Below are positions 1-64,000 of a DNA stretch of 64,000 nucleotides, piece by piece. The stretch is from Microbulbifer sp. HZ11 (lineage in GTDB: Bacteria; Pseudomonadota; Gammaproteobacteria; Pseudomonadales; Cellvibrionaceae), in NCBI RefSeq assembly GCF_000708675.1, contig NZ_JELR01000001.1:372001-436000 (forward strand), read 5' to 3'. The position numbers were made by a program, and so were the translations under genes. The notes beneath the pieces were generated by a model that had not been told where the DNA came from, did no database searches, and saw only the letters and a program-made list of their open reading frames with translations. Position 1 is the stretch's first letter; every line of letters starts with the position of its first letter.

Positions 1-1095
1 GTTGCGGCGGAATTGATTATCGACGGTCGTGGCAAGGTGGTGACTCCGGGGTTGATTGCCCCCAGTAGTGAACTGGGGCTGACCGAAATCGGTGCGGCTG
101 CGTCTACCAATGACGGTGCAGTGGTCGAACAATCTATTGGTGCCGCCTTTGATCCAGTGGTGGCATTCAACGCCCGGTCCACGCTGATCCCCTTCAACCG
201 GGCCGGTGGCCTGACCCGCGCAATCGTATTGCCCGCCAGTGAAGAAAAGATCTTTGCAGGGCAGGGGTTCGCCATCAAGCTCACGGGAGAGTTCGACAGT
301 GTCACAGACCGACAGCTGGTGCAGAAGGTGTACTTTGGCGAGTATGGCGCGCAGCTGGCAGGGGGCAGCCGAGCCATGGCGTTCACCCAGTTGGAGAGTG
401 CGCTGCAACAGGCAAAGGAATACTCGGATAACCGGGATCAGATTCGCCGGGGACAATGGCGAGAACTGGACTTTACGCTGGACGACCTGGAGGCTCTGCA
501 GCCGGTACTGCGCGGTGAGCAGCGCCTCTTGGTCAGCGCGGACCGCGCCAGTGATATCTTGCAGCTTCTGACATTGGCGGATACCTACCAGATTCGACCA
601 ATCATTATCGGTGCTGCTGAAGGCTGGATGGTCGCCGATCAGTTGGCGAAAGCGCGGGTACCGGTGGTTGTCGATGTGCTGGGCAACACTCCAGATGCGT
701 TTGAGAAACTTGGGGCGCGGATGGACAACGCCGCGCTGCTGCACAAGGCCGGTGTTACCGTGGCTATCAGTGGCCCCGGATACGCAGGGTCACACAATAG
801 CTATCTGTCGCGTCAGGCTGCGGGCAACGCGGTCGCCTATGGGCTGCCCTTCGAGGAGGGAGTGCGTTCGGTGACCGCCAACGTAGCTGAAATCTTTGGT
901 ATCGATGGCGGTGTTCTGGCACCGGGCGGTGCCGCGGAGCTGGTTGTGTGGAGTGGTGATCCGCTGGAGGTCACCAGCTTCGCTGAACTGGTGCTGATCG
1001 ATGGCAAACCTCAGTCTCTCGTCAATCGCTCCACACGATTGCGGGATCGTTACTTACACCCCAAGGCGGGTACCGGACATGGATATAAAAACTGA
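1..1095 (+). CDS. Amidohydrolase family protein, C-terminal part (5' end outside window)
   Basis: The reading frame is open from the first base, so the gene begins upstream of the window; about 364 residues are visible. The segment GKVVTPGLI is the strand that precedes the metal-binding HxH in imidazolonepropionase-like amidohydrolases. Here it is followed by APSSELGLTEI with no HxH. The C-terminal part has the usual end of the fold, including a stretch around LAPGGAAELVVWSGDPLE where the small beta domain returns. I infer a member of the amidohydrolase superfamily with an altered or lost metal site. Substrate unknown. The stop codon overlaps the start of the MAPEG gene (ATGA), so the two are probably co-transcribed. 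Confidence 0.8.
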   Translation, partial: VAAELIIDGRGKVVTPGLIAPSSELGLTEIGAAASTNDGAVVEQSIGAAFDPVVAFNARSTLIPFNRAGGLTRAIVLPASEEKIFAGQGFAIKLTGEFDSVTDRQLVQKVYFGEYGAQLAGGSRAMAFTQLESALQQAKEYSDNRDQIRRGQWRELDFTLDDLEALQPVLRGEQRLLVSADRASDILQLLTLADTYQIRPIIIGAAEGWMVADQLAKARVPVVVDVLGNTPDAFEKLGARMDNAALLHKAGVTVAISGPGYAGSHNSYLSRQAAGNAVAYGLPFEEGVRSVTANVAEIFGIDGGVLAPGGAAELVVWSGDPLEVTSFAELVLIDGKPQSLVNRSTRLRDRYLHPKAGTGHGYKN

Positions 1096-1487
1096 TGATT
1101 AGTGTACAAATTACTGCGCTCTATGGCGGCCTATGTGCATTGTTGGTAATTGCGCTGGCATTTAACGTGGTACGTTTCCGTCGCGGCAAAAAGATTGGAA
1201 TCGGCACCGGAGGTGATAAAGAGGGCGCAGTACTGGTGCGCGCGCATGCGAATGCGATTGAGTACATTCCACTTGCCTTGATTCTGTTACTGGTGGCGGA
1301 GATCAATGGGGTTTCGGCGGTGTGGCTGCACTGTCTGGGTGGGGCTTTGGTGTTTGCACGAATTCTGCACGCGATTGGTCTGGTGGGCGGCAAAGGGGGG
1401 TATCACCCCGGTCGGTTTGGCGGTACCGCACTGACCTGGCTGGTGATCATTATCCTGGCGGTCATCAATATCCTTACCGCGGTCTGA
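1095..1487 (+). CDS. MAPEG family membrane protein
   Basis: A 130-residue protein with four hydrophobic segments (about 5-25, 55-72, 76-95, 108-128). The motif RAHANAIEYIPLALILL is typical of bacterial MAPEG proteins, the family of membrane-associated glutathione and eicosanoid enzymes (YecN-like). It probably sits in the inner membrane; no enzymatic activity can be deduced. Start ATG overlaps the TGA of the amidohydrolase gene by one base, pointing to translational coupling. Length is normal for the family. Confidence 0.85.
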   Translation: MISVQITALYGGLCALLVIALAFNVVRFRRGKKIGIGTGGDKEGAVLVRAHANAIEYIPLALILLLVAEINGVSAVWLHCLGGALVFARILHAIGLVGGKGGYHPGRFGGTALTWLVIIILAVINILTAV

Positions 1488-1518
1488 TATAGACCGGTGT
1501 CCTGACCGGCTTGCGGGG

Positions 1519-1542
1519 AAAAAAAAGCCCGGCAAGCCGGGC
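1519..1542 (-). terminator. Rho-independent terminator of yebG
   Basis: GCCCGGC at 1527-1533 pairs with GCCGGGC at 1536-1542. The run of eight A at 1519-1526 reads as a U-tract on the minus strand, downstream of yebG. Confidence 0.8.
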
Positions 1543-1585
1543 ATAGTACAGGGATGGAAACCAGAATATTGGTATCCAGGGGGGA

Positions 1586-1882
1586 TTACTGATTTGCCGC
1601 CAGCGGTGTGACGTTTTCATCGCTGGACTGCTCGTCCTGCTCTTCCGTGGCGAGCAGCTCTTCCGGCTTGCCTTTACAGGCTTTCGCCAGAACTTCGCGG
1701 CGCTTGGCCAGCATCAGGCCGATTTCTTCACTCGCTTCTTCGGACACGCCCTCAACGTTGCGCTCGATCAGTGCGGTGATGTTGGCGGCAAGTTCCAGCA
1801 TCTTGTCGTGTTCTTCGGCATCTTTTTTGTTATCGAACATGGCTCCGTCTCTATCGCATTTCCAAACGGCTACTACCGCCAT
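1586..1882 (-). CDS. yebG: YebG family SOS-response protein
   Basis: A 98-residue acidic protein. The N-terminus (MAVVAVWKCDRDG) and the central MLELAANITALIERNVEG segment match the YebG family, a small DNA-damage-inducible protein of gammaproteobacteria with unclear biochemical role. The C-terminus is rich in Glu, Asp and Ser and looks disordered, as in the E. coli protein. It is a single-gene unit, with its own terminator just downstream and a LexA-like site about 65 bases upstream of the start codon. The regulatory site independently supports the assignment. Confidence 0.9.
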   Translation of the reverse strand: MAVVAVWKCDRDGAMFDNKKDAEEHDKMLELAANITALIERNVEGVSEEASEEIGLMLAKRREVLAKACKGKPEELLATEEQDEQSSDENVTPLAANQ

Positions 1883-1946
1883 ACTGGGCCTCCTGAGGTC
1901 TTGGTATTGTGGTTATGTGTCGTTGATGTGGATGGATATACAGTAT

Positions 1947-1962
1947 CTGTATGAATATTCAG
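1947..1962. promoter_or_regulatory. LexA (SOS) box of yebG
   Basis: CTGTATGAATATTCAG matches the LexA consensus CTGT-N8-ACAG at all but one base (TCAG for ACAG). It lies upstream of yebG, which is a known LexA target in E. coli, so DNA-damage control is expected. Confidence 0.8.
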
Positions 1963-2036
1963 TGTCAACTGCAATACACCACATTCCGCGCCAGTGTACG
2001 CGCTGAGGGCCGGTTAGGGCTAGTTGAGGAGGAGGG

Positions 2037-2666
2037 CTAGAAGCCGCCGCCGTTGTCGAGCCATGCCTGTTCCGCAGCAGTGGACTCTCTGCCAAGGGCC
2101 TGATTGCGATGGGGGTATCGGCCGAACTGCTGGATGACCTTGTGGTGGGCTACGGCAAACCGGCAGTAGCTGGCCGCCGCTTTGGCTTCCTCGGAGGTAA
2201 CCCCTGTGCCGTTTGCTGCAAATTCCCGTTGTAACTGGTCGAAATAGGCCACCGACTGCTCTTGAACCTCGGGGTGTTCCGAGTGTTCGAGCGGCATTCC
2301 GACGAATGCCCGTTGATGAAGGCCCAGTTGCGTGTGGGTATTGTCCCGGATCATGGCCTGGCTGATTTCCAGCGCCAGCGGGTCCCCGGTAAAGGCGGCC
2401 GCCGATCCACGGAAAATATTGCGGCTGAACTGGTCGCACAACAGGATCAACCCCACCTGACCATCCAGGGTGTCCCGCCAGTAATCCAGTTCTCCGTTGA
2501 AGGCCTGCCCGACGACGCCGCTGAAGCGGCTGTGAATCTCCTCATCAAACGGGTCACTACGCTGGAACCACCGCCCCCGCAGGGGCTCGGGTGGCGTGAA
2601 ACTGAGGTCCGAGCTGCCAAACCAGAACTCGAGAATGGCCGCTGGCGACACTGATTCGGGGGTCAT
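2037..2666 (-). CDS. DUF924 family protein
   Basis: A 209-residue protein matching the DUF924 (TPR-like) family: an early FWFG, then RWF, and the central block LILLCDQFSRNIFRG, which is the hallmark of this family. Cytoplasmic, with no signal peptide. Function not established. Start at 2666 is chosen over an ATG five codons upstream because AAGGAG lies seven bases before it. No operon partner: yebG is separated by about 150 bases holding the LexA site. Confidence 0.88.
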   Translation of the reverse strand: MTPESVSPAAILEFWFGSSDLSFTPPEPLRGRWFQRSDPFDEEIHSRFSGVVGQAFNGELDYWRDTLDGQVGLILLCDQFSRNIFRGSAAAFTGDPLALEISQAMIRDNTHTQLGLHQRAFVGMPLEHSEHPEVQEQSVAYFDQLQREFAANGTGVTSEEAKAAASYCRFAVAHHKVIQQFGRYPHRNQALGRESTAAEQAWLDNGGGF

Positions 2667-2910
2667 TGTGTGCTCCTTCAATTATTTTCTGCCGCTTGCA
2701 TCCAAACAGCTGGGTGTTGTCGTCCATCAGGGGAAGGGTAAAAGCAGGTTCCGGGAATCCCAAAACCTGATACCGGTTGACTAAAAAAGGTACAATCCTG
2801 CGCCATTGATGGTCTTTCGAGGTAGTTCGTCTATCTGTCACCATCGCGGAAGAGATTGGCCAGGGCAACTCCCTGCTTTACCTCAGATCAGTTAGAGCGA
2901 GATAACACCA

Positions 2911-3807
2911 ATGAGAGCGATTGAAAACAGACAACGCGGCCCGCTGAATCTCTGGGCACTGGCCCTGGTAGCCGCTGTGGGTATGGGTGCGTCGAGCAGC
3001 CTGCTGGCCCAGGAAGAGGAGGCGGTAGCACCCAAGCCGCCAGTCCCTCCAGCCCCGGTGGTCGAACCGAAGCCGGTAGAGAAGGAGGTGACCAAACAAG
3101 TGCGCATACTGCGCCAGGACGACGGTACTCTGCGCATCCATACACGGGATGAAAATGGCGAAAACGCCGATGTGGAGATTGATCTCGGCGAAGCCTTCGG
3201 CGGCAAGGTGACTCAACGCATTTACGAGAAGCTCGAAGAGAAAGGCATTCTGGATGAGAAAGGCCTGGTGGTGGAGCAGGCGCTGGATTCCGTACCCCGC
3301 AACATCAGTATCGGTATCAAGGCCGACATGGAGCGTGCCGAGCGCATCCGCGAGCGGGCGGAACGGGCTCGGGAGCATGCGGAGCGGATGCACGAGCATG
3401 CCTATGAGGTTCGTGAAGAAAAGGTCAGAGAGCAGCGCTCGGGAGGGCCGGATATGGACTGGTTGATCGGTATCGTGGCGATTATCGCAGTGTTCGGTAC
3501 TCCGATTCTGATTGTATGGATGGTGACCCGCAACAACTACCGTAAGAAGCAGCTGTTGATGGAGAACATCAACCGCATGGTGTCTGAAGGCCGTGATATT
3601 CCGCCGGAGCTGCTGGATGCGATGGATCGCGAGGGTACCAATACCACGAAAGACAGGGGGATTACCCTGATCGCCATCGGCGCCGCTGTATTTATCTGGT
3701 TGTCCATCTCCGCCGGGGTGGATGTGGGTAGCCTCGGCCTGATCCCGCTGTTTATCGGGATCGCCCGCTATGTCAATTGGAAGCACGACCAGAAACAAGC
3801 GGGTTAA
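2911..3807 (+). CDS. DUF6249 domain-containing membrane protein
   Basis: 298 residues. An N-terminal signal-like segment (about 14-33) ends in SSLLAQ. It is followed by a Pro-rich linker (44-60), a charged helical stretch rich in RAERIRERAERAREH (about 140-180, likely coiled coil), a membrane segment (about 187-209) and two more near the C-terminus (about 248-290). The cytoplasmic segment with EGRDIPPELLD is typical of DUF6249. It lies 13 bases upstream of an ECF sigma factor gene, an arrangement that suggests a shared regulatory circuit, perhaps envelope sensing. That role is inference. Confidence 0.75.
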   Translation: MRAIENRQRGPLNLWALALVAAVGMGASSSLLAQEEEAVAPKPPVPPAPVVEPKPVEKEVTKQVRILRQDDGTLRIHTRDENGENADVEIDLGEAFGGKVTQRIYEKLEEKGILDEKGLVVEQALDSVPRNISIGIKADMERAERIRERAERAREHAERMHEHAYEVREEKVREQRSGGPDMDWLIGIVAIIAVFGTPILIVWMVTRNNYRKKQLLMENINRMVSEGRDIPPELLDAMDREGTNTTKDRGITLIAIGAAVFIWLSISAGVDVGSLGLIPLFIGIARYVNWKHDQKQAG

Positions 3808-3820
3808 GGGCAACCAATAA

Positions 3821-4375
3821 ATGAACCTCGATGATGGGGATCTGATCAGGCGCGTCGTCGAAGACGGGGACCAGCGGGCTTATGCCCAGCTGGTTCGTCG
3901 CTATCAGTCACAGCTGCGTTTCTCGCTCCGTCAGCTGTGCGATGGCGACCAGGGTCTTGCAGACGACATGGCGCAAGAGGCTTTTATCAAGGCCTATAAG
4001 GCGCTGCCCGCGTTTCGTGGGGATGCTCGGTTCAGCACCTGGCTGTACCGCATTGCCTACAATCTGGTCATGAGTCACAAGCGCAAGAACGCTCCGGTGG
4101 TGGATCAGGAAGCCGTGGACAGCGCCCAATCCCAGGAAAGCGTCGAAGAAGCGCAACAGCTGGGGATGGCCAGAGACTTGAATTCGGCTATGGGGGAATT
4201 AAGTGACGCCCAAAGGCAGGCGGTGCATCTGTGTATGCAGCGTGGCTTTTCACATGAGGAGGCGGCAAGCATTATGAAGTTGCCGTTGGGCACGGTAAAA
4301 TCCCACGTCAACCGCGCTCGGACCAAGCTGCAGTCGCTGCTTCAGGCCTGGCGCGAGGAGGTAGTCAGTGGCTGA
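3821..4375 (+). CDS. ECF-family RNA polymerase sigma factor (sigma-70 family)
   Basis: 184 residues. Region 2 is clear: a DDMAQEAFIKAYKAL core-binding helix followed by FSTWLYRIAYNLVMSHKR for -10 recognition. Region 4 has LSDAQRQAVHLC, then the helix-turn-helix SHEEAASIMKLPLGTVKSHV that reads the -35. Spacing and length are normal for group 4 sigma factors. It sits between the DUF6249 gene (13-base gap) and a small membrane protein gene that it overlaps by 8 bases; that last protein is the natural anti-sigma candidate. The target promoters cannot be deduced here. Confidence 0.92.
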   Translation: MNLDDGDLIRRVVEDGDQRAYAQLVRRYQSQLRFSLRQLCDGDQGLADDMAQEAFIKAYKALPAFRGDARFSTWLYRIAYNLVMSHKRKNAPVVDQEAVDSAQSQESVEEAQQLGMARDLNSAMGELSDAQRQAVHLCMQRGFSHEEAASIMKLPLGTVKSHVNRARTKLQSLLQAWREEVVSG

Positions 4376-4802
4376 TTTCGACAGACAGTCAAAAGATTCG
4401 CAAAGCATTAATCCCCAGCAGGTGTGGGGTGGATCGGACGGTATGGTAGTCAAAAACGGTGTTGTGCACGCCGGTCCTATGGGCGATGGCGAGCCAGATT
4501 TCGACACCTGGTTGTCGCAGCAGCTCCAGTTCAGCGAGCCGCATCTGGACGACGACGGTTTCTGCGAGCGGGTAATGGCGGACCTACCGCCGGTACCGGC
4601 CAAGCGCGCTGAACGTCGAGCCACCCGCTATCAGTATGCGGCGGTGGTGTTGGCCTCGGCGATTGTCTGCTGGCAATTCCCGCTGCGGGAAGTGTTGGTG
4701 GCCGCGGCAGAACAGAGTATCAGCCTGTATAGCCTGGTGGGCCTCGGTATGCTGGGGTCGCTGGTGGCGATGACTGGCGGCATCATGGCTGCCCGCCGCT
4801 GA
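4368..4802 (+). CDS. Small membrane protein, putative anti-sigma factor
   Basis: 144 residues, start GTG with AGGAGG six bases upstream, overlapping the sigma factor gene by 8 bases. The N-terminal ~85 residues are soluble and acidic (with the segment DTWLSQQLQFSEPHLDDDGF), followed by two hydrophobic helices (about 88-103 and 118-140). A cytoplasmic head plus membrane anchor, coupled to an ECF sigma gene, is the layout of a membrane anti-sigma factor. I see no zinc-binding HxxxCxxC motif, so it would be a non-ZAS type. No family recognised with confidence. Confidence 0.6.
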   Translation: MADFDRQSKDSQSINPQQVWGGSDGMVVKNGVVHAGPMGDGEPDFDTWLSQQLQFSEPHLDDDGFCERVMADLPPVPAKRAERRATRYQYAAVVLASAIVCWQFPLREVLVAAAEQSISLYSLVGLGMLGSLVAMTGGIMAARR

Positions 4803-4811
4803 TTGGCGGGC
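4791..4811 (+). terminator. Hairpin over the end of the sigma-factor operon
   Basis: GCCCGCC (4791-4797) and GGCGGGC (4805-4811) form a 7-bp stem across the stop codon. No T-run follows, so termination here is uncertain. Confidence 0.3.
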
Positions 4812-4851
4812 CCCCTCCGGGAATCAAATCTCTCTTGAACCCCCACCCAAA

Positions 4852-5391
4852 TCAGTTCTGATACTGGCCCAGGCGCAGCTCGCCGCTTTTGGAGACCCGT
4901 ATCGCCGGCAAAATCGACTGCTGCAATCCCAGCTTTGCCTCCAGCTCATAGGGCACGGTATCCCCCTGTAGCCGAACCAGCTCGGTCATGGCCATGATTG
5001 ACCCCATCAGGTTGGCGGACGCATCGACCACTATGGCGTCCTGACCATAGGCCGGGATCACCGGCAGATTATTCGAGGTGCCGGTAATCACCTTGTGCCC
5101 CGCCAGCTTCAGCGTGTAGTACAGCCCGGATAGGGCGAGGGCGCTGTCATTGGGGTTGAATACACGCAGGTGAATACGAAAACGCAGGTCACCACTGTGG
5201 TTATTCGGTAGCGGTTCCACCGCTGTTACCTGGACATCCGGCTTTTCAAAATTCGGCGATAACGAGGCGCATCCCTGAATCAACAGGAATGGTACGAGTA
5301 ACAGCGCCATCATTGCCCTGAGAAGGCCTGCACTAGCGTGAGAACAACGATTCTGTGCCCGGTCGCTTTTCGTGCCCATAGAGGTGTTCAA
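4852..5391 (-). CDS. LEA type 2 (WHy-domain) family lipoprotein
   Basis: About 179 residues with a lipoprotein signal ending LLVPFLLIQGC, then a WHy/LEA14-like beta-sandwich domain: LRFRIHLRVFNPNDSALALSG is the conserved N-P-N strand of this family, followed by YTLKLAG. Homologues are small periplasmic or outer-membrane lipoproteins of unknown role. Start: a TTG at 5391 has AAGGAG six bases upstream; an in-frame ATG at 5415 lacks a Shine-Dalgarno sequence and another ATG lies four codons downstream. The n-region of the signal is unusually long for any of these starts. Convergent with the sigma operon. Confidence 0.78.
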   Translation of the reverse strand: MNTSMGTKSDRAQNRCSHASAGLLRAMMALLLVPFLLIQGCASLSPNFEKPDVQVTAVEPLPNNHSGDLRFRIHLRVFNPNDSALALSGLYYTLKLAGHKVITGTSNNLPVIPAYGQDAIVVDASANLMGSIMAMTELVRLQGDTVPYELEAKLGLQQSILPAIRVSKSGELRLGQYQN

Positions 5392-5495
5392 TATGTACTC
5401 CTTGAGATTTCCCATAACTCGACTACCGCAAGCCTAACCATCTCGCGGGCCCAGGGCTATACTCATGTGGTCGTTTGCACGGGTAAGGATCGCAA

Positions 5496-6422
5496 ATGGA
5501 ATTTGCAGAGCTTCAACCTGAATTACAGCAGTGGATCCGCGATGCGGTGAAAAGTGGGCACCACCTCTCCGTCATGGTGGATGCTTTACTGAAAGCGGGA
5601 TACCAGCCGGGCATCTCGCAGGCGGTAGAGCAGTGCATTCTCGACCACGGGATAGGCCGTCGCGATACCGGTACAGCGCCCGCCCGTCCCGCACACACGC
5701 AAAGTCCTGAGACGTCCGCGCCGTGGATTGTGGCTCAAACCAGCGAGCGCAACGGGCGTTTCCACCGCTTCGCCGCTGATGGTAACCAGATTGACCTGGG
5801 CGACCGGCTGGTGGATGTCCGCTTCGCCATGAAACGCCCTAACATAGTTCTGTTCGCTAACCTGCTGTCTGACAGCGAGTGCGATGCGCTGGTGGCGATG
5901 TCGAAACCCAATCTGAAGCCGTCCCGGGTGGTGAACTCTGAGCGCGGGTCTTTCGATTTACGCGATACCCGTACCAGTTCCGGGACACATTTCGCCCGTG
6001 GTGAAACACCGGTGATCACGGCAATCGAGGCGCGCATCTCGCGCCTACTGGACGTCCCCGAGGAGCGCGGCGAACCGCTGCAGATACTGAATTATCAGGT
6101 CGGCGGGGAGTATCGCCCTCATTACGACTTTTTCAATCCGGAAAAACCGGGCAACCATGGGGTGCTGTGTTCAGGGGGGCAGCGGGTGGGAACCCTGATT
6201 ATGTACCTGAATGATGTGTCTTCCGGTGGTGCAACGGTTTTCCCCCGGGTGGGCCTTGATATTCTTCCGCAGAAAGGCGCTGCGCTGTTCTTTTCCTACA
6301 CCAGTGATTCCGGAGAACTGGATTATCAGACACTCCACGGCGGAAGCCCGGTACTGGCCGGGGAAAAGTGGATCGCGACCAAGTGGCTGCGTACCCAGGA
6401 CTATGCGCCCGGCGTATCCTGA
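5496..6422 (+). CDS. 2OG-Fe(II) oxygenase, prolyl 4-hydroxylase-like
   Basis: 308 residues. The C-terminal ~200 residues form a prolyl-4-hydroxylase-type double-stranded beta-helix: iron ligands H209 and D211 in YRPHYDFF, third ligand H281 in TLHGG, and the 2-oxoglutarate-binding K291 in GEKWIATKW. It probably hydroxylates a prolyl or related residue with O2, Fe(II) and 2-oxoglutarate; substrate unknown. The first ~90 residues are variable and lack a signal peptide, so a cytoplasmic location is likely. The MscS gene follows after 12 bases. Confidence 0.88.
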   Translation: MEFAELQPELQQWIRDAVKSGHHLSVMVDALLKAGYQPGISQAVEQCILDHGIGRRDTGTAPARPAHTQSPETSAPWIVAQTSERNGRFHRFAADGNQIDLGDRLVDVRFAMKRPNIVLFANLLSDSECDALVAMSKPNLKPSRVVNSERGSFDLRDTRTSSGTHFARGETPVITAIEARISRLLDVPEERGEPLQILNYQVGGEYRPHYDFFNPEKPGNHGVLCSGGQRVGTLIMYLNDVSSGGATVFPRVGLDILPQKGAALFFSYTSDSGELDYQTLHGGSPVLAGEKWIATKWLRTQDYAPGVS

Positions 6423-6434
6423 CAGGGCAGGGCG

Positions 6435-7427
6435 ATGCTGCGAGATTTCTCCCACCTGACCCACGTGCAAAACTCGCCGGTGGATACGGACAAAGCCAAA
6501 GAATTGGCGGAAACCCTGGAACTTGCGAAAGTCGCTCCCTCCTCGTTTAGTGACGTCATTGATACCGTATCCGAGTCGCTGCTGAATATCTGGCAGGGGT
6601 TTCTCGGGCATATTCCGTTCTTCGCGGCCAGTGTCATGATGTTGCTGCTGACCTGGCTGGTTGCGACTCTGACTGGAAAATTTGCCCGGCGCTTCGCAAA
6701 AAAAACCACCCAACGCCCATCGTTGCAGGACCTGTTGGTTCGGCTGGTCCGTATCTTTATCTGGGTTATCGGCCTGTTGTTCACGGCAATGGTGCTTTTC
6801 CCCGGATTGACGCCCGCGAAAGCGCTGGGTGGGCTGGGATTGTTATCGGTGGCAGTAGGGTTGGCATTCAAGGATATATTCGAGAATTTTTTCGCCGGCA
6901 TCCTGATCCTGTGGCGCTTCCCGTTTGAGGCGGGGGATGTCATCCAGTGTGAGAACGTGTCCGGTCGGGTTGAAGCGGTTGAGGTGCGCAATACCACCAT
7001 TCGCCGTACTACGGGAGAGCTGGTGATAGTCCCAAATCTGTTCCTGTTCAAAAATCCCTGCGAAATTCTCACAGACCGAAGTAAGCGGCGCTTCAGTATC
7101 AAAGTGGGTGTGGCCTATGGGGTAGACCTGGATGCTGCGGTGGGGGTGATCGAGGAAGCGGTGCGTGCCTGTGACCTGGTGCGGGACGACGATCCGGTCC
7201 AGGTATTTCCCCATGAATTCGCAGACAGTGGTATTGAGATCGAGATCAGCTGGTGGGCGGGCTCCACACCACTGGAGGAGCGCAAATCCCGCGGCCAGGT
7301 GGTGGCCGCGGTAAAACGTGCGCTGGATGCTGCAGGTATGGAAATTCCCTTCCCCTATCGGACCCTGACGTTCAAAGAACCGCTCTCTCTGGGTGGCCCT
7401 GCTGCGCAGGCGTCGGCGCAGGAGTGA
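6435..7427 (+). CDS. Mechanosensitive ion channel family protein (MscS type)
   Basis: 330 residues with three hydrophobic segments (about 53-75, 102-120, 127-160). The third carries the Gly/Ala-rich pore helix and continues into GLAFKDIFENFFAGILIL, the MscS family signature, then a beta domain (FEAGDVIQ, IRRTTGELVIVPN) and an alpha/beta cytoplasmic vestibule. It probably releases solutes on hypo-osmotic shock. Short MscS form without large periplasmic domains. It ends one base before the convergent maiA gene, so the two mRNAs share 3' ends. Confidence 0.92.
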   Translation: MLRDFSHLTHVQNSPVDTDKAKELAETLELAKVAPSSFSDVIDTVSESLLNIWQGFLGHIPFFAASVMMLLLTWLVATLTGKFARRFAKKTTQRPSLQDLLVRLVRIFIWVIGLLFTAMVLFPGLTPAKALGGLGLLSVAVGLAFKDIFENFFAGILILWRFPFEAGDVIQCENVSGRVEAVEVRNTTIRRTTGELVIVPNLFLFKNPCEILTDRSKRRFSIKVGVAYGVDLDAAVGVIEEAVRACDLVRDDDPVQVFPHEFADSGIEIEISWWAGSTPLEERKSRGQVVAAVKRALDAAGMEIPFPYRTLTFKEPLSLGGPAAQASAQE

Positions 7428-7428
7428 A

Positions 7429-8076
7429 TCAGAGCGTGCTGTCCGGCTGGTTTTCCGGACGCGCCTTATCGAACGCCGGCAGCGCGGCGCAGGCGGCGCC
7501 GATGTGTGCAATGGTCGGGTAATCGCTTACCGCGACGCCAAATCGTTCTGCGCTGTAGATTTGCGGCACCAGGCAGCATTCAAACAGACCGGGCCTTTCA
7601 CCGCCCACAAACGCGGTGCTCTGCGCGCTGAGCTGTGGGGCCAGCTGGGTCTCCAGTGCATCAAACCCCAGACCGATCCAGTGTCGTATCCACGCGACTT
7701 TCTGCTCGTCTGAGGCTCCGAGTTCCGCTTGCAGATATTTCAGCACGCGCAGGTTCTGAACCGGCTGAATGTCGCAGGCGACGTTGTAGGCGAGGGCACG
7801 AATACGTGCGCGAGCCAGCGCGCCATCGGGTAGCAGGGCGGGTTGCGGATACTGTTCGTCGAGCCATTCCAGGATGGCGAGGGACTGGGTGAGCACCTGG
7901 CCGTCGTCAATCAATGCGGGCACCAGGCCCTGGGGGTTCAGGGACTTGTGCGGCGCTTCCTTCTGTTCACCTTTCAGTAGATTTACCGGGTGGTATTGGT
8001 ACTCGAGACCTTTCAGGTTCAGGGCAATGCGCACCCGATAGCTGGCGGAAGAGCGGAAGTATCCGTGAAGCTCCAT
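7429..8076 (-). CDS. maiA: Maleylacetoacetate isomerase
   Basis: 215 residues of the zeta-class GST fold. The active-site motif SSASYRVRIALNLKGL (SSxSxRVRI) near the N-terminus and NPQGLVPAL, then TQSLAILEWLDE, are diagnostic. It converts maleylacetoacetate to fumarylacetoacetate using glutathione in tyrosine/homogentisate breakdown. The start at 8076 gives the usual N-terminus MELHGYFRSS; an in-frame upstream extension of 27 codons is not conserved-looking. No fumarylacetoacetase or homogentisate dioxygenase lies next to it in this window. Confidence 0.92.
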   Translation of the reverse strand: MELHGYFRSSASYRVRIALNLKGLEYQYHPVNLLKGEQKEAPHKSLNPQGLVPALIDDGQVLTQSLAILEWLDEQYPQPALLPDGALARARIRALAYNVACDIQPVQNLRVLKYLQAELGASDEQKVAWIRHWIGLGFDALETQLAPQLSAQSTAFVGGERPGLFECCLVPQIYSAERFGVAVSDYPTIAHIGAACAALPAFDKARPENQPDSTL

Positions 8077-8183
8077 ATTCTGAATATCCTCAAAGATGGG
8101 AAAGTCTTGTGTCAGAGGGCAGGGGGGGCAGATTGCGAGCCTCCATTGCCCGAGCAAACAGTTTGCGTAAACTTACAGCAAGG

Positions 8184-8214
8184 CTGACAAAAATGGCGTG
8201 AGACGCCGTATAAT
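8184..8214 (+). promoter_or_regulatory. Promoter-like sequence with GC-rich discriminator
   Basis: CTGACA at 8184-8189 and a perfect TATAAT at 8209-8214, spaced 19 bases, followed immediately by GCGCGGCC. A GC-rich discriminator like this is typical of stringently controlled promoters. Spacing is longer than the 17-base optimum. Confidence 0.45.
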
Positions 8215-8337
8215 GCGCGGCCAATTTCGTTTGATGCTGTACAGGCGCATCAGGCTGGCGGGAAATCCACCGGTCGTGCGGCGCTCCCCGTCAGCGGCAG
8301 CACCCTGCCAGAAAAATTCCTGCGGCAGTGGTTACAA

Positions 8338-8366
8338 TTGAAACCAATCTTAGTTACATTTGATAT
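8338..8366 (+). promoter_or_regulatory. Sigma-70 promoter of the marR-like gene
   Basis: TTGAAA (8338-8343) and TGATAT (8361-8366) with exactly 17 bases between them, about 40 bases before the chosen start codon at 8405. Confidence 0.55.
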
Positions 8367-8404
8367 TTGGTACAACCGGATTCCTAGCAGGTACAAAGAC
8401 CGCA

Positions 8405-8938
8405 ATGACAAACGACACCACCAATAGCGAAACGCACAGCGAAACTGGGGCATTTAGTGACCCCATCGACGCTGTGCGTCCGGACGACCTGCGGTTGGAG
8501 AAGTTCCTGCCGTATCGTTTGTCGGTTCTGTCGAACCGGGTGAGTAACGCCATTGCGGATGCCTATAGCGCGCGCTTTGATCTCACCATTCCCGCCTGGC
8601 GGGTGATGGCCATTCTCGGCCGCTTTCCCAATCTCTCCGCCGCCGATCTGGTGGAGCAGACAGCAATGGACAAGGTGGCCATCAGCCGGGCCGTGTCCAT
8701 TTTGATCAAGAATGATTACATCACCCGTAGTGAAGACCTCGCGGATCGCCGCCGCCAGGTGCTCAACCTGTCCGAACTGGGGCGCGACGTGTACGAGCGG
8801 ATCGTACCGCTGGCGCAGCAATACGAGAACGACCTGATGGGGTCGCTCTCTGCGGATGAGCGTAATCAGCTCGATAGCATCATCGAAAAGCTGATGGCAC
8901 GTGCGCAGGACTGGGCGAACCGCGGCCTGATCGACTGA
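8405..8938 (+). CDS. MarR family transcriptional regulator
   Basis: 177 residues with a central winged helix-turn-helix: WRVMAILGRFPNLSAADL (helices 2-3), ISRAVSILIKNDYITR (recognition helix) and the wing EDLADRRRQVLNLSELG, which contains the DxRRxxxxLT-type MarR signature. The long C-terminal helix would dimerise. It lies directly upstream of, and in the same direction as, the aromatic aminotransferase gene and may regulate it or itself; the ligand is unknown. Start 8405 chosen because the upstream extension would overlap the predicted promoter. Confidence 0.9.
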   Translation: MTNDTTNSETHSETGAFSDPIDAVRPDDLRLEKFLPYRLSVLSNRVSNAIADAYSARFDLTIPAWRVMAILGRFPNLSAADLVEQTAMDKVAISRAVSILIKNDYITRSEDLADRRRQVLNLSELGRDVYERIVPLAQQYENDLMGSLSADERNQLDSIIEKLMARAQDWANRGLID

Positions 8939-9033
8939 TCGGCTCTTCTTCTGCCATTCTTACTTTCAACCAACCGGTTTCATTTGCCGGTGTGCGGTTG
9001 CGCGCACGCCGGCCGGAATTTTCAGGAGTGACC

Positions 9034-10230
9034 ATGTTTGACCACCTGAGCAGCCTGCCTGCGGACCCGATTCTCGGCCTGTTGGCCACCTACCGTGCCG
9101 ACGATAACCCACGCAAAATCGATCTGGGGGTGGGTGTCTACAAAGACGAGGCCGGCCACACGCCGGTTTTGCAAGCGGTAAAAGAGGCGGAAACCCGGCT
9201 GTTGCGCAGTGAAGAAACCAAAGCCTATGTTGGTCCCGCTGGCACTCCCGGCTTCAATAGCGCCATGCAAGAGCTGGTGCTCGGTGCAGGGCATCCAGCA
9301 CTGATTGGAAACCGGGTGCGCTCCGCGCAGACGCCTGGTGGCTGTGGTGCCTTGCGCGTATTGGCCGAGTTCGCCAATCGCGCCAAGGAGAATGCCACCA
9401 TCTGGGTGAGCGACCCGACCTGGGCAAATCATGTCCCGTTACTGGGTAATGCCGGTCTGCAGATCAAGAGTTACCCGTACTACGATCGCGCGACCAGTAG
9501 CCTCAAGTTTGACGAAATGGTGGAAACCCTGCAGAAGGTCGGCGAGGGCGACCTGGTTCTTTTCCACGCATGCTGTCATAACCCCTGTGGTGCTGACCTG
9601 AGTCGCGACCAATGGCATGTGCTGGCGGAAATGGCACAAAAGCAGGGGTTCACGCCATTTATCGACATGGCGTATCAGGGGTTTGGTGACAGTCTGGAAG
9701 CCGACGCCTATGGGTTGCGGCTAATGGCCGAGTCGGTACCGGAAATGCTGGTGGCCGCCTCCTGTTCGAAAAATTTCGGTCTTTACCGCGAGCGTGTTGG
9801 GATGGCCATGGCCATTTACCGGAACGCCGACGCTGCGGATCGTGGCCAAAGCCAGATGCTGAATGTGGTGCGCGGCAACTACTCCATGCCGCCAAACCAC
9901 GGTGGTGCCATCGTCGAATCCATCCTGACGGATGCCGGCCTGCGCGCAAACTGGGAGGCTGAGTTGACGGAAATGCGTGAGCGTATCAACAGCCTGCGCT
10001 CCGGACTGGTGGACAGCCTGGAGAAAGCAGGCGCTGTCGGGGACTTTCACTTTATCCAGCAACAGAAAGGTATGTTCTCGTTTCTGGGGATTACTCCGGA
10101 GCAGGTGCAAAAGCTGCAACAGAAATATTCTATTTATATGGTAGATTCCAGTCGTATCAGTATTGCGGGTCTGAGCCAGAGCAATATGGCGTATTTCTGT
10201 GAGTCCGTTGCTGAAGTGTTAGAGTCTTGA
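9034..10230 (+). CDS. tyrB: Aromatic amino acid aminotransferase (class I, TyrB/AspC type)
   Basis: 398 residues, PLP-dependent class I aminotransferase of the AspC/TyrB subfamily: DLGVGVYKDEAGHTPVLQAV at the N-terminus, CCHNPCGADLS for the substrate/cofactor pocket and SCSKNFGLYRERVG around the Schiff-base lysine. It transfers amino groups between aspartate, tyrosine or phenylalanine and 2-oxoglutarate. Assignment to the aromatic branch rests partly on the next gene, a DAHP synthase, and is tentative. Start 9034 has AGGAG six bases upstream. Confidence 0.85.
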   Translation: MFDHLSSLPADPILGLLATYRADDNPRKIDLGVGVYKDEAGHTPVLQAVKEAETRLLRSEETKAYVGPAGTPGFNSAMQELVLGAGHPALIGNRVRSAQTPGGCGALRVLAEFANRAKENATIWVSDPTWANHVPLLGNAGLQIKSYPYYDRATSSLKFDEMVETLQKVGEGDLVLFHACCHNPCGADLSRDQWHVLAEMAQKQGFTPFIDMAYQGFGDSLEADAYGLRLMAESVPEMLVAASCSKNFGLYRERVGMAMAIYRNADAADRGQSQMLNVVRGNYSMPPNHGGAIVESILTDAGLRANWEAELTEMRERINSLRSGLVDSLEKAGAVGDFHFIQQQKGMFSFLGITPEQVQKLQQKYSIYMVDSSRISIAGLSQSNMAYFCESVAEVLES

Positions 10231-10268
10231 TCGACAGATCGATCGATTGATTTAAGAGATAGCCGAAA

Positions 10269-11693
10269 ATGGAAATTGAGGTAGAAGCCACCGTGTCCGA
10301 ACACCGCGAGCCGAAGTACCAGAGTGAGTCACTGGTAAAACCCTGGGATCCCGCCAGTTGGCGCAAGCGTACTGCACATCAGCAGCCGAAGTATCAGTCT
10401 GAACGTGATGTGCAGGCGGTGGAGGCGCAGTTAGCCGGGTATCCGCCGCTGGTATTTGCGGAAGAGGCGCGGGAGCTTCGCCGTCAATTGGCCGATGTGG
10501 CTGAGGGCAAGGCATTTTTACTGCAGGGCGGCGATTGCGCTGAATCTTTCGCAGACTTCAATGCCAATCGCATTCGCGATACCTTCAAGGTGTTACTGCA
10601 AATGGCGGTGGTGTTGACCTTCGCCGGCAATCTACCCGTGGTCAAAGTGGCTCGTATGGCTGGCCAGTACGCGAAGCCGCGTTCCGCCGACACAGAAACT
10701 GTTGGTGGAATTGAGTTGCCCAGTTACCGGGGCGATATCATCAATGGTATCGACTTCACAGAGCAGGCGAGGGTACCGGATCCCCAGCGCATGTTGACTG
10801 CCTACAATCAGTCCGCTGCTACCCTCAATCTGCTGCGCGCTTTCGCCCAGGGTGGCCTTGCAGACCTGCATCAGGTGCATGCCTGGAACCTGAGTTACCT
10901 GGAAAACAATCCGCAGCGGGATCGCTATTTACAGCTGGCCGAGCGCCTTCAGGATGCTCTGGAATTCATGGCGGTGTGCGGCGTGAACTCCAATAATACC
11001 CCCGCAATTCGTGAAACCACCCTGTACACCTCTCACGAAGCGCTGCTACTCAATTACGAGCAGGCGTTGACCCGTACTGACAGCCTCACAGGCAAATGGT
11101 ACGACTGTTCCGCGCACATGCTGTGGATCGGTGAGCGTACCCGTCAGCTGGATGCCGCGCATGTTGAGTTTCTCGCTGGCGTATGGAATCCGATTGGCGT
11201 CAAAGTAGGGCCGAATATGGCGACCGACGAATTGATTCGTCTGACCGATCGCCTGAACCCGAATAATGAACCCGGCAGGCTGACACTGATTACTCGAATG
11301 GGCGCCGACACGCTGGGCGAGAAATTACCGGCACTGGTGCGTGCCGTAGAAAAAGAGGGGCGCTCCGTTGTGTGGAGTACAGACCCCATGCACGGCAATA
11401 CGGAAAAAGCCTCGAGTGGATTCAAGACTCGTAATTTCGACAATATCCTGAAAGAAATTCGCGATTTCTTTGCGGTGCATCGCGCCGAAGGGACGCATCC
11501 CGGCGGTATCCACCTGGAAATGACCGGTCAGCATGTCACCGAGTGCACCGGTGGCGCTTGGGAAATTTCGGATGCCGATCTGGCCAGCTGTTATCGCACC
11601 CAGTGCGACCCGCGCTTGAATGCCGATCAGGTGCTTGAGCTGGCGTTCTGTATCTCCGAGATGTTGCGGGATGGACGCAACGGAAAGCGCTGA
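10269..11693 (+). CDS. Class II 3-deoxy-7-phosphoheptulonate (DAHP) synthase
   Basis: 474 residues, plant-type (AroA-II) DAHP synthase. Key blocks are [26 protein letters not shown], the central [13 protein letters not shown] and the C-terminal [15 protein letters not shown] with TQCDPRLN. It condenses phosphoenolpyruvate and erythrose 4-phosphate as the first step of the shikimate pathway. Full length. It follows the aromatic aminotransferase by 38 bases, so the first committed and the last steps of aromatic amino-acid synthesis may share a transcript. A GTG 11 codons downstream is an alternative start. Confidence 0.95.
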
Positions 11694-11725
11694 GTTCGTC
11701 AGGACGTGAGTCAAAAGAAGAGGGA

Positions 11726-12406
11726 ATGATGCAGCTATATATTGCCAATAAAAACTATTCCTCCTGGTCCCTGCGCCCCTGGCTGCTGGCGACCCAGCTG
11801 GGCATTCCCTTTGAAGAAATCCTGGTGCCTTTTGACGAGGGTGGGAGCTGGGATAAATTTCGCGTATTTTCCCCCACAGGCCAGGTGCCGTGCCTGGTAG
11901 ATGGGGATATCACCGTATGGGATTCATTGGCGATTACGGAGTATCTGTTTGAAGCCAATTCCGCGGTGTGGCCGGCGGACAAGGCTGCCAGGTCCTGGGC
12001 CCGGTGTGCAGCCGCGGAAATGCATGCGGGATTCTTTGCCCTGCGCAACCAGTGCAGTATGAACTGCGGTGTGACCGTTTCCCTGCATCAGATAGATAAT
12101 GCTCTGAAGAGGGATCTGACCCGCCTTGAAGAACTGTGGCGGCAGGGACTGGAACGCTTTGGCGGTCCATTTCTGGCTGGTGACCAGTTTACTGCGGTAG
12201 ATGCATTCTTTGCCCCGGTGGTTTTTCGTCTGTTCGGCTATCAATTGACCCTGGGCGAGGGCGCCATGGCATATGCGGACCACATGCGCGAACTTCCGGC
12301 GATGCAGGCATGGTTGCGAGATGCCATTCGTGAACCCTGGCGTGAAGCCGACCATGAAGACGAGCTGCGGGCAGTCGGTAGCATCATTGAAGATCGCAGG
12401 CTCTAA
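11726..12406 (+). CDS. Glutathione S-transferase family protein
   Basis: 226 residues with an N-terminal thioredoxin-like half (NKNYSSWSLRPWLLA, then GQVPCLVDGDITVWDSLAITEYL with the cis-Pro and glutathione-contacting DS pair) and an all-helical C-terminal half. SSWSLRPW is characteristic of a bacterial GST subgroup often labelled YfcF/GstB-like. Substrate unknown. Two adjacent ATG codons are possible starts, both close behind AGAGGG. It lies 32 bases after the DAHP synthase gene in the same direction. Confidence 0.88.
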   Translation: MMQLYIANKNYSSWSLRPWLLATQLGIPFEEILVPFDEGGSWDKFRVFSPTGQVPCLVDGDITVWDSLAITEYLFEANSAVWPADKAARSWARCAAAEMHAGFFALRNQCSMNCGVTVSLHQIDNALKRDLTRLEELWRQGLERFGGPFLAGDQFTAVDAFFAPVVFRLFGYQLTLGEGAMAYADHMRELPAMQAWLRDAIREPWREADHEDELRAVGSIIEDRRL

Positions 12407-12782
12407 TCGAACGGGGGCATGCCGGCTCCCGTAAACCTTCCTTTATTGATCATTTTTTACCTCAGTCGTACCTGGCGGAACCGTTCGGGTTGATTCCCTG
12501 GGGCCGATCGGCAGTACCGAACCTCAGGCACGGTGTCGTTACACGGTAAAAAGAATGCACGTAATAAGTCGTTACCATATGATTTAACCTATGCCGTACA
12601 GTGAGACCTTCTGCCAAGTTAATCAATGGTGGGGGATTATTCTGTTGGGCGTTCGGTTCGCCGACGGGAATCGGTAGCATACCGTGCCATCGTAGATACA
12701 TCGGTTGCTGCGGGGTACACTCGGTCACACTGAAATCTAATAACAAATTACATATCACAAGATAGATACGAGGATCGAGTCG
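12407..12782. other. Intergenic region before the M3 peptidase gene
   Basis: 376 bases. Begins with a strong hairpin (listed separately). The rest is AT-richer towards the peptidase gene, with GAGGA just before its start at 12783. A 98-codon minus-strand open frame here has no recognisable features. Confidence 0.5.
12411..12432 (+). terminator. Probable terminator after the GST gene
   Basis: ACGGGGGC (12411-12418) pairs with GCTCCCGT (12425-12432) with one G-U pair. The downstream stretch is pyrimidine-rich but lacks a clean T-run. Confidence 0.4.
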
Positions 12783-15017
12783 ATGCGCCAGACGTTAATC
12801 GCCATTTCCATTGCCGCCGCCCTGGCTGCGGTGGCTGGATGTAGTAAAGAGTCCGAGAACGCAGTTGCCGCGAAACCATCTGATCAGATGAGTGCGTCTG
12901 CCGAGGTGGTGGCGGATGTGGTCAGCAGTAACCCGTTACTGGCGGAGTGGACCGGTCCCTATGGTGGCGTGCCGGCCTTCGACAAGATGAGGGTTGAGGA
13001 CCTGAAGCCGGCACTGGAATACGGAATGGCACAGAACCTCGCGGAAATTGAAAAGATTGCGAACAATCCCGAGCCACCAACTTTTGCCAATACCATCGAG
13101 GAGATGGAGCGTAGCGGCAAGGCTCTGAGTCGCGTGTTCACTTACTGGGGTATCTGGAGCGGAAATATGTCCACTCCGGAGTTCCGTGCCGTGCAGGCAG
13201 AAATGGCCCCCAAGCTTTCCGCCTTTAACTCCAAAATTATCCAGAATGACAAGCTATTCCAACGGGTAAAAGCCGTGTTCGACGCCCGGGATACCAGTGA
13301 TCTCACTGCGGAACAGAAGCGTGTTGTGGAGCTGGTGTACGATGAGTTCGCAACCAATGGCGCGACTCTTTCCGGTGCAGACAAGCAGCGTTATGCCGAA
13401 ATCAATACTCGTCTCGCAGAGTTGCACACCAGATTTGCCAACAATGTGCTGGCTGATGAAGAAGGCTACGATATTTTCCTGACCGAAGATCAGCTTGCGG
13501 GTCTGCCTGAGTCATTTGTCAAAGCGGCGGCCTCGATGGCGGAGGAGAAAGGCCAGAAGGGTAAGTATGCGATCAAGAATACCCGTTCTTCCATGGATCC
13601 GTTCCTGACATATTCTGAGGATCGCGCGCTGCGTGAAAAGGTCTGGACCAATTATTACAGCCGCGGAGATAACGGCGGTGAGCACGATAACAACGCGATC
13701 ATCGCGGAAATTCTACAGCTGCGTGATGAGCGCGTGGCGCTGCTAGGGTTCGATAATTATGCGGAATGGCGTTTGCAGAATCGTATGGCCAAAAATCCGC
13801 AGAATGCCATCGATCTGATGGAGGCCGTGTGGCCGGCGGCGGTTGCGCGCGTACATGAAGAAGTCGCGGATATGCAGGCTGTTGCGGATGCGGAAAAGGC
13901 AGGTATCAAGATTGAGCCGTGGGACTACCGTTTTTATGCGGAGAAAGTGCGCAAGGCGAAGTACGACCTGAATTCGGACGAGGTCAAACAATACCTGCAA
14001 CTGGATAAGCTGCGCGAAGGCATGTTCTACGTTGCCGGTGAACTGTTCAATTTTGCTTTCACTCCGGTGAAAGAGGGCGGCGTGCCGGTGTTCCATGAAG
14101 ACGTGAAGGTCTGGGAGGTTACCGACAAGACTACCGGTGAGCATGTCGGGCTCTGGTACCTGGATCCATTTGCGCGCACTGGTAAGCGGTCTGGTGCCTG
14201 GGCGAGCATGTACCGGGATCACACCACTTTTGATGGAAAGGAAACGGTGTTGGCCTCCAACAATTCCAATTTCATCAAGGGCGCTCCGGGTGAGCCGGTA
14301 CTGGTAGGCTGGGACGATGCGGAAACCTTTTTCCACGAGTTCGGCCACGCGTTGCACTTCCTGGCTTCCAATGTGAGCTATCCGACGCTGAACGGCGGTG
14401 TGCGAGATTACACTGAATTTCAGTCGCAGCTCCTTGAGCGCTGGTTAAGTACTGACCCCATCATCGACAATTATCTGGTGCACTATAAAACCGGTGAACC
14501 GATTCCTGCAGAACTCGTTGCCAAGATCAAGCAGGCTGCGAATTTCAACCAGGGTTTTGCTACCACTGAATACCTCGCATCCGCGCTGGTGGATATGAAG
14601 TTGCATACGACCGATCCGAAAGGTATTGATCCGGATTCATTCGAGCGGGAAACGCTGGAAAAGCTTGGCATGCCGTCGGAGCTGGTGATGCGTCACCGCA
14701 CTCCGCACTTCGGACATATCTTTTCCGGTGAAGGTTATTCCGCTGGGTACTACGGTTATATGTGGGCTGACGTTCTCACTTCGGATGCATCCGAGGCTTT
14801 CGCTGAAGCTGAAGGCGGCTTTTATGATAAAGAAGTTGCCGGCAAGCTGGTGAAATATCTGTTTGCACCGCGCAACGCCATCGACCCCGCCGAAGCCTAT
14901 CGCCTTTTCCGAGGCCGCGATGCCGGAATTGAGCCTCTGATGCGTGATCGTGGTTTCCCGGTTACAGGTGCCAAATCGGAAAACACGAGTAGTGGGACCG
15001 CCGCAGCTGGAAATTAA
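12783..15017 (+). CDS. M3 family metallopeptidase lipoprotein (Dcp/oligopeptidase type)
   Basis: 744 residues. Lipoprotein signal MRQTLIAISIAAALAAVAGC, so the mature enzyme starts at C20 and is envelope-anchored. The thermolysin-like zinc site H518-E-F-G-H522 (FFHEFGHALHF) is present, with the third ligand Glu in YTEFQSQLLERW about 27 residues on. The C-terminal HIFSGEGYSAGYYGYMWADV is the M3 substrate-binding loop. It probably cleaves dipeptides from the C-terminus of short peptides (peptidyl-dipeptidase Dcp) in the periplasm. Length is normal. Single-gene unit, bounded by a strong terminator. Confidence 0.93.
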   Translation: MRQTLIAISIAAALAAVAGCSKESENAVAAKPSDQMSASAEVVADVVSSNPLLAEWTGPYGGVPAFDKMRVEDLKPALEYGMAQNLAEIEKIANNPEPPTFANTIEEMERSGKALSRVFTYWGIWSGNMSTPEFRAVQAEMAPKLSAFNSKIIQNDKLFQRVKAVFDARDTSDLTAEQKRVVELVYDEFATNGATLSGADKQRYAEINTRLAELHTRFANNVLADEEGYDIFLTEDQLAGLPESFVKAAASMAEEKGQKGKYAIKNTRSSMDPFLTYSEDRALREKVWTNYYSRGDNGGEHDNNAIIAEILQLRDERVALLGFDNYAEWRLQNRMAKNPQNAIDLMEAVWPAAVARVHEEVADMQAVADAEKAGIKIEPWDYRFYAEKVRKAKYDLNSDEVKQYLQLDKLREGMFYVAGELFNFAFTPVKEGGVPVFHEDVKVWEVTDKTTGEHVGLWYLDPFARTGKRSGAWASMYRDHTTFDGKETVLASNNSNFIKGAPGEPVLVGWDDAETFFHEFGHALHFLASNVSYPTLNGGVRDYTEFQSQLLERWLSTDPIIDNYLVHYKTGEPIPAELVAKIKQAANFNQGFATTEYLASALVDMKLHTTDPKGIDPDSFERETLEKLGMPSELVMRHRTPHFGHIFSGEGYSAGYYGYMWADVLTSDASEAFAEAEGGFYDKEVAGKLVKYLFAPRNAIDPAEAYRLFRGRDAGIEPLMRDRGFPVTGAKSENTSSGTAAAGN

Positions 15018-15037
15018 TTCTGCGCTTGGTGGGAAAT

Positions 15038-15073
15038 AAAAAGGCCGCGATGTACTGGCATCGCGGCCTTTTT
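15038..15073. terminator. Bidirectional rho-independent terminator
   Basis: GGCCGCGATG (15043-15052) pairs perfectly with CATCGCGGCC (15059-15068), flanked by five A and five T. It serves both the M3 peptidase gene and the convergent Lrp gene. Confidence 0.9.
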
Positions 15074-15092
15074 GTTATCTCTTCGATGTCGA

Positions 15093-15575
15093 TTATTTCT
15101 CGAGTAACTGGTCCAGGGGTAGTTCGGTGCGATAGCGCACTTGCTTCAGGGAGAAGCTGCTCTTGATATGGTCGATACCCGGTAGTTCCGTCAATTTCTT
15201 GTCCAGAAACTCCTGGTAAGCATGCAGGTTTGGCACTACTACGCGCAGCAGGTAATCGAAGTCGCCGGTCATCAGGTAGCACTCCATCACTTCCGGCCAC
15301 TGTCCGATGGTCGACTCAAAATGCTGTAGCTCTTTTTTGACCTGATGATTCAGGGTTACCTGGATAAACACGCTTACCGGCAGGCCAACTTTATCCGGCT
15401 CCAGCAGCGTAACGGCTCGCTTGATAAACCCCTGTTCATGGAGGTTTTTTACCCGACGGGAGCAGGGCGAAGGGGAAAGGCACACTTTTTCTGCCAGCTC
15501 AATGTTGGGAATCGTGGCGTCTTCCTGAAGGATCTCCAGAATGTGCTTATCAATGGCATCCAATAAATAGGCCAT
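15093..15575 (-). CDS. Lrp/AsnC family transcriptional regulator (next to indolepyruvate oxidoreductase)
   Basis: 160 residues. N-terminal helix-turn-helix: LDAIDKHILEILQEDATI, then IPNIELAEKV and SPSPCSRRVKNLHEQGFI (recognition helix). The C-terminal RAM/ligand-binding domain has VMECYLMTGDFDYLLRV and LPGIDHIKSSFSL. Proteins like this bind amino acids and act as octamers. It is divergent from the indolepyruvate ferredoxin oxidoreductase gene with 225 bases between them, so it probably controls that gene; the effector may be an aromatic amino acid (inference). Confidence 0.92.
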   Translation of the reverse strand: MAYLLDAIDKHILEILQEDATIPNIELAEKVCLSPSPCSRRVKNLHEQGFIKRAVTLLEPDKVGLPVSVFIQVTLNHQVKKELQHFESTIGQWPEVMECYLMTGDFDYLLRVVVPNLHAYQEFLDKKLTELPGIDHIKSSFSLKQVRYRTELPLDQLLEK

Positions 15576-15800
15576 AGTGGTACCTGACAGTCTCGGTTGG
15601 TCTCAAGGACCCAATTATTGCAGAAATTCAATTGTAAGTGGTGATTTATGGCTGCCTGAGCGCGCAAATGTGGTGATTTTGGTATGACCTGCCCGCATTG
15701 CCGGTGATAGTTTACGGCAAACAATAAACGGCGCGGTCTGTTCCACAACAACCGGCGTTGCGGTCTATGTAGCCGACAGTACTAGCGAAGGTACCCCACG

Positions 15801-18800
15801 ATGGCGATGGTTGAAAGCGATCAGGAACTGGGCTTTGATAGCGAATACTCGCTCAAAGCGGCGTTTACCCGTGATAGCGGGCGGGTGTTTCTTACGGGAA
15901 TCGATGCGCTCGTGCGTCTCCCCCTGATGCAGAAGCGCGTGGATGAACAGGCGGGGCTGAACACGGCGGGATTTATTTCCGGTTACCGCGGCTCGCCACT
16001 GGGCGGGTACGATCAATCCCTCTGGCGTCACAAACAACTGCTGGCAGACCGGGATATTCATTTCGAACCGGGTATCAACGAGGATCTTGGCGCTACTAAT
16101 ATCTGGGGCACTCAGCTTCTCGATCACTATCGCCAGCAAGCGACCCGTGATGGCGTCTTCTCGATCTGGTATGGCAAAGGTCACGGCGTCGATCGCAGCG
16201 CAGATGTATTCCGGCAGGCCAACATCCAGGGCACCTCCAGACACGGCGGGGTGCTGGCATTGTGTGGTGATGACCATACCGCTGAATCTTCCATGTTTTC
16301 CCACAATACCGATCAAATCTTTGAATCGGTCATGATGCCTTTGCTGTTTCCAACCACGATTGACGAGTACCTGACCCTAGGGCTTGCGGGTATCGCGCTG
16401 TCTCGTTTCTCCGGCCTTTGGGTTGGATTCAAGACAATCACGGAAACTGTGGAAGCGGGGGCTTCTATTCAGGTGCCGGAACTACCGCAATTTGTTGTGC
16501 CAGCGGATTTCCCGGTGCCCGCTCACGGTCTCAATTACGACCCACACCTAAACTGGCCTGCAGAGCGGATGGAGTACGAGCGGCGCATGCTCGAAGAGCG
16601 ACTGCCCGCAGCGCGGGCATTTGCCTACACGAATGGCCTCGACAGGAACATCGTAAGCGCGCCGCAAAAGCGCTTTGGTATCGTGACGGTGGGCAAGGCC
16701 CACGGAGATCTACTGGAAGCGCTGAGGCTGCTCAATCTCACTGAGCAGGATCTTCTGGATGCGAACATATCCATTCGCAAGATTGCCATGAGCTGGCCGC
16801 TCGAACCCCGTGGCATGAGTGAATTCGCCGAGGGGATGGAGCGGATTCTGGTAGTCGAAGAAAAGCGCCCTCTGGTGGAAGACCAGGTCAAGAATTTCCT
16901 GTATAGCTGGGAGGACACCCGCCGCCCGAAAGTCGTCGGCAAGAAAGACCTGGACGGCAATGACCTGCTACCGGCGATCTGGGGCTTTGGCCCGGATCAA
17001 GTGGCCAGGGCGATTACCCGCTGGCTGGCGGATACCGCGCTCGCAGAAAAGCTGGTGCCGTTGGCGGAAAAACTCGGCACCACTGTTCCGGGGAAAACTA
17101 CTGGGCTTCTGGCGCGTGAACCGATTTTCTGTGCGGGCTGCCCGCACAACTCTTCGACCAAGCTGCCCGAAGGTAGTATCGGCAGTGCCGGTATTGGGTG
17201 CCATATCATGGCACTGGGTAAAGGTCTGCGTACGGACACATACTCCCATATGGGTGGGGAAGGCGCGCACTGGGTGGGCCTGCATCGGTTCTCCACGGAT
17301 AAGCACATTTTCCAGAACATGGGGGATGGTACCTACAACCATTCCGGGCTGCTTGCCATCCGCCAGGCGGTGGCGAGTCGTATCAATATTACCTACAAAA
17401 TTCTGCTTAACGACGCGGTGGCCATGACCGGTGGGCAGCCGACCGATGCGGAAGTCACCGTGCCCACACTATCGCGACAGTTGATCGCAGAGGGGGTCGG
17501 GCGGGTGTGCCTGGTGAGTGAAAATCCCGATCATTGGCGTCATCACCGCGGGCAGCTGCCGGGTTCACTGGAAATATTTCATCGGGATGCCCTGGACGAT
17601 GTACAGCGGCAGCTGCGGGATACTGTCGGGGTAACTGCGATTATTTACGAGCAGGTGTGTGCGGCGGAAAAACGCCGCCGGCGAAAAAAAGGTCAGATGG
17701 AAGACCCATCCCGCCGTTTGCTGATCAACCACCGCGTGTGTGAAGGCTGCGGAGATTGCAGCGTACAGTCCAGTTGTATTGCCGTTGAGCCGCTGGAAAC
17801 GCCATTTGGCCGCAAGCGCCAGGTCAACCAGTCGAGCTGTAACAAAGACATGCGCTGTGCTGACGGATTCTGCCCAAGCTTTGTCAGTGTGGAAGGTGGT
17901 GAGCTGAAAAAGCCCGAAGTCCGCACACTCGCAGAAGCCATCGATGCGGCCAGCCAGTCTCTGACACCGGCACCGGAACCAAGCCTGAATCAACCCGTCA
18001 ACATCCTGGTGGCGGGTATCGGTGGCAGCGGTGTTCTCACTGTCGCCGCATTATTGGGTATGGCGGCACACCTCGAAGACAAGGGTAGTACAACCTTGTA
18101 TTTCACCGGGCTATCCCAGAAAAATGGCGCTGTGGTGGCCCATGTGAAAGTCGCGGAAGCCCCGGAAGATATTACTACCGCACGTATTCGTGATGGCGCC
18201 GCAGATTTATTACTTGGCTGTGACATGGTAACCGCAGCCGGTCAGCGCAGTAAGTTCGCGCACGGCAAGGTCAGAGCGCTGGTGAATACCGCAGAAGTTC
18301 CGGTAGCCGCTTTTGTGCGCAACAACGACCTGGCGTTCCCTGCTGATGCCACGGTGGAAAGTATCCGCTCGGTCGCAGGTGAATATTTCGCGTTCGACGC
18401 CAATCGCTACGCGGAGTCCCTGTTCGGAGATACGGTGGCAGCAAATCTGATGATGTTGGGTTACGCCTGCCAGAAAGGGTTGCTACCGGTGAGTCGCGGT
18501 GCGCTCGAACGAGCGGTGACTCTCAACGGAGTGGCAGTGGAAAATAACCTGCGCGCATTCCGTGCAGGTCGACTATTGGCGGAAACTCCCCAAGCGATCG
18601 AGCAGATCCTGGCACCTGCGCAGGTTGTGAAAATGATAGATCCCCCAGAGACAGTCGATCAGCTGATCGCACGCCTCACCGAGGAGCTGCGGGACTATCA
18701 GAATACCGCGTACGCGCGCGTGTTCGAGCGCACTGTAGAAAGGTTAAGGCGTGCAGAATCCCGCATCGCCGATACCCGGTTTGCGGTAACCCGTGCTGGT

Positions 18801-19325
18801 GCACTGAGTCTGTTTAAGGCGATGGCCTACAAAGATGAATATGAAGTGGCGCGCCTTTACTGCAGTGATAGTTTTCGAGAACAGTTGCAGGAAACGTTCA
18901 GCGGTGATTACACGCTTAAATTTCTGATGGCACCACCACTTCTGGCGCGACCGGACGCGAGTGGGAAAATCCGTAAAATTTCGCTGGGTCCCTGGATGAC
19001 CCGTGTGTTGCCTTGGCTAGCGAAAGGTCGGGTACTTCGTGGTACGCCGCTTGATATATTTGGCTACACTGCGGAGCGCCGCGGCGAGCGCCGCTGGGCG
19101 CGAGAGGTTCGCGAGACGGTATTGCAGGTCGCAGATGCGATGTCTGTTGCGAATCTCGCGCAGGCGGAAGAACTGCTTTCGTTACCCCAGAGGGTGCGCG
19201 GCTACGGACATGTGCGCGCGCAGAAACTGGATGAGATTCAGGTGCGCTGGCGTGAGCTGCGATCCCGGTTCAGTAACTCAAGTACGGGTGCTGTGGTTGG
19301 TAGCATGCTGGGAGATCAGCGTTAA
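15801..19325 (+). CDS. Indolepyruvate ferredoxin oxidoreductase family protein (fused alpha-beta)
   Basis: 1174 residues, combining the thiamin-diphosphate-binding alpha part (about 1-640) and the gamma-type beta part (about 730-930) of indolepyruvate oxidoreductase in one chain. Visible landmarks: GYRGSPLGGYDQ near the N-terminus, CAGCPHNSS, DAVAMTGGQP (cofactor site), an iron-sulfur motif C647-x2-C650-x2-C653-x5-C659, and AGIGGSGVLTV. It oxidatively decarboxylates aryl pyruvates to acyl-CoA, a step in aromatic (or branched-chain) amino-acid catabolism after transamination. The large single-chain form is typical of aerobic proteobacteria. Its mRNA ends at a strong terminator. Confidence 0.93.
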   Translation: MAMVESDQELGFDSEYSLKAAFTRDSGRVFLTGIDALVRLPLMQKRVDEQAGLNTAGFISGYRGSPLGGYDQSLWRHKQLLADRDIHFEPGINEDLGATNIWGTQLLDHYRQQATRDGVFSIWYGKGHGVDRSADVFRQANIQGTSRHGGVLALCGDDHTAESSMFSHNTDQIFESVMMPLLFPTTIDEYLTLGLAGIALSRFSGLWVGFKTITETVEAGASIQVPELPQFVVPADFPVPAHGLNYDPHLNWPAERMEYERRMLEERLPAARAFAYTNGLDRNIVSAPQKRFGIVTVGKAHGDLLEALRLLNLTEQDLLDANISIRKIAMSWPLEPRGMSEFAEGMERILVVEEKRPLVEDQVKNFLYSWEDTRRPKVVGKKDLDGNDLLPAIWGFGPDQVARAITRWLADTALAEKLVPLAEKLGTTVPGKTTGLLAREPIFCAGCPHNSSTKLPEGSIGSAGIGCHIMALGKGLRTDTYSHMGGEGAHWVGLHRFSTDKHIFQNMGDGTYNHSGLLAIRQAVASRINITYKILLNDAVAMTGGQPTDAEVTVPTLSRQLIAEGVGRVCLVSENPDHWRHHRGQLPGSLEIFHRDALDDVQRQLRDTVGVTAIIYEQVCAAEKRRRRKKGQMEDPSRRLLINHRVCEGCGDCSVQSSCIAVEPLETPFGRKRQVNQSSCNKDMRCADGFCPSFVSVEGGELKKPEVRTLAEAIDAASQSLTPAPEPSLNQPVNILVAGIGGSGVLTVAALLGMAAHLEDKGSTTLYFTGLSQKNGAVVAHVKVAEAPEDITTARIRDGAADLLLGCDMVTAAGQRSKFAHGKVRALVNTAEVPVAAFVRNNDLAFPADATVESIRSVAGEYFAFDANRYAESLFGDTVAANLMMLGYACQKGLLPVSRGALERAVTLNGVAVENNLRAFRAGRLLAETPQAIEQILAPAQVVKMIDPPETVDQLIARLTEELRDYQNTAYARVFERTVERLRRAESRIADTRFAVTRAGALSLFKAMAYKDEYEVARLYCSDSFREQLQETFSGDYTLKFLMAPPLLARPDASGKIRKISLGPWMTRVLPWLAKGRVLRGTPLDIFGYTAERRGERRWAREVRETVLQVADAMSVANLAQAEELLSLPQRVRGYGHVRAQKLDEIQVRWRELRSRFSNSSTGAVVGSMLGDQR

Positions 19326-19352
19326 ATCGGGATACTGAGAATGGATGGTAGG

Positions 19353-19376
19353 AAAGCCCGGGAAGCCGGGCTTTTT
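19353..19376 (+). terminator. Rho-independent terminator after the oxidoreductase gene
   Basis: AAAGCCCGG (19353-19361) and CCGGGCTTT (19366-19374) with a GAAG loop and a T5 tail. Confidence 0.85.
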
Positions 19377-19391
19377 CAGTTGGAGAGAGTA

Positions 19392-20087
19392 TCACTGGGG
19401 TTTAATGGATAAAAACGGGTTGATAATTTTCCCCCAAATGCCTGTCAGCGCCACTGGTGCCTCGACCACCGAGAGGCACAGACACTCCTGATCCTGTGTG
19501 GCGGTAGGGCGGTGGACTTCACCCGGCTCTCGTACCAGGAAGTCGCCGGGCGTGTAAACGCCATCGGCATCGGAGAAACTGCCATAAAGCACCATGGTGA
19601 TTTCACGGCCACGGTGATCGTGCTCGGCCACCTTACTTCCGGGCGCAATTCGATGAAACGACACCTCACGTTCATTTTGCCCAGTTTTCAAGCGGGCTTC
19701 CTTTAGCCCCCTGGACAGTCGGCGCCATTGAAGTACGGGGTTCTCGGCCAGTAACTTTCGCACCACTGGTGGAACCGAAGCAAAGATCGGGTCGCGCAAG
19801 GGGAGGGCACTGCTGCCTGAACCCGCACACTGCTCTTCATCTTTATCCGGTTGTCGATCAATCCGTTGCATCAGTTTGCCGAATGCATCGGGCTCACTGC
19901 TTTCCAATGAAGCACTGGGTGTTGCCGTAGCAAGTAGGCTACCCCCCACGCTATTGAGTAATTTCAGCTGGGCCGCGCATTTCGGACACAGTTGGATGTG
20001 CGCCGCAACCACCAGGCTGTGTGCCCAGTTGAGGCTACCGCTGGCGTATTCCAGCAATAAATTGTTGTCGGGATGGTGGTGAATCAT
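19392..20087 (-). CDS. chrR: ChrR family anti-sigma factor
   Basis: 231 residues. The N-terminal anti-sigma domain has the zinc ligands of ChrR: an early His (H3-H5), then H30-x3-C34-x2-C37 in HIQLCPKC. The C-terminal cupin domain carries EHDHRGREITMVLYG and, later, PGEVHRPTA, the metal-binding residues that the Rhodobacter protein needs for the singlet-oxygen response. It would hold the cognate RpoE inactive until singlet oxygen or organic peroxide triggers release. It follows the sigma gene by 18 bases in one operon. Confidence 0.93.
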   Translation of the reverse strand: MIHHHPDNNLLLEYASGSLNWAHSLVVAAHIQLCPKCAAQLKLLNSVGGSLLATATPSASLESSEPDAFGKLMQRIDRQPDKDEEQCAGSGSSALPLRDPIFASVPPVVRKLLAENPVLQWRRLSRGLKEARLKTGQNEREVSFHRIAPGSKVAEHDHRGREITMVLYGSFSDADGVYTPGDFLVREPGEVHRPTATQDQECLCLSVVEAPVALTGIWGKIINPFLSIKPQ

Positions 20088-20105
20088 GCTCCCTACCTGA
20101 CCTCG

Positions 20106-20726
20106 TTACCTGGAAATGCTACTTTGGAGTTTTTTAAGGGCAAGGCGAACTCTGGATTTCACAGTGCCCAAAGGTAGCCCCAGTTCTTCGGATATTTCAC
20201 TGTGGGATTTGCCCTCTACATAGGCTTTTTCGATCACGTGACTCTGCTCTGGGGGCAGCCCCTGGAGCCCGGCGGCAATGGCGTGCTGGTTGCGCGCCTG
20301 CTGCAGGTACACCAGGGGTTGTTCGTCCTGGCTATCATCCCAGATGTCTTCTACGTTCAGGCTCTCATCGGTTGCAGGCTGGCGGTTGCTCTTGCGCAAG
20401 GCGTCAATACGACAGTTCCTCATAATGGTAAAAACCCAGGTGCTTGCCGCTGCCTTATCAGGCCGAAAAGTGGGGGCCTTGGTCCATACTCGGAACATGA
20501 CTTCCTGAACCAGTTCATCTGCTGCCTCGGGCGCTGAGCTCTGGCCGCCTCGACTGAACTGAAAGCCGCGGATCAGGGGCGCGAAGTGGCTGAACAGGCG
20601 CTCAAATGCGCGCCGATCCCGGTCGCGCCCGACGCGCACCAGAAGGCCGCTCCATTCATCGTCTCTAGTGTGGTCTGGTACCTGCACGCTGCTGATTCCG
20701 CCCTTATTGGGATGTGTTGCGGCCAT
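20106..20726 (-). CDS. rpoE: ECF sigma factor, RpoE of the ChrR-controlled (singlet oxygen) group
   Basis: 206 residues. Region 2: ADELVQEVMFRVWTKAPTF and TWVFTIMRNCRIDALRK; region 4: LPPEQSHVIEKAYVEGKSH and the helix-turn-helix SEISEELGLPLGTVKSRV. Pairing with chrR places it in the ECF11 group that responds to singlet oxygen. The start at 20726 is the first residue after an ECF-type promoter in the same frame; a longer open frame up to 21179 would run through that promoter and into the divergent gene, so I reject it. Expected to drive its own operon and the divergent one. Confidence 0.92.
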   Translation of the reverse strand: MAATHPNKGGISSVQVPDHTRDDEWSGLLVRVGRDRDRRAFERLFSHFAPLIRGFQFSRGGQSSAPEAADELVQEVMFRVWTKAPTFRPDKAAASTWVFTIMRNCRIDALRKSNRQPATDESLNVEDIWDDSQDEQPLVYLQQARNQHAIAAGLQGLPPEQSHVIEKAYVEGKSHSEISEELGLPLGTVKSRVRLALKKLQSSISR

Positions 20727-20777
20727 GATAGCTAAGCCGGCCTCCGTTTTCTGCCTGACGGTTACTTCATCACTCTT

Positions 20778-20805
20778 TGTACGCCTGCAGTCTCTAGCTG
20801 GATCA
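20778..20805 (-). promoter_or_regulatory. ECF11-type promoter of rpoE-chrR
   Basis: Read on the minus strand: TGATCC (20805-20800), 16 bases, then CGTACA (20783-20778). About 50 bases before the rpoE start. The same ATCC-N16-CGTA pattern occurs in the divergent promoter. Confidence 0.75.
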
Positions 20806-20860
20806 CAGAATTTGAGTGGCGATTGATCATCTGGCGAGAGGGGAAGATCTGTTGCCCCGC

Positions 20861-20888
20861 GAATCCAAATCGATGACGCGGGCGTAGA
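20861..20888 (+). promoter_or_regulatory. ECF11-type promoter of the lipid-modification operon
   Basis: GAATCC (20861-20866), 16 bases, then CGTAGA (20883-20888), about 40 bases before the first gene at 20928. It matches the rpoE promoter in spacing and in both core elements. Confidence 0.72.
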
Positions 20889-20927
20889 GTAACCACGACA
20901 TTCACTGGCAAAGGAAAGCGCGACACT

Positions 20928-21377
20928 ATGTCTCAAGCCCTCACACGTCTTAAAGCCTTGTACGCGGATTTTTTGGCCGCAGATGCGCGCTCGATTGCGG
21001 ATCTGTACGCGGCCGATATCGTATTTCGCGATCCGGTGCACGAGATTGTCGGTCTGGAGGCGATGCAGGCGTACTTTACTGGTGTTTCGACCAATCTCCG
21101 TGAGTGCCGGTTTGAGTTTGACCGTGTAGTCGAGGGTGGTACCTGGCACAGCCTCTGGTGGACCATGCATTACCGTCATCCAAAATTGAAAAATGGGGCT
21201 CCATTGCAGCTGCGAGGCGCTTCAATAATCTGCATAGATCCGGAAATCGACCGGGTAAGCTTCCATGAGGATGTCTACGACCTCGGTGCCATGATCTATG
21301 AGCAGGTGCCACTTCTGGGGGCTGTTATTCGACAAATCAAACAGCGTCTGGGAACGAGCGGAGGCGCCTGTGGCTGA
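20928..21377 (+). CDS. Nuclear transport factor 2 family (SnoaL-like) protein
   Basis: 149 residues with the NTF2-like cone fold pattern: an N-terminal helix containing LYADFLAADARSIADLYA, then IVFRDPVHEIVGLEAMQAYF and TWHSLWWTMHYRH. Proteins like this are small ligand-binding or isomerase-type scaffolds; no catalytic residues can be assigned. It is the first gene of a five-gene operon controlled by the RpoE-ChrR type promoter and overlaps the next gene by 8 bases. A role in lipid oxidation or sensing is inference from context. Confidence 0.88.
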   Translation: MSQALTRLKALYADFLAADARSIADLYAADIVFRDPVHEIVGLEAMQAYFTGVSTNLRECRFEFDRVVEGGTWHSLWWTMHYRHPKLKNGAPLQLRGASIICIDPEIDRVSFHEDVYDLGAMIYEQVPLLGAVIRQIKQRLGTSGGACG

Positions 21378-22158
21378 TTCCGTGCAATGGACCGACAAAC
21401 TGAGTATCTGGATCACAGGTGCGGGTTCTGGCATCGGTGCTGCGTTAGCGCGACAGCTCATCGCCGAGGGGCACTTCGTTATCATCAGTGGGCGAACCCG
21501 TGCGCCTCTGCTGACCATTCAACAGTCGGCGCCCAAGCGGGTGAGGGTGCTTGACTGTGATGTGGGAGATGACCGCTCCATGGCCGCTTCCGGAGAATTG
21601 CTCGGGGAGGTAACCGATCAGCTGGATTTGGTAATCGCGTGTGCGGGCACCTGTGAATACGACGATGGTTTGACCCTGGATAGTGCCAGCTATCGCCGTG
21701 TATTTGACACCAATTTTTTCGGTGTGGTGAATACCCTCAGGGTCGCACTACCGTTATTGGCCAGCAGTCGTGCTCCGGTTTTTGTGGCTGTGGGGAGCCT
21801 GTCCTCGTTAGTTGGGTTTCCACGAGCCGAAGCCTACGGTGCTTCGAAAGCGGCGGTCGACTATTTCCTGCAGTCGGTACGCGCCGACACTTCGCTGGTC
21901 CCCCTGCGTACGGTTTTAGTGCGCCCGGGCTTTATTGATACGCCGCTGACGCGAGCGAACGATTTCGAAATGCCATTCCTGATGAATCCAGAGCAGGCTG
22001 CGCGGCGTATTCTTCGAGGTCTGGAAAAGAAAAAATCCATCATCGACTTTCCCAGGCGGTTAAGTTGGCCTTTGCGCCTATTGCGATGTTGCTCACCTGT
22101 CTGGTTCAGGCTAATCGCGCCTCGCTTAACAAGAATTCGTCATCTAAGGAGAGGCTGA
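21370..22158 (+). CDS. SDR family NAD(P)-dependent oxidoreductase
   Basis: 262 residues starting at a GTG with GGAGG five bases upstream. Rossmann nucleotide motif T16-G-A-G-S-G-I-G23 and the catalytic Y156-x3-K160 (YGASK) with an upstream Ser in VGSLSS are intact. A hydrophobic C-terminal region (after about residue 225) may attach it to the membrane. It probably reduces or oxidises a lipid-linked carbonyl or alcohol. The gene overlaps both neighbours (8 bases before; TGATG after), so expression is coupled. Confidence 0.9.
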   Translation: MADSVQWTDKLSIWITGAGSGIGAALARQLIAEGHFVIISGRTRAPLLTIQQSAPKRVRVLDCDVGDDRSMAASGELLGEVTDQLDLVIACAGTCEYDDGLTLDSASYRRVFDTNFFGVVNTLRVALPLLASSRAPVFVAVGSLSSLVGFPRAEAYGASKAAVDYFLQSVRADTSLVPLRTVLVRPGFIDTPLTRANDFEMPFLMNPEQAARRILRGLEKKKSIIDFPRRLSWPLRLLRCCSPVWFRLIAPRLTRIRHLRRG

Positions 22159-23438
22159 TGCGTATCGCAATCATCGGTAGTGGAATTTCTGGCCTGACAT
22201 CTGCCTATCTCTTGCACGAAAAGCACGAGATTGAACTGTTCGAGGCGGATTCACGCCTCGGTGGCCACACAGCGACGGTTGACGTCACAGAAGGGGACCG
22301 AACCATTGCGGTAGACACGGGCTTTATCGTATTCAACGATTGGACTTACCCGAACTTCATCAAGCTTATGCAGCGGCTGGGTGTGGAAAGTCAGCCCACT
22401 GATATGGGATTCAGCGTCTCTGCGCCGGCCTCCGCTTGCGGTCGTCAGCGTGAAATTGAGTACGCAGGTAATAATCTCAACGCCATGTTTGCCCAGCGCA
22501 GAAATCTACTGGACGGTGGCCACTGGCGGATGTTGCGGGATATAGTCCGTTTCAATCGCGATGCAGTAGCGGATTGGAAAAATGGCGCCCTGGGCGAAAC
22601 GACCACCTTGGGAAGTTATCTCCAGGTCAACGGTTACTCTTCCGAGTTTGCGTCGCGATATCTTGTGCCGATGGGGTCCGCAATCTGGTCAGCCAGCATG
22701 TCCCGAATGCTGGATTTTTCCGTCGATTTCTTCGTGCGCTTTTTCTACAACCATGGATTGTTTAACCTGTTTAATCGACCGCAGTGGCGGGTGATCAAAG
22801 GTGGGTCTCGCAGCTATATCACGCCCATGGTGCAGGGGTTTTCGGAGCGCATCCATCTCAGTAGCCCGGTGCAAAGGGTCATGCGCATGGGGCAGCATGT
22901 GGAAGTTGAGTGCCGGGCGCCCTCTGGTGAAACTCGTTCTGGGTGTTTCGACCAGGTGATATTCGCCTGTCACTCAGATCAGGCACTCAGCCTATTGGGC
23001 GATGCGGATGCGTTGGAGAGCGATATTCTGGGGCACATCCCCTATGAGCAAAACTCTGTGGTTCTACATACTGACCATACCCTGTTACCGAAGCGGAAGT
23101 CGGCGTGGGCCAGCTGGAACTATCGTTTGCAGGAAGAGGATTCAGTACTGCCTGCCTTGACGTACAACATGAATATTCTTCAGCGCCTGAGGACGGAAAA
23201 AACCTATTGTGTCACTTTGAACGCTGATGATCTGATTGCCCCGACAAAGGTGATCGGAAAATTTGAATATGCACATCCGCAATTTTCCGTACAGGGAAAT
23301 AGCGCCCAATCCCGCTGGGCGGAGATCAATGGGGTGAATCGCACCTGGTTTTGCGGAGCCTACTGGGCCAACGGTTTTCACGAGGACGGTGTGGTGAGTG
23401 CTATACGTGTTGCAAGTGCGCTGGGAGTCGAATTCTGA
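22158..23438 (+). CDS. FAD-dependent oxidoreductase (amine oxidase/desaturase-like)
   Basis: 426 residues, start ATG at a TGATG overlap with AAGGAG nearby. N-terminal FAD motif IAIIGSGISGLTSAYLL (GxGxxG) then LFEADSRLGGHTATVDV, the arginine/glycine strand typical of amine oxidase and phytoene-desaturase-like flavoproteins; C-terminal GAYWANGFHEDGVVSAI closes the FAD site. This subgroup (NAD/FAD-binding proteins beside CFA synthase and DUF1365) is thought to act on fatty acyl chains. No signal peptide. Confidence 0.9.
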   Translation: MRIAIIGSGISGLTSAYLLHEKHEIELFEADSRLGGHTATVDVTEGDRTIAVDTGFIVFNDWTYPNFIKLMQRLGVESQPTDMGFSVSAPASACGRQREIEYAGNNLNAMFAQRRNLLDGGHWRMLRDIVRFNRDAVADWKNGALGETTTLGSYLQVNGYSSEFASRYLVPMGSAIWSASMSRMLDFSVDFFVRFFYNHGLFNLFNRPQWRVIKGGSRSYITPMVQGFSERIHLSSPVQRVMRMGQHVEVECRAPSGETRSGCFDQVIFACHSDQALSLLGDADALESDILGHIPYEQNSVVLHTDHTLLPKRKSAWASWNYRLQEEDSVLPALTYNMNILQRLRTEKTYCVTLNADDLIAPTKVIGKFEYAHPQFSVQGNSAQSRWAEINGVNRTWFCGAYWANGFHEDGVVSAIRVASALGVEF

Positions 23439-24175
23439 TGCGAAGTGGCATCTACTCCGGGTGGATTCAACATCGACGATTTTCGCCGAGAAGCCACAGC
23501 TTCCGTTATCGGGGATTTATGGTTTATGCCTTTCTCGATGAAATTCCCGAGATTCTCGCACAATCCTGGGCTTGGTCTGCATCCTCATGTTCGCCTGCGC
23601 GTTTCTGTCGTGAAGATTTTTATGGTGATCCGTCCGTCTCCCTCGACCAGGCAGTGCGGGATAGGGTGGAATCCGCATTGGGGAAACGGCCTGCGGGCCC
23701 TATCGCATTTCTCGCCAACTGGCGCTATTTTGGTTACAACATGAATCCCATCAGCATTTACTACTGTTTTGACTCCTCGGGAGAGCAGGTCGAAACACTG
23801 TTGGTGGATGTCCACAACACGCCGTGGCAAGAGCGTCATGGCTATGTTTTGCCTGTTAATCGCGGCCGAGTACAGCGTGCTATCTTCGATAAAGCGCTGC
23901 ATGTATCTCCTTTTATGCCTTTTGAACAGACGTATCACTGGCGCAGTACCACGCCGGGGAACCGCCTGACGGTGAGTATCTGTCTTGAACAGGCGGGTGA
24001 ACGTGTGTTTGATGCCTGTATGTCGTTGCAACGGGAGGAAATAAATTCCAAGGTTCTCGCGCGCAAGTTGATCCGTTACCCACTGTTTACCGTAAAAGTA
24101 ATCGCTGCCATCTACTGGGAAGCGTTCAGACTCTTGCTCAAGCGGGTGCCCTTATATTCTCACCCACAGCGTTGA
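23438..24175 (+). CDS. DUF1365 domain-containing protein
   Basis: 245 residues, start ATG overlapping the previous stop (TGATG). DUF1365 landmarks: an N-terminal IYSGWIQHRRFSP with the H-x-R-x2-P block, FRYRGFMVYAFLDEI, then NWRYFGYNMNPISIYYCFD, and VDVHNTPWQERHGYVL. The family is almost always found between a FAD oxidoreductase and a cyclopropane-fatty-acid-synthase-like gene, as here. Molecular function is unknown; a role in acyl-chain modification is inference from that conserved gene order. Confidence 0.92.
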   Translation: MRSGIYSGWIQHRRFSPRSHSFRYRGFMVYAFLDEIPEILAQSWAWSASSCSPARFCREDFYGDPSVSLDQAVRDRVESALGKRPAGPIAFLANWRYFGYNMNPISIYYCFDSSGEQVETLLVDVHNTPWQERHGYVLPVNRGRVQRAIFDKALHVSPFMPFEQTYHWRSTTPGNRLTVSICLEQAGERVFDACMSLQREEINSKVLARKLIRYPLFTVKVIAAIYWEAFRLLLKRVPLYSHPQR

Positions 24176-24228
24176 GGCCGCATTGTAATTTGGACCCGGC
24201 TCTTTATTCGGGAGAGGTTTTTCTTGTC

Positions 24229-25545
24229 ATGAATTCTGTGCAGAAAGAAATGTTACACACCGCCAGTCCCTCAGTGCCTGCTGAGGGGAAGAATGTTCCG
24301 GGTGGAAACGTTGAGCTCCAGTGGATTGAGCGCTTGGCTAGAAAACTTGTGCTGGCCAAGCTGGCCAGGATTGACAAGGGAACCCTGTTCGTACACGAAC
24401 AATTTGGCGAAAAGTATGTGGCGCAGTTTGGTCAGTCTCCTGGATTTTCTGAAATCGAGGCGCATATTCATGTGCGCCACCCGTCCACTTATACCCAGGT
24501 GCTTTTGAGCGGTACGATCGGGTCTGGCGAGGCGTATATGGAGTCCGCCTGGCATTCGCCTGACCTGGTTCAGGTAATTCGTCTGATGGTTGCGAACATC
24601 AAACTGCTGCAGGACCTGGATTCCCGCTGGAGTTTTCTGCACAAGCTAGTTATTAAAGCCCTGCATCGACTGAATGCCAATTCACTGCGAGGCTCTAAAA
24701 AAAATATTGCTGCCCATTACGATCTGGGTAACGAATTTTTTGGGCTGTTTCTCGACCCCACCATGCTTTACTCGAGCGCGGTTTTCCCGTCTGAGCGGGC
24801 GAGCCTTCTGGAAGCTTCTGAGTTTAAAATGGCCAGGATCTGCCGAAAGCTGCAGTTAAAGCCATCGGATCACCTACTGGAAATTGGTACTGGGTGGGGC
24901 GGTATGGCGGTGTACGCGGCCAAACACTTTGGTTGCAGAGTGACCACGACCACCATATCCCGAGAGCAATATGCTCATGCCAAGGAGTGGGTCGAACGCG
25001 AAGGTCTGTCAGACCGCATCACACTTTTACTGAAGGATTACAGGGAGCTGAATGGTCAGTACGACAAGATTGTTTCAATTGAGATGATTGAGGCGGTTGG
25101 CCATCAGTACTATGGAACATTCTTCAACCGGTGTAGCGCTTTGCTGAAGGATGATGGTCTGATGGTCATGCAGGCAATCACGATTCAGGATCAACGTTTC
25201 GAGTCGTACAAAAACAGTGTGGATTTCATTCAGCGCTATATCTTTCCAGGTGGTTGCCTGCCCTCCAACCAGGTAGTCGCGAATAATATCGCTGAGCACA
25301 CAGATATGCAGATAGTGGGACTGGACGATATCACCTTCGATTATGCGAAAACACTTGCTTCATGGCGGGACAAATTTTTCCAGCATATCGATGAAATCCG
25401 GGCTCAGGGGTTCGATCAGCGCTTCATCAATATGTGGGAATTCTACCTTTGCTATTGCGAGGGCGGATTTCTGGAGCGTGCCATCAGTACGGCACAGTTC
25501 ACTTTCGCCAAACCGCGCTGCCGAAAGCTTCCCGAACTGCACTGA
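24229..25545 (+). CDS. Cyclopropane-fatty-acyl-phospholipid synthase family methyltransferase
   Basis: 438 residues. SAM-binding motif E218-I-G-T-G-W-G-G in LLEIGTGWGGMAVYAA; CFA-synthase landmarks AAHYDLGNEFFGLFLD, TMLYSSAVF, TTTISREQYAHAKE, YDKIVSIEMIEAVGHQYY and RYIFPGGCLPS. It transfers a methyl/methylene group from SAM to unsaturated phospholipid acyl chains in the membrane. An in-frame TTG at 24172 overlapping the preceding stop is an alternative start; I prefer the ATG at 24229 because the extra 19 residues look non-native. Last gene of the ECF-controlled operon. Confidence 0.93.
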   Translation: MNSVQKEMLHTASPSVPAEGKNVPGGNVELQWIERLARKLVLAKLARIDKGTLFVHEQFGEKYVAQFGQSPGFSEIEAHIHVRHPSTYTQVLLSGTIGSGEAYMESAWHSPDLVQVIRLMVANIKLLQDLDSRWSFLHKLVIKALHRLNANSLRGSKKNIAAHYDLGNEFFGLFLDPTMLYSSAVFPSERASLLEASEFKMARICRKLQLKPSDHLLEIGTGWGGMAVYAAKHFGCRVTTTTISREQYAHAKEWVEREGLSDRITLLLKDYRELNGQYDKIVSIEMIEAVGHQYYGTFFNRCSALLKDDGLMVMQAITIQDQRFESYKNSVDFIQRYIFPGGCLPSNQVVANNIAEHTDMQIVGLDDITFDYAKTLASWRDKFFQHIDEIRAQGFDQRFINMWEFYLCYCEGGFLERAISTAQFTFAKPRCRKLPELH

Positions 25546-25782
25546 CCGCAGTAGCCGCCAAGTGCGCGGATTGTCACATATCGATCGGTTAGAGCCCTGC
25601 TCAGGGACCGTTCATATACCCGTCACCCCGATACTGCCTCTGTAGAAAGCCTGTCTATTCTGCCCGTGACCCGTCGGGCAGCTCTAAGCCCCGAGCTATT
25701 AATAGCAACTTGTCATGGCGCGCCCTTCCACGCTGGTCTAAACCTAAGAGGACACAGGCGACAAATGTGAAGAGGGGCGCCA

Positions 25783-26178
25783 ATGAGTTTCCGATTTATG
25801 GTTGCTGCGGGCCTTAGCGCAGTTGCCCTGTTTGGCTGTGCCAGTCAGCAGGAACAGGTGTACGGAGCAGGCAATATCGTGATCGATACGCAAGGGGTCA
25901 ATATGCGGCAATATCAGCTGGACCTCGCAGATTGTAAAACCATGTCAATGGCGGCAAGAAATGATGCCGGCCGCCGTGGGTTTACCCGCGCTGCTGGCGG
26001 CGCACTTCTTGGCGGCGCTTTGGGCGCGATTATTGGAGATACCAGTAGCGCAGCCGCCGGTGCTGCTGCCGCAGGTGCCCTGGTTGGCGGTGTCAGCGGG
26101 GTAGGTAGTGCGCATGCGGAGCAGAATGCGATTGCGCGCAATTGCTTGCGCGGACGTGGATATCGAGTACTGAACTAG
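25783..26178 (+). CDS. Glycine-zipper lipoprotein
   Basis: 131 residues with lipobox LFGC (C19) and a glycine-zipper segment at about 69-108 (AAGGALLGGALGAIIG, then AAAGALVGGVSGVGSA) capable of forming a membrane hairpin. The C-terminus, with two cysteines including C19 after processing and one in ARNCLRGRGY, resembles small outer-membrane lipoproteins of gammaproteobacteria. Function unknown. It is 237 bases after the CFA-like gene; that gap contains a TGCCCG/CGGGCA hairpin at 25661-25680 with no T-run. Ends at a strong terminator. Confidence 0.8.
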   Translation: MSFRFMVAAGLSAVALFGCASQQEQVYGAGNIVIDTQGVNMRQYQLDLADCKTMSMAARNDAGRRGFTRAAGGALLGGALGAIIGDTSSAAAGAAAAGALVGGVSGVGSAHAEQNAIARNCLRGRGYRVLN

Positions 26179-26202
26179 ATTCGGCAAACCACAGGATGTT
26201 GC

Positions 26203-26226
26203 GCCGGGCTTTTGCCCGGCTTTTTT
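26203..26226 (+). terminator. Rho-independent terminator
   Basis: GCCGGGC (26203-26209) and GCCCGGC (26214-26220), then T6. Confidence 0.9.
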
Positions 26227-26267
26227 ATGTCGATTGGGTTGTGTCACTCGGCCCGGCCCTCATTTCC

Positions 26268-26285
26268 CTGTCATCAAACTGACAT
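26268..26285 (+). promoter_or_regulatory. Pho box (PhoB site) before the phosphatase gene
   Basis: CTGTCAT (26268-26274), 4 bases, CTGACAT (26279-26285): two 7-base direct repeats with 11-base periodicity as in E. coli Pho boxes (CTGTCAT). It ends 73 bases before the phosphatase start. Confidence 0.7.
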
Positions 26286-26358
26286 GAAAAATTCATATCC
26301 CTGACCCCACCTTCGGCAATATGTCGTTAGAATCTGCGCATTATTTTTAGGGGGTTCT

Positions 26359-28209
26359 ATGCGTTTAATTTCTAACCTGATTATGGGGCTGATGCTGGTC
26401 TGCAGTGGTGCGGTGTTCGCTGCGGATGCGCCGGAAAGCGTACATGTAAAGCTTGAAGAGCGTGTGTCGGTCATTATTGACCGGATGTCTGATGAGTTGA
26501 CACCGGCGGAGCGTATTGCGCTTACGCCGGAATCCGTTGTCGAGTTTCTCTCGGCGGATGAGCGCCAGTATCTGGGTACCGCTTTCTCGCATTTCCGGTT
26601 AGACCGCGATGCGGTTATTTATGTCGCATTTGATTCTTCCTACGGAGAGACACCGTTCTGGCTGGTGGATCAAGGGTTCACGCGTCGTGGGGCACTGGAC
26701 TTCATCGTCGATGAGGAAGATCCCTATCATGTCTGGTCCAAGGCCGTCCCTGCGGGCGAGGTGCGCCTTGGCGTACCGAGCCTGTCTGGTGAGCTCAAAC
26801 CCTATCTGGTGTTTGCGGCGCCGGCGAGCGGGCGGGAGGCGGTTGCGATCACGCCCCTCACACCCGGAGCGGACGTCCAGACTGCCCGGATTGGCGGCCT
26901 GCCTTTTATCGACGATAACGACTACTTCAATACCCTGCCGAAAGCGCTGGTGGGGTTACCAGTTCTGCGCAGCTTCGAGAGTTGGGAGCTGGTGTCGCGC
27001 TTCGTGGGGTATTTTCGGGAAACCCGCTACCCGTCGTCTGCCCGCCCGGACCACCTCCAGTTGACCTGGCAGGGGGACCCCGCAACCACCGCGACCGTTC
27101 AGTGGCGCACGGATGACAGCGTGGAGCAGGGGCTTCTTTGGGTGGCACCGAAAGCAGATTTCTTTTCTCGCGGTGTAAAAAGTGCGACGCGGAAGAAATC
27201 CCAATCCTCTGTATTGCGTACTCGCCAGGTGGTCAATGACCCGGCGGTGCGTTTGCACCGGGTGGCGTTACAGGGTCTGAAGCCTGCGACCGATTATCTC
27301 TATGCGGTAAGTACCGATAACGGGAAGCGCTGGACCGAGCCTCGCGAGTTTCGGACTGCTGCCGCCACACCGAGTGAGCCCTTTTCTTTTGTCTACCTGG
27401 GTGACCCGCAGAATGGCCTGGACCGCTGGGGGCAGTTGATCCGTCAGGCGGACTTTGACTTCCCTCATGCACGCTTCTACATGATTGCTGGTGATTTGAT
27501 CGACCACGGACAGGAGCAGGATAACTGGGACCAGTTCTTTCACGAAGGTAGCTCCGTGTTTGACCGCTCTATGGTGGTGCCGGCATTGGGCAACCATGAC
27601 AGTCACGGCGGGCACCCCACGTTGTACCTGAAGCAGTTTGCGTTGCCAGACAATGGTAGCAGCAAGCTGGACCCTGGCCGCACGTATCATGTGACCTATC
27701 AGGACCTTCTGGTTGTGGTTATGGATTCCAACTACCACCTGGTGGAGCCTGAGTTACAGGTAGACTGGCTGGATCGTGTGCTGGGGGAGAGCGATGCCCG
27801 CTGGAAGGTTGTGATTTATCACCATCCGTTTTACGCGTCCCGTGAAGGTCGTGATAACAAATCTATTCGCGACACCTGGGGCCCTATTTTTGACAAGCAC
27901 AACGTCGATATCGCGTTCCAGGGACACGACCATGCATATATGCGTACCGTGCCTATGCGGGGTAATGAGCCGGTGGCTCAGGGCGAGCAGGGCACCATAT
28001 ATCTGGTTGCGGTTTCCGGTACCAAAATGTACGAGCAGGAATTGCCAGAGTTTGCAGCCTTCGGTGCGGTGAATACCCGGACTTACCAGGTTATCGATGT
28101 TGATCCGTTAAGTGGCTCACTCAAGTATCGTGCGATTGATGGCGAGGGTACCGTAATCGACCAATTCTCTCTGCGGAAGCCCGCGGGCGCCGCGCAGGTG
28201 AAGCGCTAA
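26359..28209 (+). CDS. Secreted purple acid phosphatase family metallophosphoesterase
   Basis: 616 residues with a cleavable signal peptide (about 1-21, ending GAVFA). A fibronectin-III-like domain precedes the catalytic part (around 227-340: HLQLTWQGDPATTATVQW). All metallophosphoesterase blocks are present: YLGDPQN, AGDLIDHGQ, PALGNHDSH, VVIYHHPFY and AFQGHDHAYMR, giving the di-metal site. The FN3-plus-phosphatase layout is that of purple acid phosphatases. It probably releases phosphate from organic esters outside the cytoplasm. The upstream Pho box fits induction by phosphate starvation. A ~230-residue N-terminal part is of unknown function. Confidence 0.9.
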   Translation: MRLISNLIMGLMLVCSGAVFAADAPESVHVKLEERVSVIIDRMSDELTPAERIALTPESVVEFLSADERQYLGTAFSHFRLDRDAVIYVAFDSSYGETPFWLVDQGFTRRGALDFIVDEEDPYHVWSKAVPAGEVRLGVPSLSGELKPYLVFAAPASGREAVAITPLTPGADVQTARIGGLPFIDDNDYFNTLPKALVGLPVLRSFESWELVSRFVGYFRETRYPSSARPDHLQLTWQGDPATTATVQWRTDDSVEQGLLWVAPKADFFSRGVKSATRKKSQSSVLRTRQVVNDPAVRLHRVALQGLKPATDYLYAVSTDNGKRWTEPREFRTAAATPSEPFSFVYLGDPQNGLDRWGQLIRQADFDFPHARFYMIAGDLIDHGQEQDNWDQFFHEGSSVFDRSMVVPALGNHDSHGGHPTLYLKQFALPDNGSSKLDPGRTYHVTYQDLLVVVMDSNYHLVEPELQVDWLDRVLGESDARWKVVIYHHPFYASREGRDNKSIRDTWGPIFDKHNVDIAFQGHDHAYMRTVPMRGNEPVAQGEQGTIYLVAVSGTKMYEQELPEFAAFGAVNTRTYQVIDVDPLSGSLKYRAIDGEGTVIDQFSLRKPAGAAQVKR

Positions 28210-28249
28210 AGGCACTTGGCAGCCGCGGCCATTTACGGGCCGCGTACAA

Positions 28250-28288
28250 GACACAAAAAAGCCCGGAGATTCCGGGCTTTTTTGTGTC
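28250..28288. terminator. Bidirectional rho-independent terminator
   Basis: GCCCGGA (28261-28267) and TCCGGGC (28271-28277) extended by A6/T6 and GACAC/GTGTC on the outside, between the convergent phosphatase and putA genes. Confidence 0.9.
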
Positions 28289-28304
28289 TATGTATTTGTG
28301 CTGT

Positions 28305-31300
28305 TTACTGCCCCAGAGTGAATAGCTGGGTATTCCCCCCGGTTGCGACCGTGTTGACGGTCTTGGTTTTTTCGTTGGCAAAACGGAACAGGTAATGCGG
28401 GCCGCCTGCCTTGGGGCCGGTGCCGGACAGGCCCATTCCACCAAAGGGGTTCACCCCGACTACCGCGCCCACCATGTCCCGGTTAACGTAGCAGTTGCCG
28501 GCATCAATACGCTTGAAGATCGCGCCGGCGCGTCCTTCGATGCGGGAGTGCAGGCCGAAGGTCAGGCCGTATCCGGTGGCATTGATCCGGTGGATTACGT
28601 CTTCCAGCTCTTCGGCCTTGAACCGCACCACGTGCAGGAAGGGGCCAAACACCTCGCGCTTGAGCAGATTGAAGTTTTCAATCTCTACTACCTGTGGGCC
28701 AAAGAATGTGCCAGTGGACGGTTGTTTGGCCGGGTCAAAGGCAAATAGCGGCTTGGCCTCTTTCTCCATGCGCTCGCGGTGTTTTTCCAGAAGCCCCAAT
28801 GCCTTTTCGTCGATCACCGGGCCGATATCTGTTTCCAGTTTGGAAGGATCGCCCAGACTCAATTCTTCACAGGCACCCTTGAGCATATTCAGCAGGTTGT
28901 CTGCAATTACGTCCTGGACACACAGAATCCGCAACGCGGAGCAGCGCTGGCCCGCGCTGAGAAAGGCGGATTGAATCACATCGTCAACCACCTGCTCGGG
29001 AAGGGCGGTGGAGTCGACGATCATGACATTCTGGCCGCCGGTTTCCGCGATCAGCGGTACGATCGGACCTTCTTTCGCCGCAAGCTGCATGTTGATGTGC
29101 TTGGCGGTCTCGGTGGATCCGGTAAAGGCGACGCCGGCGACCTGAGGGTTGTCCAGGAGTGGTTTACCCACCGCGGCCCCGGTGCCGGTGATCAAATGCA
29201 ACACTTTCGCGGGCACTCCGGCTTCGTGCATCAGCTGCACTGCGCGCGCGGCAATCAGGGGAGTCTGCTCTGCCGGTTTTGCCAGCACGCTATTGCCGGC
29301 GGCGAGGGCGGCCACGACCTGGCCGGTGAAAATGGCCAGCGGGAAATTCCACGGGCTGATACAGACAAAGACACCGCGGCCACACAGACTCAATTCGTTA
29401 CTTTCCCCGGTGGGTCCGGGCAGCACGGTGGGAGTGCTGAAATGCTGTCGAGCGCCGTTGGCGTAGTAGCGACAGAAATCCACGGCTTCGCGAACCTCTG
29501 AAATACCGTCGTTCAGTGTGCGGCCTGCTTCGCGGCAGATCATCGCCACCAGTTCGTCCATATGTTGCTCGTACAAATCGGCAACCTTGTCGAGGATCTT
29601 CGCGCGGGCGTTGCCGCCCAGGCGATTCCACGCGCGCTGATTCTCAGAGGCGGATACAAACGCCTGCTCAATCTGAGCCTCACCGGCATTGGCGGTGTGC
29701 CCCACCACCTCGCCAGTGGCCGGATTGACAACCGGCAGATCGGCCGCTGCAGCGACGCCGTCCACGATCGGGCCGCCACTCCAGGATTTATTCCGACTTG
29801 CTTCTACGGCCTGCAGTAGGGGTTCAACCGCCTGCGGGTCGGTGAGTTCAATACCTGCGGAGTTCTTGCGTGGTAGCGCTTCGTGACCGAGGTAAATATC
29901 CGCGGGGACAGGGATTTCGGGGTGCCGGTAAGGGTTGCAGGCTTCGCTCTGTTTCAGGGTGTCCTGCACCAGCTCCGCCACAGGTGTTTTCTCATCCATA
30001 AAGCGATTAACGAAAGAGCTGTTTGCTCCGTTTTCCAGCAGGCGGCGGACCAGGTAGGGCAGCAGGTCCTTGTGTGCTCCTACCGGTGCATACACTCTTA
30101 CCGGTACACGTTTGCCGTGAACCGCTTCGATCTGCTCATAGAGCAGGTGACCCATACCGTGCAGGCGTTGGAATTCGTAGTCATTGCCGTCGCCCGCGAG
30201 CTCCAGAATCAGACCTACTGTGTAGGCATTGTGGGTGGCGAATTGCGGGTAAATGGCATCGCGGCCATCCAGTAGCTTCTTCGCACAGACCTGATAGGAC
30301 AGATCCGTATGACACTTGCGCGTATACACAGGGTAGTCCGCCAGGCCCATTTGCTGGGCGTGTTTGATCTCGGTATCCCAGTAGGCGCCTTTTACCAGTC
30401 GCACCATCAGTTTGCGGCCAGTATCGCGGCCGAGCGCGATCAGCCAATCTGCCACGTATGGCGCGCGTTTTTGGTAGGCCTGCAGAACAAAGCCCAGGCC
30501 CTGCCAGCTGGCGAGCTCCGGGTCGCGCGCGAGGGCTTCGAAGATATCCAGGGATATATCCAGGCGCTCGGCTTCCTCAGCATCGATATTGAGGCCCATA
30601 TCGAATTTGGCTGCCGCGGCACACAGTGATTTCACTTTCGGCAGCAGCTCAGTCATTACGCGTTCACGTTGCAGCTCGCTATAGCGGGGGTGCAGGGCAG
30701 AGAGCTTGATGGAGATACCATTGGCTTCCACGACGTCGCGTTTGCTGTTGTCGGCACCGATGGCTTCAATGGCCATCATGTAGGCATCGTAATAGCGCTG
30801 GGCATCGGCCATGGTGCGCGCGCCTTCTCCCAGCATATCGAAGGAGAAGCGGGTGCCCGGAGCGTTTTCCGCGGGACCGCGTTTCAGCGCCTCCTTGATG
30901 GTTCGCCCCAGTACATACTGCCCACCCATGATCTTCATCGCCTGCATCATGGAAGTGCGCACCATGGGCTCACCCATACGGCTGACCAGTCGCTTCATCC
31001 AGGTGGATGGCTTTTCGGTAATGTCCGGGTCAAGCTCGACAATATTACCGGTGAGCATCAAGCCCCAGGTGGATGCGTTGACGAACAGGGAGTCGGATTG
31101 TCCGCGATGGCTGGACCAGTTGCCGGAGTGAACTTTCTCAGCGATCAGTTTGTCTGCTGTATCAGCATCCGGTACACGCAACAGGGATTCCGCCAGGCAC
31201 ATCAGGGCCACGCCTTCCTTATTTGACAGGCCGAACTGCTGCAGAAAGGCATCCAGGGTGCCGCGCTTGCTGCGCTGTTCACGGGATTTGACCACTAACT

Positions 31301-31451
31301 GGCTGGCAGTCGAAAGGATCTTCTCCCGCAGTGCCTCGCCCGGGCGCGGGGCCGCCAACAGCTCACTGACGCACTGATTCTCGTCGGCATGCAGATACTT
31401 GCGGGCGTTGTGACGCGCGCTTTTCAGTTCTCCGGCGAAGTGTGTAGGCAT
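28305..31451 (-). CDS. putA: Bifunctional proline dehydrogenase / L-glutamate gamma-semialdehyde dehydrogenase
   Basis: 1048 residues. N-terminal FAD-dependent proline dehydrogenase half (about 130-450: SIKLSALHPRYS, RLVKGAYWDTEIK, RVYAPVGAHKDLLPYLVRR) and C-terminal aldehyde dehydrogenase half (about 530-1040) with nucleophile C837 in SAGQRCSALR and a Glu in AETGGQN. Substrate is channelled from proline to glutamate. Unlike E. coli PutA (about 1320 residues), it has no N-terminal ribbon-helix-helix DNA-binding domain, so it cannot repress its own gene; the divergent Lrp-family regulator is the likely controller. Membrane-associated when reduced. Confidence 0.95.
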   Translation of the reverse strand: MPTHFAGELKSARHNARKYLHADENQCVSELLAAPRPGEALREKILSTASQLVVKSREQRSKRGTLDAFLQQFGLSNKEGVALMCLAESLLRVPDADTADKLIAEKVHSGNWSSHRGQSDSLFVNASTWGLMLTGNIVELDPDITEKPSTWMKRLVSRMGEPMVRTSMMQAMKIMGGQYVLGRTIKEALKRGPAENAPGTRFSFDMLGEGARTMADAQRYYDAYMMAIEAIGADNSKRDVVEANGISIKLSALHPRYSELQRERVMTELLPKVKSLCAAAAKFDMGLNIDAEEAERLDISLDIFEALARDPELASWQGLGFVLQAYQKRAPYVADWLIALGRDTGRKLMVRLVKGAYWDTEIKHAQQMGLADYPVYTRKCHTDLSYQVCAKKLLDGRDAIYPQFATHNAYTVGLILELAGDGNDYEFQRLHGMGHLLYEQIEAVHGKRVPVRVYAPVGAHKDLLPYLVRRLLENGANSSFVNRFMDEKTPVAELVQDTLKQSEACNPYRHPEIPVPADIYLGHEALPRKNSAGIELTDPQAVEPLLQAVEASRNKSWSGGPIVDGVAAAADLPVVNPATGEVVGHTANAGEAQIEQAFVSASENQRAWNRLGGNARAKILDKVADLYEQHMDELVAMICREAGRTLNDGISEVREAVDFCRYYANGARQHFSTPTVLPGPTGESNELSLCGRGVFVCISPWNFPLAIFTGQVVAALAAGNSVLAKPAEQTPLIAARAVQLMHEAGVPAKVLHLITGTGAAVGKPLLDNPQVAGVAFTGSTETAKHINMQLAAKEGPIVPLIAETGGQNVMIVDSTALPEQVVDDVIQSAFLSAGQRCSALRILCVQDVIADNLLNMLKGACEELSLGDPSKLETDIGPVIDEKALGLLEKHRERMEKEAKPLFAFDPAKQPSTGTFFGPQVVEIENFNLLKREVFGPFLHVVRFKAEELEDVIHRINATGYGLTFGLHSRIEGRAGAIFKRIDAGNCYVNRDMVGAVVGVNPFGGMGLSGTGPKAGGPHYLFRFANEKTKTVNTVATGGNTQLFTLGQ

Positions 31452-31509
31452 AGGTATTTCCTTAGAGCCCTCTGGGTGGAATAAGTACAGGATAAAAACC
31501 CGGATTATG

Positions 31510-31523
31510 TGGGATAAATCCCA
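31510..31523. promoter_or_regulatory. Inverted repeat in the putA / lrp-like promoter region
   Basis: TGGGATAAATCCCA, a perfect 6-2-6 inverted repeat, lies 59 bases upstream of putA and 78 upstream of the divergent regulator gene. It is a candidate operator for the Lrp-family protein. Confidence 0.45.
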
Positions 31524-31600
31524 GAATTAATCTCCATTTTGGAAAAGAGTGTGGTTAAATATAGGGGTTATCCGGTTAATCACCAGTAGGGTATTTTGCT

Positions 31601-32104
31601 ATGTCTCGGAAATTGGAAGATCTGGACCGTATCGACCGCCAGATTCTGCGGATTCTTCAGCGTGCGGGCCGCCTTCCCAATGTGGAACTGGCGCGTCGCG
31701 TCAATCTGAGTCCTACGCCATGCCTTGAGCGGGTCAAGCGTCTGGAGCGTGAAGGCTTTATTAAAGAGTATGTCGCGCTGCTGGACCCGCTGAAAGTGCA
31801 CGCGGGTCTCGTGGTCTATATCCAGGTATCCCTTACGGATACTGCGACCGAAGCGCTGGAAGCGTTTAACAAGCATTTGTCCAGCCTTGAAGAGGTTCAG
31901 GAGTGCCACATGGTGGCCGGCGGTTTTGACTACCTGGTAAAAATTCGTATTAAGGATATGCTCGGTTATCGACAATTCCTCGGCGAAAAACTCGCGTCAG
32001 TCCCCGGGGTGCGGGAAACCCACACATACGTGGTGATTGAAGAGGTCAAGACCGATACGTCAGTCGCCATTCCGGAGCAGGACCTGAAAAACGGCAAGCG
32101 CTGA
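31601..32104 (+). CDS. Lrp/AsnC family regulator, likely of putA
   Basis: 167 residues. HTH: LDRIDRQILRILQRAGRLP, then NVELARRVNLSPTPCLERVKR. RAM domain: SLEEVQECHMVAGGFDYLV and VPGVRETHTYVVIEEVK. Strongly like E. coli Lrp and PutR. It is divergent from putA across 149 bases; in several proteobacteria a PutR/Lrp protein next to putA activates it in the presence of proline. Effector proline is inference from position. Confidence 0.92.
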   Translation: MSRKLEDLDRIDRQILRILQRAGRLPNVELARRVNLSPTPCLERVKRLEREGFIKEYVALLDPLKVHAGLVVYIQVSLTDTATEALEAFNKHLSSLEEVQECHMVAGGFDYLVKIRIKDMLGYRQFLGEKLASVPGVRETHTYVVIEEVKTDTSVAIPEQDLKNGKR

Positions 32105-32126
32105 GCGATCTGTTGCACACGCTCTG

Positions 32127-33065
32127 ATGGAAGCATCTGCCGACACCATATACCGCAATAACCGCCGCGCGACCCTGTTCGCGCTGGCCGCGGTACTGTG
32201 CTGGTCCACCGTGGCCAGCGCTTTCAAGCTATCTCTGCAGTACCTGTCGCCACTGCAGCTGGTGACCATCGCGTCGCTGGTTTCTGCCGGGTTTATGGGG
32301 GGCGTCGTGGTGTGGCAGGGGCGTGGAGGGGAATTGCTGGGTACCTGGCGGCGTGCCCGTGGTTGGTTCCTCGCCCTTGGGTTTTGTAATCCCTTCCTCT
32401 ATTACCTGGTGCTGTTTCACGCATACGACTTGCTGCCGGCACAGCAGGCCCAGCCCCTCAATTACACCTGGGGGGTGGTGCTCGCACTATTATCAGTCCC
32501 GCTATTGAAACAGAAGCTGCGCCGCCAGGACCTGCTTGCAGGCCTGGTGTGTTACGGCGGAGTGCTGGTGATCGCCACTGGCGGCAATCTGTCAGAGCTC
32601 AAGTTTGAGCAGCCCTTGGGTGTCGCGCTGGCATTGTTCAGCACCCTCATCTGGTCTTGCTATTGGCTGTTGAATACCCGTATCGGCGGTAATGCGGCGG
32701 TCAACCTGTTTCTGACTTTCTGCTGTGGCCTGCCCTGGCTGGCCCTTGCGGTCTGGTGGCAGGGGGACTGGCAGTGGCCACCAGCCGCAGGTTGGGCTGG
32801 GGCGGTATATGTTGGTCTGTTCGAGATGGGGGTCGCTTTCCTGTTGTGGCAGGCGGCGTTACTGAACTGTGAGAATACGGCGCGTATCAGTAATTTTATT
32901 TACCTCTCTCCGCCACTATCGCTTTTATTGATTGCGCTACTGGTCGGCGAGCGTATCCATCTGGCGACGATCGTGGGGCTCGCGCTGATATTACTGGGTG
33001 TGGCGATACAACAGGGGGCTTTACAGCGCGTCCTTTTACGCCGAAGAAATACTTCAATCAAATAA
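32127..33065 (+). CDS. DMT family transporter (two EamA domains)
   Basis: 312 residues with about ten hydrophobic helices organised as two EamA repeats; the pattern LFALAAVLCWSTVASAFKL opens the first and VALALFSTLIWSCYWLLNT the second. Inner-membrane exporter of small metabolites, often amino acids or their degradation products. It follows the Lrp-like gene by 22 bases and may be co-transcribed, which makes an amino acid a reasonable guess for substrate. Poor Shine-Dalgarno. Confidence 0.88.
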   Translation: MEASADTIYRNNRRATLFALAAVLCWSTVASAFKLSLQYLSPLQLVTIASLVSAGFMGGVVVWQGRGGELLGTWRRARGWFLALGFCNPFLYYLVLFHAYDLLPAQQAQPLNYTWGVVLALLSVPLLKQKLRRQDLLAGLVCYGGVLVIATGGNLSELKFEQPLGVALALFSTLIWSCYWLLNTRIGGNAAVNLFLTFCCGLPWLALAVWWQGDWQWPPAAGWAGAVYVGLFEMGVAFLLWQAALLNCENTARISNFIYLSPPLSLLLIALLVGERIHLATIVGLALILLGVAIQQGALQRVLLRRRNTSIK

Positions 33066-33131
33066 CAATAACGACGCATTGTCCGGGAGCTGATGACCTG
33101 AAATGCATTTTATGATGAATGAGAAACAGTC

Positions 33132-34289
33132 ATGAATTTTGAATTGTCTGAAGAGCAGCAAATGATCCAGGAGGCCGCGCGCCAGTTTGCTGATAGTGAG
33201 CTGAAGCCGATCGCCGCAGAATTGGACAAGAGCGGGAACCGGTCACTGTTTTTACAGAAGCTCAAGGAGTTGGCCGAACTCGGGTTTATGGGGATCAATA
33301 TTGATCCGGAATTTGGCGGCACCGGGGCGGGTACCATCGCCTTCAGTCTCGCCATTGCGGAAATCGCCCGCGGCTGCGCGTCTACCGCGACCACCACCTC
33401 GGTCACCAACATGGTGGCGGAAGTGATTCAGGCGATGGGCACCGAAGCGCAGAAGACATACTTCCTGCCCAAAATCTGCAGTGGCGAATACCCGGCAGGT
33501 TCCTTTTGCCTGACCGAACCGAGCTCCGGTTCCGATGCAGCGGCGATGCGTACCCGCGCGGTCAAAGACGGTGACCACTACGTATTGAACGGCAGTAAGC
33601 TGTTTATCAGCAGTGCTGAATTTGCCGGGGTTTTCGTGGTCTGGGCTGTGACCGATTCTGCTGCCCCCAAAGGCAAGGGGATTTCCTGCTTTCTGGTAGA
33701 GGCGGGGACGCCAGGCCTGGTGATCGGCAAAGCAGAAGAGAAAATGGGGCAGAAAGCCTCGGTGACCAACGAGGTCGCCTTTGAGGATTGTCGAGTGCCG
33801 CTCACTAATATGCTCGGTGAAGAAAATCGTGGTTTTCGTATCGCGGCTGGCGAGCTGGCAGGTGGTCGGATTGGTATTGGTTCATTGGCGCTGGGTATCG
33901 GATTGGAAGCCCTGGACTGTGCGCGCACCTACCTGCAGCAACGGGAGCAGTTCGGAAAGCCACTGGCACAGTTCCAGGGTCTGCAGTGGCAGCTTGCCGA
34001 CAAGTACACCGAGATGGAAGCCGCACGCCTGTTACTGTTACAGGCGGCCTGGCAAAAAGATGCGGGGCAGCCATTTGGCCCAACCGCTTCGATGGCCAAG
34101 CTATATGCATCGGAAAAAGCCAATGAAGCCTGCTATGTGGCGTTGCAGATGCACGGGGGCGTCGGCTACACGCGGGAGTTTCCTCTGGAGCGGATGGCGC
34201 GGGATGTGCGTATTACCACTATCTATGAAGGCACCAGTGAAATCCAGCGCTTGATTATCGCCCGCCATCTACTCGACGGCGTGCGCTAG
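33132..34289 (+). CDS. Acyl-CoA dehydrogenase family protein
   Basis: 385 residues with the full acyl-CoA dehydrogenase fold: MNFELSEEQQMIQEAARQFA at the N-terminus, FCLTEPSSGSDAAAMRT (FAD/substrate binding), GVGYTREFPLERMARDVRI and the catalytic-base segment TTIYEGTSEIQR with E366. It makes the alpha,beta double bond in acyl-CoA beta-oxidation or amino-acid breakdown and passes electrons to ETF. Chain-length specificity cannot be called. Located among amino-acid catabolic genes. Confidence 0.92.
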   Translation: MNFELSEEQQMIQEAARQFADSELKPIAAELDKSGNRSLFLQKLKELAELGFMGINIDPEFGGTGAGTIAFSLAIAEIARGCASTATTTSVTNMVAEVIQAMGTEAQKTYFLPKICSGEYPAGSFCLTEPSSGSDAAAMRTRAVKDGDHYVLNGSKLFISSAEFAGVFVVWAVTDSAAPKGKGISCFLVEAGTPGLVIGKAEEKMGQKASVTNEVAFEDCRVPLTNMLGEENRGFRIAAGELAGGRIGIGSLALGIGLEALDCARTYLQQREQFGKPLAQFQGLQWQLADKYTEMEAARLLLLQAAWQKDAGQPFGPTASMAKLYASEKANEACYVALQMHGGVGYTREFPLERMARDVRITTIYEGTSEIQRLIIARHLLDGVR

Positions 34290-34324
34290 TTTACAGCGTT
34301 TGTTGTCCACCACCATTGGTGTAG

Positions 34325-34357
34325 GCCCCGCTAGCCATGTACGGCTATCGGGGCTTT
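34325..34357 (+). terminator. Rho-independent terminator after the acyl-CoA dehydrogenase gene
   Basis: GCCCCG (34325-34330) + TAGCC pair with GGCTA + CGGGGC (34349-34354), with one internal mismatch, then TTT. It overlaps an in-frame TTG start codon of the next frame, supporting a later start for azlC. Confidence 0.7.
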
Positions 34358-34409
34358 GTATGTTCCGGATTTTATGTATTCGCCCCACCGGGGCAGAGGA
34401 TTGGTAGTT

Positions 34410-35156
34410 GTGAGTTCGCCTGCAAAGCCCGTTATCCACTCTGCATGGATAACGGGTGCACGTGAGGGCATTCCGTTACTGGGTGGCTATATTCCAGTAG
34501 CGATTTCCTTCGGTCTGATCGCGGTACAGTCCGGTTTTTCAGCTTGGGAGGCGGTGTTGATATCGACCGTGGTTTACGCCGGAGCGTCCCAGTTTCTGTT
34601 TGTCGCCATGGTAGCTGCCGGTGCTCCGTTGTGGCTGGTGGTAGTGATGACTCTGTTGATTAATGCCCGACACCTGGTGTACGGGCCGAATATTGCGCCC
34701 TGGCTCAGCGGTAGTCGCTGGTGGCCATGGCTGATGCACGGACTTACCGATCAGATCTTTGCACTTTCCCACGTTCGCCTTCCCCAGCTAGAGGCACGAC
34801 ACCGTATGGGCTGGTATATCGGTGTGGCGGTGGTGGCGTGGTTCAGCTGGATTGGAGGGACTGCCATCGGCGCGGTTGCGGGGATGGAACTGACGCAGCG
34901 CTGGCCACTGGTGGGCGAAGTGATGCCATTTGCTTTGCCGGCGCTCTTTCTTGTGCTGCTCGCACCCAGGTTCGCCTCGCGACACTGGGCACTGACGCTG
35001 GCCGCCACCATATCGAGCGCCCTTCTCATCGCCCTCTATGGATTTAAAAACGCGGCCATACCTATTGCGGCCGTATGCGGTGCTCTGGTGTATTACGGTC
35101 TGGATATACTGGTGCGCAATCGGCTAAACAGCACAAGCGAGGCGAAAAATGGATAG
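34410..35156 (+). CDS. azlC: AzlC family branched-chain amino acid exporter, large subunit
   Basis: 248 residues with about seven hydrophobic helices. AzlC landmarks: AGAREGIPLLGGYIPVAISFG, VVYAGASQFLFVAMVAAGA and LLINARHLVYGPNIAPWL. Together with AzlD it exports branched-chain amino acids (azaleucine resistance in Bacillus). Start GTG at 34410 rather than upstream because the longer frame would begin inside a terminator hairpin. It overlaps azlD by 8 bases. Confidence 0.88.
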   Translation: MSSPAKPVIHSAWITGAREGIPLLGGYIPVAISFGLIAVQSGFSAWEAVLISTVVYAGASQFLFVAMVAAGAPLWLVVVMTLLINARHLVYGPNIAPWLSGSRWWPWLMHGLTDQIFALSHVRLPQLEARHRMGWYIGVAVVAWFSWIGGTAIGAVAGMELTQRWPLVGEVMPFALPALFLVLLAPRFASRHWALTLAATISSALLIALYGFKNAAIPIAAVCGALVYYGLDILVRNRLNSTSEAKNG

Positions 35157-35496
35157 CGAACTCTGGGGCGCTCTGCTGGTGACTGCCCTGGGTACCCTGA
35201 TGATGCGCGCATTGCCATTGCTGTGGATGCGCCGACACCTGATTCGCAAGCAGTCTGCCAATTCGCTGGATGCGATGCCGTCCTGGTTGACGGTGCTCGG
35301 ACCGCTGATGATTGCGGCAATGTTTGGTGTATCACTAGTACCGCCTAAAATCAACGCGCTCAGCTGGTGGGCAACAGGCATCGGTATGCTGGCGACCTAT
35401 ATTGTGTGGCGGTATACCCACTCTCTGGGTTGGCCGGTGTTTGCTGGCGTCGCGGCGTATGGCAGTATCGTATTGCTGGTAAGTTCCAGTTTCTAA
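35149..35496 (+). CDS. azlD: AzlD family small membrane subunit
   Basis: 115 residues with three to four hydrophobic segments; N-terminal LVTALGTLMMRALPLLWMRR and GPLMIAAMFGVSLVPP are typical of AzlD. Small partner of AzlC in branched-chain amino-acid export. Its start lies 8 bases inside azlC, so the two are translated together. It ends inside a perfect 12-bp terminator stem. Confidence 0.88.
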   Translation: MDSELWGALLVTALGTLMMRALPLLWMRRHLIRKQSANSLDAMPSWLTVLGPLMIAAMFGVSLVPPKINALSWWATGIGMLATYIVWRYTHSLGWPVFAGVAAYGSIVLLVSSSF

Positions 35497-35515
35497 GCTG
35501 GAACTTACCGGGTTT
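35478..35515 (+). terminator. Rho-independent terminator of azlCD
   Basis: GGTAAGTTCCAG (35478-35489) pairs perfectly with CTGGAACTTACC (35498-35509), spanning the azlD stop codon, followed by GGGTTTT. Confidence 0.75.
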
Positions 35516-35732
35516 TGTATCTGTTCCGACGTCATCACGGGCAAACTGCTGGTTTCTACTACCGAAAGTGCCCCCGAAAATACTGCCCAAGCGATTTCGT
35601 AAAGTATTCGGCTTTAGTCTTGCGTTGTTGCACTGTTGACGGATAAGGGCGAAAGGTTGGAGGTTTTGAGGCTAATTCTAAGTCAGTAAAAGTCTAAAAT
35701 TCGACTTTCAAACACAACTTGGATGAATAGCT

Positions 35733-36290
35733 ATGCGAACTTTTGCACTCAATCTGGCTTTTCCGCTGATCACTTTCGGAATGTGTTCGGTGAACGCGGA
35801 AACATTCACCCTGAGCAGTAGCGATATCACTGATGGTCAATTCATGAAGAGTCAGCATGAATTCCAGGGGTTTGGTTGTAATGGTGATAATCAGTCACCA
35901 CAGCTTTCTTGGGCCGGCGCGCCAGAGGACACCGAAGCGTTTGCGCTGATGGTCTTCGACCCGGACGCGCCGACCGGAAGCGGGTGGTGGCATTGGCAGT
36001 TGATTAATATTCCGGCTTCAGTAAACAGTCTACCGGCCGGAGCTGGTGATCCAGCCAAGAATGTTGTGCCTGAGGGTAGCGTTAGTATCATCAATGATTA
36101 CGGAGTAAAAGGGTTTGGAGGTGCCTGCCCACCACAGGGCCATGGAGCGCATCGATATCAGTTTACGCTGTACGCACTATCGAAAAAACTGACCCTTCCT
36201 GAGGGTGCCTCTGGAGCCCTTGCTGGTTACATGGTTAAGGCGCATTCACTGGGCTCTACGAAAATAGAGGCTCTTTACGAGCGTAAATAA
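35733..36290 (+). CDS. YbhB/YbcL family (Raf kinase inhibitor-like) secreted protein
   Basis: 185 residues with a signal peptide (about 1-22, MCSVNAE). PEBP-fold landmarks: GDNQSPQLSWAGAPEDTEAF, VFDPDAPTGSGWWHW and INDYGVKGFGGACPP, then HRYQFTLYALS. Bacterial YbhB/YbcL proteins bind small anions; the secreted form is common. Function uncertain. Codons are somewhat more AT-rich than in the surrounding genes. Confidence 0.88.
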   Translation: MRTFALNLAFPLITFGMCSVNAETFTLSSSDITDGQFMKSQHEFQGFGCNGDNQSPQLSWAGAPEDTEAFALMVFDPDAPTGSGWWHWQLINIPASVNSLPAGAGDPAKNVVPEGSVSIINDYGVKGFGGACPPQGHGAHRYQFTLYALSKKLTLPEGASGALAGYMVKAHSLGSTKIEALYERK

Positions 36291-36385
36291 CTGGGCGATA
36301 TACTGTAGCCAAACGACGGATTTTCATACTGTCCACGAACGTGTGCGTATAGAATGGCGAGTATCTAAAGGATCGGACAGGAAGC

Positions 36386-37234
36386 GTGGTGGATTCAGGG
36401 AATTTAACGGACCAAGGACCTCTCTCGTACGAGAAACTGAAAGAAATGGCATTAAGAGCTGTTTCCCGTAGCGGTGACCTTCCGTTTTCTGTCTATTCTT
36501 CGGTCAAGGAACAGCGTTTGGCCAATGTTCCTGTTATTAAGCCGCTTCTTATCTTTGTTCTTGGTGGAACCAAACTGTTGGGAAGGGAGAAGCAGGCCTG
36601 CCCTTCAGGAAGCTTTGTATTCCTTTCCAATAGTCCTGATGTGGATATGAGAAACATCCCAAGTAGCGATGACGAGTATTTTGCAGTGCTACTGGAGTTT
36701 GATTATTCTGATTTCAGTCAGTTCAGGCGCAAACCGAATAACGCTAAAAAGTATTTTAAGGGTGAGATCAGCCCTTCACTAAGCCTTGCTCTCGGTCAAT
36801 TAATAGAAATCTCCACCCAGGTGCAGCGGGAAGCTCTAAAGTTTCGCAAGCAAGAATTACTGAACTTGATCTATTTGTCTGGCTATGAAGAGGTGGGCGC
36901 GGTAGCCGAGCCACCGAGTTTGAGCCACCAAGTATTTGAAATTATCAGTCGAGACATCTCGGAAGACTGGAGCCTTGATCGACTTTGCGACATATTGTGT
37001 ATGAGTGAATCGACTTTCCGCCGTAAGTTGAAGGTCGAGAAATCCAGTTTTCAGGATATTAAGAACAGAACCAAGCTTGGATTCGGCTTGCATTTGGTAC
37101 AAAGTACCATTGAGCCAATTGGGGTGATTGCCGAACGTTGCGGGTACCGATCACAATCTCGCTTTACCGACCAATTTAAATTGTTGTTTGGGGTCACACC
37201 GAGCGAGCTAAGAAAGACCCGAAAGATAGGCTAG
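36386..37234 (+). CDS. AraC family helix-turn-helix regulator
   Basis: 282 residues. The C-terminal ~100 residues hold the AraC DNA-binding domain: WSLDRLCDILCMSESTFRR (first HTH) and VIAERCGYRSQSRFTDQFK then LFGVTPSELRKTRK (second HTH). The N-terminal part is a cupin-like AraC_N domain. Start GTG at 36386 with AGGA close by. Regulatory target unknown; the nearest genes are the YbhB-like protein (same strand) and greB (opposite). Composition is less GC-rich than neighbours, a weak sign of recent acquisition. Confidence 0.85.
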   Translation: MVDSGNLTDQGPLSYEKLKEMALRAVSRSGDLPFSVYSSVKEQRLANVPVIKPLLIFVLGGTKLLGREKQACPSGSFVFLSNSPDVDMRNIPSSDDEYFAVLLEFDYSDFSQFRRKPNNAKKYFKGEISPSLSLALGQLIEISTQVQREALKFRKQELLNLIYLSGYEEVGAVAEPPSLSHQVFEIISRDISEDWSLDRLCDILCMSESTFRRKLKVEKSSFQDIKNRTKLGFGLHLVQSTIEPIGVIAERCGYRSQSRFTDQFKLLFGVTPSELRKTRKIG

Positions 37235-37329
37235 GGCAAAAGTTTCGCGATTCTACCGAATCTCAAGTGCCCCCTCCTGTTTTTCACGGCGCTCATTTTA
37301 ATTTGGCCGATTGTCATGTTCTACCCCAA

Positions 37330-37836
37330 TTACTCGCTTCCTGGGTATTCGATAGACGAAATATAATAAGTTATCCAGTTTTCAAATTGTTGTATTTCCA
37401 CCTCATCATCGATCCGCTTTCCCAGCAATGCACGCGCCACAGGAGAGTCCATCGAGATCAACCCCTCCTTAACGTTGAATTCGTCCGGGCCGACAATGCG
37501 ATATTTCGTTGTATTGCCATCCTCGTCTTCCAATGTGACCCAAGCGCCAAAGAACACTTTATCCCGGTCATCGGGAATGCGGTCGACCACGGTGATTTCC
37601 TCGAGTCGCTTGGTAAGAAAGCGCACCCGGCTGTCAATTTCCCGTAGTCTTTTTTTGCCGTAGATGTAATCGGCGTTTTCGCTGCGGTCACCGAGTTTCG
37701 CCGCATCACTCACGGCCTGGGTGACTCGCGGGCGCTCGACCTCCCAGAGTTGCTTTACCTCTGCGCGCATACGTGCAGCACCGTCCGGGGTGATATACCG
37801 GGAGCCCCGTGGCCGCGGTGGCCGCCAACGGCCCAT
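37330..37836 (-). CDS. greB: Transcription elongation factor GreB
   Basis: 168 residues. N-terminal coiled coil with the catalytic acidic tip DRSENADYIYGKKRLREID (D and E of the tip present) and C-terminal FKBP-like domain (KVFFGAWVTLEDEDG, SMDSPVARALLGKRIDDEV). It stimulates transcript cleavage by backtracked RNA polymerase. The N-terminus RYRPP-like WRPPRPRGSRYITPDG is the usual form outside enterobacteria. Its start codon overlaps the stop of the S9 peptidase gene (TAATG), so it is translated from the same mRNA. Confidence 0.93.
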   Translation of the reverse strand: MGRWRPPRPRGSRYITPDGAARMRAEVKQLWEVERPRVTQAVSDAAKLGDRSENADYIYGKKRLREIDSRVRFLTKRLEEITVVDRIPDDRDKVFFGAWVTLEDEDGNTTKYRIVGPDEFNVKEGLISMDSPVARALLGKRIDDEVEIQQFENWITYYISSIEYPGSE

Positions 37837-39818
37837 TATCGGGTACCCTCGAGGTTGTGGATGGTGATGCCCGGGCCCGGTTGTGGCAGCGGGAATTCAA
37901 AGATGCGGCTGTAAAACTCCAGTTCACCTTCCAGTGCCATCTTAATACTGCTCGCAGATCGGAATCCGTGGCCCTCGTCCTCGAATGTGATGTAAGCCAC
38001 GGGGATATGTCGCTCGCGCAGGGCGGTCACCATGGTTTCCGCCTGGTTGGGCGGTACTACCTTGTCTTCCATTCCCTGGAAAAAGATCACCGGGCAATCC
38101 AATTGTTCAATGTGGTTGATCGGCGAGCGTTGCCGGTAAATATTCTCAGCGTCAGGCCAGGGGCCCACCAGCTTGTCCAGATAACGGGATTCAAATTTGT
38201 GTGTGTCCTGTGCGAGAGTCGTGAGATCACCAATGCCGTAGTGGCTCGCGCCCGCGGAAAATGTATTGTGGAAGGTGAGGGCGGCCAGCACCGTATAGCC
38301 GCCTGCACTGCCCCCTTTGATCAGCAGACGTTCGGGATCTGCCAATCCCTGTTCCACAAGATATTCCGCGCCGGCACAGACGTCCTCGACATCAAGAACT
38401 CCCCAATTGTTGGCGAGACGATCGCGGTAGGCGCGACCATAGCCGGTACTGCCGGAGTAGTTGACATCCAGGATACCGAAGCCGCGGCTGGTCCAGTATT
38501 GCACTTTTAGATTGAGCCCCGCGGAGGTTGCACCCGTAGGGCCGCCATGCCCAAAAACGATGAGCGGCGGTTTTTCGTCGGTGAGGTTGTGATAGTTCGG
38601 GTTGTGCGGGGGGTAGTAAAAACCGTGTACTTCCCGGCCGTCCTTTTCAAAACTGACAGATTGTGCTGGTGAAAAATAATGGCTGTCCACTGCGATCGAA
38701 CTGCTGCTGGCCAGGGTCTGGAACTGACCAGTGTCACCGGCATAAAGGTGGATCGCGGGGAAGTCGGTTGCGCTGCTGCCGATAAACACGGCGTTGTTCT
38801 TGGCACAGCGAATGCTTTCGAAGTCGCACCCAGGGTGTTCCAGCAGTGTGTGTCTCCCGCGTTTGAGATCAAGGCACGCAAGTTGCCAGCGTCCATTATC
38901 CGTGAAGGTGCAGAAGATGGTGTCGCGATCCAGGAAACCGTAAGTGGACATGCCAAACACCCATTGCGGTGTTGCGAACTCCGCCGCTTTCTCCCAGAGT
39001 GGGGCATCGTTACCTGTCCAGTAAATATTCCACCAGTCGTTTTTGTCAGAAACGTAGTAGAGATCTCCAGCAGGTGACCATTGCGGTTGGAAGATGGATT
39101 CGCCGGCCCCTCCGGCGATTTTTTTGGTGCTGCCAGCACTGCCATCGGCGTCGAGCTCCATGAGCATCAGCTCGGTCGCATCCCAGGGCATATCTGGGTG
39201 GTGCCATTGAAGAAAGCTCAATTGTCTACCATCGGGGCTTAGGCTTGGAGTGGCGTAAAAGTCTGCACCTTGAGCGAGTACCGTTTGCCGGTATTCACTG
39301 CCTTCCAGATCAATGGCGACCAGCCGTGCCACGGGCTCCTGATTCGGGGCAGATCCATCTTCCAGAACGCAGATCAAACGGTTGCGGTGAGGATCCAGTT
39401 GCAGGTCGGCGTAGTGAAACGGGCCCTCTGGGGTTATCGGTTCCGGTGTCTGGCCATCGAGTGCCATCTGGTAGATTCGCTGATCTGCCGCCAGAACGAA
39501 GTACACCTTGCCGCCGGTCACGGTGTAAGCGCCGCCACCATATTCATGGGCCTTTGAGCGGATACTCAGCGGGGCGGGGATGACGTCTCGAGCCCGGGGC
39601 TGTGTGGGGTTGCTGATGTCGCATTCCACAAGCACCGAGCGCCCCTTTTCTGCGGGACGCGATTCCAACCAGTACGCTTTTCCATCCAGCAGGCGTGCGT
39701 CGCTGAGGCGCACATTCCCCGCTGTGAGTAGATCCGGGGTTATCGGGGACTTCCAGCTGCCGTAGGGTGCAGACTGGGTTGCGGTGGATGACGTTGATGA
39801 CGAAGTGTTGGACGACAT
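37836..39818 (-). CDS. S9 family peptidase (prolyl oligopeptidase/acylaminoacyl peptidase type)
   Basis: 660 residues. N-terminal beta-propeller (WD-like repeats, with segments such as FLQWHHPDMPWDATELMLM and FQPQWSPAGDLYYVSD) and C-terminal alpha/beta hydrolase with nucleophile S504 in KGGSAGGY, then the Asp and the final His in FEDEGHGF. No signal peptide, so probably cytoplasmic; cleaves short peptides. Start chosen at the Met of MSSNTSS because the longer frame has an unlikely N-terminus. Upstream partner of greB. Confidence 0.92.
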   Translation of the reverse strand: MSSNTSSSTSSTATQSAPYGSWKSPITPDLLTAGNVRLSDARLLDGKAYWLESRPAEKGRSVLVECDISNPTQPRARDVIPAPLSIRSKAHEYGGGAYTVTGGKVYFVLAADQRIYQMALDGQTPEPITPEGPFHYADLQLDPHRNRLICVLEDGSAPNQEPVARLVAIDLEGSEYRQTVLAQGADFYATPSLSPDGRQLSFLQWHHPDMPWDATELMLMELDADGSAGSTKKIAGGAGESIFQPQWSPAGDLYYVSDKNDWWNIYWTGNDAPLWEKAAEFATPQWVFGMSTYGFLDRDTIFCTFTDNGRWQLACLDLKRGRHTLLEHPGCDFESIRCAKNNAVFIGSSATDFPAIHLYAGDTGQFQTLASSSSIAVDSHYFSPAQSVSFEKDGREVHGFYYPPHNPNYHNLTDEKPPLIVFGHGGPTGATSAGLNLKVQYWTSRGFGILDVNYSGSTGYGRAYRDRLANNWGVLDVEDVCAGAEYLVEQGLADPERLLIKGGSAGGYTVLAALTFHNTFSAGASHYGIGDLTTLAQDTHKFESRYLDKLVGPWPDAENIYRQRSPINHIEQLDCPVIFFQGMEDKVVPPNQAETMVTALRERHIPVAYITFEDEGHGFRSASSIKMALEGELEFYSRIFEFPLPQPGPGITIHNLEGTR

Positions 39819-40078
39819 GACGGTTTGCTGGACCCCTGTTACGTACCTGATATTTGGGCGACCGGAAGTCTCGGCCGGATCGGATGCATTGTACGTCACC
39901 GCGGGAGGGTAACAAGTCGCGGATCAACCCCGCTGAGTGCTCTGGGGATCACTGGCCGCAGTGCAGCTGGCGCTTTCCGAGTGCTGAACTTTACTGGATT
40001 TATAGGAAAAGTTTTCGTCTGTTGCCGAGTGCCGCGCCCACGCAACCCATATTGGTAATATCAGTCAAAAGGATTGTC

Positions 40079-41614
40079 ATGCAGACCCTTCTGGATTTAT
40101 TCGGCTCCATTGTCAGCGCAGGAAACCAGATCACCTGGGGTGGGCTGGGCGGTTTCTGGTGGCTGGGCATTCTGATTGCCGTACTGCTACCGGCGGGTAT
40201 TTACTTTACTGTGCGTACGGGCTTTGTGCAGATCCGCGCCTTTGGGCATATGTTGCGTGTCATGGCGCGCAGCTTTCGTAAGGAAAGCGACGACTGCGTA
40301 TCGTCTTTCGAGGCGTTCGCTACCAGTGCGGCCGCACGGGTGGGAACCGGAAATATCGCCGGGGTGGCCGTGGCTATTACTGCGGGCGGACCAGGTGCAG
40401 TTTTCTGGATGTGGATGGTCGCACTTGTCGGTATGGCCACGAGTCTCATCGAAAATACCTTGGCGCAGACGTTCAAGGAGCCTGGCGACGAGCACGGCAC
40501 TTTTCGCGGCGGGCCGGCTTACTATATCGACAAGGGGTTGGGAAAGAAATGGAAATGGCTTTCCGTAGTGTTCTCCATTTTTCTCGTGATCTGTTTTGGC
40601 TTTTTCTTTAACGCGGTGCAGGCGAATGCAATGGCCGATGCAATCAACGCGGCCTGGGGGATCAGTCCGCTGCTGATCGGTGCAGTGATTGCGATTCTGG
40701 CAGGGATGATTGTGTTTGGTGGTATTCATACCATCGGCCGTTTCGCGGGAATCGTGGTGCCCATTATGGCGCTCTTTTATATCGTGATTGCCATTGTGAT
40801 TGTGGCGATGAATATCGATCGCCTGCCAGATGTATTCGGCGCAATTCTAGGGAATGCGTTTGGCGCTCAGGAGGCCGGTGCCGGCGCTTTCGGGGCGGTG
40901 GTCGCCAATGGCATCAAGCGCGGTCTGTTTTCCAATGAGGCGGGGATGGGCTCTTCACCGAATGTGGGAGCGGCGGCGGATGTGAAACACCCTGTGGTGC
41001 AGGGCTACGTGCAGATGGCTTCGGTATTTCTGGATACCATGATGATCTGCACTGCGACAGCGGCGATCATTCTACTCAGTGATGTGGAGTTGAACGGTGC
41101 GGTCGAGGGCGTTACGCTCACTCAATCGGCACTGGCCAGCGTGCTCGGCCCCTGGGGTAATAGCTTCGTCGCAGTTGCGCTCCTGTTTTTCGCGTTCACT
41201 TCCATTATTGCCAATTACTATTACGCGGAAACCAATATTTTTTATCTGTGGCACACCCGCACATCGATATTCTGTTACCGGGTTCTTTATATCTGTTTTA
41301 TCTTGTTCGGCGCATGGGTGGCCTACACAGGAAGTTCCGGAAACTTTGCCTTGCTGTGGAATATGGCCGATATGTCCATGGGATTTATGGCGTCTGCGAA
41401 CCTGTTGGCAATTCTGCTGTTGTCGGGTGCCGCACTCAAGGTGTTTTCTGACTACGAAGAGCAGCGCAGTCAAGGAATCGAGGAGCCGGTGTTTGACGCG
41501 CGACGCCACGATATTCCGGGGGTAGATCATTCGGTCTGGACCCCGCCGGAAACCCCGGAGAGCAGTCATTCGCGAGGCCCCGTAAAACGCGGCGCCACCG
41601 GAAACGGTGACTGA
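40079..41614 (+). CDS. Alanine/glycine:cation symporter (AGCS/AlsT family)
   Basis: 511 residues with about ten hydrophobic helices. Landmarks: FEAFATSAAARVGTGNIAGV (substrate/cation site), GMATSLIENTLAQTF, GAFGAVVANGIKRGLFSNEAGMG and the cytoplasmic start MQTLLDLFGSIVSAGNQ. It imports alanine or glycine with Na+ or H+. Start at 40079 has AAGGA six bases upstream; an in-frame 75-codon extension overlaps the divergent peptidase promoter region and is rejected. Confidence 0.93.
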   Translation: MQTLLDLFGSIVSAGNQITWGGLGGFWWLGILIAVLLPAGIYFTVRTGFVQIRAFGHMLRVMARSFRKESDDCVSSFEAFATSAAARVGTGNIAGVAVAITAGGPGAVFWMWMVALVGMATSLIENTLAQTFKEPGDEHGTFRGGPAYYIDKGLGKKWKWLSVVFSIFLVICFGFFFNAVQANAMADAINAAWGISPLLIGAVIAILAGMIVFGGIHTIGRFAGIVVPIMALFYIVIAIVIVAMNIDRLPDVFGAILGNAFGAQEAGAGAFGAVVANGIKRGLFSNEAGMGSSPNVGAAADVKHPVVQGYVQMASVFLDTMMICTATAAIILLSDVELNGAVEGVTLTQSALASVLGPWGNSFVAVALLFFAFTSIIANYYYAETNIFYLWHTRTSIFCYRVLYICFILFGAWVAYTGSSGNFALLWNMADMSMGFMASANLLAILLLSGAALKVFSDYEEQRSQGIEEPVFDARRHDIPGVDHSVWTPPETPESSHSRGPVKRGATGNGD

Positions 41615-41805
41615 TGGGGAAACGTGACCGGAGCGAGGTTTCAACTGGGAATTCGTTGGCCTCTCTTCTGCGATCTGATTGGGGAAATTGCCCATCGAAC
41701 TTCGGCGAAAATTCCAGTGAGAACCAGTCCCCACTCCCATGGCTTCTAATCCCGTACCCTGCGCGCTATCTACGGACATCTGCCCGCGGGGGCGACGAGG
41801 AACAG

Positions 41806-44553
41806 ATGGCAGGCCAGGCAAGGATTCACAATCGGTTACCCGCTAATGCGCAGGGAAGGAATCAGGACCGATTCCAGATCATATCCGCCGGAAAGACATT
41901 GCGCTCTAAACCACCCAAGGAAGTGCTGCAGCAGCTGGTGGCGGCATTCTCCATCAGCGCTGAGCAGGCGCGAAAGCTCTTTCTGAAGGGGTGGGTGATC
42001 AAGGACCAGTTGACCGCGGGTCAGGTGGTTCAGTTCCGGACCCAGTTGCAGCAACTTGGTCTGAAAATAGAAGTGCACCCCGCGGGGACTTTCGACAACC
42101 GTGCCATCCTTGCGCGCCTGAAGTTCGCCCGGCAGCGGCAGGAGCGCAAAGCCCAGCCTGTGGCGACCCCGAACGCGCAGGACCCGGAAAATTCATCGGT
42201 AAATCCTGTAGATCACAAGGCGTCCGCTACAAAGCCCACACTGGAAGCAGTTCCCTCCACACCGGCTGCCTTTTCCCCACAAAAGCGCTTCCGCACTGGC
42301 AAAACCAAAAGTCCGGGCAAGCTGAGCCAAGCGGAAACAGCCAGCAGCCAGCAGTCCGGCCCCGGTAATGCGGTGCATGAATCCAAACCGCAGGACGGCG
42401 CCCTTCGCGCCCAGCTTCGGGCGTTGTTTCATCCTGAACCCAACCCGGGCGCGCCGACACTATCGGCGCGAATGGCACTGATGGGGCAGTTGTTGCCGGC
42501 AGCAACAGTTCCCGCGGGTTTTATCGCGCTGATGGCTCTGTGCCTGTATCAGCTCGCGGGTGCGCTCTGGGCGTTGCCTGCGGCGGTACTCGACGGAGAG
42601 TTTGGCGCCGCTACGCTGCTCGGGAGTGGTGTAACGGTGTTACTGGTGGGCTTTTGCGGTGTGTTGGTACTGCACCCGTATCTGTTCCCAAGGCGTTCCC
42701 ATCTGAGTGCCGGCGTGGCAGGGGACCTTGACGCGGTGCGGCTTACGAAGCGGGAGGCACCGGGCTTTTTCCTGCTGCTGGAAGTGATGGGTGAGACGTG
42801 TGGTATCAGCGTGGCGGGTAAGCAGAAAGGGCCCAGGAACCTTACTTCCGTCAATGGCATTGTGACCACCGAGGTTCTGGTAACGGCGGGTGGCGACATC
42901 CGGGTGCTTCGGGAACCGTTTTCCCCGCCAAAACTGTCGCTGGGTCTCAGTGCTGTGGCCGCTCTGGATGGTGGCGATGTACTCGCGTTGATGGCCAGAG
43001 CCATGTGCAACCATCGGGGCCGGTGGTTGCGGGCTGCACAGGCGATTGCAATTGGCACTTCCGAACGTCTGCAGTGGATGCAGGATGCACTGGAGCGAGA
43101 CCAGACGATATGTGGAACGGATGCAGAGGTTACCGCCATGTTAAAGCCCCTGCACAGACTTTTGGCAATATGCGGGCGTCCGCTGGTACCGGTAATCGAT
43201 CGGCTGCAGGTCGCGCACCAGCGGTTGAGCGGCCCATTGGCCGAGCGCCTCGAAGCGCAGGCGGATAGCGCAGCGGGACAGATGATCGGTTCGGATGCCT
43301 TTCACGGATTTGCCGAGCGCTGGAATCGCCTGGTACACGCCGATCTGGTATGTGGCGAAATCAATCGCGAGGCCCAGGCGCTGGGTAAACGCCTGGCGAA
43401 TGTGCCGCTGGCGGTGCGGTGGTTATACAACAATATGGACGCGCAGACCCTGAAGGGTATTGATGCTGCGATGGCGGAAGAAACCGACTGCTGGTCGCAG
43501 GGTGAGCCCGCCGGTCACCAGCGTATTGGTGCGGTGGAAGAGCGGCAGTTACGGCCGCAATTACAGCGGCAGGACTTTTCTCTGCAGAAGCTGTTTACGG
43601 ATTTTGTCGAGCTTTCTGCGCGGGTGAGCCGGGTAGGGCACGACGACAGCTGTCGTCCGGTGGATAATCGCGCGCTGTTGGAGACTGACAAGAACAGCGA
43701 GGCTGCCCAGCAGGTATTGACCCGCTACTTCAACCGCGCGATTCCGCGAGATTTTCTCCATCTCCACCCGCCGCGGAACGAAGAGCTAAAAGAATTGGAT
43801 CTACAGGCTTCCATCGACTGGTTGCGTGGTCGCCTGGTGGATTTGCAGGACCTGGAACAGCGGATTGCGCAGCTGCAGCTCAAGGGGGCGCGATTACAGA
43901 TTGGGGCGGCGCTGGTGCGTGCGAATGTTCGGGTGGATCCCCGTAGCTACGGTCTGAGCGGCACCACGCCGGCGGCGACGGATGAATCGCGCCAGGACAA
44001 CCGGGTGCGGGTCAAGGAGTGTCTGCAGCAGCGCCAGCAGTTGCATAGTATGTTTTATCAGAGGATAGAGCGGGCCATGGCAAGTATGCCCGGGCCGGAT
44101 CGGAGTAAGGCACAGGAGGCCATTGCGCACTTGCGTAAATTTGACGCGCTGAGCGAGCCGTTGGCCGCACTCAACCGCTACAGTGATGTTGTGTGCGAGC
44201 TGATCGAGCGCGCACCTGAGCAGGAACTGCCTGCCCCTTTGCTACAGAAATACCCGCAGCTTATCAGCCAGCAAATTCGCCAAATAGAAGAGGTCGTAAA
44301 AGCGAGGCGGGTGCCGCTGAGCGCAGTGCAATTGGAGAAGTTGACCTCCTGCGGCCAGGGCGAAACCGCGATTCCACCATCAGCCCGTAGCGGTGATGTG
44401 ACCGGTGCATTGCAGGCTCTGGAGCTGCGTGGCAAGTCTGCCAGTGCTGCGGTGATGGATGCGTATCAGGCAAAGCTGGCGCAGTTGCTGGCGCTTTGCC
44501 TTACTGAAGAGGAGCGGCTGAAAGTCAAACCTTTACGGCTTGCCAGTATCTGA
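41806..44553 (+). CDS. Large membrane protein resembling a degenerate M48 peptidase
   Basis: About 915 residues. Residues ~25-90 form a small alpha/beta domain (ISAGKTLRSKPPKEVLQQL then QLQQLGLKIEV). Two membrane helices follow near 228-258 and 268-288, then an M48-like segment in which PKLSLGLSAVAALDGGD aligns with the strand and helix before HExxH, but the helix reads LMARAMCNHRGR with no HExxH. The last ~400 residues are mostly helical and unrecognised. I infer a pseudo-peptidase membrane protein; function unknown. An ATG at 41614 overlapping the symporter stop is an alternative start, but GAGGAACAG precedes 41806. Confidence 0.6.
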   Translation: MAGQARIHNRLPANAQGRNQDRFQIISAGKTLRSKPPKEVLQQLVAAFSISAEQARKLFLKGWVIKDQLTAGQVVQFRTQLQQLGLKIEVHPAGTFDNRAILARLKFARQRQERKAQPVATPNAQDPENSSVNPVDHKASATKPTLEAVPSTPAAFSPQKRFRTGKTKSPGKLSQAETASSQQSGPGNAVHESKPQDGALRAQLRALFHPEPNPGAPTLSARMALMGQLLPAATVPAGFIALMALCLYQLAGALWALPAAVLDGEFGAATLLGSGVTVLLVGFCGVLVLHPYLFPRRSHLSAGVAGDLDAVRLTKREAPGFFLLLEVMGETCGISVAGKQKGPRNLTSVNGIVTTEVLVTAGGDIRVLREPFSPPKLSLGLSAVAALDGGDVLALMARAMCNHRGRWLRAAQAIAIGTSERLQWMQDALERDQTICGTDAEVTAMLKPLHRLLAICGRPLVPVIDRLQVAHQRLSGPLAERLEAQADSAAGQMIGSDAFHGFAERWNRLVHADLVCGEINREAQALGKRLANVPLAVRWLYNNMDAQTLKGIDAAMAEETDCWSQGEPAGHQRIGAVEERQLRPQLQRQDFSLQKLFTDFVELSARVSRVGHDDSCRPVDNRALLETDKNSEAAQQVLTRYFNRAIPRDFLHLHPPRNEELKELDLQASIDWLRGRLVDLQDLEQRIAQLQLKGARLQIGAALVRANVRVDPRSYGLSGTTPAATDESRQDNRVRVKECLQQRQQLHSMFYQRIERAMASMPGPDRSKAQEAIAHLRKFDALSEPLAALNRYSDVVCELIERAPEQELPAPLLQKYPQLISQQIRQIEEVVKARRVPLSAVQLEKLTSCGQGETAIPPSARSGDVTGALQALELRGKSASAAVMDAYQAKLAQLLALCLTEEERLKVKPLRLASI

Positions 44554-44615
44554 GTTGATGTTGGGCACGACGGGCAGTTGCGGGTTCCTCCCGCTCGTGC
44601 TCGATGATTTGGCGG

Positions 44616-44939
44616 TCAGCCGCCAGCCAGTTTTACCTTCAACTGCTTCCCTTCGAGCACCGCCTTAATCTCTTCGCGCTTATCGCCCTGGATCTCGATG
44701 ACCCCGTCTTTCAGGGCACCACCACAGCCACACCGTTTTTTCAGTTCCGCGAGCAACAGCTTCAGTTCTGCGTCTGTGCCGTCCAGCCCCCGGACACAGG
44801 TTACCCCTTTGCCTTTCCGTCCTTTGGTTTCCCGCTGGATTCGGACGATACCATCGCCCTGGTGGCGCTTTTCCTCCTGGGCCGGCTCTTTGATACGGCC
44901 GCGGTCGGTTGAGTAAACGAGTCGATTCTTGTCGCGCAT
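44616..44939 (-). CDS. yciH: YciH (SUI1/eIF1-like) translation factor
   Basis: 107 residues; SUI1 domain with GKGVTCVRGLDGTDAELK, LAELKKRCGCGGALKDGVIE and IQGDKREEIKAVLEG. Bacterial homologue of eIF1 that affects start-codon fidelity in vitro. The start at 44939 matches the family's N-terminus (RLVYSTDRGRI); an in-frame ATG at 45068 is too far upstream. Single-gene unit. Confidence 0.92.
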   Translation of the reverse strand: MRDKNRLVYSTDRGRIKEPAQEEKRHQGDGIVRIQRETKGRKGKGVTCVRGLDGTDAELKLLLAELKKRCGCGGALKDGVIEIQGDKREEIKAVLEGKQLKVKLAGG

Positions 44940-45109
44940 TTCGGTTTCCTGCTGGTCGACGTGGTGCGGGATGTCGGAGTTGATCTGGTGGCGAAGCATA
45001 GCGGATCCGAGACTTGTTTCAAAAATGGCGTATTCTGTGTCACCGGTGTCAGCTAGAATGTCACCCAATGCACTTTTTCTATTATTGAAAACGAGAAGGA
45101 CCCGATTAC

Positions 45110-45973
45110 ATGCCTCTCACGGGAACCCGCAAGTGGCTGAATGAAGTTATTTTTGGTACTGACACGCCGGCGGGGAAGTATTTTGATGTTGTCCTGATCT
45201 GGGCAATCCTGCTGAGTGTTATCTTGGTGGTGTTGGCATCCGTGGAAAGCCTCTGGGTGCGCTACGGGGAAGCCTTCTATCAATTGGAGTGGTATTTTAC
45301 TGCTCTGTTTACCCTCGAATATATGGCCCGGGTCTACTGCGCCCGGGATCGCAAGGCGTACATCACTAGCTTTTACGGTATCGTCGATCTCCTAGCTATC
45401 CTGCCCAGTTACCTTGCACTGATCTTTACTGGTGCTACCTATCTGATGGTGATCCGCCTGCTGCGGGTGTTGCGGGTCTTCCGGGTGCTCAAACTGGTTC
45501 GTTACCTGAGCGATGCCAATATTCTGATGCGCTCACTGTGGCAGGCAAGGCGGCGGATATTTGTCTTTTACACCAGTGTATTGGTGTTGTGCGTCATTTT
45601 CGGCAGTATCATGTTTGTGGTGGAAGGTCCCAAGCACGGATTTACCAGTATCCCCAAAAGCATTTACTGGACCATCGTCACCATCACCACTGTCGGCTTC
45701 GGGGACATTACCCCACATACCCCGCTTGGACAGGCCATAGCCTCCATGACGATGCTGATCGGCTATTCCATCATTGCCGTGCCGACCGGTATCGTCACCG
45801 CGGAACTGGCCCATGAGATCGGCCGTGAGAAGCAGTTGGCTAGGTGCCACAACTGTGGAAAAGCTGGTCATGACGCCGATGCGGAATACTGCAAGCAGTG
45901 CGGTTATCGTCTGGAGGATTTCGAGGAGCCGGCGGGCGAGGGGGTTTCACACCCGGGCCAGATAAACCGGTAG
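45110..45973 (+). CDS. Voltage-gated potassium channel (ion transporter) with C-terminal zinc ribbon
   Basis: 287 residues, six transmembrane helices. S4 carries regularly spaced Arg in IRLLRVLRVFRVLKLVRYL; selectivity filter T193-T-V-G-F-G-D199 identifies a K+ channel of the Kv type. The C-terminal tail has two CxxC pairs, CHNCG (about 246-250) and CKQCG (about 262-266), forming a zinc ribbon. Such a tail is unusual for Kv channels and could be a regulatory or protein-binding module. Gene is alone in its transcription unit; hairpin at its stop codon. Confidence 0.88.
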   Translation: MPLTGTRKWLNEVIFGTDTPAGKYFDVVLIWAILLSVILVVLASVESLWVRYGEAFYQLEWYFTALFTLEYMARVYCARDRKAYITSFYGIVDLLAILPSYLALIFTGATYLMVIRLLRVLRVFRVLKLVRYLSDANILMRSLWQARRRIFVFYTSVLVLCVIFGSIMFVVEGPKHGFTSIPKSIYWTIVTITTVGFGDITPHTPLGQAIASMTMLIGYSIIAVPTGIVTAELAHEIGREKQLARCHNCGKAGHDADAEYCKQCGYRLEDFEEPAGEGVSHPGQINR

Positions 45974-45991
45974 AGCGGCGATCACTCTACC
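45969..45991 (+). terminator. Terminator-like hairpin after the channel gene
   Basis: GGTAGAG (45969-45975) pairs with CTCTACC (45985-45991) around the stop codon. The following sequence has only short T-runs. Confidence 0.4.
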
Positions 45992-46112
45992 TGTCTTAAC
46001 AGCCCTGCAGTGATCGGCTATCCTTGCGCCCCGTTTGATAACCGGCATTGACCGGGGTATTGCCGGTTATATGTGAATTCTGTTCAGCTATTTCGATTGG
46101 TAATTCTTTTTC

Positions 46113-47258
46113 ATGGATATACAGGGATTTTGCGCCCCGGGGTTTGAAGCCCTATACGATGCCTTCGCGGCCAACTTCCGTGAACATGGCGACGTCGGTG
46201 CCTCCTTTTGTGCAGTGCAGCACGGTGAGACCATCGCCTCCCTATGGGCCGGCAGTGCTGACCGCGCGGGTACCGAAGCCTATGAAGAAGACACTCTCGC
46301 CAATGTGTTCTCCTCTTCCAAGGGCATCCTGGCGCTTATCGCCCTGCAGCAGGTTGCAGCAGGCAAACTGGACCTCGATACCCCGGTTGCCGAGTATTGG
46401 CCAGAGTTTGCTGAGGCGGGCAAGGGTGGGATTACCGGTCGGCAACTGCTGTGCCACCGCAGTGGTGTGATTGCGTTTCGCGAAAAAGTCGCAGATGCGC
46501 TGATTTATGACTGGGATGCCGCGCTGGCTCAGGTCGCAAAGACTGCGCCCTGGTGGGAGCCTGGCAGCCAGCAGGGGTATTCCCCGTTTCTGTATGGCTG
46601 GACACTGGGTGGTCTTATCGAGAAGGCCAGTGGCGCCAGCATAGGAGAGCTGTACCTTCACGGTATTGGCGACCCGCTACAGCTTGATGGCGGATTTGGT
46701 GCCCATGGGCATCGCTCGACCCGGATCGCCGACGTTGGCCCTCTGAAAAAACCTTTGCCTGAATTGCGCCCCAATGCGATCGGTCGCTCAATCAAGGAAG
46801 ACAGGCAGGGCCCGGTAGCCACAGCCTTCACCAACCCTGTCACCCTTATGATGGGAACCAACGGAGAGCAGTGGCGGAGTGCGCTCATTCCTGCGGCCAA
46901 CGGCCATTTTAGTGCCCGGGATCTGGCCGCAGTGTACGGGGATCTGTCCAGAGAATATCCGGAACTGCTGGGCCGCGAGATTCTGCGCGAGGCTACGAAA
47001 GAGCAGAGCCGCGGGCGGGATGCGATTCTGCAGACGGATGTGGCATTTGGTTGTGGCTTCCTGAAAGCCGGTTCAGCACCAGACCTGGCGTTTGGTAGTG
47101 CCGCTGGTTTCGGTCATCCCGGCGCCGGTGGAAGTGTGGGCTTTGCGGACCCACACACGGAGCTGGGCTTTGGCTATGTCACTTCACGAATGGGGCAGAG
47201 CCTTTTCATGGATCAGCGGGCGGTGGGGCTGAAAGATTGCCTTTACCGTTTACTTTAA
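46113..47258 (+). CDS. Serine hydrolase (beta-lactamase family, class C type)
   Basis: 381 residues without a signal peptide. Active-site S67-x2-K70 in FSSSKGI, a Tyr in the YSPFLYGWTLG segment, and the HPGAGGS block near the C-terminus that stands in for KTG. Cytoplasmic class C-like hydrolases of this kind (EstB/LACTB type) act on esters or peptides rather than antibiotics. The gene precedes slyX by 13 bases in the same direction. Confidence 0.88.
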   Translation: MDIQGFCAPGFEALYDAFAANFREHGDVGASFCAVQHGETIASLWAGSADRAGTEAYEEDTLANVFSSSKGILALIALQQVAAGKLDLDTPVAEYWPEFAEAGKGGITGRQLLCHRSGVIAFREKVADALIYDWDAALAQVAKTAPWWEPGSQQGYSPFLYGWTLGGLIEKASGASIGELYLHGIGDPLQLDGGFGAHGHRSTRIADVGPLKKPLPELRPNAIGRSIKEDRQGPVATAFTNPVTLMMGTNGEQWRSALIPAANGHFSARDLAAVYGDLSREYPELLGREILREATKEQSRGRDAILQTDVAFGCGFLKAGSAPDLAFGSAAGFGHPGAGGSVGFADPHTELGFGYVTSRMGQSLFMDQRAVGLKDCLYRLL

Positions 47259-47271
47259 GTGGAGCGATACA

Positions 47272-47499
47272 ATGAGTGACGCTGTTCGACAACTGGAAGC
47301 CCGAGTCGATGAGTTGGAAACGCGACTGGCGTTTCAGGAAGATACGCTGACCCAACTGAATGACACCATCGCTCAACAGGATGCTCAGCTGCGCGCTCTG
47401 GTGGGGCGCCTGAAGGAAGTGTCTGAGAAATATCAGGATCTGATGTTTGAAATGAACAAGGGCGACAAGCCCGGCGACGAGCGGCCGCCCCATTATTAA
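47272..47499 (+). CDS. slyX: SlyX family protein
   Basis: 75 residues, almost entirely one coiled coil with heptads (QLEARVDELETRLAFQEDTL, then QLNDTIAQQDAQLRALVGRL) and the SlyX C-terminus ending RPPHY. Small cytoplasmic protein of unknown function in gammaproteobacteria. Likely co-transcribed with the serine hydrolase. Confidence 0.9.
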   Translation: MSDAVRQLEARVDELETRLAFQEDTLTQLNDTIAQQDAQLRALVGRLKEVSEKYQDLMFEMNKGDKPGDERPPHY

Positions 47500-47668
47500 C
47501 CGGTGACCTCACACCTCTACTGTTCCTGCCGCCACCAGGGGGAGGGGGCACCATCACCGGAATGTAATCTGCTGGCGGTACACTCTCAGCGCTGCGCCTA
47601 TTTCTACGTGAGTTTCTGGAAATTTACTATTTTTCGTCTTGTTCCCTCCTGTCAGCCCTTGACAAATC

Positions 47669-47677
47669 TTTTCCACA
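47669..47677 (+). promoter_or_regulatory. DnaA-box-like 9-mer
   Basis: TTTTCCACA, one base off the consensus TTATCCACA. Weak when alone. Confidence 0.3.
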
Positions 47678-47856
47678 TCGAAACCGTCTCTTTTGAACCG
47701 CCTGCCAATGGACCAACAGTTAGTACGCGAAGCCTTGAAACTCTCTTAAGTGTTTGATTATTAAAGAAAAAATGCATCGGTGTAAAAAGTGCACAAATCG
47801 CTGGGGGCTAGGGATTGCGCCGTTTCTCGCACCGTTTTGCAGATTCATACACATAG

Positions 47857-47865
47857 TTATCCACA
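47857..47865 (+). promoter_or_regulatory. DnaA box
   Basis: TTATCCACA, a perfect match to the high-affinity DnaA consensus, followed at once by GATCTTGTGGAAG, in which TGTGGA makes a partial inverted copy. No further boxes cluster here, so it does not by itself mark an origin. Confidence 0.45.
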
Positions 47866-48212
47866 GATCTTGTGGAAGGAAGTTTTTCTGGGGCATACCG
47901 CGGGAGTGTCGTTCGCTTTCGTAGCGGTTGTGCAGCTCAAGGTGTGTGAGCCTCGTCGGTGCATACAAAAGAAAGCATCGGGCAGTGATAGGCGTTGCCT
48001 TTACCGATGAGTATTTGTATCTCCGCCCGATTCCAGGTTCAGGGCGATTTTCAAATTCACGCCAAATTTGGGAATTGAGCGGTAGACCAGAAGGGACTTT
48101 CCGCATAGTCTTCGTGCCAATGGCGAACACGGTTCAGCCTGCAGTCAGCTTTTCACAGTCAAACTGCTCCATATTCCACCCGTCATCAGTAAAAGCGTTA
48201 GGAGAAAGCTTA

Positions 48213-48863
48213 ATGAAAAAATGGGTCGCGATTCTTGCTCTGGGCTCACTGGTTGGTTGTACCACCCTGGATCCTTACACCCAGGAAAGTAAAACCAGTA
48301 ATGCCGCCAAGGGCGCAGGTGCCGGTGCCGTAGCCGGCGCTATCATCGGCGCGGCGACAGCCAGTAAGAGCGATCGTAAAAAAGGCGCGATCACTGGCGC
48401 ACTCGGTGGCGCCGCCATCGGTGGTGGTATCGGCTACTACATGGACCGCCAGGAGATGGCGCTGCGTCAGCGCCTGGAAGGTACCGGTGTTCGTGTTCAG
48501 CGTGAGGGCGATAACATTCGCCTGATTATGCCGGGCAACATCACCTTTGCTACCAACCGCTATGAAATCCGCAATGATTTCTACGGCACTCTGGATTCTG
48601 TTGTATTGGTACTGAACGAGTTTGATAAAACCGCTATCCGAGTGAGCGGCCATACCGATAGCACTGGTTCGGATGTTACCAACCAGACTCTGAGTGAGCG
48701 TCGCGCTGAGTCGGTTGCGAACTTCTTTACCACCCGTGGTGTTGCTGCCGGTCGAGTGCAGGCCGTGGGTTACGGTGAACGCTACCCCATCGCCAGCAAC
48801 GACTCCGACGCAGGCCGTCAGGCTAACCGTCGCGTAGAGCTGGAACTGTTGCCGCTGCAATAG
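48213..48863 (+). CDS. OmpA family lipoprotein with glycine zipper
   Basis: 216 residues. Signal with lipobox LVGC (C15), a glycine-zipper hairpin at about 30-73 (GAGAGAVAGAIIGAATAS, then GALGGAAIGGGIGYYMD) and a C-terminal OmpA domain (GHTDSTGSDVTNQTLSERRA and RQANRRVELELLPL) that binds peptidoglycan. Resembles YiaD of E. coli. It would tie the outer membrane to the cell wall. Start at 48213 chosen by AGGAG eight bases upstream and the lipoprotein signal. Strong terminator 15 bases after the stop. Confidence 0.93.
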   Translation: MKKWVAILALGSLVGCTTLDPYTQESKTSNAAKGAGAGAVAGAIIGAATASKSDRKKGAITGALGGAAIGGGIGYYMDRQEMALRQRLEGTGVRVQREGDNIRLIMPGNITFATNRYEIRNDFYGTLDSVVLVLNEFDKTAIRVSGHTDSTGSDVTNQTLSERRAESVANFFTTRGVAAGRVQAVGYGERYPIASNDSDAGRQANRRVELELLPLQ

Positions 48864-48878
48864 AGCGAGAATACGTAA

Positions 48879-48900
48879 GGGCGCTTCGGCGCCCTTTTTT
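48879..48900 (+). terminator. Rho-independent terminator
   Basis: GGGCGC-TTCG-GCGCCC (48879-48894) with a stable UUCG tetraloop, then T6. Confidence 0.93.
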
Positions 48901-48942
48901 GTGTCTGTTTATATTTCGGGATGAGGATGCAGGGAGGTAGGA

Positions 48943-49446
48943 ATGTTGGGGGGTAAACTAAACCGACGATACCTGACGAGATTCGCGTGGTTTCGCTATG
49001 CGGCCGTACTGGCCTTCACATTGGCCGCCTCGCCCCTAGCAGCAGACCCGTTATCCGACTCGAGAAAGGGCGGGGCGGAGGGAGTCGCACTTACGGTGCC
49101 GCTGAAGCAACAGCTTGAAACAGCTGAGCTGGTCGCGCGCGTTGAAATTACGGCTGTTCAGCGGTTGATTGATCATGCGCTGTCCGAGCCTGGTATGACC
49201 GCGGTTACGGGCTACGTATACTCAGGCGTTACCCAACGGGTATGGAAGGGCGCTTCAGTGGCGCACATTGCGTTTCGTGTGCACTTGGCTGATTGCGTGG
49301 AAAAATTGACCAGAGGGCGACAATACCTGATTTTCGCGCGGACAAATGCGCGTGGCTACCTGGAGCTGCTGAGTTGCGAGGCGGCGATTGCCAATCCCGA
49401 AACCGGAAGCTTGCTGGCTGAACTGGAGCAATACTACCAAGGTTGA
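48943..49446 (+). CDS. Small secreted protein, NTR/TIMP-like pattern
   Basis: 167 residues with a likely signal peptide (about 18-34, ending SPLAA). The mature part shows the netrin/TIMP-like pattern of ELVARVEITAV, VTQRVWKG, a Cys in HLADC, a Gly-x3-YLIFAR strand and a late Cys in LELLSC. That would give a secreted OB-fold domain of unknown binding partner. I recognise no closer family. GGGAGG lies a few bases before the ATG at 48943. Confidence 0.62.
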   Translation: MLGGKLNRRYLTRFAWFRYAAVLAFTLAASPLAADPLSDSRKGGAEGVALTVPLKQQLETAELVARVEITAVQRLIDHALSEPGMTAVTGYVYSGVTQRVWKGASVAHIAFRVHLADCVEKLTRGRQYLIFARTNARGYLELLSCEAAIANPETGSLLAELEQYYQG

Positions 49447-49754
49447 TCCGTTTTCCCCGGAGAGTCACATAGGCGCGGTACCCCTTGTGAGTGAAGGACT
49501 CCGGGCCATAGAATTTACTCTAATATCGAATTGAACCTTTATAAGCATAAATACTTAAATGCTGGAACAATGTTCCTTGAAGTGCGGCAATTGGGGATTA
49601 TTCTTATCTGTATTGGCGTCGTCTTCCTCGGTGCTGCCGAATGAACGCCAACCGATAACGACGGGGCAGGTAATCCGCCTGTGCTTGCCGCCAGGTCCCA
49701 GGATCTGCCCGATCGTTTTGCTCTCATTCCAACCGACCAGGGGTCATCGGGACT
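49447..49754. other. Intergenic region before the LEA-like gene
   Basis: 308 bases. Contains an AT-rich patch around 49510-49560 (TTGAACCTTTATAAGC) that could be the promoter of the next gene. A weak -35 (TTGAAC, 49531-49536) is followed by no clear -10. Nothing else seen. Confidence 0.4.
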
Positions 49755-50225
49755 ATGAAAAAACTACTCTTGCCACTGATTATTCTGTTGCTGATTATCG
49801 GCTACTTCATGTCCAAGAAATCGGACGACTCCGTGGGTGATGCCTACGACAAGATGGAGAAGCCGGCCATCGAAGATACCCAGCCCGCACCGGATAGCGA
49901 CTCCACCATGCCGGATTCATCCAGTGATCCAACCATGCCGCAGGAAAGTGACGACGTGGCACCGACAACCACTGATCCGCAATCCTCCGATAGCCGCCTG
50001 ATGGACGACACCAAAGATGCCGCCCGTGACGCCGGTGATGCGGTGAAAGATGCTGCCGATGATGCGGGCGACGTCGTGAAAGATGCCGCTGATGACGCTG
50101 GTGATGCACTTAAGGATGCCGGTAAGGCAACCAAAGACGCCGCGGAAGACGCGGCAGACAAAGCCAAAGATGCGTGGGACGACCTGAAGGACAAAGCCAA
50201 GAGTGAGGACGAGCCCCAGCAGTAA
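49755..50225 (+). CDS. Membrane-anchored LEA-like protein with 11-residue repeats
   Basis: 156 residues. One N-terminal hydrophobic helix (about 4-18) then a low-complexity acidic stretch rich in Asp, Ser and Pro (to about 85). From K87 to A148 the chain is built of 11-residue units that start KDAA: KDAARDAGDAV, KDAADDAGDVV, KDAADDAGDAL, a 7-residue KDAGKAT, KDAAEDAADKA and KDAWDDLKDKA. Eleven-residue amphipathic repeats are the mark of group 3 LEA proteins, which fold on drying and protect membranes. The protein is probably an anchored desiccation or osmotic protectant (inference). Terminator follows. Confidence 0.75.
   Translation: MKKLLLPLIILLLIIGYFMSKKSDDSVGDAYDKMEKPAIEDTQPAPDSDSTMPDSSSDPTMPQESDDVAPTTTDPQSSDSRLMDDTKDAARDAGDAVKDAADDAGDVVKDAADDAGDALKDAGKATKDAAEDAADKAKDAWDDLKDKAKSEDEPQQ
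50013..50198 (+). repeat. 33-base tandem repeats coding LEA-like 11-mers
   Basis: Five 33-base units and one 21-base unit, each beginning with a KDA-type codon triplet, encode the 11-residue repeats of the protein above. Codon-level identity between units is partial, so they are old. Confidence 0.7.
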
Positions 50226-50253
50226 TGCGCTGTTTGATCTGAGTGTAATGGAA

Positions 50254-50280
50254 GGCTGCGACTGGTTCGCGGCCTTTTTC
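50254..50280 (+). terminator. Rho-independent terminator
   Basis: GGCTGCGA (50254-50261) and TCGCGGCC (50267-50274) with one G-U pair, then TTTTTCTTTTC. Confidence 0.85.
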
Positions 50281-50321
50281 TTTTCTACGCTTAAAGCGTA
50301 GTTACGAAGTTATGACAGATC

Positions 50322-50690
50322 ATGATCGAGCACTGCTGGCACCACGACCACGACATTCTGGAAATCCGGCCGGTTGCGGAACTCAAGCCCGCCGAATTTC
50401 GTGCACTGGCCGCGCAGGTGGACCCCGTGATCTGTGAGCACGGCGGCCTGCAGGGCCTCCTGATCAACGCACGTCATTTTCCGGGTTGGCAGAATTTTGC
50501 CGCCCTGGTGTCCCACTGTGTTTTCACCCGCAATCAGCATCGTCACCTGCATCGCATTGCCGTGCTCTCCGATAACATGCTGCTGGCCTTTATGCCGCAG
50601 CTGTTAAATCACTTTGTTGCCGCTGAGGTGCGTCCGTTTCCTGGCAGTGAGGAGCAGGCGGCACTGGAATGGCTCGCCTATCCCGGGTAA
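50322..50690 (+). CDS. SpoIIAA-like (STAS/SEC14) protein
   Basis: 122 residues. Pattern ILEIRPVAELKPAEFRALAAQVDP, then GLQGLLINARHFPGW and HLHRIAVLSDNMLLAFMP belong to the SpoIIAA-like family (DUF3478). Small cytoplasmic alpha/beta domain, function unknown in proteobacteria. It lies 45 bases upstream of rsmJ. Confidence 0.85.
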   Translation: MIEHCWHHDHDILEIRPVAELKPAEFRALAAQVDPVICEHGGLQGLLINARHFPGWQNFAALVSHCVFTRNQHRHLHRIAVLSDNMLLAFMPQLLNHFVAAEVRPFPGSEEQAALEWLAYPG

Positions 50691-50735
50691 ATTGCCCACG
50701 CAATACCGCACGAATGACTCGGGTGTGCCCAAAAC

Positions 50736-51533
50736 ATGCAGCTGGCCGTTACCGCCGCAGATGAAAATATCTCGGCGCAAGCACAATTCCTTGCCGAACA
50801 GCTCGATTTGCCATTTCTTGGAGTAGTACAGGAAAAATTTATCGAGGATTTCCCCTTTGTACTGCGTCGGGGTGAACGGCTACAGCTTTGTGCCACTGGC
50901 CGTAAAGCCCCGGGTCCGATAACCGTGGATTTTGTAGCCGGCGCAGCCGCTCACCGGCGTAAGTACGGTGGCGGCAAGGGGCAGCAGATCGCCAAAGCGG
51001 TCGGAATCCGCAGTGGTTTTAACCCGCAAATTCTCGACGCCACGGCCGGCCTGGGGCGAGACGCTTTCGTTCTCGCCTCCCTGGGCAGCGAGGTCCGTAT
51101 GCTGGAGCGTAACCCCGTGGTCTACGCGCTGCTTGAAGACGGTTTGGAGCGCCTGCAAGCTGCCGCCCAGACCGATGCCGAGCTCGCGCCTATTGCGAGT
51201 CGGCTGTCCCTCGAGCCCAGAGTCGAGAGCGCCGCGACCTGGTTGGCTGAGCAGGGGGCCGAAATGGTGCCGGTCATTTATCTGGACCCGATGTTTCCCA
51301 GTCGCGATAAAAGCGCCAAGGTCAAAAAAGAGATGGTCGCCTTCCACGATATTGTCGGGAGTGACGAAGATGCGGATACACTCCTGAGCCCGGCTTTGGA
51401 GGCGTGCTATTACCGCACCGTAGTGAAGCGACCGCGGCTCGCGCCAGATCTAGACGATCACAAGCCGAGCCTGCGGTTTGAGGGGAAGTCCGGAAGGTTT
51501 GATGTCTACACCAAGCACGGTGTGCCGGTTTAG
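50736..51533 (+). CDS. rsmJ: 16S rRNA (guanine(1516)-N(2))-methyltransferase
   Basis: 265 residues. Class I SAM fold: [18 protein letters not shown] (motif I), [16 protein letters not shown] (motif II) and [15 protein letters not shown] (DPMFP in the catalytic loop). The C-terminal [18 protein letters not shown] and FDVYTKHG are RsmJ signatures. It methylates G1516 of 16S rRNA. The gene ends 4 bases into the convergent sdaA gene. Confidence 0.95.
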
Positions 51534-52915
51534 CAGTTGACCGCGTTTACCGCCAGGCCGCCGAGAGAGGTCTCTTTGTACTTGCTCTGCATATCAATGC
51601 CGGTCTGGCGCATGGTTTCAATAACGCTATCCAGCGGCACGATGTGCGCACCTGTACCACGCAGTGCCAGACGCGCCGCATTGATCGCTTTCACCGCGCC
51701 CATGGTGTTGCGTTCAATACAGGGCACCTGCACCAGGCCACCGATGGGATCACAAGTCAACCCGAGGTTGTGCTCCATCCCGATCTCTGCAGCGTTTTCT
51801 ATCTGCTGGTTGGTGCCGCCCTGAACCGCGGCCAGCCCCGCGGAAGCCATTGAACAGGCCACCCCGATCTCTCCCTGGCAGCCCACTTCCGCGGCGGAAA
51901 TGGAAGCATTCTTTTTAAACAGCATGCCGATCGCGCCGGCGGTGAGCATAAATTCCACCACCTGATCTTTCAGATCGCCGTGCTGCGCCTCGTCGTGGAC
52001 AAATTCTACGTAATAGGCAATGGTCGCGGGAATCACGCCCGCGGCGCCATTCGTTGGCGCTGTCACTATCCGCCCGCGCGCCGCGTTTTCCTCATTCACT
52101 GCCAGGGCGAAAAGGCTCACCCAGTCGAGAATAGAAAGACCCTGGCAGCGTTCCTCCTTGGATTGTTTGGACAGTTCCCGAAAGTGCTCTTCGGCGCGGC
52201 GACGCACGCCCAGCCCTCCGGGCAGGGTGCCACTCTGGCGGCAGCCCCGCTGGATGGAGGCGTCCATGACTTCCCAGATATTCCAGAGCGTATCTTTGAT
52301 TTCCTGCTCAGAACGGAACGCTTTTTCGTTCTCCATTGCGAGCTCCGCGATGGTCCAGCCGTGTTTGTCGCACAGGGCCATCAGCTCTTCAGCGGAACTG
52401 AAATCATAGGGAAGAAGCGTTGCTATCTGCTCTTTGTTGCTGAAGTCCTCTTCCGATAGCACGAATCCCCCCCCGATTGAGAAGTAACTGCGCTCGAACA
52501 GGCACTCATCGCCAGCATAGGCCTTGCAGGTCATGCCATTGGAGTGTTGTGGCAGGAACTCTTCCTTGTGGAACAGCAGGTCCCGTGCCCGTTCAAAGTG
52601 AATCGCACGTTGGCCGTTCAGTATCAGCTGCTGATGGGTGTCGATACCCGTGAGACGACCGTCAATGCTGTCGACATCTATGCTATCCGGAGCTTCGCCC
52701 TCGAGGCCCATCAATACCGCCATATCGGTGCCGTGCCCAACGCCGGTGAGGGCTAAGGAGCCGTACAGATGGACTTCCACTCGATCGGTTTTTTCCAGAT
52801 CGCCGCGTACTTCCAGATCAGACACGAATTGTCGCGCCGCTACCATGGGGCCCACGGTGTGGGAGCTGGAAGGGCCGATGCCGATTTTGAACAGTTCGAA
52901 GACACTGATACTCAT
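51530..52915 (-). CDS. sdaA: L-serine ammonia-lyase (iron-sulfur, single chain)
   Basis: 461 residues, fused alpha and beta domains. N-terminal [20 protein letters not shown] is the family signature; the iron-sulfur cysteines lie in [16 protein letters not shown], in [11 protein letters not shown] and in QVPCIERN. It converts serine to pyruvate and ammonia, requiring an oxygen-sensitive [4Fe-4S] cluster. Full length. Overlaps rsmJ tail to tail; gene is otherwise alone. A ~290-base region upstream of the start holds no supported gene. Confidence 0.95.
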
Positions 52916-53207
52916 GTGTTCGGTGACTCTCTCGCCATATCTCGCGGTGAACTCCGCGAACGTTGATTATTAGTGTAGTTATCGGGCTTTCAGGTCCGCG
53001 CAAAGTCGCCCTGAGCTTTGCTGGCGCACACGTTCGCCGAAGCGAAACTGGGCCGCAATATGGGCATGAAAAATCAAAATTATATTTGGTGGGAAAGGGT
53101 GCCGGTGCGACAAATGGCTGGCTTGTGGCGGCCGACGGTACAGAATGCTGCAGAAAATAGACGGGTAGGGGATGCCCGGTCAGGCGTCGAGGGCAGGGCT
53201 CCCGTGT

Positions 53208-54185
53208 TCAGGGAGCCGTCGCGGTCAGAGTGGCGCGCAGTGGCGCCGGGTGCCCTTCCACTGTCCTGCTGTGATCCTCTGGATCGAGGAAATCTTCCAG
53301 GGATTCAAATTGCATCCAGTCTGTGCGGCGCTGTTCTTCCAGTGTGGTGCGGTCCAGATCAACAGTTTTTACATCCACAAAGCCGGTCTTGCGCAGCCAG
53401 CTTTCCAGGGTCGCAGTACTCGGGAAAAACCACACATTGCGCATTTTGGCGTAGCGCCCTTCCGGGACCAGACATTCGCCCAGCCCACCGTCGATCACGA
53501 GCGTCTCCAGAAGTAGCTGGCCACCTGGACGCAGAGTCTCTTTGAGCTCACGCAAGTGATCCAGGGGTGAGCGGCGGTGGTACAGGACCCCCATGGACAG
53601 CGTGGTATCGAAGGCCTGCAGGCCCGGCGGCAGCGCCTCGATACCCAAGGGCAATACGTCGACAGGCTTTTCCTGGCCCAGGTATTTCTTCAGCGCGTAA
53701 AACTGGGCAACGAATTTCGCAGATGGATCAATACCGATTACGCGTCGCGCGCCGGCGCCAAACTGCCGCCAGCAGTGGTAGCCACTGCCGCACCCCACAT
53801 CCAGTACCAGGCGATTTGTGAGATCGTGAAGGTGCGGCGCCACGCGATCCCACTTCCAGTCTGATCGCCACTCGGTGTCGATTAGGAGGTCGAACAGTGT
53901 CCAGGGACCTTTACGCCAGGGGTGCAGTTTACGCAGTTGTGTTTCCAGGCCCGCGAGCTGCTCCGCCGTGGCATCGCCCGCTTGCCCTATGCGGATCTCT
54001 GAGGTGACTTCCACAGACGAGGGCACAATGTCTGGCAATGCGTCCAGCACCTGGCGCCATTCCGGAAGGTCACCCCAGCGCGCCGGGCTGAGCCCGTCGG
54101 CGATCTGCTGTGGCAGTCTGGTGAGCCAGGGGCGCAGTTCGGGCGTGTGCTGGATACCCGCGTACAGTGAGGTGTAATCAATCAT
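53208..54185 (-). CDS. cmoB: tRNA 5-methoxyuridine(34) / uridine 5-oxyacetate(34) synthase
   Basis: 325 residues. LVLDVGCGSGYHCWRQFGAGA is motif I and, further on, LSMGVLYHRRSPLDHLRELK; N-terminal region has RKGPWTLFDLLIDTEWRSDW. It transfers the carboxymethyl group of carboxy-SAM (made by CmoA) to hydroxyuridine-34 of tRNA to make cmo5U. Transcribed after cmoA with a 51-base gap. A hairpin GGCTCCC/GGGAGCC (53197-53217) spans its stop codon. Confidence 0.95.
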   Translation of the reverse strand: MIDYTSLYAGIQHTPELRPWLTRLPQQIADGLSPARWGDLPEWRQVLDALPDIVPSSVEVTSEIRIGQAGDATAEQLAGLETQLRKLHPWRKGPWTLFDLLIDTEWRSDWKWDRVAPHLHDLTNRLVLDVGCGSGYHCWRQFGAGARRVIGIDPSAKFVAQFYALKKYLGQEKPVDVLPLGIEALPPGLQAFDTTLSMGVLYHRRSPLDHLRELKETLRPGGQLLLETLVIDGGLGECLVPEGRYAKMRNVWFFPSTATLESWLRKTGFVDVKTVDLDRTTLEEQRRTDWMQFESLEDFLDPEDHSRTVEGHPAPLRATLTATAP

Positions 54186-54236
54186 GAAGGCTATCGGATA
54201 ATAGAGGCGACCAGTATCGTGCTAACGGGGAGTGGC

Positions 54237-55001
54237 TCAGACGTCGCGCTGTTTTATGGCAATCATGGAGGCGAAATTAAAGCACTGGAACCACACATCG
54301 ACACTTTTGAAACCGACACTTTTCAGGCGCGTACGGTGGTCGTACAGAGTTTCGGGAATCAGTACATTTTCCAGTGCACTGCGCTTCTGGGCAATTTCCA
54401 GCGCGCTATAACCATTAGCCGCCTTGAAAGAGTGGTGCAGGTCAATCATCAGTTCATGGTGATCGATGTCGGAAAACGCCACTTTCTCAGACAGAATCAA
54501 AACGCCACCGGGGCGCAGCCCGTCGTAGATCTTCTGAAGAATGGTTTCCCTCTCTTCGGTCGCGATGAACTGCAGGGTGAAGTTCAGTACTACGACCGAG
54601 GCATTTTCAATGACTACGTTCTGCAGGTCGTCGCATACCAGTTGCACGGGAAGCTGACCGCTGTCCGCGGCCAGTACCGTGCGAGCACGCTCGATCATTG
54701 CGGTGGAATTGTCCACGGCGATGATTTCGCAGTTCGCCGCCGGAATCCGGTGGCGCATGGCCAGGGTGGCAGCACAGAGTGAGCTGCCCAGGTCGTAGCA
54801 GCGGCTTCCGGCTTGAGCGTAGCGCTCGGCCAGGGTGCCGATCATGGCTACGATAGTGGTGTACCCCGGTACCGAGCGCTGAATCATATCCGGGAAGACT
54901 TCTACCACGGACTGGTCAAAGGTGAACCCCGCCACCTGCCCCAGTGGGCTGGCGAAAATATCGTCTTTTTTAGTGTCGGACTTGCTCACGGGGTGGCTCA
55001 C
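54237..55001 (-). CDS. cmoA: Carboxy-S-adenosyl-L-methionine synthase
   Basis: 254 residues. CmoA landmarks: [55 protein letters not shown] (motif I) and [18 protein letters not shown]. It makes carboxy-SAM from SAM and prephenate for CmoB. The start codon is GTG, overlapping the stop of the M16 protease gene (GTGA), so the protease, cmoA and cmoB form one operon. Confidence 0.95.
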
Positions 55002-57910
55002 AATTTTTCTTCGTGCAGGTTCAGCGCCAGACCGGCGTCGCGCCCCTGGTTACCAGTAACCACCGCGGTACTGGCTTTTTCCGCCTGAAGGTATGTTCTG
55101 CCTACTCGCTGTAGATCTTCCAGGGTAACTTCGGTTACGCGGCGGCGAAACGCCTGGCGCACCTCATGGGTTCGGCCATACAGATTCGAGTGGAACGCCT
55201 TCTTGGCTTCACCGGCGGGGGAGCCGGGTTTGTCCATGCCGCCCACGACACCGAGAATGGCTTCTTCCACCTGCAGATCGCTGTGGGATTCGTTCAACAG
55301 CCATTCCACGGATGCATCGAAATCGTTCAGGGTTTCCGCCATACGCGGGTCGCGGTACGAGTAAAAGCGGAAAGCACCGATGGTGGCGTCGTGGCTGGCT
55401 CCACCACCGTAGGCGCCACCTTGTTCGCGAATGGTGCGGTGCAGGTAGCCATTGCGCAGGAAGCCGCCAAGCACCGCCAGTGCGGCCGCGTCCGGGTGTG
55501 ACATGGGCACGGTGGGGTAGGCTTTGGCACAGAAGTTTACCTGGCTGTTGGCCACCCACATCTCCTGTACCGGGGTTGCGGTAAAATCGTCTTTGTCAGG
55601 GCCGTAATGGGTCCCATTCCCCTTGGTCAGCGGCGTCAGGGCATTGGTGAAGTCCGTCAGCTTGTCTTCCTCGCCAATCAGCAAAAACTGGCGTTCTGCG
55701 CCGAGTATTTTCTGGTGAATGCCATTGAAGGTGCCGGCAAGATCCTCGAGGCCCGCACTACTGTCGAGACTCTTGATCAGTGCTTTCAGTCGGCGCAGTC
55801 CCTGAAGGCCGCCGAACTCGTGGCCGTCGGCGGCGGCGCGGTTGAATCCCGCACTGGCTGCGGCCATGGCAAGGGCGTGGCCATTCCCGACAACGGATTG
55901 CTCCCGTCGGGCAAGGGTCTGCAACAGCAACTCTTTAATACGCGGCAGCTCGTCAAAGCGGACCTGCTCCATGGTGGCCTGCATCAGTTCCGTAAGGCCG
56001 GACTGATTGGCGGCAAGTGCTTTACCGGACAGAATGAAATGGCCAGTCTGGCTGTGCAGGTCCTCGAGCCCGGTTCGCTGACTGGTAAAGCTATGCAGGG
56101 AACCGGCAACCGCCGCCTGCCATTGTTGGACCTGCAGGTAGTCTTTGTCGCCGAGGCCGACTTCACTCAGGGTCTGGCAGTAGTAGGGCAGCAGCAGGCG
56201 CTCCTCATCGGTAAAGTCGGGCAGGGAGGCCACCAGTTGCTGGTATACCAGCCCATTGGTGCCTGCGCTGTAGCGGCTGACCTTGTTGCCATTGACTTCG
56301 ATTGTTTCGCCATCCACACGGGGCAGCTCTGGGGGGATGTCTTCCACGCCCACTTTAGGAAGTATGGACTCGTCATCCTTACGCGACTGGCGCTCCGCCA
56401 GAGCCTTGGCGGTCTGGATGATCTGCTGTTTTTCGCCCTCTCCAAGGCGAGCCTTGATGTCCGCCAGGCGTTTCTTCTCTGCCTGTTCAGCGCGCGTGGC
56501 CATATCTGGGTCGGGGGCCAGTACCAGTCGCACCCGGTGCTGGTTCTTCAGCAATAATTCCCGCGCGGCATTGGCGATAAACTTCGGATCTTTGATCTGC
56601 TCGCGCAGTTTTTCCAGAGTGGCATCGATATTGAGCAGGCCGATGGCGTCACCCCGGTGGGTGGCGCCTGAAAGCGCGGTCAGAATTAGCTGCAGGCCGT
56701 AGGGGTAGCCGTCGCCGCCGATTTCTCGTTGCTGCAGCTCCAGCTGGTGTAGGGCGGAGGAAACCTGCTCATAGGGCACGCCATTTTCCGCAACGTCCTC
56801 AAGGACTTTCAGAACCTGTTGCTCGAATTCGTCTGCTCGCTCCCGCTCACTGCCTTCAATGCCACATACGAACACCAGTTCACGCTGGCTGTCGTCGAGC
56901 CCGCACAGGGGGGAGGGGGACTGCCCCAGTTCACTGGTTTCCAGCAGGTGCATCAGCGGAGAGGCGCTGTTGTCCAACAGTACGCCGGATAGCAGGTGGG
57001 CGGTCAGTGCCTGCTCGAGATCTGTTACGTCACCCAGCAGCCAGCCGAGGACAATATGAGTTTTCTCTTGCAGGCCTTCTTCGGCTGGCAGCGGGTAATG
57101 TTCTTCCACCCTTACCGGTGCTACGTAGAGCTTTTCCCGGTCAACACTGATGATTTCGTCGAGTTGGTCAAATTTGTGCAGGGCTTTCTCTTCAAAAATT
57201 GCCTGGTGCTCGGCGGCCGCGATGTCACCAAAGGTCATGAAGATGGCATTGCTCGGGTGGTAATGGGTGCGATAGAAGTCCACCAGCTGCTCGTAGCTGA
57301 GGTCGGGGATATCCGCGGGTTCGCCACCGGAGTTGTAGTGGTAGGTGGTGGTGGGGAACAGGTATTTACTGAGTTTCTGCCACAATTGTGAGGTGACAGA
57401 GCTCATGGCACCTTTCATCTCGTTAAACACCACGCCCTTGAAGACCAGGTCGCTGTCCGTATTATCTGCTTCGGCGAATTCCAGGCGGTGGCCTTCCTGA
57501 GCAAAATCCAGAGGGTCCAGCTTGGCGAAAAATACGGCATCCAGATATACATCCAGCAAGTTGTCGAAATCCTTGCGATTCTGGCTGGCGAACGGGTAGG
57601 CGGTCCAATCGGAACTGGTGAAGGCGTTCATAAAGGTGTTCAGTGAACGCCGTATCATCATGAAGAAGGGGTCGCGCACCGGATACTTGTCGCTGCCACA
57701 CAGGGCGGTGTGCTCCAGAATATGGGCCACCCCCGTCGAGTCGTGGGGAACGGTGCGCAGGGCTACCAGGAACACATTTTCGGGGTTGTCCGCGGCAATA
57801 TGCAGGTGCTGGGCACCGGTGCGGCGGTGACGGTACTCTTCCACGCGAACGCCAAGGGACTCGATCTCGGCACTGGTCATCGGTTCGAAGGCGGGGTGTG
57901 CGTTGCTCAA
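54998..57910 (-). CDS. M16 family (insulinase-like, PreP type) metallopeptidase
   Basis: 970 residues. Inverted zinc motif H63-x2-E66-H67 in [12 protein letters not shown]; the third Glu lies further on in [11 protein letters not shown]16C length and the domain arrangement (two active-type and two inactive halves) resemble presequence protease PreP. No signal peptide; likely cytoplasmic, degrading peptides. Start codon is TTG with TGGAG seven bases upstream. First gene of the cmoA-cmoB operon. A GCCCTGGCG/CGCCAGGGC hairpin lies 29 bases upstream. Confidence 0.92.
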
Positions 57911-58088
57911 AAGTCAGCTCCAGTGGTAATTAGCGGTCGCCCTGGCGCTACGTTTTCGCCAGGGCCGAATCGGCGGCCATTTTAGCGCCGAGTGGTGACG
58001 AAATGACAGGGTTGACACCGGGTTCACCGGTGCGACACTTCCGGCCGCGTTGTACTTATCGTTAGACATGACGCAATAAATGTAGTCG

Positions 58089-58817
58089 ATGGGAGATTGT
58101 GCGTTGAACTGGATGGATTTTGCGAGCCTGGCAGGGTTTTGCTTTACCTGGGCCGGCTATACGGTGTTTGCCCGCCGCAAGGCCAAGACGGCCTGGTGTC
58201 TGGCTTCCTCCATGCAGTGGTACCGGGTGGAATGGATGCTGCGTATGCTGGACCGCGATATGCGTATGCCGGATGCGGCCATCCTCAGTAATCTCGAGCG
58301 GGTGATTGGCTTTTTCGCATCGACCAGCATTCTGATCCTGGCCGGTCTGGTTACCGCACTGTCCGCCAACAGTGCTGCGGTTGCTGTATTGAGCAGCCTG
58401 CCATTCGCGCAGACCACGACCGTAGAGCAGTTTGAATTGAAGGTGTTGGCTCTGATACTTATCTATATTTTCGCCTTCTTCAATTTTACCTGGTCCCTAC
58501 GCCAGTATTCTTTCGCGAACGTGTTACTGGGCGCTGCGCCGGCGGTAGATGAGCAGGATGTAACCCGCGAGGAGCGTCGCCGTTATGCCATCAGTGCCGC
58601 CAAAGTAATTGACCAGGCCGGGCACAGCTATAACTACGGTCTGCGCTGCTACTACTTTTCAATGGCGGTTATGGGCTGGTTTGTACATCCCCTGCTGTTC
58701 GTGCTCGGTTTCCTGGCGGTAGTGTGGGTGTTGTACATGCGAGAATTTCGCTCCCGCACTCTGCAAGTGATCCTCGCTGCCGAAGGGCGCTCGCTGGATC
58801 AGGCGCGAGAAAAGTAG
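58089..58817 (+). CDS. DUF599 family membrane protein
   Basis: 242 residues with four to five hydrophobic segments (about 15-30, 80-100, 118-132, 195-222). DUF599 landmarks: GYTVFARRKAKTAWCLASSM, NLERVIGFFASTSILILAG and IYIFAFFNFTWSLRQYSFAN. Function unknown. GGGAGA near the first ATG suggests a TTG at 58104 could be the real start. Ends 6 bases before cmoM, so the two may be co-transcribed. Confidence 0.85.
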   Translation: MGDCALNWMDFASLAGFCFTWAGYTVFARRKAKTAWCLASSMQWYRVEWMLRMLDRDMRMPDAAILSNLERVIGFFASTSILILAGLVTALSANSAAVAVLSSLPFAQTTTVEQFELKVLALILIYIFAFFNFTWSLRQYSFANVLLGAAPAVDEQDVTREERRRYAISAAKVIDQAGHSYNYGLRCYYFSMAVMGWFVHPLLFVLGFLAVVWVLYMREFRSRTLQVILAAEGRSLDQAREK

Positions 58818-58823
58818 GCGCTT

Positions 58824-59612
58824 GTGGAAGACCGAAATTTCGACGACCTTGCAGAGCGCTTCCGAAAGCGGATTTACGGTGGGCTCAAGGGCGAGATCCG
58901 TTTGGCGGTGCTGCAACGGGATCTGGCTGATTATGTCAATTTTGATTCTGCAGATGGCGAGCGGCCGGTGGTACTGGATGCCGGTGGTGGACAGGGGCAG
59001 TTTGCGCTGGATCTCGCTGCGGCGGGCCATCGTGTCTGGATTACCGATATTTCCCAAGCCATGCTGGATCTGGCTGACGAGCAGGTACAGGCGCGAGATC
59101 TCCAGTCGCGGGTGTCGCTTGTCCAATGCCCGTTACAGCAACTGCGCGGAATGGCGGAGATCCCCCCCGCGGATCTCGTACTGTGCCACGCGGTGCTCGA
59201 GTGGTTGGGGGAGCCTCAGCAGGCTCTGGTCCATTTGGCCGAATCCGTCAAAGCCGGCGGTTATCTTTCGCTCACTTTCTATAATCGCCGCGCGCTCGAA
59301 TTCCGTTTGTTGCAACGGGGAAGTCTGCGGCAACTGGATCGGCATCTCGATAGTGGGACTTGGGGAGGTCACCCCGGCAGCCTCACGCCGCAGAATCCAT
59401 TGTTGCCGGAAGATGTGAAGGACTGGGTGGCGCAGGCGGGCCTGTCTCTGGTGGCGCACAGCGGTATTCGCTGCTTTCACGATTTCATGACCCCGGAGAT
59501 GCGCGACAAGCTGCCAGAGCACGCCATAGTGGAAAAGGAGTTGGTCTATTCCCGGATCGATCCTTATCGTGCCCTGGCGCGATACGTCCACCTGCTCTGC
59601 AGAAAGGTGTAG
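58824..59612 (+). CDS. cmoM: tRNA 5-carboxymethoxyuridine methyltransferase
   Basis: 262 residues, start GTG. N-terminal MEDRNFDDLAERFRKRIYGG and LDAGGGQGQFALDLAAAGH, then CHAVLEWLGEPQQALVHL and LSLTFYNRRALE match E. coli CmoM (SmtA) closely. It methylates cmo5U34 to mcmo5U34. Located 3.8 kb from cmoA on the other strand, completing the cmo pathway in this window. Confidence 0.9.
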   Translation: MEDRNFDDLAERFRKRIYGGLKGEIRLAVLQRDLADYVNFDSADGERPVVLDAGGGQGQFALDLAAAGHRVWITDISQAMLDLADEQVQARDLQSRVSLVQCPLQQLRGMAEIPPADLVLCHAVLEWLGEPQQALVHLAESVKAGGYLSLTFYNRRALEFRLLQRGSLRQLDRHLDSGTWGGHPGSLTPQNPLLPEDVKDWVAQAGLSLVAHSGIRCFHDFMTPEMRDKLPEHAIVEKELVYSRIDPYRALARYVHLLCRKV

Positions 59613-59625
59613 GTTTGCCGTCCGA

Positions 59626-60168
59626 TTATTCGCCCAGCTGTTTCAGCAACAGCGCCTTGGCTGCGTTGATACGGGATGCCAGATAGTCGTTGCCGCCGCG
59701 ATCCGGATGGAATTTCTGGATCAGCTTGCGATGGGCTCCGATGATTTCCTCACGGCTGGCGTTGGCAGACACGCTTAAAATACGGCGGGCCTCGGCGACT
59801 GTCAGCGGTGGTTCAGGATCCGGTTTGGTTTTCTTTCCCCCCCCGGTGTCTCCCTGTTCTCCGTTTGCCTTTTCCTGCTGCTTCTGTGCCCGGGCCTGGG
59901 CGTGCTTGGCGATCAGGGGGGCAATCCAGGGCAGGTGGCGGCCAAAGGTGCGCCACAGCCGATTGACGATAGGGAGCACCACGGCGACTGCGGCCCCCAC
60001 CCAGTGCAGGCGGCCGGTAACTGCCAGAAGCACCGCTGCTAGTGCCAGCGCGATCAACACATACTGGATAAGAAGTTTGCGCCGCTGCTCCGGCGGGCTG
60101 TACTTGAATTTCTGGATCGCCAGCCAGGCAAAAATACCGACGGCGATTAGCAGGATCATGCGGCCCAA
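59626..60168 (-). CDS. Membrane-bound DnaJ-domain protein
   Basis: 180 residues. Two N-terminal hydrophobic segments (about 4-18 and 37-70), a low-complexity Lys/Gln-rich linker and a C-terminal J domain with the HPD triad (KFHPDRGGND). Like bacterial DjlA-type and TIM14-like proteins it would recruit DnaK to the membrane. Length is short. Convergent with cmoM. Confidence 0.88.
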   Translation of the reverse strand: MGRMILLIAVGIFAWLAIQKFKYSPPEQRRKLLIQYVLIALALAAVLLAVTGRLHWVGAAVAVVLPIVNRLWRTFGRHLPWIAPLIAKHAQARAQKQQEKANGEQGDTGGGKKTKPDPEPPLTVAEARRILSVSANASREEIIGAHRKLIQKFHPDRGGNDYLASRINAAKALLLKQLGE

Positions 60169-60214
60169 GGTGAACTACTCCAGGCAGAGAAGGTGACGTC
60201 AGGTCGCAAGGGTA

Positions 60215-61471
60215 TCAGATGTCGATGCGAAAGCCGACGGCCATAAAGCTGTCATACTGCTGGCGGGCGACGGCATTGCTATCGTCGTAACCGTTTTCCC
60301 AGTACAGGCGCACCCGCTCATTCCAGCGATACTGAACACCGAGGTAGTACTGGGCCAGTTTATAGCGGTTGGCGTCGACCAGTGCGGCGTCAAATTCCGG
60401 GTCATCGGAAACCAGATAGTTGTGGCCGCCATAAACGGAATAGCAATTGTCTTTTCCCCAGGTGTAGCTGAGAAAGGATTCTGACCCTTTGGCATCGAAG
60501 AAGTTGGTGATGCCGACAACCGAGCCTGCCGGAGCGAGCTCGTTATTCTGGGAGCGCTGGAACACCACTGCGCCGTAAAAGCCTTTGGCAAAAGCCTCTT
60601 TGCCGTAGTACATACCCAGCGCCGTGGTCCAGTCGTTACTACTTGAGTTGATCGGGTAGTTGCTATCAATCAGTACGCGCTCGCCGCTGGAGAGATCATA
60701 CACAAGTCCATTGTCGGTCTGGATATCCAGTTTGACCCGATTGTAGGCGGCACCGATAAAGAAGCCGTCACCAATATCGGCGCGGTACACGGCGGCAATG
60801 CCGTGGCTGATACCGTATTCGCAATCACCGTGGGGGCACTCCAGTTCCATACCCGGGCCCAGGTCCACGTTGATCTCAAGGTCCGCCACGTGCGCCGCGT
60901 ACTGCACCCCGATTTTGAATTCGCCCGCTTCCGTTTCCCAGGATTTACGCCAGGCCAGGGCACTGTCCGCACGGCCGGTTCCGGTAACACCGCCATCGGT
61001 GCCCAGAGCATAAGTACCGCTGGCGAGGCCGCCGGAGACGTTGTACCAGTCGGTGATGTAAGTCACTTCGTAGTACACACCCCACTGTTTGCCCGCGGAA
61101 AATTCCCCCCACTTGGGGTGTTTGGCAAAGCCGTGTCCCTGTCTGAGGTAAAGTGAGCGTTGTGTTTCACCGAGTGCCGCCTGCTGGTCGCCCTGAATTA
61201 CCACATTCCCCGCAGAGTTGATCGCATTGACCCCCCACTCGACATTGAAGCCGGTATCCCAGAGATCGTAGGCAGGAACGTTGAGGCCAATTCGAATACG
61301 CGACGCGCCGTTTTGCATGGAGGTATCGCCGAAGCTGTTGACCATGTGGGCGGTCAGGTAGCCCTCCATATACAGGGTGACCTGATTGGACTGGTAGATA
61401 GGCACTGCTTGCGTTCCGGAGGCTGCGGTAATCGCGGTGGCGGCTAATAAAGTGCGGCGGAAATTTGGCAT
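60215..61471 (-). CDS. Outer-membrane porin
   Basis: 418 residues. Signal peptide ends at TQAVP; mature strand pattern of alternating hydrophobic/aromatic residues with YLTAHMV, SRIRIGLNVPAYD and a final YDSFMAVGFRIDI ending in an aromatic-rich beta strand. Gram-negative general porin, forming a beta-barrel; substrate unknown. Start at 61471 rather than an earlier Met because MPNFRRTLLAATAITAASGT is the signal. An inverted repeat lies 70 bases upstream. Confidence 0.85.
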   Translation of the reverse strand: MPNFRRTLLAATAITAASGTQAVPIYQSNQVTLYMEGYLTAHMVNSFGDTSMQNGASRIRIGLNVPAYDLWDTGFNVEWGVNAINSAGNVVIQGDQQAALGETQRSLYLRQGHGFAKHPKWGEFSAGKQWGVYYEVTYITDWYNVSGGLASGTYALGTDGGVTGTGRADSALAWRKSWETEAGEFKIGVQYAAHVADLEINVDLGPGMELECPHGDCEYGISHGIAAVYRADIGDGFFIGAAYNRVKLDIQTDNGLVYDLSSGERVLIDSNYPINSSSNDWTTALGMYYGKEAFAKGFYGAVVFQRSQNNELAPAGSVVGITNFFDAKGSESFLSYTWGKDNCYSVYGGHNYLVSDDPEFDAALVDANRYKLAQYYLGVQYRWNERVRLYWENGYDDSNAVARQQYDSFMAVGFRIDI

Positions 61472-61540
61472 GATGGGGTGCTCGTTTGCCTGTTTTTCTG
61501 CGTACACGAATTTGAGGGTCGGGCAATCGATACAAATCCG

Positions 61541-61562
61541 TATTTTTGTAATTGCAAAAATA
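61541..61562. promoter_or_regulatory. Inverted repeat in the porin upstream region
   Basis: TATTTTTG (61541-61548) and CAAAAATA (61555-61562), 8-bp arms with a 6-base spacer, 70 bases upstream of the porin start. Operator-like. A second, shorter repeat ACCAG/CTGGT lies nearby at about 61564-61583. Confidence 0.45.
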
Positions 61563-61703
61563 GACCAGCTGGCCAGTCTGGTTTGTCATAATGATGGGAC
61601 TTCGCAGAAATGGCATTGGCTACATTTTTTTTGTAGTTTTAGCCGCAATCGGATGGACACTGGATTACGTTCAGATTGATTGGTTACCTAAGGGGGAGAC
61701 ACA

Positions 61704-62324
61704 TTGAGTGAAAGCCAAACGCTAAGCCGCCAGATGTTTGGGCTAACCGTGCGAAAAAATGCGCACCCGGATATGCGCAGGTTGCGTCGCGAGGCGGGCG
61801 ACGCCAGTCTTCACGGGAACAAGTTCTGGAAGAGTTCCTGTCTCACCATGGACTACCTGAAAAAGCACCCGCTCAAGAAGGGGGCGAGGGTGCTGGATCT
61901 GGGCTGTGGCTGGGGCCTCGGAGGGATTTTTTGTGCCAAGCAGTTTGATGCCAGGGTGACCTCACTGGATGCTGATCCCAGTGTATTCCCCTTTGCGGAA
62001 TACCACGCACAGCTTAATGGCGTGGAGATCACAACCTGGCGTTGCCGCTATGAGAAAGTCACTGCTGCCGCGCTGCGCGAATTTGATGCGGTAATCGGTA
62101 CGGATATCTGTTTCTGGGATCAGCTGGAGGCACCACTCTACAATTTGACTCGTCGGGCGCTGCGCGCGGGTGTCGGCCGTGTGATGTTGGTGGACCCCGG
62201 GCGGTCACCTTTCCGGCGTCTCGGCGAGCGCGCTGTAGAAAAACTCGACGCCCAGTATTTCGAGTGGCAGACTCTCCGCCCAATGAAGGCCTCGGGGTGC
62301 ATTATGCTCGCAGGCAATGAATAG
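61704..62324 (+). CDS. Class I SAM-dependent methyltransferase
   Basis: 206 residues starting at TTG with GGGGGAG close upstream. Motif I is [18 protein letters not shown]; then [11 protein letters not shown] and [15 protein letters not shown]. The sequence resembles protein- or small-molecule-methylating METTL-type enzymes but the substrate cannot be given. It is followed after 32 bases by msrA, likely in the same transcript. Confidence 0.85.
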
Positions 62325-62356
62325 ATCCGCTCGTCCACGGCAAATCGAGGTATACC

Positions 62357-62986
62357 ATGCAGTTCGACAAGTCTCGTATCCCCACTCCCGAAGATGCGCT
62401 TCCGGGGCGCGCCGAAGCAATGCCAATCAGTGGCAAGCACTTTGTCTCTGGGCATTCGATGGTGGAACCATTTCCGGAAGGGTTAGAGCTGGCGGTGTTT
62501 GGCATGGGCTGCTTCTGGGGGGCCGAACGTCTGTTTTGGGAGATTGAAGGTGTTTGGGTAACCGCGGTGGGTTATGCCGGCGGTATTACCCCTAACCCGA
62601 CTTACCAGGAAGTCTGTAGTGGTGGTACTGGCCATGCGGAAGTGGTGCTGGTGGTGTTTGACCCGAAGGTGGTCAGTTACGACGAATTGCTGCGCCGTTT
62701 CTGGGAGGAGCATGATCCGACCCAGGGGATGCGTCAGGGCAATGATCTGGGCACTCAGTACCGCTCGGTAATCTACACCTACGGATCCGAGCAGGCGAAA
62801 CAGGCCAAATCATCGGAAGCAGCCTTCCAGCAGGCATTGCAGCAAAAAGGCTACGGCGAAATCACCACAGAAATTCTACCCGCTCCGACGTTCTACTATG
62901 CGGAAGAAGATCACCAGCAATACCTGGCGAAAAACCCGGGCGGGTACTGCGGGTTGGCTGGAACCGGTGCCTGTTTGCTCCGGTAA
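62357..62986 (+). CDS. msrA: Peptide-methionine (S)-S-oxide reductase
   Basis: 209 residues with nucleophile C52 in [11 protein letters not shown] and GYAGG, then [10 protein letters not shown] and the C-terminal YCGLAGTG recycling region. It reduces methionine-S-sulfoxide in proteins using thioredoxin. The N-terminal ~45 residues before GMGCFWG match the long MsrA form of E. coli. Cytoplasmic. Confidence 0.95.
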
Positions 62987-63033
62987 GCGTGTTGTCGTCG
63001 TACCACCGACGGGCAGCGACTCCTCTAAGGGCG

Positions 63034-63903
63034 TCAGGCGGAAGCGGCGGTGTTACGCGGATATAGAATATGCGCACACCAGTCGCTCCAGCTTCCCGGG
63101 TACAGGCGCGCCGCGCGCCCGATCAGGAACAGGGAGAACAGGTTTACACAGGCAGTGACTCCGGATCCACAGTAACAGACGATATCATCGTCTGCCGGAA
63201 TACTCTGCCAATGTTCCTTCAGTGCTGTAGTAGGGCGCAGCATCCCGTCTTCATCGGTGATGGCCTGCCACGGCTTGTTGATGGCACCAGGGATATGCCC
63301 CGCAATAGGGTCGATGGGTTCTTCATTCCCCAGAAAGCGTTTGCTCTCGCGCGCATCCACCAGTTGCCACGGTGGGGTATTCAGGTGGGGGTAAATGTCG
63401 TCGTAACTCAGCAGATCCTGCGCCTCCGCTTTCGCGGAAAAATTACCAGTGGCCAGGGGTTGGGCTTCGCCGCTCTCGGTATCCAGTTCCGCCCGTTTCC
63501 AGGCTCCAAAACCGCCATTCAATATTGCCACGCGCGTATGACCGAAGTGCCGCAGTATCCACCAGGCTCGTGCGGCAAAGGCGAAGCGTTGGGCGTCGTA
63601 CACCACAACCTGGGTATCGGAATTAATACCTTTGGTACGCGCAAATTCGGCAAACTGTTGCGGTGAGGGGAAGGGGTGTCGACCGCCATAGCGATCACAG
63701 GGGGCGGAAAGGTCCCTGTGCAGACTGGCGTACTGGGCGCCAGGAATATGTTCTTCGAGGAAGGCGTTGGCCCCAGCCTCGCTATCTGCCAGATCGTACC
63801 GGCAATCCAGAATGACCACGTGGCCATCCGTGTCTTGGTGTCCCTTTTTATGCGCCAGTAGTGCCGCCAGCTCGGAGACTTCAATCACACCCTGATAGTT
63901 CAT
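63034..63903 (-). CDS. sseA: Sulfurtransferase (two-domain rhodanese, mercaptopyruvate type)
   Basis: 289 residues, two rhodanese domains. The active-site loop is in the second domain: C245-G-S-G-V-T (in CYCGSGVTAC). A CG(S/T)GV sequence favours 3-mercaptopyruvate over thiosulfate as donor. First domain shows VILDCRYDL and HIPGAQYASLHRDL. Cytoplasmic. The 97 bases upstream to the window edge show no clear gene. Confidence 0.88.
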   Translation of the reverse strand: MNYQGVIEVSELAALLAHKKGHQDTDGHVVILDCRYDLADSEAGANAFLEEHIPGAQYASLHRDLSAPCDRYGGRHPFPSPQQFAEFARTKGINSDTQVVVYDAQRFAFAARAWWILRHFGHTRVAILNGGFGAWKRAELDTESGEAQPLATGNFSAKAEAQDLLSYDDIYPHLNTPPWQLVDARESKRFLGNEEPIDPIAGHIPGAINKPWQAITDEDGMLRPTTALKEHWQSIPADDDIVCYCGSGVTACVNLFSLFLIGRAARLYPGSWSDWCAHILYPRNTAASA

Positions 63904-64000
63904 AGCTACTGCTTTTTTATCGTCATTATGGGCATCAAATTAAGCCTCCGCAGCGCATTTGTCCAGCCTCTTGATAGGGGGTGGGAACTGGCCAGGCCGC

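Follow-up and report, generated by a model that had tools for sequence, protein, structure and literature searches.

The window, a stretch of 64,000 nucleotides from Microbulbifer sp. HZ11, contains two gene groups that diverge from a gap of 201 bases between the start codons of rpoE (ATG 20726) and ntf2 (ATG 20928). On the minus strand lie rpoE (20106-20726), encoding an ECF sigma factor with Sigma70_r2 and r4_2 domains, and chrR (19392-20087), encoding a zinc and cupin anti-sigma factor. The plus strand holds five genes: ntf2 (20928-21377; SnoaL_2/NTF2-like protein, PF12680), sdr (21370-22158; short-chain dehydrogenase/reductase, PF00106), which overlaps ntf2 and for which a GTG start was picked by eye, and homologues of ufaD (22158-23438; FAD amine-oxidase-like desaturase, PF01593), ufaO (23438-24175; DUF1365, PF07103) and ufaM (24229-25545; SAM-dependent fatty-acyl methylase of the CFA/CMAS family, PF02353). 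What the first-pass annotation had called a five-gene lipid operon can thus be given a name: it is a furan-fatty-acid set (UfaD, UfaO and UfaM homologues) together with an NTF2-like protein and an SDR. The ufa assignment goes via protein family, gene order and the published table of P. syringae homologues.

This layout is stable within the genus. The groups chrR-rpoE and ntf2-sdr-ufaD-ufaO-ufaM are divergent in all 41 Microbulbifer loci with rpoE, and the order ufaD-ufaO-ufaM is kept in each of them (in L072 ufaM lies 1.7 kb off). The genes rpoE and ufaD also occur together: ufaD is present in 41/41 genomes with rpoE, and six of the seven genomes lacking rpoE lack ufaD as well. The seventh (L282, G033) is an 80% complete Microbulbifer genome that has no rpoE match and whose ufaD is distant, at 49% identity; a single poor motif match (TGATAT) lies in the 9 kb examined there. 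In a number of loci of the same order (L284-L286, L288-L289, L294-L295, L301, L305, L342) ufaD comes first after the divergent gap, and neither ntf2 nor a close homologue of sdr was detected ahead of it.

The sigma factor has R. sphaeroides RpoE (2q1z_A, E 5.4e-37) as its best relative among solved structures, the next one reaching 4e-12. ChrR scores 174.8 bits against TIGR02451 (cut-off 124.5) and corresponds to the structures 2z2s and 2q1z. Its zinc and cupin residues had been described as intact, and this holds throughout the genus: the eight ligands listed in the published ECF11 review (H6, H31, C35 and C38 of the anti-sigma domain, R. sphaeroides numbering, and H141, H143, E147 and H177 of the cupin domain) are each found in 41/41 loci. 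Moreover, the autoregulatory TGATCC-N16-CGTA promoter expected of ECF11 systems is present as a sequence before rpoE. Judged by its sequence, the system is an RpoE-ChrR pair of the ECF11 type, the group name being taken from the closest relative.

Divergent sites between rpoE and ntf2

Both sides of the gap carry a candidate ECF11-type promoter. The site of rpoE-chrR (20805-20778, minus strand) reads TGATCC (20805-20800), N16, CGTACA (20783-20778), with 53 bases from CGTA to the rpoE ATG. The site of the operon (20861-20888, plus strand) reads GAATCC-N16-CGTAGA, with 41 bases from CGTA to the ntf2 ATG. The coordinates reported earlier are correct, each spacer is exactly 16 bases and the gap estimated at about 200 bases measures 201. 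The -35 element GAATCC of the operon side is weak in this window, being two letters from TGATCC; in 26 of the 41 Microbulbifer loci it is TGATCC or TAATCC.

The agreement of spacing and cores within a single genome had been presented as strong evidence that one sigma factor reads both sites. The one-sigma reading stands, but the match by itself carries less weight than was claimed: a scan of all 4.2 Mb of the genome for ATCC-N15-17-CGTA gives 265 occurrences, compared with 164 when the pattern is reversed as a control, and we therefore rejected the bare core as evidence on its own. With longer patterns the counts are 21 against 2 for TGATCC-N15-17-CGTA, and 37 against 5 for DRATCC-N16-CGTA, four of these 37 being located within 3.3 kb at the rpoE-ufa locus. 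After dinucleotide shuffling of the 201-base gap, comparable matches on both strands (at least four of six letters in the -35 and an exact CGTA) appeared in 2 of 3000 shuffles. Because the bare core is common in the genome, the single-genome case is moderate and the case for the promoter pair rests on comparison.

With this match criterion and a 16-base spacer, a site is found upstream of both rpoE and ntf2 in 41/41 Microbulbifer loci (seven of the 48 genus genomes, without rpoE, were left out). Spacings other than 16 (8 to 24) match in 0 to 9 of the 41 loci, reversed and complemented motifs in none of them, and shuffles of the loci yield a mean of 1.03 and 0.85 matches of 41 for the two sides. 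Three species have approximately 2.5 kb between rpoE and ntf2 (L061, L065, L068), and there each site still lies 33-36 bases from its own gene; the gap of L061 is filled by an ORF of 627 residues (4486-6369). Outside the genus both sites occur in 22 of 39 adjacent divergent loci (1/2, 3/9 and 18/28 in the three samples), including Marinomonas, Haliea and a Cellvibrionales genome. That one sigma factor would read both sides of the gap is well supported, since the pair is conserved in 41/41 loci, follows the motif published for this sigma family and recurs outside the genus.

A site within the coding sequence of ufaO

A third site, in addition to the two of the first-pass annotation, lies near the end of ufaO, within its final 107 bases and 134 bases upstream of ufaM (24069-24096, plus strand). 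It has the exact motif TGATCC-N16-CGTAAA, and we read it as a putative intragenic sigma promoter for ufaM. The site is present at the same codons in 35 of the 41 Microbulbifer loci, the other six having no site at that position; spacings of 12-15 and 17-20 were found there in none of the 41.

A coding-region site can also arise as a by-product of constraint on protein or codons (amino acids, translation speed, RNA structure). In that case only the two intergenic sites would be promoters and ufaM would be read from the operon promoter only. Some features fit with this: the peptide LI[RQ][YF]P..TVK is fairly conserved, ACC and ATC are favoured codons for Thr and Ile, and the operon genes are mostly close together. 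Codon usage, however, speaks against it. Wherever the -10 element contains a Val codon (37 species), that codon is GTA without exception, whereas GTA makes up 16% of the Val codons elsewhere in the four genes and the next of the 58 Val columns reaches 40%. The Ile codon is ATC in 37/38 and the Thr codon ACC in 37/41 Microbulbifer loci. Parsimony counts on a tree built from the sdr, ufaD and ufaM proteins give 0 and 3 changes for the third bases of the Val and Thr codons. These rank first and second among 213 fourfold columns, for which the median is 14; the column of the Ile codon ranks first of 46. The Pro codon in the spacer varies freely in the meantime (17 steps, rank 182 of 213). In L226 and L229 Thr is replaced by Cys or Ser, but the letters C-GTA are still kept.

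Shuffling of synonymous codons leads to the same picture: 1.14 exact sites would be expected in the 41 ufaO genes against 33 observed, whereas ufaD and ufaM show no clear excess (the largest is ufaD, with 3/41 seen against 1.2 expected). Furthermore, other lineages place their site elsewhere in ufaO. Two main positions exist, the Microbulbifer one in 43 loci (8 of them outside the genus) and a second one, lying 300-390 bases short of the ufaO end, in 13; not a single locus has both. Because codon usage is frozen at the third site, it is the DNA and not the protein alone that is kept there, and we consider a mere by-product of coding constraint improbable.

Beyond the genus, occurrence of such sites was compared between loci with and without a linked rpoE-chrR ('unlinked' meaning that none lies within the fetched stretch; rpoE may be located elsewhere in the genome). 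In a first sample, sense sites in the interval from the ufaO start to ufaM were found in 10/28 linked against 3/84 unlinked loci (p 4e-5). In an order-level sample the counts are 13/29 against 7/30, a difference that is not significant (p 0.10), and synonymous shuffles of ufaO give 12 sites seen and 2.4 expected for linked loci, and 7 seen and 0.7 expected for unlinked ones. Pooling of the samples results in 23/57 linked against 10/114 unlinked loci, with the reservation that all counts except the parsimony test ignore kinship and that some species may occur in more than one of the class, named and order samples. Antisense sites from ufaO to ufaM are found in 0/153 and 0/59 loci. At the second position, the linked loci with a permissive protein have the Asp codon GAT in 11/11 (background 55%) and the Arg codon CGT in 10/11 (background 22%).

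Left out of these counts were 6/159 loci without ufaO and ufaM in order, 1/20 loci of the Pseudomonas group (L203, at a contig end) and 1/60 order-level regions without ufaM (L299, which does hold a site at the second position). The remaining 19 Pseudomonas-group loci have no intragenic ufaO site. Likewise L208, a relative of P. syringae, has a site before phrB and none inside ufaO, even though P. syringae has the sigma factor. For P. syringae itself, many ChIP peaks of the homologous sigma factor are reported in coding DNA, and the authors of that account caution that these are possibly non-functional. The codon evidence suggests that at least the ufaO coding-region site does matter.

A putative fourth site (GAATCC-N16-CGTA, 21984-22009), in the SDR gene before ufaD, looks like chance and was rejected: 3/41 loci have a site up to 250 bases from ufaD, and these sites are at differing places. 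A ufaO site at alignment column 80 (L194, L237, L241) may be driven by the protein and was given no weight.

Lipid product, trigger and proposed circuit

In R. sphaeroides, UfaD, UfaO and UfaM are reported to suffice for a methylated furan fatty acid, and the same is described for the R. palustris homologues. Counterparts of the SDR, FAD, DUF1365 and CFA-like genes in R. sphaeroides and P. syringae are members of the published core regulon. By analogy, the product of the operon would be a methylated furan fatty acid. The operon might also make ordinary cyclopropane or other modified lipids instead. The methylase does belong to the CMAS/CFA family and its closest solved structures are CFA synthases; the ufaM product is moreover the sole full-length CMAS match in the genome, so that it could be the only CFA synthase of this organism. 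In addition, Biformimicrobium ophioploci, described beside Microbulbifer, is reported to have C17:0 cyclo among its major fatty acids, and our search of the open-licence literature found no report joining Microbulbifer and furan fatty acid. Against this, the methylase falls short of the NCBIfam CFA-synthase cut-offs (284.5 bits where 400 are required, and 281 where 600 are), the UfaD and UfaO homologues adjoin it as in R. palustris, and Halomonas ufaM expressed in E. coli reportedly gave an intermediate of furan fatty acid. A cyclopropane or other non-furan product therefore seems unlikely to us.

As for the trigger, ChrR had earlier been taken to respond to singlet oxygen or organic peroxides. 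The homologues in R. sphaeroides and P. syringae are reported to answer singlet oxygen and t-butyl hydroperoxide. Singlet oxygen would be the leading candidate here, but not the only one, because the ChrR homologue of V. cholerae is described as answering nitric oxide as well.

Putting these elements together, we hold with good confidence to a reading in which an RpoE-ChrR unit acts on three promoters at the locus (rpoE-chrR, the ufa operon and an internal one for ufaM) with a furan lipid as output. In the unstressed cell, ChrR, with its zinc and its cupin-like sensor domain, would hold RpoE. Singlet oxygen, an organic peroxide or a related oxidant would disable ChrR and free RpoE, which may then take RNA polymerase to promoters of the form TGATCC-like-N16-CGTA, three of them at this locus. 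Reading of the rpoE-chrR promoter would amount to positive autoregulation, with newly made ChrR as a built-in shut-off. Reading of the divergent side would produce the ntf2-sdr-ufaD-ufaO-ufaM message, and the promoter in the end of ufaO would add a message that carries only ufaM. Together, UfaM, UfaD and UfaO would convert vaccenate chains of the membrane, by methylation, desaturation and oxygenation, into a methylated furan fatty acid, which is thought to be protective. The extra promoter would presumably raise the first enzyme of the path, UfaM, above the later two.

A broader proposal, to which we give an even chance, is that bacteria with an operon of the order ufaD-ufaO-ufaM, ending in ufaM, have repeatedly evolved a sigma-E promoter within the ufaO codons, in either of two alternative places. 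Stress would then make a separate ufaM message, methylation would be uncoupled from the furan-forming steps, and 11-methyl and furan fatty acid could be set independently. One effect may be to adjust the feedback of lipids on the breakdown of ChrR that has been proposed for Rhodobacter.

The known systems show which parts are shared (PMC5507510, PMC4336711, PMC7380195, PMC6852236, PMC11976125, PMC9758184, PMC11426391, PMC12089945). R. sphaeroides sigma-E/ChrR (RSP1092-1093, with RSP1091-1087 and ufaM RSP2144; ECF11) has the same kind of sigma and ChrR-type anti-sigma factor, the eight ligands and the core-regulon ufa genes. There, however, ufaM lies at a separate locus (RSP_2144, numbered next to phrB, RSP_2143), whereas in Microbulbifer it ends the ufaD-ufaO operon and is preceded by the intragenic site. 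P. syringae PSPTO_1043-1042 shares TGATCC-N16-CGTA (by ChIP-seq), the response to singlet oxygen and t-BOOH, and the sdr-ufaD-ufaO-cfa homologues. It differs in that the sigma gene and the operon are at separate loci, with a site before phrB and, in its relative L208, none in ufaO. RpoE2-ChrR of Shewanella oneidensis has the same motif, with two starts mapped by primer extension, and a site before ybgA of a ybgA-phrB-cfa operon, just as before ybgA here; it differs in having one long operon with phrB and cfa, for which the description at hand names no internal promoter. The LitR-LOV light operon of P. putida and P. mendocina contains the same lipid genes including ufaM, but in P. mendocina these are controlled by a sigma-70 promoter and the LitR repressor, and the 19 Pseudomonas-group loci lack an ECF site in ufaO. 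That the Microbulbifer pair is a coincidence, and that transcription of rpoE and the operon depends on housekeeping sigma-70 or on a LitR/MerR light regulator, like that of the homologous P. mendocina operon, would agree with the common bare core but is highly improbable in view of the 41/41 conservation at spacing 16 and of the same motif at published targets of homologous sigma factors.

The sigma factor, anti-sigma factor, motif and target genes are thus already known, and the divergent pair is a new member. It carries the well-studied singlet-oxygen regulon over to Microbulbifer and names a likely lipid product. The candidate promoter inside ufaO appears to be the new part, because no earlier report of it was found in the portions of the open-licence literature at hand. 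If confirmed, scans restricted to intergenic DNA would miss a conserved part of the regulon. Whether ECF sigma factor sites in coding regions function could also be tested cleanly at the ufaO site, because its codons retain the promoter sequence and synonymous positions elsewhere drift. With regard to pathway control, it leads to a testable claim: the first enzyme of the furan path would have its own stress promoter.

The photolyase operon and other genomic sites

The core regulon was reportedly defined by Dufour in 2008. Among its genes, the motif is found at the ufa operon in 41/41 Microbulbifer loci, and at the photolyase operon in this genome and in 16/41 overall. A single photolyase gene is present in the genome, and its operon opens with a ybgA-like gene whose product has 2-thiouracil desulfurase and DUF1722 domains. 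TCATCC-N16-CGTAGA is located 47 bases upstream of the ATG of this ybgA-like gene (G000:C1:1757372-1757399, minus strand; L281 3373-3400). A comparison of 47 of the 48 genus genomes (G033, without a ybgA match, was left out) shows a site with a 16-base spacer within 150 bases of the operon's first gene in those 16 of the 41 genomes with rpoE, against 0/6 without rpoE; the operon lacks the site in the other 25 genomes with rpoE. Other spacings (12 to 20) are found there in 0 or 1 genome. The ybgA-photolyase operon is likely a further target of RpoE elsewhere in the genome, and with this site the idea of a regulon confined to the rpoE-ufa locus was removed.

Most of the other TGATCC-N15-17-CGTA occurrences were rejected as targets: 18 of the 21 are inside ORFs of at least 120 residues. 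The remaining three are the rpoE site, one located 238 bases before another ORF, and one before a MipA-family gene. The last of these, an intergenic TGATCC-N15-CGTA 46 bases before a DUF2141 + MipA gene (L008 1501-1525; G000:C1:958626-958650, minus strand), could be a target but has a spacing of 15.
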